NCBI GenBank assembly: GCA_031264145.1
Contig: JAISEK010000050.1
Span: 1 to 34,836 of the forward strand
From: Deltaproteobacteria bacterium
GTDB taxonomy: Bacteria; Desulfobacterota; Desulfarculia; Adiutricales; Adiutricaceae
DNA: 34,836 nt
Direction: 5' to 3'
Shown here: positions 1 through 34,836 of the stretch, piece by piece
Layout: each line of letters starts with the position of its first letter
Numbering within the stretch: position 1 is the stretch's first letter
Position numbers and translations under genes: made by a program
Notes under the pieces: model-generated
What the model was told of the DNA's origin: nothing
What the model saw: only the letters and a program-made list of their open reading frames with translations
Databases searched by the model: none

Positions 1-91
1 AAACCTGAAAAGTGTTAGAATTTGCCACTAAAGGAATAGGCCAACTGTTTATCGCCCTATTATTACCGTCCTTGCGTTATGGAGGCTTCTC

Positions 92-1729
92 ATGCTGCAA
101 CTGCCTAGTTTGGGGCAAGATTTTGCTATACTCAGAGAAGATAAGTGTCTGTACGTTGATAAAACTAAGTTCTTATATGAAATTGTGAAAAAAAAAGGCT
201 GCTATTTCCTCTCCAGGCCACGGCGTTTTGGCAAATCGCTTTTTTTAGGCGCGCTGTACGAGCTCCTGTCAGGCAACCGCTCCCTTTTCGAGGGCTTGTG
301 GATCGGCAGCTCTGGCTACGACTTCAAGAAATACCCGATAGTGCGTCTGAACATGGTTGGCAGCTGCGACAGCGCGGAGGTCCTTAAAAAAACGATCATT
401 GGCAAACTCAAGAACTCGGCGTTTAAATCCGGCATTGACAATTTTTGGATTGACACCCCGGACGGCGTCTTGGAGGAACTTGTCAATAAGCTCAACAGGC
501 AAACCGGGGAACGGGTCGCTGTTCTTATCGATGAGTACGATGCCCCAATCCTGGCCATGATTGGAAACAAGGAACAAGCCTTGGCCAATCGCGGAGTCCT
601 TCAATCTTTCTACTCGGCATTGAAGTCTCTGGTTGACCAGGGCATGATCAGTTACGTATTCGTCACCGGGGTCACCAAGTTCGCCAAGACATCCATCTTC
701 TCAGTTTTCAACAATTTATACGATCTCACGCTGAATCCTGGCTTTAACGCCGTCTGCGGCTTTACCCTCGAGGAATTTGAAAGCTATTTTCAAGAGTATC
801 TGCCAATTGTCCTCGATCACAATAAAGCCAATGGCTTTATGCCGGCCGACGCGACCCTGGCTGATCTGAAAAATGAGATCCTCGGCTACTACGACGGCTA
901 CTCCTGGAATGGGGAAGAGCGCCTTCTTAATTCCTTCTCGCTTATACAAATGCTGTCCGAAAAAGAGTTTCAGTCCTACTGGTTCTCCACCGGCACTCCG
1001 ACATTTCTGTTGGATTTCCTCAAGCGCGACGGAGGCAAATTCGACTTGCCGGATAAGGCCGAGATGACCAGAGACGAGCTTGACGCGGCCGACGTGGAAA
1101 ATCTCAAGCTAATCCCCATCATGTTCCAGACTGGATACCTGACCATCGACAAGAGGCTTGGTCCCAGGGCCTACCTTCTGCGGCGTCCCAATACCGAAGT
1201 AAGCGAGGCGCTAAGCAGAAATATCCTTGGTTATTTGCTCGGGCAGGGGCAGGAGTCCATAACCCGTTTGCGGGAGAGAATCGGTAATGCCCTCGAAAAC
1301 CACGACTCGGGGGAGCTTTCCGACTGTTTCCATCAAATCCTGACGTGGACCAGCCATGTCGAGCACCGCGCCGTGGAGGGCAATTACCTTGGCCTCCTCG
1401 GCTCGGTCCTTAAAGCCATGCATTTCACGGCCCTCTTCCAGCTGAATGAATCCGAGGGCGTCATGGACTTCATGGTGACATTGGGCAAAAAGGCGGCTTT
1501 CATCTTTGAGTTCAAATATGAGAAATTCGACTCCGACCCAAAATCTGACAGAACCCAGGAAGAGATGGACGCGGATAGGCTAGGGCTCCTCTCGAGAGCC
1601 CTGGAAAGGGCGAAAAGACAGATAGCCTTCAGGAAATATGACGAAAAATACCAGTACGAATATGGGACGGTCAAGAAGGTGGCCGTAGCCATCGTCGGAA
1701 AGACCGACGTGGCCGTCGAGATATACTGA
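92..1729 (+). CDS. AAA-ATPase-like / PD-(D/E)XK nuclease-domain protein
   Basis: 545 aa, full length for the family of large accessory proteins that join an N-terminal AAA-ATPase-like domain to a C-terminal PD-(D/E)XK nuclease-like domain (Pfam AAA-ATPase_like plus PDDEXK_9 type). The N-terminus has the family signature around YVDKT (residues 21-25). A Walker-A-like RPRRFGKSL lies at 42-50 and a Walker-B-like LIDEYDAP at 145-152. Near the C-terminus FIFEFKYEK (470-478) supplies the E-x-K half of a nuclease-like active site. The ATG at 92 has GGAGG at 81-85, six bases upstream. These genes are typically multicopy and sporadic in gut and sediment anaerobes; the biological role is not established, although mobile or defence roles have been suggested. 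It stands alone here, with no partner gene. Family call firm, function unknown. Confidence 0.9.
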   Translation: MLQLPSLGQDFAILREDKCLYVDKTKFLYEIVKKKGCYFLSRPRRFGKSLFLGALYELLSGNRSLFEGLWIGSSGYDFKKYPIVRLNMVGSCDSAEVLKKTIIGKLKNSAFKSGIDNFWIDTPDGVLEELVNKLNRQTGERVAVLIDEYDAPILAMIGNKEQALANRGVLQSFYSALKSLVDQGMISYVFVTGVTKFAKTSIFSVFNNLYDLTLNPGFNAVCGFTLEEFESYFQEYLPIVLDHNKANGFMPADATLADLKNEILGYYDGYSWNGEERLLNSFSLIQMLSEKEFQSYWFSTGTPTFLLDFLKRDGGKFDLPDKAEMTRDELDAADVENLKLIPIMFQTGYLTIDKRLGPRAYLLRRPNTEVSEALSRNILGYLLGQGQESITRLRERIGNALENHDSGELSDCFHQILTWTSHVEHRAVEGNYLGLLGSVLKAMHFTALFQLNESEGVMDFMVTLGKKAAFIFEFKYEKFDSDPKSDRTQEEMDADRLGLLSRALERAKRQIAFRKYDEKYQYEYGTVKKVAVAIVGKTDVAVEIY

Positions 1730-1770
1730 CCCTTGGGGAACCACGGCCAGAGATCCGCCTCGGTCTCTTC

Positions 1771-1881
1771 GGCCATGATTGCCTTAAAAATATAAAAACC
1801 ATCAAAACATGCAATGGCCTATTGCTCCAATGGCAATCGCCAAATTGACGACGTAATTTTATCCCCAAGGCAATCATGGCC
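1771..1881. repeat. Small element bounded by a perfect 15-bp inverted repeat
   Basis: The 15 bases at 1771-1785 (GGCCATGATTGCCTT) recur as their exact reverse complement at 1867-1881, enclosing 81 bp of lower-GC sequence. A second short inverted repeat, GCAAT/ATTGC, lies inside. It fills the spacer between the ATPase gene and the convergent dehydrogenase gene. It could be a miniature inverted-repeat element, a REP-like repeat, or a long-range transcript structure; the long loop argues against a simple intrinsic terminator. Confidence 0.55.
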
Positions 1882-1931
1882 ATTACCGGCTAAACGGGCA
1901 CCCAGGCCATCCCGCACTCCTTTTGGCTGCC

Positions 1932-2888
1932 CTAGCCCCTGACCACGTTGACAGGCCGGCCGGCCAGAAAGGCCCTCAGGTTTCCCACGGCCGAGTCCAT
2001 CAGCCGCTGGCGGCTTTCCAGGGACGCCCAGGAGATATGCGGCGTTATGAGGCAGTTTTTGGCCCTGAGGAGGGGATTGTCCCCGGAAATCGGCTCCCTG
2101 GAAACGACGTCGAGCCCGGCGGCCATGACCTTTCCGCTTTCCAGGGCCTGGGCCAGGTCATCCTCCACGATCAGGGCCCCCCTGGAATTATTGAGAATGA
2201 TCACCTTGTCCTTCATCCTGGCGATGCTGTCCCTGTTGATGATCCCCGACGTCTCTGGAGACAGGGGGCAGTGGAGGGAAATCACGTCTGACCGGGCCAG
2301 GAGCTCGTCCAGGGAGACGTACTCCCCTATTTCCCTGCCCTCTGGGCCGGGCGAGCCGCCAAAGGCCAGGACCATCATGCCCATGGCCCTGGCTATCCTG
2401 CCGACGGCCTTTCCAATCCGGCCAAAGCCGATGACGCCCATGGTCTTGCCGGCCAGCTCGATCAGGGGATGATCCCAGAAGCAATAGTCGGGACTCCCCT
2501 CCCAGCGCCCCTCGGCCACGGCCTGGGCGTGGTGGCCGATGTGGTGGCAGATTTCCAATAGCAGGCCGATGGCGAACTGGGCCACGGCGGCCGTGCCATA
2601 GGCGGGGATGTTGGTCACGACGATTCCTTTGGCCTGGGCCGCCTTGACGTCCACCACGTCGTAGCCGGTGGCCTGGACGCCGATATATTTCAAGGCCGGG
2701 CATTTTCCAATCGTCTGGGCCGTCACCGGGGTCTTGTTGGTGATGACGGCCTCGGCCAGGCCAATCCGCTCGGCCGCCAGGTCGGCCGAGGTCCGGTCAT
2801 GCACGGTCAGATCGCCAAGAGCCTCAAAGCCGGCCCAGCTCAAGTCGCCTGGGTTTTCAGCGTATCCGTCCAAGACTACTATTTTCAT
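1932..2888 (-). CDS. D-2-hydroxyacid dehydrogenase (glycerate / hydroxypyruvate reductase-like)
   Basis: 318 aa, NAD(P)-dependent D-isomer-specific 2-hydroxyacid dehydrogenase, which interconverts 2-oxo acids and D-2-hydroxy acids in the cytoplasm. The Rossmann nucleotide-binding loop GFGRIG is at 154-159. The catalytic triad typical of the family is visible: Arg236 (in NNSRGA), Glu265 (in SREP) and His284 (in TPHISW). The length matches the glycerate dehydrogenase / hydroxypyruvate reductase group (HprA-like), but the substrate cannot be fixed from sequence. I chose the ATG at 2888, giving MKIVV, a normal family N-terminus; a GTG four codons upstream at 2900 is an alternative and has a GGGTGAGG stretch between the two. 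The upstream region (2890-3000) is very AT-rich and probably carries the promoter. No operon partner. Confidence 0.9.
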   Translation of the reverse strand: MKIVVLDGYAENPGDLSWAGFEALGDLTVHDRTSADLAAERIGLAEAVITNKTPVTAQTIGKCPALKYIGVQATGYDVVDVKAAQAKGIVVTNIPAYGTAAVAQFAIGLLLEICHHIGHHAQAVAEGRWEGSPDYCFWDHPLIELAGKTMGVIGFGRIGKAVGRIARAMGMMVLAFGGSPGPEGREIGEYVSLDELLARSDVISLHCPLSPETSGIINRDSIARMKDKVIILNNSRGALIVEDDLAQALESGKVMAAGLDVVSREPISGDNPLLRAKNCLITPHISWASLESRQRLMDSAVGNLRAFLAGRPVNVVRG

Positions 2889-3350
2889 GGCCTCACCCAC
2901 GTTGCGAAAATATATATACTATAAATTCAGTGAATATATTTATGCTTATATATCAAATAGCAAAATACCATGAATAACAGGCTCAATATTATACCTATTA
3001 TGATTTTTACTGGCCAAACATGTCGCCAAGCTGCGCTGGCCGCCTGGCCAGGCCAGTGGGCCAACCCAGAGCCGCCTGGATAACTGGCCCAGCCGGGGAG
3101 CCGAGACCGTTTACCGCGAAATCCAGGGAAAGACATGGCAGCGGAGGGACTAGAAACCAGAACTCTTGGCAAATCACCGCATGGGACGCAGCGTATGGCC
3201 TCACGGCCACAGCATCCATCCTGATGGAATGGGCTACGGCAAACATGGCAGACGATTGTCCAGGACGTTGACAAGATAGCCTCCCGCCCGGTTGGGGCGG
3301 CCAGGGGCTATGGGGGCTCCCGACAAAGCCGGCCAGCACCGTCGCGGGCA
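2889..3350. other. Intergenic spacer, AT-rich on the left
   Basis: About 460 bp without a convincing gene. Bases 2905-3005 are AT-rich (runs of TATATAT) and lie just upstream of the minus-strand dehydrogenase, so they probably hold its promoter. I could not pick a single clean -35/-10 pair. The remainder is GC-rich and has only short overlapping open frames with no domain signal. Confidence 0.5.
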
Positions 3351-3674
3351 TCATGGCGTCGATGTTTCGTCGGTCCTTTCGACCTTGAAAATCACCGGCC
3401 GAATGCCATCGTTGCAGCTGCATATGGCCATGCCTGGCCTATCAATCCAGTCTCCGTAATAGAACAGCTCCCTGCCTCCATGCGACAAGGCGAACACATA
3501 CTGGTAGATGGCTTTCCACGCCTCGTCGCAAAAGCCGGCCGGCTTCGCCCAATCGGCATAGAACACTTGCCCTTCCGCATGAAGCGGGCACTTGCCAAGG
3601 CCTTTGACCCCGTATTCACTGGCCAGTTCCTCGTCAAAATGTCTCTTGAGGACAGTTATTTTGCATTTATTCAT
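3351..3674 (-). CDS. TIGR04076 family small Cys-containing protein
   Basis: 107 aa from the chosen ATG at 3674 (MNKCKITVLKR). It matches my recollection of the TIGR04076 family: an N-terminal KCKITVLKR strand, the CPLHAEGQ block, GFCDEAW, and the terminal block with AICSCNDGIRPVIFK. The function of this family is not established; the conserved cysteines suggest metal binding or a redox role. The frame is open for 73 further codons upstream (to 3893), but that stretch does not resemble the family, so the longer start is unlikely. The chosen ATG lacks a good Shine-Dalgarno, which leaves the start somewhat open. It stands alone, with long non-coding DNA on the 5' side. Confidence 0.75.
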   Translation of the reverse strand: MNKCKITVLKRHFDEELASEYGVKGLGKCPLHAEGQVFYADWAKPAGFCDEAWKAIYQYVFALSHGGRELFYYGDWIDRPGMAICSCNDGIRPVIFKVERTDETSTP

Positions 3675-5192
3675 TTGAACCACAGTTAATCGATATCCTT
3701 TATAATCACCGAAAATAAAACACCTATCTAGCTTGCCCTCCAGACGAAGCACGAGGCGGAGCAGAAGGGCAGGGGATATGCCCTGCCGGCATTGGCGGAA
3801 AACATCGGGGTGGGTCAAGGGCTTTGGCAAGGCGGCCAAATCGTTCTCCCGTCCCAGCAGCGTTTCAGGCGAATTGACATGGAACGTGTCCATGATGACC
3901 GATTAGGGAAATATATTCAAGACCGTCCGCTGTGAGGCACCTTGGCCGTGAGGCTTTCCACATAAACGGGCGCGCAGCCATGCCGAACGCTTTCCCAGGC
4001 AGCGGCGAGGAGACGAGAAATGCCCGCCATTACCAGTTTCAACGCCGATGGCGGCGTTCAGGCCTGGGGAGGAAAATGTGGCCGACAGTATCAGCCCCGT
4101 TTAGCGGACCCTGAAGACGGGCCTTCGCCGCTTTGCCAGGGGCAACCGAGCGGCGACGGGCCTTCCCGCAGGCGTCAGCGGCCTTGGCCCACTGGCGTCC
4201 CCCAAAGGCCACCCTCGGATGGAAACCATAGGAGGACTGGTCTTCCGGGCCGCCTACGGAAGGGGCATCGTCCATGCTATACAACGGTGACTGAGACAAT
4301 GCCATCTTCAGCAACCGCACGTTTGCGCCCCGGCGGCATTGCCGGCCTGGAAAAACCATCCCCCAGTGGTGACGGGAACAGCGGGAAACCCAAAGAGGCG
4401 GGGCTTGATTGTCCTCGATTCTTGCCACCCTGGTCCCGGCGGCCAACTGCCACGGTGGCCACCTTGACAAATCCTGTTCTCGCCAAAAACGCCGTTTTCC
4501 GGAGAATGTATCTCCAGCCTGTGCCCCTCACTTGTCCTCCTTTTAGATCCTGGCTGTGCGGCCTCTCCTGGACATCGGTGGGGTCCCGATGGCCCTCTCG
4601 GGGACCATTTTTCCCGGATATAGGCCCCAGGGATCTGGGCCCGCTTCCATGCGTTTTTGCCCCACACCGATCGCACTAGAGGAAGACAAAGGCATGGATT
4701 TTTTGGAGTAGACTCTGGGTCTGCTTAGGTTGTTTTGGCCAAGTAATGGACGGGAGAGATGGCCTGGGTCCAGGCTCTGGGGTGACCCGAGGAGGGTGCC
4801 CGCCATGGCCAAAAGCCTCCCTCTGGGTTTTCATCCTGGGCCTTTGGGACCTGTGATTCCCTGGGTCTCCGGCCCCAGCCGGGGAAGCCAAAATCGGATT
4901 GACATACCGCCGCCGGTTATATTAAAGTTTGCCAGGCTGGACAGAAGACAGGGCCCCAGATTCCGGGGCCAGTGGGATGGTCGGCCGCCCGGCCGAAGAC
5001 TCGCCCTGGACAAAAACTGGACGATTCTTTTGGGGAAACCATGGCCCTGGCGACCCCTTCCCGGGACCATGGCTTTGGCCCTGGCCAGCAGGCCGGCCAT
5101 CCCCGTCGAGGCCTTGGCCAAGGGCAGCCCTGGACCGGATGATCCCGATACCCCATTCAGGCCAGGCCCTGGCCCAGGCCTAGCGAGGTTAC
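3675..5192. other. Long GC-rich region with no supported gene, upstream of guaA
   Basis: About 1.5 kb. Many long open frames exist on both strands, but they overlap one another, are rich in Pro/Gly/Arg, and show no family motif, as expected of non-coding high-GC DNA. guaB, the frequent partner of guaA, is not present here. A possible guaA promoter lies at 4899-4927. The region may be decayed former coding DNA, but I can identify no relic. Confidence 0.5.
4899..4927 (+). promoter_or_regulatory. Candidate promoter for guaA
   Basis: A consensus -35 TTGACA (4899-4904) is followed by an AT-rich patch TTATATTAAAG (4917-4927) inside otherwise GC-rich DNA. The best -10 choices give spacers of 13-17 bp, so the match is imperfect. 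It lies about 270 bp upstream of guaA. Confidence 0.35.
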
Positions 5193-6734
5193 ATGGCTGG
5201 ACACGTTTTGATCGTCGACTACGGCTCCCAGTTCACCCAGCTGATAGCCCGCAAGACCAGGGCGGCCGGCTATTACGCCGAGATCCTGCCGGCCGGCTTG
5301 CCGGTCGGGCCCTACCTCGGGCGCCGGCCCGGGGCCCTGATCCTCTCAGGTGGGCCGGCCAGCGCCCTGGAGAGCGGGGCCCCGGCCCTGGACCCGGCCC
5401 TTCTGGAGGCCAACCTGCCCATCCTGGGCATCTGCTACGGCATGCAGCTCCTGGCCCTCAACCTGGGCGGGAAGCTCACCCAGGAGGCGGCCGGCGAGTA
5501 CGGCCCGGCCGAGCTCAGCTTCACGGCGGACAGCCTTCTGTGGCGGGACCTCGGCAGCCGTCCCCTCCAGGTCTGGATGTCCCATGGAGACAGGGTCGAG
5601 GCCGTCCCGGAAGGCTTCGCCGTCTCCGGGAGGACCAGGGATCTGCCCGTGGCGGCCATGGAGGACCCCGGCAGAAAAATCTACGCCATCCAGTTCCACC
5701 CCGAGGTCCACCACACCGAGCGGGGAGAGGACATACTGGGCAATTTCCTTGGGATTGCCGGGCTTGAGCCGAGCTGGCGGATATCCTCCTTCGCCCTGGA
5801 GGCCGTCGAGGCCATCAGGGAGAAGACCGGCCCCGACGGCCACGTGCTCCTGGCCCTTTCCGGCGGGGTCGACTCGGCCGTCGCGGCCGCGCTCCTGGCC
5901 AAGGCCATCGGCCCCCGGCTCCACTGCGTCTTCGTCGACAACGGCCTCCTCCGCCAGGGCGAGGTCGAGGAGGTCAGGGACGCCCTGGGCGCCGCCTACC
6001 CTGGCCTGGATCTCAGAATCGTCGACGCCGGGGCCATATTCCTGGGGCGTCTGGCCGGGGTGGAGGACCCGGAGCAGAAGCGCCGGATAATCGGCCACGC
6101 CTTCATAGAAATCTTCAGGGAGGAGGCCGGGAAGCTGGGCCAAATCGATTTTCTGGCCCAGGGGACCCTGTACCCGGACGTCATCGAGAGCATCTCCCCC
6201 AAGGGTCCCTCGGCAATGATCAAGAGCCACCACAACGTCGGGGGACTCCCCAGGGACCTGCCCTTCACCCTGATCGAGCCCCTGAGGGATCTCTTCAAGG
6301 ACGAGGTCAGGGCCCTGGGCGCCGAGCTGGGGGTGCCCGACAGCCTCCTCTGGCGCCACCCCTTCCCTGGGCCTGGCCTGGCCATCCGCATCATCGGGGC
6401 CGTCGAGCCGGAGGGCCTGGCCATCCTGAGGAAGGCCGACGCCATCGTCAGGGAGGAACTCGGCCTGGCCGGACTGGAGCGCGACGTCTGGCAGGCCTTC
6501 GCCGTCCTTCTGTCCAGCAAGAGCGTCGGGGTCATGGGCGACGATCGGAGCTACGGCCGGGCGGTGGCCATCAGGGCGGTCACCAGCGTCGACGCCATGA
6601 CCTCCGACTGGGCCAGGCTCCCCCATGACCTCCTGGCCCGCCTCTCCAGCCGGATCATGAACGAGGTCCCAGGGGTCAACCGGGTCGTCTACGACATATC
6701 CACCAAACCGCCCAGCACCATCGAGTGGGAGTGA
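5193..6734 (+). CDS. guaA: GMP synthase (glutamine-hydrolysing)
   Basis: 513 aa, full length. It aminates XMP to GMP using glutamine and ATP, the last step of guanine nucleotide synthesis. The N-terminal class I glutamine amidotransferase domain has nucleophile Cys81 in GICYGMQ and the His169/Glu171 pair in FHPEV. The ATP-pyrophosphatase domain has the P-loop SGGVDS at 223-228, followed by the family block [16 protein letters not shown]. The dimerisation domain ends with the characteristic [10 protein letters not shown]. The ATG at 5193 has GAGG at 5185-5188. pyrG follows after 74 bp on the same strand, probably in one transcript, so GTP and CTP synthesis are grouped. All catalytic residues are present. 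Confidence 0.98.
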
Positions 6735-6763
6735 GGGCAGGCCCCGCCAGGGGGCGACTGTAG

Positions 6764-8569
<1,806 letters not shown>

Positions 8570-8579
8570 GGGAATCGCC

Positions 8580-8623
8580 GGCCACAAAAAAACCCCGCTC
8601 CACGGCGGGGTTCTTTTGTGGCC
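8580..8623. terminator. Bidirectional intrinsic terminator between pyrG and the bactofilin gene
   Basis: A long inverted repeat: GGCCACAAAA (8580-8589) pairs with TTTTGTGGCC (8614-8623), and AACCCCGC (8591-8598) pairs with GCGGGGTT (8605-8612) around a 6-base loop. The A-run on the left and T-run on the right make it usable from both sides, which fits the convergent genes. Confidence 0.9.
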
Positions 8624-8651
8624 ATTGCTGGGCCGCGGGGGCCAGGCTATT

Positions 8652-9209
8652 TCAGCCGGCCGTCTCCTTGAGGACGGCCATGCCGGACCCGCCGGCTTCC
8701 TCGGGCGCGGAAAGCGAGACCTTGGCCTCCACGGGCTCAGGAAGGGGCCTGGTCTCCTTGCCCTTCCTGCCCTTCCCCTTGTCCTGGCCCTCATTGTCAT
8801 AGGGCAGGCGCAGCTCGGCATGGATGCGGGCCGTGAGCTCCTCCCTCTCCTCATCGGAGAAGAAGTGGCTGTTGCCCTCGTGGAAGGCCCCGGGGATGAT
8901 CGAGAGTGAGCAGTAGTTGATGTTGCCGATGACCTTGGCGGTGTTGTTGAGGTGGACCTCGCCGGTGGCGTAGATGTTGCCCTTGACCGTGCCGGAGATG
9001 ATCAGGTTCTCGACGAAGATGTCCCCGGTGATGGTGGCGTTGGTCCCGGTCACCAGCATGCCCTTGGCCACGATGGCCCCGGTCAGGTTGCCATCTATGT
9101 TCAGCAGCCCCGAGAAGCGAAGGGAGCCCTCTATCTCGACGCTACTGGCGAAAAAGGCGTTCCAGACGTGCTTGCCGAGCTTGCCGTTCTTGGAGTTCTT
9201 CCCGAACAT
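8652..9209 (-). CDS. Bactofilin (polymer-forming cytoskeletal protein)
   Basis: 185 aa. Bactofilins self-assemble into filaments without nucleotide and organise cell shape, polarity or envelope enzymes. The central part (about residues 22-115) is the right-handed beta-helix core, with repeated turns such as IEGSLRFSGLLNIDGNLTG, VTGTNATITGDIFVENL, ISGTVKGNIYATGEVHL and KVIGNINYCSL. No signal peptide or membrane segment is seen. The C-terminal third is charged and low-complexity (Glu/Lys/Pro), the usual disordered tail. The ATG at 9209 is preceded by CAGGTGG on the minus strand. The gene is monocistronic, with its own promoter at 9290-9318, and shares a terminator with pyrG. No M23 peptidase, a common bactofilin partner, is adjacent. 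Confidence 0.92.
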   Translation of the reverse strand: MFGKNSKNGKLGKHVWNAFFASSVEIEGSLRFSGLLNIDGNLTGAIVAKGMLVTGTNATITGDIFVENLIISGTVKGNIYATGEVHLNNTAKVIGNINYCSLSIIPGAFHEGNSHFFSDEEREELTARIHAELRLPYDNEGQDKGKGRKGKETRPLPEPVEAKVSLSAPEEAGGSGMAVLKETAG

Positions 9210-9289
9210 GTGGCCACCACCTGAAAAACGAAATGTGGATTGCGTCTCGGGAAAGTGACGGCCAAAAGGCGCCGATTCCCGACTGAAGC

Positions 9290-9318
9290 TTTATACCACA
9301 AAAAGCTGCTTACAACAA
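9290..9318 (-). promoter_or_regulatory. Promoter of the bactofilin gene
   Basis: On the minus strand TTGTTG (complement of 9313-9318) is followed by a 17-bp spacer and TATAAA (complement of 9290-9295), preceded by TGG as an extended -10. The expected transcript start is about 75 bp before the ATG. Confidence 0.6.
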
Positions 9319-9500
9319 GGCGGCTGAAAACCTAGAATTATTAATAATAAACTCCTAAAAACAAAACATATAGCAAAAAAATATATATTTCTGATGCCTT
9401 TACCAAAACATTGGCTGGCCACTCGCCAGCCCCGGGCCGGAAAACCGGCCCCCCTGAGGGCGGCCAGGGGAGACATCCCGGCGCCCCCTGGACCACAGGG
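9319..9500. other. Intergenic DNA with no gene
   Basis: Bases 9319-9395 are AT-rich and the rest GC-rich. Overlapping short open frames show no motif. It separates the bactofilin promoter from the terminator of the next minus-strand gene. Confidence 0.5.
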
Positions 9501-9502
9501 AC

Positions 9503-9547
9503 GAAAAAAAACGTCCCGGCGCCACCAGTTGGCGCCAGGACGTTTCC
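9503..9547 (-). terminator. Strong intrinsic terminator of the first zinc-ribbon gene
   Basis: Read on the minus strand, AACGTCC-T-GGCGCC pairs with GGCGCC-G-GGACGTT (14 pairs including one T-G wobble) around a 7-base loop and runs straight into eight Ts (complement of A9504-A9511). It sits about 35 bp past the stop at 9580. Confidence 0.9.
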
Positions 9548-9579
9548 TGTGCTGCCCGTCCGCGGGCAGACGGAAGGGA

Positions 9580-9771
9580 TTAGATCGAGAGCCCCTGCTC
9601 GTCGGCAAAGGCCTTGGCGTCGAAGGGGGCCTTGCAAGTCTGGCATGACTTCTGGTTACGGAGCTCGGAAACGGTGAAGAATTCCATCTCTGCCCCGCAC
9701 TTGGGGCAAGGCCCGGTAATGACTTTGACTTCCTGCTTCAGACAATCAGGAGTACTCTGAGCTTCAGGCAT
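9580..9771 (-). CDS. Small zinc-ribbon protein, copy 1
   Basis: 63 aa from the ATG at 9771, chosen because GGGGAGG lies six bases upstream; an in-frame ATG seven codons earlier (9792) has no such site. Two CxxC knuckles, Cys22/Cys25 (in GPCPKCGAE) and Cys43/Cys46 (in SCQTCKAPF), form a predicted zinc ribbon. An N-terminal TPDC motif is shared with the second copy at 11606-11800. About three quarters of the last 45 residues are identical between the copies. I do not recognise a named family; a metal-binding regulatory or adaptor protein is plausible but unproven. It has its own terminator and is therefore probably monocistronic. Confidence 0.8.
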   Translation of the reverse strand: MPEAQSTPDCLKQEVKVITGPCPKCGAEMEFFTVSELRNQKSCQTCKAPFDAKAFADEQGLSI

Positions 9772-10153
9772 GAACAACCTCCCCTGTCCCAAACATCCCT
9801 CTCAGGGGGACTATATGGGTCATGGCCCAGTTTGGCGCGGGACCACAAAGGAATCTACGAGGAAAGGGGTCGAAAACAGCGCCAGTCGGGTCGCCAGATG
9901 GACGAAAAGACTCGGCTCTCCAACCTAAAGCCGCTAGGATCCTCCCTAGCGGGACTGGCAAGGCAGATAGGCCAACCCCAAAGCCATAGGAGGCGCTGCG
10001 TTACGGACTTGGGTCTATTATGCCCCCAATGCCGGCCCAAGTCAAGAGTCGAGTCTAGATGTCTAGACGTCTAGATGTATGTAATTTTTCTTGCGCAGGC
10101 AACTTTTTTCGGTTAAACTATACACTGATTTTAATTTTGCCGGGGACAACGCC
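9772..10153. other. Divergent intergenic region between zinc-ribbon copy 1 and the ATPase gene
   Basis: About 380 bp. It should hold promoters for both directions. The notable content is the TCTAGA repeat cluster at 10054-10077 and AT-rich DNA (10078-10140) before the ATPase start. No supported gene. Confidence 0.5.
10054..10077. repeat. Three tandem TCTAGAYG octamers with a 14-bp palindrome
   Basis: TCTAGATG, TCTAGACG and TCTAGATG stand head to tail (10054-10061, 10062-10069, 10070-10077). Positions 10062-10075 form the perfect palindrome TCTAGACGTCTAGA. It lies about 77 bp upstream of the ATPase start, a plausible operator position. Confidence 0.6.
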
Positions 10154-11407
10154 ATGTATATTCGCCGGGCCATCGAGGACACCGTACGGAAAATATCGGA
10201 AACCTTCCCCGTGCTGCTCGTGACGGGCCCCAGGCAAGTGGGGAAAACGACCCTGCTCTCACGCCTCGCCGAGGAAGGCCGGCAGTATGTCACGCTAGAC
10301 GATCCTGGCGCCCGCCTTATGGCCAGAAGGGACCCCGCCCTGTTCATGCAGCGCTACACCCCTCCCGTGATCGTCGACGAGATCCAATACGCCCCCGAGA
10401 TTTTGCCGTATATAAAGATGAGCGTGGACAAGAGCCGGAGGAAAGGCGGTTTCTGGCTCACCGGCTCGCAGCAGTTCCACATGATGAAAAATGTCGGCGA
10501 ATCGCTGGCCGGGCGGGTAGGCATAGCCAATCTATCCGGCTTGTCGCAAAGCGAACTCGCCGGAGTCACATCCGAAAAATTCACGGTTGACCCAGACAGG
10601 CTGCTTTCTCGGTTCAAAAATACACAACAAATTGGATTAAATGATGCATTTAAGCGTATTTTCAAAGGATCAATGCCAGCTATTTATAGCGACAACAATA
10701 TTGAATTGGACATTTTTTATGGTTCATATTTGAACACATACCTGCAACGCGACATCAAGGACTTGACGCAGGTCGCTAATGAGACTTCGTTCATTGACTT
10801 CATGACGGTAGTCGCCGCACGGACAGCCAAGCCTGTGCATTATGAGCAGATCGCCAGTGAGGTTGGGATTTCCTCGCCCACGGCGAAAAAATGGATCTCC
10901 GTCCTGGTCTCATCCGGGATAGTCGCCCTGGTCCAGCCCTATCGCAACAATATTCTCAAAAGGGCAATAAAATCGCCGATAATGCATTTCCTGGATACCG
11001 GACTGTGCTCCTATCTGTTGAAGTGGGCAGACGCCGAGACCCTGGAGCGCGGTTCAGCCTCCGGCGCGTTTTTCGAAAGCCACGTCTTCTCGGAAATCTA
11101 CAAAAGCTATGCCAATGAAGGAAGGATACCGCCAATCTATTACTATCGTGACCGCGACCAAAAAGAGATCGACCTTCTGCTCTATCAAAACGGAACCCTA
11201 TACCCTATCGAGATAAAGAAAACCGCTTCGCCTGGAAAGGAGGCAACCAAGCATTTCAAGGTGCTGGGCCCAGTGGCGGAGCCGGAACGCTTTGGCCCTT
11301 CGGATCAGCCGAAAGTGAAAATAGGGACTGGCGCCGTGGTCTGCATGGCGACTGACCTGAGGCCGATTGACGAAAACAACTGGCAAGTCCCCTTCTGGCT
11401 GGTCTGA
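10154..11407 (+). CDS. ATP-binding protein, AAA_14 + DUF4143 family
   Basis: 417 aa from ATG 10154 (MYIRR); the frame runs 21 codons further upstream without a family match. The N-terminal AAA domain has Walker A GPRQVGKTT (25-33) and Walker B VIVDEIQ (72-78), followed by the TGSQQF sensor block. The middle has a helix-turn-helix-like segment (HYEQIASEVGISSPTAKKWI). The C-terminal DUF4143 part ends with a nuclease-like strand pair around KEIDLLLYQNGTLYPIEIKK, reminiscent of a PD-(D/E)XK fold. The molecular role is not established, and the family is spread sporadically by transfer. Codon use is more AT-rich than the neighbouring core genes, especially at 10600-10740, in keeping with acquisition. 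It is inserted between two paralogous zinc-ribbon genes. Confidence 0.9.
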   Translation: MYIRRAIEDTVRKISETFPVLLVTGPRQVGKTTLLSRLAEEGRQYVTLDDPGARLMARRDPALFMQRYTPPVIVDEIQYAPEILPYIKMSVDKSRRKGGFWLTGSQQFHMMKNVGESLAGRVGIANLSGLSQSELAGVTSEKFTVDPDRLLSRFKNTQQIGLNDAFKRIFKGSMPAIYSDNNIELDIFYGSYLNTYLQRDIKDLTQVANETSFIDFMTVVAARTAKPVHYEQIASEVGISSPTAKKWISVLVSSGIVALVQPYRNNILKRAIKSPIMHFLDTGLCSYLLKWADAETLERGSASGAFFESHVFSEIYKSYANEGRIPPIYYYRDRDQKEIDLLLYQNGTLYPIEIKKTASPGKEATKHFKVLGPVAEPERFGPSDQPKVKIGTGAVVCMATDLRPIDENNWQVPFWLV

Positions 11408-11534
11408 CGCCACTGCCGCCGGCCCGGCCCCGACGGACTGGCGCATGATGGCGCGAGAATAAGGCCTACAACAATAGAGCTCTGACAGAATTGATGGATT
11501 CAGGACTGAAGGCCGCCCGTTCGTCGACATGGCA

Positions 11535-11567
11535 AGGCCCCGGCCACCATGAGATGGGCCGGGGCCT
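11535..11567 (-). terminator. GC-rich hairpin downstream of zinc-ribbon copy 2
   Basis: AGGCCCCGGCC (11535-11545) and its exact complement (11557-11567) form an 11-bp stem with an 11-base loop, about 40 bp past the stop at 11606. No T-run follows on the minus strand, so termination strength is uncertain. Confidence 0.5.
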
Positions 11568-11605
11568 CAGAGGTGCCCGTCCCGGGCGCAAGGCTATATC
11601 CTGGG

Positions 11606-11800
11606 CTAGATGGAAATACCCAGCTTGTCGGCGAAGGCCTTGGGATCGAAGGGAGCCTTGCATCCGTAGCAGTGCTTCTGGTTGCGGAGTTCCGTGACGC
11701 TGAAGAACTCAAGTTCGGCACCGCACTTGGGGCACGGCCCGGTGATGAGCTTGGTGTCCTCCTTCATGCAGTCAGGGGAGCTTTGTTGATCTTCGGACAT
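11606..11800 (-). CDS. Small zinc-ribbon protein, copy 2
   Basis: 64 aa. The ATG at 11800 has an excellent AAGGAGG on the minus strand. It is a paralogue of the 63-aa protein at 9580-9771: Cys23/Cys26 in GPCPKCGAE and Cys44/Cys47 in HCYGCKAPF form the predicted zinc ribbon, and the N-terminal SPDC and C-terminal FADKLGISI correspond to the other copy. No catalytic motif is present and I cannot assign a named family. The two copies share orientation and stand 1.8 kb apart with the ATPase gene between them, suggesting a tandem duplication later separated by the ATPase gene. Confidence 0.8.
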   Translation of the reverse strand: MSEDQQSSPDCMKEDTKLITGPCPKCGAELEFFSVTELRNQKHCYGCKAPFDPKAFADKLGISI

Positions 11801-12234
11801 ATGATACCTCCTTATGTTCCTACTTTGGCCTTAAAAGCAAGGTAGACAGCTGTTTTCGCTGGACCGGCGCCCGCCGGGCGGGCCGCTTGGGCGCCAATGC
11901 GGGAAAGGCGACTTAACAAACGATCGTTAGGACATAGCCAGAGAACCACGGTGAGCCGCCGGCCTGAAGGCCCCGCCTGACCGTAAGCCACCACCGAGCC
12001 GGCGAGGCGGCCACAGGATAACGGCTATGACGTAATAATGACCCCAAAAAGGCCGCAAGTCAAGGGTTTACATTTCCATCCCGGCGGTCTGGGGCTGGCC
12101 TTCGTCCCCCCAGGCCATGGGGAGCGGGCCCTTCAAAACGGACGCCCCGGGTCGGGACCGGGCCTGGGGCGGCGATTTCCCCGCTCGCCCCCGGCCGGCC
12201 AAGGCCAGGCGGCCTTTTTTCGTCTTTCCCGCTC
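11801..12234. other. Intergenic region with a palindrome and an orphan terminator
   Basis: No supported protein gene. It contains a perfect 10-bp palindrome AACGATCGTT (11919-11928), a possible operator, and a plus-strand terminator-like hairpin at 12201-12220. Confidence 0.5.
12201..12220 (+). terminator. Terminator-like hairpin upstream of the YrdC-family gene
   Basis: AAGGCC, loop AGGC, GGCCTT, then further Ts. The nearest upstream plus-strand gene ends about 800 bp earlier at 11407, so the transcript it ends is unknown. Confidence 0.6.
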
Positions 12235-12263
12235 TTGATAGAACCCCCAGGCCCCGCTATAAT
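12235..12263 (+). promoter_or_regulatory. Near-consensus sigma-70 promoter for the YrdC-family gene
   Basis: TTGATA (12235-12240), a 17-bp spacer, then TATAAT (12258-12263). Transcription should begin near 12270, giving a leader of about 125 bases before the TTG start at 12395. Confidence 0.85.
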
Positions 12264-12394
12264 GGGGAAAGTGTCCTGATTCGGAGTCTTCGGGCCCGTC
12301 CATGATGGCCAGGAAAGCCTGGCCATCGCGAATTACCCTTCATTTCTGCCCGGTCCCCCTCGCCAGGACCCTGGGGCCCCCTGCGGGAGCCAAT

Positions 12395-13042
12395 TTGACC
12401 GAAGTGATAAGAATCGACCCCCAGGGGGCCACCTACGGGGATCTGGCCCCGGCGGCTGACGTCCTCCTGTCGGGCGGCCTGATTGCCGGCCCCACCCAGT
12501 CCTTCTACGCCCTGATGGCCCTGGCCGACAAGCCGGCCACCCTGGAGCGTCTGGCGGCCATAAAGCCTGGCCGGACGCAAGACCACGCCTTCCTGCTCCT
12601 GATTGACCAGAAACTCAGGAGCCACAGCTACGCCAGGGAGGTCAGTCCCCAGGCCGAGGCCCTGATGGACAAATTCTGGCCAGGCCTCCTGACCCTCCTG
12701 ATGCCCGGCCACGCGGGCCTCCACCGGCTCCTTTTGGGCAAGTCCAGGACCGTGGGCCTGAGGGTCGAGGGCCTGGCTTCCACCAGGAGGCTCATCCGCA
12801 TGGTGGACCGGGGCCTGACCGGGACCAGCGCCAACCCACACCGCAGCCCGCCCCCGACCACGGTGGGGCAGGTCCTGGCGTATTATCCCGACCAGATCGA
12901 CCTGATCCTGGACGCGGGCCGGACCACCGGCGGCTGCTCGTCGACCATCGTCGATCTGGCCGGCCCCATCCCCTGGATCTTCCGCCAGGGGGCCATCCCG
13001 GTCGAGGAAATCGCCTCCGTCTGCCCCTCGATTACCGCCTAG
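12395..13042 (+). CDS. Sua5/YciO/YrdC family protein (threonylcarbamoyl-AMP synthase-like)
   Basis: 215 aa from a TTG start at 12395, chosen because GGGAG stands five bases upstream and the protein then begins TEVIRIDP, like family members; an ATG at 12302 would add 31 unrelated residues and has no ribosome site. The family makes threonylcarbamoyl-AMP from threonine, bicarbonate and ATP for the t6A modification of tRNAs reading ANN codons. Seen here: GGLIAGPTQSFYAL (usually with PTDT.YGL, so this loop is atypical), FWPGLLTLLM, TVGLRV, the SxN motif S145-A-N147, and SSTIVDL. The degenerate first loop leaves open whether it is the t6A enzyme or a YciO-like paralogue. It has its own promoter and terminator. 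Confidence 0.85.
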   Translation: MTEVIRIDPQGATYGDLAPAADVLLSGGLIAGPTQSFYALMALADKPATLERLAAIKPGRTQDHAFLLLIDQKLRSHSYAREVSPQAEALMDKFWPGLLTLLMPGHAGLHRLLLGKSRTVGLRVEGLASTRRLIRMVDRGLTGTSANPHRSPPPTTVGQVLAYYPDQIDLILDAGRTTGGCSSTIVDLAGPIPWIFRQGAIPVEEIASVCPSITA

Positions 13043-13146
13043 ACCGCAAGATCGCCCCGTCCCGCCGGGGCCGCCCAGGGCATGGGCCGGGCGGGGGACG
13101 GCAGGGAGCGGCTCCGGCCAGTCTGGCCCGGCAGCCGTCCCGTTTT

Positions 13147-13173
13147 CCCCAGGACCCGCCTGGGGCCTTTTTT
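13147..13173 (+). terminator. Intrinsic terminator of the YrdC-family gene
   Basis: CCCCAGG (13147-13153), loop ACCCG, CCTGGGG (13159-13165), then CC and six Ts, about 105 bp past the stop. Confidence 0.9.
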
Positions 13174-13339
13174 CGCGAAAAACGAAGACCGACGGACATG
13201 CGGGACCATCCGGGAGGCCAAAAATGGCCGCGGCAGACGCTTGTCGCCAAGGCTTCATCATTAGCGGATTCCAAAAAAGCAGGCATCTCACATCATCGTC
13301 GGGATTGGCCCCCGCGCCAGGGCGACGAAAGGGAAATCC

Positions 13340-14011
13340 ATGGAAGCGGCTTCATTTCTGTCCAACGGCCTCTTTTGGCTGGTGGACTTCCTACTGCACA
13401 TCGACGTCCACCTGAACGAGCTCGTGGCCGACTACGGCTGGCAGACCTACCTCATCCTCTTCCTGATAGTCTTCTGGGAAACCGGGGTGGTCATCTGCCC
13501 CTTCCTGCCCGGGGACTCCCTTTTGTTCGCCGCCGGGGCCATCTCCCACCAGGCAGCCTCCCCCCTCTCGCCCCTCACCCTGTTCCTGGTCATTGCCTCG
13601 GCCGCCTTCCTGGGGGACACCGTCAACTACTGGGTGGGCCGCTTCCTGGGGCCCAAGGTCCTCGGCCGGGACGGCCGCTTCCTCAAGCGCAGGTACCTGG
13701 ACAAGACCAGGGACTTCTACGACCGCTACGGTGTCTCGACCATAGTCCTGGCCCGCTTCGTGCCCATCGTCAGGACCTTCGCCCCCTTCGTGGCCGGGGT
13801 GGGGCAGATGGTCTACCCCCGCTTCATGCTCTTCAACCTGGTCGGCGGGGTGTCCTGGAGCGCCCTGTTCCTCGCGGCCGGCTACTTTTTCGGCAGCCTG
13901 CCCGTCGTCAGGGACAACTTCACCCTGGTCATCCTGGCCATAGTCCTCATCTCGGTCCTGCCCATGGTCGTCGAGTACCTGAGGGCGGCCAGGAGGAAGG
14001 CCAAGGCCTGA
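13340..14011 (+). CDS. DedA family integral membrane protein
   Basis: 223 aa polytopic inner-membrane protein. DedA/VTT-domain proteins are linked to undecaprenyl-phosphate or phospholipid translocation and membrane homeostasis. Hydrophobic segments lie at about residues 34-52, 55-72, 77-97, 150-180 and 190-212. Family signatures are the acidic/proline reentrant block (ETGVVICPFLPGDSLLF), GDTVNYWVGRFLG, and the RYG...VLARFVPIVRTFAPFVAG block with its conserved arginines. The ATG at 13340 has AAAGGG at 13328-13333. ileS follows after 160 bp but seems to have its own promoter, so an operon is not required. Which lipid is handled cannot be read from sequence. Confidence 0.93.
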   Translation: MEAASFLSNGLFWLVDFLLHIDVHLNELVADYGWQTYLILFLIVFWETGVVICPFLPGDSLLFAAGAISHQAASPLSPLTLFLVIASAAFLGDTVNYWVGRFLGPKVLGRDGRFLKRRYLDKTRDFYDRYGVSTIVLARFVPIVRTFAPFVAGVGQMVYPRFMLFNLVGGVSWSALFLAAGYFFGSLPVVRDNFTLVILAIVLISVLPMVVEYLRAARRKAKA

Positions 14012-14055
14012 GGGACCGCCGCCCACCGGGGCCGTTTCCCCTGGGCCCGGAAAGC

Positions 14056-14064
14056 TGGTATACT
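14056..14064 (+). promoter_or_regulatory. Extended -10 promoter candidate for ileS
   Basis: TGGTATACT (TG-N-TATACT) without a good -35. It is placed about 108 bp before the ileS ATG. A hairpin, GGCCTC/GAGGCC, follows at about 14069-14087. No T-box sequence was seen in the leader. Confidence 0.45.
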
Positions 14065-14171
14065 TTCGGCCTCCCCCAGCGAGGCCTTCTCCGCCACCGG
14101 CGGGCATCCCCTCCCCCACCGCTGGCATGACTTTGGCCTGACGCCTTGGGCCATTAACCTGGATCGTCAAA

Positions 14172-16913
14172 ATGGACTATAAAGACTCTCTCAACCTGCC
14201 CAAGACGGATTTTCCCATGAAGGCCGGCCTGGCCGACCTCGAGCCCAGGCTCCTGAGGAAATGGGAGGAGATGGACCTTTACGGTAGGATCGCCGAACGT
14301 GGCCGCGGCCGGCCGGCATGGGTCCTCCACGACGGCCCGCCCTACGCCAACGGCCACATCCACATGGGCACGGCCCTCAACAAGGTCCTCAAGGACATAA
14401 TCGTCAAGTCCAAGACGATGGCCGGTTTCTATTCCCCCTACGTCCCGGGCTGGGACTGCCACGGCCTCCCGATAGAGCACCAGGTGGACAAGCTCCTGGG
14501 CCCAAAGAAGGCCGGGATGAGCAAGGCCGACATCCGCCGCCGCTGCCGCGAGTACGCCGAGAAGTTCGTGGCCATCCAGTCCCAGGAATTCCAGCGGCTG
14601 GGCGTCCTGGGCGAATGGGGCGCCCCCTACCTGACGATGAACTACGCCTACGAGGCCATCATCGCCCGCGAGCTGGGCCAGATGGCCCTCGACGGCCGGC
14701 TGTACCACAGCCCTAAGCCCGTGCTCTGGTGTGGCAGCTGCCGGACGGCCCTGGCCGAGGCCGAGGTGGAGTACGACGATCACCAGTCCGACTCAATCTT
14801 CGTGGCCTTCGGGCTCGTCTCCGATCCCGCCGTCCTCTCGCCGGCGCTGGAGGGGCAAGAGGTCGAGCTGGCCATCTGGACCACCACCCCCTGGACCATA
14901 CCGTCCAACATGGGCGTGGCCTACAACCCGTCCTTCACCTACGGGGCCTTCCGCTTCGGCCGGCGGGTCCTGGTCGTGGCCCGCAGCCTGGCCGAGGGCC
15001 TTTGGCCCCGTTTCGGCCTGGGCCGGCCGGAGGATCTGGGCGACATCGACACCAAGGCCCTTCAGGGCCTCAGGTGCCGCCACCCCCTCTACGGGCGGGA
15101 GTCCAAGGTCATCCCGGCCATATACGTGACCGCCGACCAGGGCACGGGCCTGGTCCATACCGCCCCAGGCCATGGCCGCGAGGACTACGAGACCGGCCAG
15201 GCCCACGGGCTTCCGACCTTCTCCCCCCTGGACGACCTGGCCCGCTTCACCGACGAGGTGCCCGAGCTGGCGGGCCTCAAGGTCATGGAGGCCAACCCGA
15301 GGGTCATAGGGCTGCTCAGGGACAAGGGGGCGCTCCTGGCCCAGGAAACTCTCGTCCACCAGTACCCCCACTGCTGGAGGTGCAAGAAGCCGGTCGTCTT
15401 CCGCTCCACGCTCCAGTGGTTCGTCTCGCTGGAGGCGTCGGGCCTGAGATCCAGGAGCCTTGAGGCCATCGACGGCCTGGCCTGGGTACCGCGCTGGGGC
15501 CGGGAGCGCATCCACGGCATGATCGAGAACCGCCCTGACTGGTGCATCAGCCGCCAGAGATCCTGGGGGGTGCCCATCACGCTGTTCTTCTGCCGGCAAT
15601 GCGGCCAGTGGCACTACTCGGAGGCCATCCAGCGAAGGCTCTTCGACCTGTTCAGGGCCAAGGGCGTGGACGTCTGGTTCGAGATGGACGAGGAGAGCCT
15701 CCTCCCGCCTGGCGAGAGATGCCCCAAGTGCGGCGGGGAGGGATTCAGGAAGGAGACCGACATCCTGGACGTCTGGTTCGACTCGGGCTGCTCCTTCGCC
15801 GCCGTCTGCGAGAACAGGGACTACCTGCCCGATCTCCCGAACATGTACCTTGAGGGCTCCGACCAGCACCGGGGCTGGTTCCACTCGTCGCTGCTGGTGT
15901 CCATGGCCAACAGGGGCCGGGCCCCCTACCTGGAGGTCCTGACCCACGGCTACGTGGTCGACGGCTCCGGCAAGAAGATGAGCAAGTCCCTGGGCAACAC
16001 CATCGAGCCCAACGACGTCATCCGGAAATACGGGGCCGACATCCTGAGGCTCTGGGTATCGGCCGAGAACTACCAGGACGACATAAGGCTCTCCAACCAG
16101 ATCATGGACATGCTGGCCAAGGCCTACTTCAACTTCAGGAACACGGCCCGCTTCATCCTGGGAAACATCAGCGACTTCGATCCCCTTAGGGACGCCCAGG
16201 AGACCGGACGGATGGACGCGCTCGACCTCTACGTCCTCCACCAGCTGTCAGGCCTCACCGAAAAGGTCCTGGCGGCCTACGAGGCCTACGAGTTCCACGC
16301 CATCTACCAGCTGACGAACAAGTTCGTGGTCCTCTTGTCGTCCCTGTACCACGACGTCATAAAGGACCGCCTCTACACCTTCAGGGCCGACGACCCGGCC
16401 CGCAGGGCCACCCAGACGGTCATGCGCAGGGTTCTCTCGAGCCTGGCCCGCCTGATGGCCCCCATCCTGTCCTTCACGGCTGAGGAGATCTGGTCCCGCC
16501 TCGAGCCCGGCGACGGCAAGAGCGTCTTTCTGGCCGACTTCCCCGAGGCCGAGCCCTCGCCCCTCCGGCCGGAGGAGGCCGCCCGCTTCGAGCGCCTCCT
16601 GGACCTCAGGGGGACCATCTACCGGTCGCTTGAGGAGGCCCGCCGGGCCAAGGTCATCGGCGGCGGCCTGGAGGCCGAGCTCTCCATCACCGCCTCCGGC
16701 GCCGACCACGACATTCTCTCCGGCCACGGCAACCTGGCCGAGCTCCTCATCGTCAGCCAGGTCTCCCTCGCCCGGGGGCCGGATGGGGCCGCGATCGCGA
16801 CCGAGGTCAAGGCCAGCCCCCATCCCAAGTGCCCCCGCTGCTGGATCCGCCACCCAGCGGTCCCGCCTGACCAAAGCGCCGTCTGCCCCAAGTGCCAAAG
16901 GGCCCTGGCCTGA
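14172..16913 (+). CDS. ileS: Isoleucyl-tRNA synthetase
   Basis: 913 aa, full length for a bacterial class I enzyme that charges tRNA-Ile and edits misactivated valine. The catalytic Rossmann fold has the HIGH motif as HIHMG (62-66, within PYANGHIHMGTALNK) and the KMSKS loop exactly at 602-606. The CP1 editing region contains TTPWTIPSN and the later GTGLVHTAPGHGREDY. The C-terminal zinc finger is complete (CPRCW and CPKCQRAL), so this is the zinc-containing bacterial type. The Shine-Dalgarno before the ATG at 14172 is weak. dnaX begins 17 bp after the stop, so the two are very likely cotranscribed. Confidence 0.98.
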   Translation: MDYKDSLNLPKTDFPMKAGLADLEPRLLRKWEEMDLYGRIAERGRGRPAWVLHDGPPYANGHIHMGTALNKVLKDIIVKSKTMAGFYSPYVPGWDCHGLPIEHQVDKLLGPKKAGMSKADIRRRCREYAEKFVAIQSQEFQRLGVLGEWGAPYLTMNYAYEAIIARELGQMALDGRLYHSPKPVLWCGSCRTALAEAEVEYDDHQSDSIFVAFGLVSDPAVLSPALEGQEVELAIWTTTPWTIPSNMGVAYNPSFTYGAFRFGRRVLVVARSLAEGLWPRFGLGRPEDLGDIDTKALQGLRCRHPLYGRESKVIPAIYVTADQGTGLVHTAPGHGREDYETGQAHGLPTFSPLDDLARFTDEVPELAGLKVMEANPRVIGLLRDKGALLAQETLVHQYPHCWRCKKPVVFRSTLQWFVSLEASGLRSRSLEAIDGLAWVPRWGRERIHGMIENRPDWCISRQRSWGVPITLFFCRQCGQWHYSEAIQRRLFDLFRAKGVDVWFEMDEESLLPPGERCPKCGGEGFRKETDILDVWFDSGCSFAAVCENRDYLPDLPNMYLEGSDQHRGWFHSSLLVSMANRGRAPYLEVLTHGYVVDGSGKKMSKSLGNTIEPNDVIRKYGADILRLWVSAENYQDDIRLSNQIMDMLAKAYFNFRNTARFILGNISDFDPLRDAQETGRMDALDLYVLHQLSGLTEKVLAAYEAYEFHAIYQLTNKFVVLLSSLYHDVIKDRLYTFRADDPARRATQTVMRRVLSSLARLMAPILSFTAEEIWSRLEPGDGKSVFLADFPEAEPSPLRPEEAARFERLLDLRGTIYRSLEEARRAKVIGGGLEAELSITASGADHDILSGHGNLAELLIVSQVSLARGPDGAAIATEVKASPHPKCPRCWIRHPAVPPDQSAVCPKCQRALA

Positions 16914-16930
16914 GAGGAGTCTAGGGAGAA

Positions 16931-18799
16931 GTGTCGTCCTATCTGGTTCTGGCCCGAAAGTACCGGCCGAGAAAATTCGAGGATCTGATTGGCCAGTCCC
17001 AGGTCAGCCACACCCTCACCAGGGCCCTGGAGGTCGGCCGGCTGGCCCACGCCTACCTCTTCACCGGGCCACGGGGAGTGGGCAAGACCACCGCAGCGAG
17101 GCTCCTGGCCATGGCCCTGAGCTGCCAGGGGACAGGAACCAGGCCCTGCGGGGCCTGCCAGGCCTGCCTGGAGATCCAGAACGGCCAGGCGGTGGACGTG
17201 GTCGAGGTCGACGGGGCCTCCAACCGCGGCATCGACGAAATCAGGAGCCTGAGGGAAACCGTCAAGTACCTGCCGGTCAAGAACCCCAGGAAGGTCTACA
17301 TAATCGACGAGGTCCACGCCCTGACCAAGGACGCCTTCAACGCCCTCCTCAAGACCCTGGAGGAGCCGCCGGCCCACGTGATCTTCATCTTCGCCACCAC
17401 CGAGGCCCACAGGCTCCCGGCCACCATCCTGTCGCGCTGCCAGCGCTACGACTTTAGGCGCATCAAGGTCGACGACATCGTGGGCCGCCTCATCGACGTC
17501 GCCCAGGCGGAGGAAATTTCCGCCGCCAGGGACGCCCTCACCGTCATCGCCCGCCAGGCCGAGGGAGGCCTGAGGGACGCCCTGGGCCTGATGGACCAGG
17601 TCATAGCCTCGAGCGGGGAAATAACCCTGGAGGCCGTGAACATGGCCCTGGGGCTCATCAACCAGGATTTGGTCCTGAAGACCGCGGCCTCGGCCCTCAA
17701 GGGCGATCTCGCCGGGGCCATGGACGTCCTCGACGAGGCCTACGGGCTGGGCTACGACTTCAAGGAACTGGGCCTGCGGACCCTGGAACTGGTCAGGAAC
17801 CTCACGCTCTTCAAGGCCGCCCCGGCGGCCAGCGAGTCCCTGGATCTGACGGACGCCGAGGAGGCCAGGTACAAGGCCCTCACCGCCGACCTGAGCCTGG
17901 GGACCCTCCACCGCCACCTGGAGTCCTGGCTCAGGTTCCAAAACGAGCTGGCCCGCCACACCCAGCCTCGCTGGCTCATGGAGTCCTACCTCATCCGCCT
18001 CTGCCAGATGGCCCCCCTGGCCGACCTGGGGGCTTTGGCCGAAAGGCTCGTGGCCTTCCTGGAGTCCGGGGCCGCCCCCAAGGCCGCCCAACCCGGCCAT
18101 CCGCCCCGATCGCTGGACTCGCCCCTGGCCCTGGCCAGGGATCTGGCACCTGGGCCGGCCCAGGGCAAGGCCATCCCCACGACGGTCAAGCCCATGGGTG
18201 ATGAGCCCCACGCCAGTCCCGGGAGCCAAGGCCAGGCCGTCGCCACGACGGACAAGCCCATGGGTGACGAGCCCCACGCCAGTCCCGGGAGCCAGGGCCA
18301 GGCCGCCGGGATCGAGGCCATCGGGGCCACCTCCCTGGCCCCAGGCACAGGCCAGGCCGCGATCGCAGCCCCCCCTGTACTGCCCCAGGCCGGCGCGGCT
18401 TTGGGGCCGCCCCAGGCCGGCCCCTCGCCGTCCCCCCCGCAGGAGCGGCCAGGCTGGCCACGGGCCGAGGAACCCGGCCCGACCTCCCCGGCCCGGCCAG
18501 GCTGGCCCCAGGCCCCAGGCCCCGTCCTGGGCCCGGCCAGGGCCGACGGGGACACCCACGGCCAAAGATCGGCCCAGAACGGCTCCCAGGCCCCGGACCC
18601 GACGGAGCGCCTGCGGATCATGGAGGAGATGCCGGCGATCCTTGAACTCCACAAAGCCCTGCCCGGCAATTTCATCGGCTATTTCGCCCCGCCCCTGGGC
18701 GAGCTGCCCCAGGATGACGTCCTGGACGACGATGGCAACGTGGGGATCGTGGAGACTGAAACGGCCGTCCCGGACGAGCCCGGGCCTGAAGAGGAATGA
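16931..18799 (+). CDS. dnaX: DNA polymerase III subunit gamma/tau
   Basis: 622 aa with a GTG start at 16931 and AGGGAG just upstream. It is the clamp-loader ATPase of the replisome. The AAA+ core has Walker A GPRGVGKT (46-53), the four zinc ligands Cys65, Cys73, Cys76 and Cys79, Walker B IIDEVHAL, sensor-1 FATTE and the SRC arginine-finger motif. After domain III (about residue 375) comes a long Pro/Ala/Gly linker with a 22-residue tandem repeat (18188-18319), then an acidic end rich in Asp/Glu. I saw no slippery sequence for making a short gamma form. Its usual downstream partner ybaB lies 7 kb away, beyond an inserted island. Confidence 0.97.
   Translation: MSSYLVLARKYRPRKFEDLIGQSQVSHTLTRALEVGRLAHAYLFTGPRGVGKTTAARLLAMALSCQGTGTRPCGACQACLEIQNGQAVDVVEVDGASNRGIDEIRSLRETVKYLPVKNPRKVYIIDEVHALTKDAFNALLKTLEEPPAHVIFIFATTEAHRLPATILSRCQRYDFRRIKVDDIVGRLIDVAQAEEISAARDALTVIARQAEGGLRDALGLMDQVIASSGEITLEAVNMALGLINQDLVLKTAASALKGDLAGAMDVLDEAYGLGYDFKELGLRTLELVRNLTLFKAAPAASESLDLTDAEEARYKALTADLSLGTLHRHLESWLRFQNELARHTQPRWLMESYLIRLCQMAPLADLGALAERLVAFLESGAAPKAAQPGHPPRSLDSPLALARDLAPGPAQGKAIPTTVKPMGDEPHASPGSQGQAVATTDKPMGDEPHASPGSQGQAAGIEAIGATSLAPGTGQAAIAAPPVLPQAGAALGPPQAGPSPSPPQERPGWPRAEEPGPTSPARPGWPQAPGPVLGPARADGDTHGQRSAQNGSQAPDPTERLRIMEEMPAILELHKALPGNFIGYFAPPLGELPQDDVLDDDGNVGIVETETAVPDEPGPEEE
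18188..18304 (+). repeat. Two-copy 66-bp tandem repeat inside dnaX
   Basis: The unit beginning with the KPMGDE codons at 18188 recurs at 18254 with only a few base changes. It encodes KPMGDEPHASPGSQGQA twice, with a period of 22 residues. The repeat is in frame and lies in the disordered linker of tau. Confidence 0.9.
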
Positions 18800-19845
18800 C
18801 GTCCGCTTGGCTGGGGGAGGACAACGACCGCCCTGACCAGAACCAAATCGGAGACGTCTTGGTTTAAGTTGCAAAAGCGATCCATTTGTGGGAACCTATT
18901 TTGCAGTTTACCGACACCAACGTACAATGCAAGCATTTTGACTGACAGTCACCATGGGCCATATACCTGCTATTAGCGCACGTGCCGTCCCTTTTTTCGA
19001 TTCACCTTTAGGTCCGGCACTGGGACTTTTACACGAATTATGTGTTTGCCTTCAAAAAAAGCGTCTCCCCATATCAAGCTTTTCACACGACTCGCCTGGG
19101 CATGTCGTCATCAAGCGGTCATTCTTTTCTTCGCGTCGGGCAAGGCCATGATGATGGTATTGTCAAACTACTCAAAGTAGTTTTGCCGATAACCTGTAAC
19201 TCACCTGTGAACTCGATGTGGCAGAGCTGGACAAGGCCAAGACCTGACGGCTATCGTTTCGGAGGCCAAAGCCAACGAATCCTGGCAAAACAGCAAAGAG
19301 AACCTACTGAAAGAGAGAGCCTTTTCTGTTTCCAGCGGCGGGACTAGTCCTCTCCGAGACTGCTGCCCATCACGTTGGCCGAAGCCGTATGCCTGCCCAT
19401 GTACAGGCGGACCTCAGAGGTGCGCTTGGTGTGTATGGCATCTGGACCTGCCCAGACACTTCGGGCAAGATGACAAAATTCCACCGCAGGTTGTGAATTC
19501 AACCTTCATGGGTTAAAATAAAGCAAAGGGGGAAAAACACTCTTGATGTATTGCTTGTGCTTGCAGGGAACCTAACAAATATTGCTGTAAAAAGACTTGT
19601 TCCACATAACGATAAGTTCAGATTTACCTCCATTGAGTGAAAAAACTATGACAATTCATTATCCGCGGATCCTTCTACAATTACAGGAAGTACACCCTGA
19701 CTGTTCTATTACAATCTAATTCATAGTAATAATTTTTTTACATACAACCTTAATAATGAAAACATAATATATATTGTTTAATTATAATATCTATATAATT
19801 AAGTTTTAATATAAAAAAATAATTATATAAAATAATAGGTGAAAC
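18800..19845. other. Left flank of the accessory island, no intact gene
   Basis: About 1 kb between dnaX and the ParB-like gene. It contains the left copy of a diverged direct repeat (about 19075-19203), then stretches that read like protein fragments interrupted by stops (for example a charged helical frame around 19210-19330, and a minus-strand frame at about 19344-19490 that ends at a TAG but has no start). From 19500 onward the DNA is very AT-rich and leads into the AT-rich genes. These fragments may be relics of older insertions; I cannot name them. Confidence 0.5.
19075..19203 (+). repeat. Left copy of a diverged direct repeat flanking the island
   Basis: It shares CATCAAGCGG (19109-19118), a segment like ATGATGGNATNGTCAA (about 19149-19166) and CCGATAACCTG (19186-19196) in the same order and near-identical spacing with 25122-25254. 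This copy also holds an 8-bp stem, AAACTACT/AGTAGTTT. Confidence 0.6.
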
Positions 19846-20956
19846 ATGGATAATAATAACTATAATGACTTAAGCAGATACACTACAGTAAATGTCAATA
19901 ATTTACTCTTTGACCAATATAATCCACGCCTTCCAGACAACATAGACGGCTCTGACGATGACGCCGTCATGGAATGGATGCTTCGGGAAGGAGAAAGCGT
20001 AGAACTTATAGAATCTATCGGAGAATCTGGTTATTCGACAGCAGAACCGCTGCTTGTTGTAAAATATAGAAAAGATATCTATACTGTTGTCGAAGGAAAT
20101 AGGCGTCTTGTCGCCCTAAAAATTCTAAATAACCCATCTTTAGCACCAATAAATAAAAAAAACAATTAAAAATATTGTTTTAAATTCTCAATTTATACCA
20201 AAAGAAGTTCCTGTAGTAATTTATAAATCAAGAGAAGACGCTTTCGCCTATCTCGGATATAAGCATATTTCTGGAATAAAGACTTGGGGACCATTACAAA
20301 AAGCAAAATACGTTAAGCAACTGCTAGAACATTTCCTTAGTACAGGCTTGGATGAAAATAAAGCGTTTTCAAAAATTTCAAAAAATTCGGCCATAAAACC
20401 TAAAAAAGCCAAAACATCACTCACGGCCTTGGCACTATACGACCTCGCAAAAGAACGAGGCTTCTGGGACATAAAGAATATTGACACGACAAGCATTGAA
20501 TTTTCATTACTCCTTACTGCGGTGACTTATGAAAACATTTACCGATTTCTTGGCTTAAATTCGTCTGATGACCATACGCTTTCAGGATTGCGCGAAGAAC
20601 ACCTGAAAGAACTTTTCCAGTGGGTTTTTTCCAGGGAACTGGGAAACAAATCCCGCGTAGCAGAATCACGTCATTTGTCAACATTTGCCAAAGTTGTCTC
20701 TACGCCAGCAGCCTTAGAGGCATTCCGTGCTGGGATATCTCTTCAGGATGCCGCACTGTACACAGATGAGATTGATGACACTTTTCGCACTCTTGTCAGA
20801 AAGGCATTAAATAGTATGGAACAGACACATCAAATGGTATTAAAAATCACTCCAAATGAGCCCAATCTGGCATTATTACGTTCGTTAAAAGAACTTGTCA
20901 CAACGGCTGGCGTTATGTTAAAAAGCAAAATAGAGAACAACGATAAAGAATTCTAA
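19846..20956 (+). pseudogene. ParB/Srx-domain protein gene, frameshifted
   Basis: The first 107 codons read in one frame and the rest (from about 20162 to the TAA at 20956) in the +1 frame, together about 370 aa. The N-terminal half is a ParB/sulfiredoxin-type domain: a VNNLLFDQYNPRL start, a PLLVVKY strand, and the diagnostic VVEGNRRLVALKIL. The C-terminal half is helical, with no motif I recognise. The frame changes in a run of eight As (20155-20162); seven would restore one continuous protein (KKTIKNIV). The start has AGGTG upstream. Homologues in such loci sit beside methyltransferases and are thought to act in DNA modification or defence rather than chromosome partition. It may be a true pseudogene, a sequencing indel, or corrected by transcript slippage. 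It is very AT-rich and two bases from the next gene. Confidence 0.8.
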
Positions 20957-20958
20957 TA

Positions 20959-21987
20959 ATGACCTGTCTGCATGACATAGAAGTGCCGAATATAAAAAGA
21001 AATGGCGACTATTATCTTTGGGCTGACTATTTGGAGTTGCTCTGCCTGCTGTCTCAAGACAACGAGGTCACCATTAATGTTTTAGATGAATTTATGGGTG
21101 TAGATAAAGGAATGCATATCGATGAAGACATAATTGATGATATTACTTATTTTGACAGCACACAATCAGATTTAACAACAGAAATATTCAATAATTCTGA
21201 TAAAATATCATTAATATACGATGATTTATCACGAATTTTTTATACAAGATTATCTATATTTGGTGATAAATATCCATTTATATGTAATATCAACAATAAA
21301 ACTATTTTTAATAAAAAAGAATATTCTTATGATAACTTATTATATATTTTTCTTCTAATAGCAGGAAATACTCGTTTATTTAAGAAAAATTTTCAGCAAA
21401 ATCTTGCAAATGACTTTGAACAACTTGCGACCGATGCATTAAGAATAATTTTCCCTAAACCTTGGGAATGGAGACACTTTGGAACTGCCAAGCACACAAC
21501 TGTTGACTCTTACTTAGGCACTAAATATTCAAAATTAAAGATATTGAGCGATGATATAAATGCAAAACTAATTGTTGAAGAGTGCAATTTTTCAAAATTT
21601 GACACCAAAGATGCTGGTTTTGACTTTGTCTGCTGGTATCCTTTTGATGGAGATCGGGCATCGCATCTTCCACTAGTTTTTGCGCAAAGCACTTGCACGT
21701 CAAATCTCGACACTTTAATTATCAAACAATATAGTGTATTAGATGATCGTATCAAAAATTATTTCACACAAATTTGCTGTTATAATATTTTATTGACTCC
21801 AGTTTTTTTTCGAGATGCAGCTGGTTATTTCACTAGGCCCCATGAATTGGTTTCTGTCATTATCGATCGATTCCGCATAATGCAATTAATTAGTTATAAT
21901 ATTAAAATGTTTACTAAATTAAATTCTTATTGTGGAATAACAAATTCTTTTCCGTCTATAAATGAAAAATTGTACTATGGCAAATAG
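20959..21987 (+). CDS. Unknown protein, possible PD-(D/E)XK-type restriction endonuclease
   Basis: 342 aa, AT-rich and clearly unlike the core genes. I do not recognise a named family. The C-terminal half has DFEQLATDALRIIFP followed by a block starting DAGFDF (218-223) and leading through WYPFDGDRA to VFAQST, with Gln243. This pattern of a G-x-D strand followed by a (G/A)Q strand resembles endonuclease-like proteins found beside methyltransferases; the assignment is tentative, because a classical E-x-K is not visible. The N-terminal half is acidic, with no motif. It begins two bases after the ParB-like gene and ends 28 bp before the methyltransferase gene, so the three are almost certainly one operon. 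In a restriction-modification reading this would be the cleaving component. Confidence 0.65.
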   Translation: MTCLHDIEVPNIKRNGDYYLWADYLELLCLLSQDNEVTINVLDEFMGVDKGMHIDEDIIDDITYFDSTQSDLTTEIFNNSDKISLIYDDLSRIFYTRLSIFGDKYPFICNINNKTIFNKKEYSYDNLLYIFLLIAGNTRLFKKNFQQNLANDFEQLATDALRIIFPKPWEWRHFGTAKHTTVDSYLGTKYSKLKILSDDINAKLIVEECNFSKFDTKDAGFDFVCWYPFDGDRASHLPLVFAQSTCTSNLDTLIIKQYSVLDDRIKNYFTQICCYNILLTPVFFRDAAGYFTRPHELVSVIIDRFRIMQLISYNIKMFTKLNSYCGITNSFPSINEKLYYGK

Positions 21988-22015
21988 AGAATAATCATAT
22001 CTAAAAATAGTTATT

Positions 22016-22991
22016 ATGCCAAAATTAACAGCAATATCCTTGTTTTCCGGCTGCGGGGGGTTCGACTACGGGGCGAGCCTGTCGGGCATTGACGTTATCT
22101 GGGCGAACGACATTGACCACGTGGCGGCCTCAGCTTATCGAAGCCTCCTGCCCGGCACCGAGTTCGTCATAGCCGACGTTCGGACCATAAAACTCTTTCC
22201 ATTTGCGGATATCCTGATCGGATGCTATCCATGCACCGGCTTCAGTATCGCCGCCCGCCGCAAATGGTAAGGATAGATCCGACAGGGATTTGATGACCAT
22301 CGATGGCAACCACCTATACCTGGAATTCGTGCGCGTCCTGAAAAAAACAAGGCCAAAGTTTTTCGTCGTTGAAAACGTTCGGGGAATGATGAGCGCGAAA
22401 AATGGATGGTTCCTCCATGCCCAAATCAAAGGCTTCCTCGATTCGGGGTATTCAGTGGCCCATGAACTGCTTCATGCCCCAGACTACGGCGTCCCACAAT
22501 CCCGCCAGCGTGTCTTTTTCGTGGGGGTACGAAAGGACATTGCCCGCCATTTTCAATACCATTTTTTGCCCCCCACCCACGGACCCGGCCGCTCCCTCCC
22601 TTATGTCAGCCAGCAACAGGCCATCGGGGACTTGCCATGGTGGCCCATGGACGAGTTTCTGGACAAAGCCTTCCATGGCCACTATCTCACCAGAAACAGG
22701 AAACGCCCATGGACGGAGCCAAGCTACACCATAGTAGCCAACGCATCACACGTCCCCCTGCACCCCGCTGGCGAGCAAATGGCCTTCATAGAGAAGGACA
22801 GGTGGGCCCTACAGGGTGATTTCAATCGCCGATTGTCGTGGCGGGAATGTGCACGGCTGCAGGGCTTTCCGGATGACATGCGCCCAGTGGGCAGGCTGGA
22901 AGACAAATACAGAATCATCGGCAATGCGGTCCCACCTGCCTTCGGCAGGGCGTTGATTGCACCTATTGCTGGGGCATGCGGCGGAGGTTGA
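22016..22991 (+). pseudogene. C5 cytosine DNA methyltransferase gene, frameshifted
   Basis: A Dcm-type enzyme of about 325 aa split by one +1 frameshift. Frame one (22016-22270) holds motif I (ISLFSGCGGFDYG) and the catalytic motif IV in the form GCYPCTGFS, with Thr after the Pro-Cys instead of the usual Gln. The second frame holds motif VI (FFVVENVRG), motif VIII (QSRQRVFFVG), motif IX (SWRECARLQGFPD) and motif X (GNAVPPAFGRAL). Frames join near 22262-22271, around the AAATGGTAAGG sequence. All key motifs are otherwise present, so the damage looks recent or is a sequencing error. GC content is higher than in the two genes upstream although the three are closely spaced, which hints at a mosaic origin. 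It probably protected host DNA from the partner nuclease. Confidence 0.88.
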
Positions 22992-23413
22992 ACCGAGACT
23001 TCTAATCCCCCTTTGTTAGGCGTCCCTGGCACCAATCAGCCCGTTAGCGACATCCGGCCGCCCCCAACGCCCTCTCTTCTGTTCCCCAAGGATCGCCCCA
23101 TGACACGGAAAAATGCTCCCAACCGGGTGCCTCTCGACTTGAGGGTTGCTGCATCTTGCTGGCCAGTCTAACGGCCATGGACGGTAGGCCATGTCATGAG
23201 GAATTCCATACGGCCATGGCTTGGCCATGTCTAGTGATGGCGATACTCGACGGGCATGAAGCGGCCTGGATCAGACTCTTAAACATTAGCCGTAACCCCC
23301 GCCATTTCATGCGACCCATGAAATTTCTTTTATTTTCACTGCTATTGTTGGCAATGTGTAACTGACCTGGGTTTTATAGGTAACATATATTTGTACCCTA
23401 TATAAGGCGAAAC
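22992..23413. other. Spacer between the methyltransferase and transposase genes
   Basis: About 420 bp with no supported gene. It should include the left end of the insertion sequence, but I found no convincing terminal inverted repeat. Confidence 0.45.
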
Positions 23414-24964
23414 ATGTCACGCAAACCTGTCGCCGATAGTTTCATATACTTCCAAGAGCGGGCCAACGGCCGCAAGTACGCTAGATTCTGCCCCTCAGAT
23501 CGCAAGCATGGAGGGAAGGATATATATCTCGGCGTGGTCATCGACGAAGTCAAAGGGGTATTCCACAACCGAAACAGCGGCGGATATTTCCGATTCACCA
23601 TCGAGGCGGGAAGACAGGAGCTCACCGCTGACGAAAGGTCGCGCTACGGAGTCGCCGAGAAGGGCCATGGCCGGGATACGCCCAAAATGCCATTGACCCT
23701 GAACTTCGGGGACGCCTGGTTTCTTGACCACATTGTCGAAGTCTCCGGCCTCAGGGGGGTGCTTGGGAACGTCTGCCCTGGTGACCTGGACACGCTGCTG
23801 GCCCTCATAGCCTTCCGGCTCCTCGAAACAGGGGCCGACTGCCACGCTGGAAGATGGCTTGAGTCGTCATATGCCCGCTACCTTTACCCCAAAGCCCAGA
23901 TCGGGCCGCAGCGGATCAGCGAGTTTCTTGTCCGGCTAGGCGCCGAGGAGACCCAAAGGTCCTTCTTCGGCGCATACCTGGCGTACCTCAGGAAGACGTC
24001 GGGACTTGGCGAGAACGTGCTGATAGACTATGCCGGGCTCCCGGGCGACATCCACTTTGAACGCTCAAAGGCATGTGCCCACGACGGGGTCTCCAGGAAG
24101 GCGCGGTTGTTCTGCGTGGTGGAAAGGGGAACCGGCCTGCCGGTATATTTTCGCTATGTGGCTGGAAGGGCCGTGGACGCCTCCACGCTGCTGGCGACGG
24201 TAAACGGGCTTAAGGCGCAAGGGATCGACGTGGAGCATGGGATCCTGGACGCAGGATACTGCTCCCAGGCGAACGTCAAGATGTTGAAGAAGGACGACAT
24301 TTCTTTCCTAACGGGACTGCCATGCGGCAGATTCGCCAATGATTTGATCGCCAGGCACGGCGGAGATCTGCTATCCCACGAATATGAGCAGGAACATGGT
24401 GACCGCGTTCTCCGCGTAAAACGCGTCCCAGCCCGCATATTCGGTCTTGATTTGCAAGCATACATTTGCCTGGACGTAGACTTGATGCGTGATGAGCAGC
24501 AAAGAAGCCTCCAACGAAGCATAAGCGACTCGAAGAAGAAAACTAGAAAAGACACAACTGAGGATGGTCCAAAACGACTTGGCTACTTCGTGCTGCTGTC
24601 CTCCAAAGTCCTCAGCGAAAGGGAAGTGCTTCCTTTGCGTTATATGCGCCAGACAGTTGGGCGGATTTTCGACCTGGCGAAAAATGACGCTGGCCAGGTA
24701 CCGCCTATGGCTCGCGATGACGAGACGCTCCGAGGGCATTTGATGCTGTGCTTCATGTCAGCTGTCGCGCTCATGACCGTCAAACGCCTCCTCGACATGC
24801 GCAAGAGGCTAAAGGACATGGACGCTAAAATGGCCCTCAGAGACATGAGTTCCATAAAATGTGGCATTTTTGATAAGATATTAGTCATGACAGAAGCCAA
24901 TAAATATGCCAATACGATCATTAAAGAACTAAAACTAGAAATGCCCGGTGTAGTGAATATATAG
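23414..24964 (+). mobile_element. IS1634/IS4-type DDE transposase with altered catalytic Glu
   Basis: 516 aa, full length for an IS1634-like (IS4 superfamily) transposase, in GC-rich codons unlike the AT-rich genes to its left. The first catalytic Asp is D205 (VLIDYAGLPG) and the second D279 (GILDAGYCSQ). The third block, normally Y..RQ.(V/I)E..F...KND, reads YMRQTVGRIFDLAKND, so the expected Glu is Gly416 (GGG codon at 24659-24661; GAG would be one base away). The C-terminal RGHLMLCFMSAVALM segment is typical. I could not define terminal inverted repeats or a target-site duplication; ATAGGTAACAT (near 23379) and ATAGGTTACAT (near 24960) are similar short direct sequences on either side. The element may be catalytically dead. 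Confidence 0.85.
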
Positions 24965-25121
24965 GTTACATGAAAGCTCTGGAACTAAGGTTTAATTGTC
25001 ACTGGTACCCTAGACTTGCTCCCACATTCTGGGCCAACCCATTCCGGCTATCTTGGGGGTCCTGGCCCAGGGCCTTCCCACGATTATTTCCTCAACTGTC
25101 CCGACGCTCCGCCTCCGGCGC

Positions 25122-25254
25122 CAAGCTCCTCATGCGGTCAGCCTCGGGCCTGGCATCAAGCGGATTCGTTTCGCTTCCCATCGCACAAGGCAAGGCAGAA
25201 TGATGGGATCGTCAAGCAGTTTTGGGCCTATCTTGGCCGATAACCTGCGTAACG
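25122..25254 (+). repeat. Right copy of the diverged direct repeat flanking the island
   Basis: CATCAAGCGG (25154-25163), an ATGATGGGATCGTCAA segment (about 25200-25215) and CCGATAACCTG (25237-25247) match the left copy at 19075-19203 in order and orientation, with small indels. Confidence 0.6.
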
Positions 25255-25589
25255 GCCGTCCCCCGCATCGTCATCCGTGGCCAAAAACGGGCACCCCGCC
25301 AAGGATCTTGGCGCCATTACCGGCCTGTTTTGCCGGCCGGAATAGCCCGACTTGACCGATGCCGAGGCCCATCCGTCATCGCGCCCTGTCAAAAGCTCCA
25401 AGCCTGCCGGAGGCGCGATGACCGTCAGGTGAAAACCAAGGGGACCCTTGACCTTAGACGGCTATTCTGGCGAGGCCATCCCTGCCAGGATGGGCGCCAG
25501 GGACAGACGATGGGATGGCCGATGGACGAAAACGCTGGAACTAATGGCACCAGCCAGTGGCCATAAAGTTCATGCCAGGTCCGGAATTG

Positions 25590-25598
25590 TGGTATGAT
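25590..25598 (+). promoter_or_regulatory. Extended -10 promoter candidate for ybaB
   Basis: TGGTATGAT, of the same TG-N-TATNAT form as other promoters in this window; the -35 (TTCATG, 25569-25574) is poor. It leaves a leader of about 180 bases. Confidence 0.4.
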
Positions 25599-25783
25599 GG
25601 GGCCCAAGCCAAGTTCGTGTCCCCCGTCCGGCGGGCCAGTCCCCGAAATGGCCACTGCCCTGGCCCAAGGCAGGAAAATCCAGCCTTATCATGGCAAAAA
25701 GGCTTATCTGGCCGCCCCCTGCCCAAGCACTGACGAAAATGGTCTTGTCTTAGCCGACCATGGGACCCATTGGAGGATTTCGC

Positions 25784-26110
25784 ATGTCAACTGACGACTC
25801 GTCGCAGACCCTCAATATCATCAAGCAAGCCAAATTGATACAGGAAAAGATGACCCAGCTGCAGAAGGTCACGAACCAGAAGACCGTGACGGCCAGCTCG
25901 GGCGGGGGCATGGTCAAGGTCACGGCCAACGGGGCCTTCCAGATCGTCTCCATGCAAATCGACAGGCAGATCGTGAACCCGGACGACATCGAGATGCTGT
26001 CGGATCTAATCATCTCGGCCTCCAACCAGGCCCTGGCCGACGCCCAGGCCATGATCTCGGAGGAGATGTCCAAGCTTAGCTCGGGCTTCGCGCTGCCCAA
26101 CCTCATCTAG
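25784..26110 (+). CDS. ybaB: YbaB/EbfC family nucleoid-associated protein
   Basis: 108 aa from the ATG at 25784, set by GGAGG at 25772-25776. YbaB/EbfC proteins are small dimeric DNA-binding proteins of the nucleoid, usually encoded between dnaX and recR. The family pattern is clear: an N-terminal helical part (LIQEKMTQLQKVTNQ), then TASSGGGMVKVTANG, the strand IVSMQID, and the C-terminal ML.DLI..A.NQAL..A block ending in a helix. It is normal length. Here dnaX is 7 kb upstream beyond the island, and no recR follows. Confidence 0.93.
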   Translation: MSTDDSSQTLNIIKQAKLIQEKMTQLQKVTNQKTVTASSGGGMVKVTANGAFQIVSMQIDRQIVNPDDIEMLSDLIISASNQALADAQAMISEEMSKLSSGFALPNLI

Positions 26111-26322
26111 GTCCCGAGTCCAGGGCCATCGGCGCGGCCCGGCCGGGGAGGCCCGGGGACGCGCCGCCGGGGGCCGGCAAGGGCCCCGGGCCAGAGGGCG
26201 GCCGCCTCCGGGCCGGCCACGATCGGACTCCATTACCCCAAACCCCAGGCGCGGGAGACGAAAGCCAGGTGATTCCTACGCCCCAGAGCGCCAGCGCGGC
26301 GCCTTGCGGGAGAAGATCGAAA

Positions 26323-27459
26323 ATGGACAGCGACAGCCTTGACTCCATCGCCGCCGCCCCATTGGGCAAGGACATCGGCCAGGCCGACATCGAGGCCTTC
26401 GACCGGCTGACCTCGGTCGACCTGTCGCCGGAGGAGATACGGCTGGCCGAGAACCCGGACCAGTCCGCGCCTGGCGAGAGACGCCTCCTGGCCCTCCATT
26501 TCCACCCCGAGTGGGTGCCTCTGGGACTAATCGAGACCCGCCTCTCCCGCGCCTTCCCAGGGGCCTCGGACAGGATGGTCGTCCCGACCCAGCACAACCG
26601 GGTCATGGCCATGGGGCCCTGGGCCGGGGTGGAGGTCGACTGCCAGGCCCCCGAGTTCGGCCAGAAGATCCAGCTCCTCATCCACATGAGGAGCCAGGCC
26701 ATGGCCAAGGCCGGGAGGCTCCTGGAGATGATTGACCAGACCTTCAGGTTCCGGGCCCTGCAGCTCCTGGAGATCCTGGAGGCCCTGACCAGCCCTGACG
26801 AGTCCATGGCCCGGGAGATAAACGACAACGGCCTGGACCGCGAGGCCCTGGATCTGGCCAGCTTCTTCGCCTGCCGCCTGAACGAGCTCATCAGGACCAG
26901 GGACGTCATCGGCTCGCCCCGCTCGGAGATGCTGAAAAACCGCCTCCTGACCGACTTCATGCTGGCCCGCAACCAGGGCCTGGATCCGACCCTCTTCGCC
27001 AACAGCCTGTCGGTGGCCAACATCGTCAAGTCCATGGTCAAGCACCGCCTGGATCTCGGGCATTTCAGCACGGCCAGGGAGGTAATCGAGGAGGCCAGGG
27101 GCCTGGGGGCCGGCATCGTCATCCCCCACCCGCCACTGTTCTGGCCGGCCCTCATGGACGATCTGGACGTCGACGGCTGGGAGGTCTGGAACCCCTCGAC
27201 CCCCAGGCACGCGCAGTTCCTGATCGGCTGCCTGGAAAGGGCACAGGGACGGTCGCGACGGCCGCTGTTGGCCTTCATGGGCGACGACACGCACATGTCC
27301 TCGAAGATCAGGCCCAACATAACCGAGGACAAGAACGGCAAGGGCCGGGAAATCGGTTTCCAGCCGCCCTGGCGCAATCCCCTGGTGGCCGAGGCCCTCG
27401 CGAGGACAGGCCAGAGCCGGGAAAGGACCATGGACGAGTACCGGGCCCGCCTGGCCTAG
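26323..27459 (+). CDS. PHP-like metal-dependent hydrolase candidate
   Basis: 378 aa from ATG 26323 (GGGAG ten bases upstream); a GTG at 26269 is a less likely start. I recall similar uncharacterised proteins from sulfate reducers but know no established function. Visible metal-ligand-like motifs, in order: LHFHPEWVP (His59, His61), a PTQHN block, VIPHPPLFWPAL, and MGDDTHM (Asp321, Asp322, His324). The set of His and Asp motifs resembles the PHP superfamily of phosphoesterases, but the assignment is tentative. It lies 80 bp before the amphi-Trp gene on the same strand and is probably cotranscribed with it. No signal peptide or membrane segment. Confidence 0.7.
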   Translation: MDSDSLDSIAAAPLGKDIGQADIEAFDRLTSVDLSPEEIRLAENPDQSAPGERRLLALHFHPEWVPLGLIETRLSRAFPGASDRMVVPTQHNRVMAMGPWAGVEVDCQAPEFGQKIQLLIHMRSQAMAKAGRLLEMIDQTFRFRALQLLEILEALTSPDESMAREINDNGLDREALDLASFFACRLNELIRTRDVIGSPRSEMLKNRLLTDFMLARNQGLDPTLFANSLSVANIVKSMVKHRLDLGHFSTAREVIEEARGLGAGIVIPHPPLFWPALMDDLDVDGWEVWNPSTPRHAQFLIGCLERAQGRSRRPLLAFMGDDTHMSSKIRPNITEDKNGKGREIGFQPPWRNPLVAEALARTGQSRERTMDEYRARLA

Positions 27460-27538
27460 AAGGGGGTGCCCATTCCCGGCCCACGGGGCCGGGACGGCCA
27501 GGAAAACCGCCCGCCCGACTCGGCAATTTGGAACAGAG

Positions 27539-27853
27539 ATGAACAAAAACACATTTACGCACAATTTCGTCTCGGATCCCGACGAGGTGGCCGACTTTCT
27601 GGCCGCCCTGATCGAGGGCTTCAGGAAGCGCCGGATAACCATCGGCTCCGAGGGACGCGAACAGGTCCTCCAGGTGTCCGAGATACTGGACATCTCCATG
27701 GAGTCGAGCCAACGAAAGGGCCGGGTCCGCCTGTGCCTGAACGTGAATTGGCCCGAGACCAGCCCGCCCAGGCGGGACCTCTTTTCCGCCCAGGCCGGGG
27801 GCGATGGCGGGCCGGATCCGGCCAGGGGGAAGGGAACCCAGGGCGACCCTTGA
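27539..27853 (+). CDS. Amphi-Trp domain protein
   Basis: 104 aa. Residues 15-72 match the amphi-Trp domain: an amphipathic helix (VADFLAALIEGFRKRRI), the turn TIGSEG, a strand with LQVSEILDISMES, and the closing LCLNVNWPE with its Trp. The domain was defined partly from its association with the so-called GAK gene system of sulfate reducers; none of the core GAK genes (ATP-grasp, CofD-like, HprK-related kinase) is in this window. The C-terminal 30 residues are Gly/Pro/Asp-rich and probably disordered. The function is not established. The next gene's promoter overlaps its 3' end. Confidence 0.82.
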   Translation: MNKNTFTHNFVSDPDEVADFLAALIEGFRKRRITIGSEGREQVLQVSEILDISMESSQRKGRVRLCLNVNWPETSPPRRDLFSAQAGGDGGPDPARGKGTQGDP

Positions 27854-27878
27854 TGGCGTTGCCGCCTCATGGTATAAT
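27850..27878 (+). promoter_or_regulatory. Strong promoter for the PhoU-kinase gene
   Basis: TTGATG (27850-27855), a 17-bp spacer, and TATAAT (27873-27878) with TGG in front as an extended -10. The -35 overlaps the stop region of the amphi-Trp gene. Confidence 0.85.
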
Positions 27879-28171
27879 TTTGGCTGATTGGCTCAGATAT
27901 TGCTGAGACGATTAACTGTAATATCAATAATAGAATCTAAAGACACCCAAAACAAACTTAACCGCATTTTGAAGAGACCTATTTAAAACAAATCGTCTTT
28001 TCTGGCCATCCAAAGCTGATGGCTAATTTTTTCCTAAAGACCCGGACAAGTCTTTGGCCCACCCCGAAAGGCTGGGCCTCGGCCAGGGCGGCCGTCAGGG
28101 CCCGGGAGCCACCGGGGCCCCGTCCCATATTCCACCCCAGGCCGGTCCAGGGGTTTTCTCGGGTACATCTT
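27879..28171 (+). other. Long structured leader of the PhoU-kinase gene
   Basis: About 290 bases from the likely transcript start to the ATG at 28172. It contains short hairpins CTCAG/CTGAG (near 27885-27906), AAAGAC/GTCTTT (near 28035-28055) and GGCCCA/TGGGCC (near 28057-28079). The 51 in-frame codons from an ATG at 28019 do not look like protein. No known riboswitch class was recognised. Confidence 0.45.
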
Positions 28172-29833
28172 ATGAAGGGGGACGAGCTCGACGGCGACGT
28201 CAGACTGCTTACGACGGAAGTGCTCCAGGCGGCCTCCGAGGCCAGGGATCTGCTGGTCAGGCGCGACCCGGGCAAAAGCAGGTCCCTCTTCAACCGGGTC
28301 TCCTACATCACCATCCAGGTGGCCCTGTTGCAGAAGCTGGCCATGGAAAAGGCCATGCGCAAGCAGTCCAAGAACAGGGAGAGCCTTTACCTCCAGGGCC
28401 TGTCGTCGGTCGCCTCCCGCCTGGAGCGCATCAGCGACCTCCTCCTGAACCTCGACCGCCAGGCCGGCTACCTGAGCCGCATCAGCGTCCTGTACCCCTA
28501 CAACCTCGACGAGTTTTTCAAGGAAATACTCTACGGGCTGGAGAAAATCCATCCGGCCCTGGTCCAGAAGGACGTGAGCCTGGCCGTCAAGCTGGGCCAG
28601 GTCGAGGAAAAGCTCGACTCGTTCTACGCCAACCGCTTTGCCCGGCTCATCAAGGAATTCGGGACCGGCTCCTCGGCCGAGGATCTGGTGACCATCATCA
28701 TGATCGTCCACTATCTCGAGAGGATAGGCGACATCCTCTTGGAGATTGGCGAGAAGATCATCTACATGAGCATGGGCGAGAAGATAAAGCTGGAGCAGTA
28801 CAAGGCCCTGGGCGTGGGCCTGAGGGCCACGGGCGAGCACCTGGAGCCCTCCAGGCTGGATTTCCGCTCCATCTGGGGCGGCCGCTCCGGCTGCCGCATC
28901 GGGGTCGTCGGCCACCAGGACGGCGGGGCCGGCAACGACGACCAGACCGTGGTCTTCAAGCACGGGCCGGCCTCAAAGATGACCAGGGAGCGGGACAACC
29001 TGGCCCTGTGGGAGGACCTGCGGCCCGGGCTGACCCCCAGGGTCAAGGCCTTCATCCCGGCCCAGGCCGGGAACGAGGCGGCCCTGATGATGGAATTCGT
29101 CAACAGCCGCAACCTGCAGGCCCTTTTCCTGGAAAACGCCTCGGACGAGGCCATCGCGGGCCTGCGGGCGGCCTTCGCGACCATGTTCTCTCTGTGGCGG
29201 GAGACCAGGGCCGACAGGGAGGCCTCCTCGACCTTCTGCCGCCAGACCGAGGACCGGCTGCCCGAGGCCGCCACCCTGTACCCCGGGCTCATGCGCCACC
29301 GCGGGTCCGTCGGGCCCTGGCGCCTCCCGCCCATCGCCGAGGTCCTCTCGAGGGCCAAGGCCCTGGAGGAAAGCCTGAGGGTGCCCTTCACGGTCAGGAT
29401 CCACGGCGACTTCAACCTCTCCAACCTTCTCTACGACCCCGAGAGCCGCCGGCTCACTTTCGTCGACATCTACCGCAGCCGGGAGACGGACTACGTCCAG
29501 GACGTCTCGGTCATGCTGGTCTCGATAGTCAGGCTCACCGTCAGCGGATCCCAGAGCCGGCAGCGCCTCTTCCAGGCGGCCAGCGCGGCCGAGTCCCTGG
29601 CCCGCCGCTTCGCAGAGGAGGAAGGCGACGCGACCTACCAGGCCCGGCTGGCCTTCGGGCTGGCCAGATCCTTCGTCACCTCGACCCGCTTCGTCCTGGA
29701 GGAGAGGCTGGCCGGCCAGTTCGTGGCCCGGGCCCGCTACCTCTGGGAAAGGCTGATCCGCCACGGGGAGGGCGGGAGGCCTTGGGCCGACTTCGCCTTC
29801 TCCATGGAAATACTCGACATCGCCCTGGGCTAG
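28172..29833 (+). CDS. PhoU-domain / aminoglycoside-phosphotransferase-like kinase fusion
   Basis: 553 aa from ATG 28172, chosen because the frame upstream (to 28019) is not protein-like. Residues 1 to about 210 form PhoU-type helical bundles with both E-x3-D signatures (ASRLERISDLLLNL and VHYLERIGDILLEIGEKI), which in PhoU proteins bind metal clusters. Residues from about 235 to the end form an APH/choline-kinase-like fold: a VVFKHG strand with the presumed ATP Lys, the catalytic loop HGDFN (411-415) and the metal-binding FVDIY. The small-molecule or protein substrate is unknown. It lies in line with the PHP-like and amphi-Trp genes but has its own strong promoter and ends in a shared terminator. 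A regulatory phosphate- or metal-sensing kinase is one inference. Confidence 0.82.
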   Translation: MKGDELDGDVRLLTTEVLQAASEARDLLVRRDPGKSRSLFNRVSYITIQVALLQKLAMEKAMRKQSKNRESLYLQGLSSVASRLERISDLLLNLDRQAGYLSRISVLYPYNLDEFFKEILYGLEKIHPALVQKDVSLAVKLGQVEEKLDSFYANRFARLIKEFGTGSSAEDLVTIIMIVHYLERIGDILLEIGEKIIYMSMGEKIKLEQYKALGVGLRATGEHLEPSRLDFRSIWGGRSGCRIGVVGHQDGGAGNDDQTVVFKHGPASKMTRERDNLALWEDLRPGLTPRVKAFIPAQAGNEAALMMEFVNSRNLQALFLENASDEAIAGLRAAFATMFSLWRETRADREASSTFCRQTEDRLPEAATLYPGLMRHRGSVGPWRLPPIAEVLSRAKALEESLRVPFTVRIHGDFNLSNLLYDPESRRLTFVDIYRSRETDYVQDVSVMLVSIVRLTVSGSQSRQRLFQAASAAESLARRFAEEEGDATYQARLAFGLARSFVTSTRFVLEERLAGQFVARARYLWERLIRHGEGGRPWADFAFSMEILDIALG

Positions 29834-29857
29834 CCCAGGGGGCCCCAGAAAAGTAAA

Positions 29858-29900
29858 GACCGCCGGTCCCCTCATGCGGGGGGGCCGGCGGTCCTTGCTT
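29858..29900. terminator. Bidirectional terminator between the PhoU-kinase gene and ackA
   Basis: GACCGCCGGTCCCC (29858-29871) pairs with GGGGCCGGCGGTC (29881-29893) with one bulge; T-rich sequence follows on the plus strand (CTTGCTTTT) and on the minus strand (TTTACTTTTC). It suits the convergent genes. Confidence 0.85.
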
Positions 29901-29946
29901 TTGCGATGGCGCGCCCCTAGGCCTGGCCCGGGCGCTGCCCAGGCCT

Positions 29947-31152
29947 CTACTTGGCCACCAGGGCGTGGGTAAACTCGGCGATGGCCAGCTCCTCGTTGGT
30001 GGGGACGACCTGGACCTTGACCGCGCTGTCGGGGGTGCTGATGACCCTGGGATCGGGGGAGCGGACGGCGTTCTTGGCCGGATCGACCTTGATGCCCAGT
30101 CCCTCGAGGCCCTTGGTGATCGAGGCCCTCATGGTGCTGGAGTTCTCGCCGACTCCGGCGGTGAAGACCAGGATGTCCAGCCCGCCCAGGGCCGCCGTGT
30201 AGGCGCCGATGTACTTGCGGACCCTATAGGCGTAGGCCTCCAGGGCCTGGCGGCACTGCTCGTTGCCCTTGTCCTGGGCCGCCTCGACGTCCCGCAGATC
30301 CGAGGAGCCGATGCCGGCCAGGCCCAGGATGCCGCTCTGCTTGTTCATCAGGTTGTCCATCTGCTCGATGGACAGGTTCTTGAGCTTCATGACGTAGAGG
30401 ACCACGGCCGGGTCCACGTCGCCCAGGCGGGTGCCCATCAGGAGGCCCTCAAGGGGGGTCAGGCCCATGGAGGTGTCCTGGCACTTGCCGTCCTTTATGG
30501 CCGCCACCGAGCCGCCGTTGCCGAGGTGGCAGGTGACGATCTTCAGGCTCTGGTAGGGGCGGCCGTCGAGTTCCGCCGCGGCCTTGGAGACGTAGGCGTG
30601 GGAGGTGCCGTGGAAGCCGTAGCGGCGGATGGAGTTCTCGGTGTAGAAGTTATACGGCAGGCCGTAGAGAAAGGCCTGGGGAGGCATGGTGGCGTGGAAG
30701 GCCGTGTCGAAGACGCCCACGTTGGGGACCCCCGGGAGCACGCCCTCGCAGGCCTCTATGCCGTTGAGGTTGTGGGGGTTGTGGAGGGGGCTCATGGAGA
30801 AGCAGCCCCTGATCGTGTCCTTGACCTCGCCGGTGATGATGATGGGATCCTTGATCTTCTCGCCGCCGTGGACTACCCTGTGCCCGATGGCCTTGATCTC
30901 GTCGAGCTTCTTGAGGACGCCGTGCTTGGCGTCCAGGAGGCGCTCGGAGATGAGCTTGATGGCGTCGGTGGGGTTCTTGACGTTGACCTCACCCTTGACC
31001 TCGTCGCCCTTATGGTTGGTGTACTTCATGGTGGTGCCTTCGATGCCGATGCGCTCCACCAAGCCGCTGGCCAGAACCTTCTTGTTGTCGGCCATGTCGA
31101 AACAGGTGAACTTGACCGAGGAACTGCCGGCGTTGATGACCAAAATTACCAT
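29947..31152 (-). CDS. ackA: Acetate kinase
   Basis: 401 aa, full length. It interconverts acetyl phosphate plus ADP with acetate plus ATP, for substrate-level ATP formation or acetate activation. The ASKHA fold motifs are complete: N-terminal phosphate loop NAGSSSVKF (7-15), Arg92 in GHRVVHGG, Asp149 in FDTAFH, His181 in GFHGTSHAYVS, the HLGNGGS phosphate-2 motif, and FTAGVGENS near the C-terminus. The ATG at 31152 has GAGAGG on the minus strand with normal spacing. It is single here; pta, its usual partner, is not adjacent. It shares a bidirectional terminator with the PhoU-kinase gene. Confidence 0.98.
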   Translation of the reverse strand: MVILVINAGSSSVKFTCFDMADNKKVLASGLVERIGIEGTTMKYTNHKGDEVKGEVNVKNPTDAIKLISERLLDAKHGVLKKLDEIKAIGHRVVHGGEKIKDPIIITGEVKDTIRGCFSMSPLHNPHNLNGIEACEGVLPGVPNVGVFDTAFHATMPPQAFLYGLPYNFYTENSIRRYGFHGTSHAYVSKAAAELDGRPYQSLKIVTCHLGNGGSVAAIKDGKCQDTSMGLTPLEGLLMGTRLGDVDPAVVLYVMKLKNLSIEQMDNLMNKQSGILGLAGIGSSDLRDVEAAQDKGNEQCRQALEAYAYRVRKYIGAYTAALGGLDILVFTAGVGENSSTMRASITKGLEGLGIKVDPAKNAVRSPDPRVISTPDSAVKVQVVPTNEELAIAEFTHALVAK

Positions 31153-31470
31153 GGATAGCCTCTCTTGACTGAGTCATTTTTATTGGCCGGGACTATAAAG
31201 TAGCCCTGGATGGAACATGCCTTGGCATTTTCTGGAAGATCTTAGCCAATGCTGGAGTTTATGGATTATATATCAGCGGACGAAAAATGACAATATTTTT
31301 TGACTGACGGCCATAAGTCCAGCCCGACGCCCCATTTCCCCGGCCCCAGTCGCCAAATTGTCCCGCAAGCCAGGTTTCTCCCGGACAGGCCATCCCCTAT
31401 TCCCTATGTGCCTGGCCAACGACGCCGTCCATGGGGCCGCCAAGGCTGGACCTCAATATCGCAGCGGAAA
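31153..31470. other. Divergent spacer between ackA and the MerR-type gene
   Basis: About 320 bp with no supported gene. The ackA promoter must lie here on the minus strand; TATAGT (complement of 31192-31197) is a possible -10, without a clear -35. Confidence 0.4.
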
Positions 31471-31499
31471 TTGACAGTCAAGATGTCAGGCCGTATAAT
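31471..31499 (+). promoter_or_regulatory. Perfect consensus promoter with internal inverted repeat
   Basis: TTGACA (31471-31476), exactly 17 bp, TATAAT (31494-31499). TGACA (31472-31476) and TGTCA (31484-31488) form an inverted repeat around seven bases, sitting between -35 and -10, the usual position of a MerR-family operator. It lies 85 bp upstream of the MerR-type gene. Confidence 0.9.
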
Positions 31500-31583
31500 T
31501 GGCCCCGCTGCCGGACCGGCCAACGCCACCCAGAGACCAGCCAGCCCCTCCCCCCCCCTTGCCAGCAATCGGAGCGACCATCA

Positions 31584-32325
31584 GTGCTCAACTACCGACT
31601 GAGCCTTGAAAACCTGAGTTCCCTGACGGATATGGGCAAAAGGACCATAAGGTACTACAATCCAGCAGAACCTGGTGCCGCGCCCCCTGGGCGAGGGCCG
31701 GGCCTCCTACTACGTCCGTGATCATCTGGAACGCCTCCTGAGGATCAAGACGCTCTCCTCAGACGAGGTGTCCCTCGAGAGAATCAGGGAAGTCATGGCC
31801 GGGGCCCCATCGCCGGTGCCGCCAAAGAAACCCCGGCCAGGGACCATAGAGGTCAAGAGCCACGTATTGATCGCCCCTGGCCTGGAACTTCTGGTCTCGC
31901 CGAAGAACTCCCTCCTGGACCTGGAAAAGATGCGGGTCTTCGTCAAAGGGGCAATAGATCTGGCCCAAAGCCTGGCCCCCCAGGGAGGGGCCGGCCCCAC
32001 GGTCCCCAGGGATGATCGGCAGGCCGACCCAGAGGACCAGGCCCAGGGCGGCCCGCCCGACGGTGACCTGGTCAGGCTGGACGAGGCCGTGGAACGCTCC
32101 CTGAGGCTGGACGCCGAGACCCTGAGGGAAGCCGAGAGCCTTCTGAGCGATCCCAGGGACGAGGCCAGAATAGCCGATGCCCTGTCCAAGATCCGCAAGC
32201 TGCTGGCCATGGCCCAGAAAAGGGAAACGTCCAAACCCCCCAAGCCCGTCCAGGAAAAACGGAAAAGGGGCCGGCCCAGGGGCCAATGGAACGCGCCCAC
32301 GCCCGAGGCCAAGGCGGGCCTCTAG
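31584..32325 (+). pseudogene. MerR-family transcription regulator gene, frameshifted
   Basis: About 246 aa when rejoined. The GTG start at 31584 (GGAG at 31571-31574) gives LNYRLSLENLSSLTDMGKRTIRYY, the MerR winged helix. The protein then continues one frame over with IQQNLVPRPLGEGRASYY and the helix DHLERLLRIKTL..EVSLERIREVM. One surplus A near 31659 (TACTAC-A-ATCCAG) explains the shift. The C-terminal half is variable and ends in a basic RKRGRPRG segment that resembles an AT-hook. The strong promoter with an operator-like inverted repeat suggests autoregulation. It could be a real pseudogene or a sequencing indel; the rest of the frame is well preserved. Effector and target genes are unknown; ackA is divergent next door. 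Confidence 0.82.
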
Positions 32326-32516
32326 GGCCCAGGAAGGCGGTCCAGCTGGGCCAATCCCCGTCTGGCCAGGACCGCTCGTCCACGCGATGATCAGGCCCTA
32401 GCCCATGGGCCGGCCCCCAAAAGCCACCGTCAAAAAAAGCCGACACCATTTTTAGCCGCAAACCACCCAACTGGGACCCTTGGACCCTTTTGAGATTTAG
32501 CGGTCATTTTTTTTCC
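32326..32516. other. Spacer after the MerR-type gene
   Basis: GC-rich to about 32420, then AT-rich. No gene and no clear intrinsic terminator seen. Confidence 0.4.
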
Positions 32517-32545
32517 TTGACCAAAAAAAAGACTGGAGTTAAAAT
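32517..32545 (+). promoter_or_regulatory. Promoter candidate for the small XRE regulator
   Basis: TTGACC (32517-32522), a 17-bp spacer, TAAAAT (32540-32545), about 170 bp before the ATG. It overlaps the three-way-junction sequence. A second possible -10, TATAAT (32633-32638), has no matching -35. Confidence 0.5.
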
Positions 32546-32585
32546 GCTTTAACAGCTTGAGAAATTTCTCTGGCTGCCAGTCTTT
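32528..32585. other. Three-way-junction (cloverleaf-like) inverted-repeat element
   Basis: Outer stem AAAGACTGG (32528-32536) with CCAGTCTTT (32577-32585), 9 perfect pairs. Inside are two hairpins: GTTAAA/TTTAAC with loop ATGC (32538-32553), and AGC..GAGA/TCTC..GCT with loop AATT (32554-32575). Almost every base is paired. Read on the minus strand the outer stem runs into a tract of eight Ts (complement of 32523-32530), as in a terminator. It may be a structured RNA, a cruciform operator, or a mobile-element end. Confidence 0.65.
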
Positions 32586-32686
32586 GCCCTGTTCCCAATA
32601 AAGACCGCAAAAAGCTTTTGATGCATATATCCTATAATAAAGTCGATTAGCCTTGGACCCGGCTATTATGGTCAAAAAATTGGCTT

Positions 32687-32700
32687 TATTGATATTAATA
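32687..32700. promoter_or_regulatory. Imperfect palindrome next to the XRE gene RBS
   Basis: TATTGATATTAATA: the half sites match at six of seven positions. It lies just before AAAGGAG, a good place for autorepression by the XRE protein. Confidence 0.35.
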
Positions 32701-32717
32701 CCCAAAGGAGTCGCATT

Positions 32718-32930
32718 ATGAGAGTCAATGCCGAAGCCTTTCGCCGAGCTCGTGAAAACCAGCTGATCAGCGTCTTGGGCTTAGCCAAGAAAGCCGAAGT
32801 TTCTGGCAAAGTCATCCGCAACCTTGAATTGGGAAAGACGACTAGACTGGAGTCCATCCGCAAGATTATCAACGCGTTGGGCTACACCTTGGAAGAGGCT
32901 CGGGAGAAGCGCTTGGTGGAGGAGGATTGA
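32718..32930 (+). CDS. Small XRE-family helix-turn-helix regulator
   Basis: 70 aa, a single Cro/C1-type helix-turn-helix domain: AFRRARENQLISVLGLAKKAEVS gives helices 1-3 with the recognition helix near GKVIRNLELGK, followed by SIRKIINALGYTL, the usual fourth and fifth helices. The ATG at 32718 has a strong AAAGGAG. No toxin or restriction gene is adjacent, so its target is unknown. It is flanked upstream by dense secondary-structure sequence that may be its operator region, and ended by a very strong terminator. Confidence 0.88.
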   Translation: MRVNAEAFRRARENQLISVLGLAKKAEVSGKVIRNLELGKTTRLESIRKIINALGYTLEEAREKRLVEED

Positions 32931-32976
32931 CGGCTAAAATCTCAATCTTCTGACAATCGCCACCAGCCAATTAATC

Positions 32977-33017
32977 AACCCCCCTGCCTTTCTCGCGGAA
33001 AGGCAGGGGGGTTTCTC
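32977..33017 (+). terminator. Intrinsic terminator with a perfect 16-bp stem
   Basis: AACCCCCCTGCCTTTC (32977-32992), loop TCGCG, and the exact complement (32998-33013), then Ts. It ends the XRE transcript. Confidence 0.92.
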
Positions 33018-33864
33018 GTCAACAGTCTCAGGCCACGGCGGTCCCCTGGAGGGCATGGCCAAAACGTCACAGAGGGCCGGGGCCTGTTGTACCTTGACGA
33101 AAATTGTCTCCAAAAGACGGCTAATCCGAGGGGCCCAAAGGACGCCCATTACCAGGACACTTCCACAAAATAGCGCTCATTTAATTCCCCTGGGCTTTTC
33201 GAGGAGGCCAGGGCAAAGGTAGCCAGCGTAAAAACACGTCCTTTCCCAAGATGCTTTCCCAACTACAGCGAATTCCTAACCTATCTCCAAAGAGGCGATT
33301 GCCAGAGCCTTATCCGGTGGTATCCAACAAAGCATGCCTACCTCATTGGCCGACAAATGGATGGACGACACAACCATGGACATTGGCACCTTTTCCTGGC
33401 CTTTCATATATATTAAGAGGAAACATCTGACCTGTTGAGAGATAAAATATAATAAAAAGCTAATGACAATGTATTAAAAATCAATGAAAATATTGCAATA
33501 TTGAGAGTAAATATACCTTTTAGAACAGTATATTAAACGTTAAAGCATAAATAACAAGAAAATATGCCTTTAGGAGATTATAAATTGATATATATTTACT
33601 TATAAGGAATATCACTATCCACTAGAAGTCAAGATCACGGGGTCATAAAAGTGAGGAAGACAATGTAGGGCATCTATGGGATTATATGGACAGATGCGGC
33701 TCATCGGTTGGTTGGCGGGTGCTGTACGACAAAGACCAAAATAAAACATGAAATTACATATTAAAATAACCGAATCTAGGAAATAAGAATTAAAAAAATA
33801 TAAATCATATATGTAATTTATTGTACATTATTATTTAAAATGAAAATAATATCATAATTTATAA
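33018..33864. other. Non-coding region, very AT-rich from 33400
   Basis: About 850 bp without a gene. The left part is mixed in composition; 33420-33860 is strongly AT-rich with many stops in all frames. It is the 3' exon side of the group II intron. Confidence 0.5.
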
Positions 33865-34836
33865 GTAGAGTAGGGAGCTGGCGCTGTTTCCGTTCCAGAG
33901 AGCTTCTGATTGGACCATCTTTCCAGCTCCCCCTCGTCAAACCGGGCATGCGGTTTTCCCGCGCCCCGGCTTTCACCACGACCTTCGACGACTTCGCGCG
34001 CGAGTACTTCGGTACCATGTCATGGATGTCAATCAGTCCTTCTTCCTTGAAAAACCTGTCATCGGGATACTCTTTGTATCCTTTGGTCTTCCACCCATGC
34101 TTCCTCCCGAACCAGTGACGGAACCGGCTCACGGCATATCGGCCGATCAGCCTGTAGGCCTTCGAGACGGCCCCAACGTTGAAGTAGCGCGGCCCATCCT
34201 CTCACGACCAGGTTGATTTCCTTTACTGCCGTGCTGGCATTCTTCCAGCCCTTGTCCGCGGCTGTCAGTTCATGGATCTTGTCCCTCAGGCTTGATATCG
34301 CTTTCCATGACGGTCTTGAGCCAATGTGCTTCCTTCCGGTCTTCCACGAGTACAGGGTCCTGAACTCATACCCCAGGAACACGAACTTTCCCTCGGGCAT
34401 GTGGACCACTTTGGTCTTTTCCTCATTTACTGTCAGGCCAGGGCTCCTCCATGATGGCTCTCATGTCCCTCATGGCCTCCTCGGCGTTCCTCCGGCAGCA
34501 TATGACCAGGTCGTCGGCATAGTTGACTATCTCCGCCCCGTGCTTTCGATCCAGATCGCGTTTCTTCCACTGTTTGATGAACAGTGACATGTATATATTT
34601 GATAGCAGCAAGCTTATCGGGGACCCTTGTGGGCTTCCCCTTCTGTTGTCTTTGTTTTCCGTCGTTCTTCTCGCCTTCCCCGTCTTCTCGTCCTTTTCCT
34701 CCACTGGCGCCTCAAGCCACATCTTTATCAGATGCATGACGGATTTATCGGCTATCCTGTGGCCGAGTTCCTTCATGAGCCTGGGGACGCGGTATCGTGT
34801 CAAAGTATCCTGTCAGGTCCGCATCCACCACTTCCC
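33865..34836 (-). mobile_element. Group II intron, 3' portion
   Basis: A maturase-like gene is followed by a canonical domain V and then a domain VI-like stem in which GGGAGCTGG pairs with CCAGCTCCC (complement of 33873-33920), ending at about CTCTAC (complement of 33865-33870), a usual group II 3' end. The 5' half lies beyond the right edge. Confidence 0.75.
33939..33972 (-). ncRNA. Group II intron domain V
   Basis: A 34-base hairpin, the canonical length. Lower stem AAGCCGGG pairs with CCCGGTTT (one G-T wobble) and includes the AGC triad. A two/three-base internal bulge follows, then upper stem GCGG/CCGC with a GAAA-type loop. This is the catalytic core of group II introns, correctly placed after the maturase. 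Confidence 0.78.

Follow-up and report, generated by a model that had tools for sequence, protein, structure and literature searches.

A ParB-like protein paired with a predicted PD-(D/E)XK nuclease as a probable restriction partner of interchangeable DNA modification genes

Introduction

Does a C5 methyltransferase gene that lies behind two low-GC genes of a Deltaproteobacteria bacterium stand alone, or do the three genes together form a restriction system? The genes are located in contig JAISEK010000050.1, positions 1 to 34,836 of which were analysed and are here called the window. An earlier note, made from the DNA alone, had read them as a candidate defence or restriction-modification (R-M) module comprising a ParB-like protein (P), an unrecognised and possibly nuclease-like protein of 342 residues (X), and a C5 methyltransferase (M). 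It had also set two tests beforehand: the trio should be conserved elsewhere, and X should not fold as something unrelated to nucleases. The analysis described below supports the module reading with two amendments. The copy in the window has probably been damaged or is no longer functional, and the P–X pair is found beside at least four kinds of modification partner, of which M is only one.

Results

The trio in the window

P (19846–20956), X (20959–21987), and M (22016–22991) lie in this order on the forward strand, with gaps of 2 bp (P/X) and 28 bp (X/M), in agreement with the arrangement first described. The low GC content attributed to the first two genes was also confirmed: the values are 0.38 for P and 0.305 for X versus 0.56 for M and 0.59 for the whole window. 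The trio is flanked by dnaX (16931–18799) on one side and a DDE transposase gene (23414–24964) on the other. The transposase gene lies a short way after M and fits a decaying mobile segment. At a distance upstream, two genes of lowered GC content encode an AAA-ATPase_like/PDDEXK_9 protein (92–1729) and an AAA_14/DUF4143 protein (10091–11407), typical accessory ATPases.

The reading frames were compared with those of an intact relative (L039) by tblastn. Residues 15–106 of the L039 P protein matched frame 1 of the window and residues 120–337 matched frame 2. The 5' part of P (19846–20169) encodes the ParB N-terminal (CTPase-fold) domain and the VVEGNRRL phosphate-motif region and ends early by frameshift; the 3' part (20170–20956), in the other frame, encodes the KHISGIKTW motif, a predicted helix-turn-helix (HTH), and the C-terminal helices. 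A profile match to P in the genome itself (20141–20938) contains internal stops. M is divided in the same manner. Its 5' part (22016–22270; PF00145, 1e-17) corresponds to residues 3–83 of L039 M with 77% identity and carries the SAM and catalytic motifs (GCYPCTGFS) up to the frameshift, and its 3' part (22269–22991; PF00145, 6.5e-38) corresponds to residues 84–319 with 69% identity and carries motifs IV–X and a small target recognition region. The homology to the intact relative runs on nearly without gaps across two frames in each gene, indicating that P and M are both frameshifted, and X is the sole intact member of the trio in this genome. Because of the two frameshifts, as read in an assembly where an error is possible, the system in the window is probably inactive. 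Among the 198 contigs of the window genome, neither P nor X was found a second time. The loss of P and M with X left whole fits a joint decay of the module, in this one case.

P is predicted to adopt the ParB-CTPase fold

In a Foldseek search, the AF2 model of P from Candidatus Adiutrix sp. (pLDDT 86.7) matched a ParB nucleotide complex (7bm8, 4e-5), Noc (6e-5), and Spo0J, which upholds the ParB-like assignment through an intact homolog. Profile matches of P were weak, to ParB_N and to GmrSD_N (6 of 22 P members); the N-terminus of the window P matched the PADLOC model PD-Lambda-5_A with an E value of 1.8e-20. The EGNRR motif is invariant in the P family and the RHxTGxxxW motif is nearly so, and both would sit at the ParB nucleotide-binding site. 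The model and the motifs point to a ParB-CTPase fold with a phosphate-binding arginine motif, and P may bind CTP or another NTP. According to a survey of this fold (PMC12704722), its members bind CTP, ATP, or GTP, and sequence and AF3 are unreliable predictors of the nucleotide choice.

X is predicted to be a PD-(D/E)XK nuclease

No usable match of X to a sequence family was found in Pfam, PADLOC, NCBIfam, or the PDB. The AF2 model of the window X (pLDDT 82.5, pTM 0.85) shows the order helix (E154), strand, strand (D222), strand (Q243), helix (K256), and strand. The only credible Foldseek matches in the PDB were chains of the restriction endonuclease MspJI, the top three of which had probabilities of 0.98–1.00 and modest E values of 0.008–0.02. 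The G-x-D...(A)Q block pointed out earlier is present as D218-A-G220-F-D222 ... A-Q243. In an alignment of 26 homologs, E154, D222, and K256 are invariant, and Q243 is conserved in 24, the remaining two being off by one column. Glu154 (21418–21420), on the first catalytic helix (residues 143–164), is a candidate metal ligand, and Asp222 (21622–21624), in a GDxGxDxVAW motif at the start of the strand 223–226, is a candidate catalytic aspartate. Gln243 (21685–21687) occupies the (D/E/Q) position of a D-x20-Q motif, the spacing of which we take to be the same as in MspJI. Lys256 (21724–21726), in the helix 250–258, is a candidate catalytic lysine. The canonical position of this lysine is empty in the main X subfamily. 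In a sister subfamily partnered with D12 methylases, Q-C-K comes right after the same D…VAW, giving the textbook D…QxK order, and this comparison suggests that the lysine of the main subfamily has most likely moved into the following helix. With the core α/β fold and the four conserved residues, X is predicted to be a stand-alone PD-(D/E)XK nuclease that would cleave DNA, and in the test of fold the result came down on the side of a nuclease.

M resembles M.HaeIII

The best PDB match of an intact M homolog was M.HaeIII (3e-43, full length), consistent with the PF00145 matches and with the original assignment of the third gene as a C5 methyltransferase. The recognition region of the window M reads LTRNRKRPW..SYTIVANASHVPLHP, and one such stretch is common to all C5 partners of P–X. 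We presume that this stretch is HaeIII-like, and a GGCC-like site is predicted as the target of M.

Occurrence of the trio elsewhere

An intact trio was found in a same-family relative, Candidatus Adiutrix sp. (G005, on the same contig as L039), where it adjoins HmaB/HmaC-like and PtuA/PtuB-like genes of the Hma and Septu systems (L011). When bacterial genomes were scanned using only X as the query, at least 24 loci were detected, and the phyla among the matches listed were Pseudomonadota, Acidobacteriota, Armatimonadota, Bacteroidota, and Campylobacterota. X occurred in about 1% of the genomes or less in three group samples (3/399, 2/369, and 5/296), each of which includes its centre genome, picked for having X. 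P–X is also encoded on a Persicobacter plasmid (L010), and it faces a C5 methylase gene in the phages Wphi, P2 isolate OU784549, 12474II, and Pseudomonas D14A. Scans of viral contigs with a single-protein or three-sequence query yielded zero or one locus, and an alignment of nine sequences proved too heterogeneous to serve as a basis for pattern searches. In all, the arrangement was found again in dozens of independent loci and is therefore far beyond chance. The trio thus passed the test of conservation, being present in the relative, in P2-family phages, and in other phyla.

Among 5,426 E. coli genomes, M was detected in 139 (~2.6%), a number that equals the sum of the genomes with a Wphi-type P–X (103) and those with a 12474-type P–X (36); the 139 genomes represent a few lineages, not 139 separate events. 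In E. coli, the trio occupies the interval bounded by the portal gene and gene A, which serves replication; this interval has been described as an anti-phage hotspot of P2-family phages (Rousset 2022, PMC9122126). Together with the Hma and Septu genes of the relative, this position provides the company of defence genes that the earlier note had proposed to look for. In the E. coli genomes NZ_CP172159 and NZ_CP196168, copies of IS1 and IS5 lie within the P–X part and M matches in full; it is possible that the restriction side alone was lost there.

P–X is linked to various modification genes

P is located immediately 5' of X on the same strand in all 26 measured loci, with a spacing of −17 to +11 bp, and it accompanies X in every intact locus. 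Flanks that could be used were available for 35 non-redundant loci, and 33 of these have a modification gene within ~4 kb of P–X: a C5 methylase in 24, a D12 adenine methylase in five (L059, L060, L062, L064, and L065), an N6/N4 methylase in one (L067), and a dnd set in three. The dnd sets consist of dndB, C, and D above the NCBIfam cut-offs with dndE slightly below (L035), dndB and C (L040), and dndC with a dndD-like gene (L041). A random gene should only rarely adjoin a modification gene, in less than a few per cent of cases by our own estimate. The homolog search used X alone, and the choice of partners is therefore no artefact of the search. In most loci, including those of the compact P2-like phages, M is the immediate neighbour of P–X and the sole modification gene seen beside it; exceptions in spacing among the C5 partners are L013, with one intervening gene, and L024, at 3 kb. 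No modification gene was seen near P–X at L010 (Persicobacter) or L016 (a gut phage contig).

Other restriction genes adjoin P–X in several loci, namely genes for DndH (L035), an REase-like protein (L013), a NotI-like enzyme (L064), and type I-like proteins (L060), and an accessory role of P–X is thus possible. In Salinibius (L035, 3–12883), DndH, an HNH-like gene, P–X, and convergent dndEDCB are found at one locus, so that P–X lies inside the dnd locus. The NotI-like restriction endonuclease gene of L064 is placed between the D12 methylase gene and P–X (9654–11744), and P–X with its D12 methylase at L060 (2557–14468) is seemingly nested among type I R-M-like genes. The human-gut phage contig MT835579 (L016, 3833–10588) carries two divergent P–X pairs face to face and a gene for a Z1-domain ATPase. 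At L062 (8420–9907), a second, longer P-like protein of 495 residues is encoded convergently to P–X beside an HNH_2 gene; it is possibly a relative of the PD-Lambda-5_A type.

In 21 complete trios, the correlation of pairwise identities was 0.91 between P and X, 0.41 between P and M, and 0.35 between X and M; these values are uncorrected for shared ancestry. Between Wphi and 12474II, M is 98% identical, while P and X are only 32% and 20% identical, respectively. Likewise, the window and Adiutrix share ~70% identity in M and 31% in X. These cases of a conserved M with a divergent P–X, together with the GC contrast in the window, suggest that P–X pairs appear to have been swapped against a conserved methylase.

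Discussion

The recurrence of P–X beside four chemically different kinds of marking enzyme makes the pair look like an undescribed restriction partner of methylases regarded as standing alone. We consider it likely that P–X is a two-protein restriction module, that M is its interchangeable modification partner, and that self DNA is spared when marked. In the mechanism we propose, P, with its ParB-CTPase fold and HTH, would bind, scan, or clamp DNA and check it for self marks, possibly reading them through a nucleotide-gated conformational switch. On unmarked invader DNA, P would recruit or activate X, which would then cut. Marks placed by the neighbouring enzyme would block X: 5mC at a GGCC-like site in the case of M, and adenine methylation or phosphorothioation at other loci. 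We prefer an inhibiting mark for two reasons: P–X stays the same as the chemistry of the mark changes, and at L037, a decayed locus, M has been kept with X truncated and P absent, as would be expected if only P–X were dangerous. The latter is a single case. A bolder proposal, which we put forward tentatively, is that P–X is a mark-agnostic module, in which a ParB-type NTP-switched clamp licenses a separate nuclease and chemically unrelated marks (5mC, adenine or N4 methylation, or phosphorothioate) confer protection, with the pairs moving from one modification system to another, and that it constitutes a restriction type of its own.

Other explanations can account for parts of these observations. 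P–X might be a separate defence unit (a back-up or abortive nuclease, or a type IV enzyme directed at foreign marks) that happens to move together with modification and restriction genes in defence islands. The complete systems alongside some of the pairs (dndBCDE with dndH at L035, type I-like genes at L060, the NotI-like gene at L064, and Hma and Septu at L011) could be explained in this manner, as could the two loci with no modification gene seen near P–X and the evolution of M apart from P–X. We regard this as unlikely, however, since M is mostly the immediate and only modification gene even where phage genomes are compact, and the counts in E. coli are equal (139 M versus 103 plus 36 P–X). 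Could the mark instead license the attack, with P–X being switched on by sensing self modification and the modification gene being needed for activity? Modification genes stand beside P–X nearly always, and MspJI, the best fold match of X, is to our understanding a 5mC-dependent nuclease. SspE, which also has a ParB-superfamily NTPase domain, is reported to act through a licensing mark (PMC11662687; PMC10952713). However, M is a full methylase that should mark most of its sites, so that a nuclease activated by the mark would need another route to spare self DNA, and a single mark-binding pocket is difficult to reconcile with partners of such variable chemistry. Together with the remains at L037, these points make a licensing mark quite unlikely.

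A further explanation, in which P is a ParB serving partition or regulation, a mobile element carries M as an orphan or anti-restriction methylase, and X is unrelated or a structural partner, is very improbable. In its favour, P has a ParB fold, the trio resides in phages and prophages and on transferred DNA of low GC content, and a putative plasmid-partitioning system has been mentioned in a fourth of P2-like phages (Rousset 2022, PMC9122126). Against these points, X goes with P everywhere and has nuclease residues, and the trio is too rare in E. coli to be that system, since its frequency (139 of 5,426 genomes) is much lower than one in four P2-like loci. An assignment to ParABS was likewise rejected: no adjacent ParA is found among the annotated neighbours of P at L010, L014, L015, L017, and L066.

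If the restriction module is as we propose, C5 methylases now annotated as "orphan", among them those carried by P2-like prophages of E. coli, would belong to complete restriction systems, the nuclease of which is hidden in current annotation as a "hypothetical protein" and the sensor as a partition-like ParB. The ParB-CTPase switch would then extend to a stand-alone PD-(D/E)XK nuclease. The findings also raise the question of how a single restriction pair could respect marks as unlike as 5mC and phosphorothioate.

Comparison with known systems

X shares with MspJI the fold of the catalytic domain and presumably the D-x20-Q spacing. MspJI is a single 5mC-dependent enzyme, whereas X is without the MspJI recognition domain and is paired with a ParB-like protein.

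The closest functional parallels are found among nucleases governed by a ParB-superfamily domain. DndI of the IscS-DndBCDE-DndI system combines a ParB-superfamily NTPase domain with a nuclease by which self DNA carrying phosphorothioate is spared (PMC11662687), and three P–X loci adjoin dnd genes. DndI is, however, a single protein, in which a DUF262 DGQQR motif is combined with a nuclease of the HNH type (PMC11662687). In P–X, the P protein is separate and carries EGNRR and an HTH, the nuclease is predicted to be of the PD-(D/E)XK type, and most partners are methylases. Experiments on DndI and SspE provide precedents for the control of a nuclease by a DNA mark through such an NTPase, with opposite logic (PMC11662687), and SspE and GmrSD serve as functional precedents (PMC10952713). 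GmrSD, BrxU, and SspE likewise combine an NTP sensor of the ParB/Srx fold with a nuclease, and GmrS and GmrD can occur as two proteins. They differ in belonging to another fold family, in having a DUF1524/HNH nuclease, and in responding to modified cytosines or PT marks. With EGNRR in P and a predicted PD-(D/E)XK nuclease in X, P–X was not placed in the GmrSD/DndI/SspE group, which is defined by DUF262 DGQQR and HNH DUF1524.

Component A of PD-Lambda-5 (PMC9519451), a methylase-linked prophage defence, has a ParB-like N-terminus resembling P (E values of about 1e-20 to 1e-25), but the good match is confined mainly to the first ~100–190 residues of A. Component B had no PADLOC match among the trio proteins, and a filing as PD-Lambda-5 was ruled out by the mismatch of the partner genes. 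Druantia was also rejected: the sole Dru match is that of M (DruM), and P and X match no Dru model. P corresponds in fold to the orphan, mobile-element-borne proteins described in the passages of the ParB-CTPase-fold survey mentioned above (PMC12704722). Those passages report domain fusions (HNH, methylase, and DUFs) and contain no mention of a P–X operon or a PD-(D/E)XK partner. We found no prior description of P–X in the literature, in which subscription papers and preprints were thinly covered, so that this absence is weak evidence of novelty.

In the broad sense of a nuclease gene linked to a modification gene, P–X and its partners at 33 of the 35 loci are candidate restriction-modification loci. 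With type II R-M systems that have an M.HaeIII-like methylase, the trio shares a C5 methylase whose recognition region is of the HaeIII type and which is encoded beside a putative nuclease gene. In type II systems, neither a third protein nor a nucleotide is needed by the nuclease and the methylase; the trio has an extra ParB-like gene, which goes with X at all intact loci and may be obligate, and a nuclease that elsewhere pairs with marks of other chemistries.
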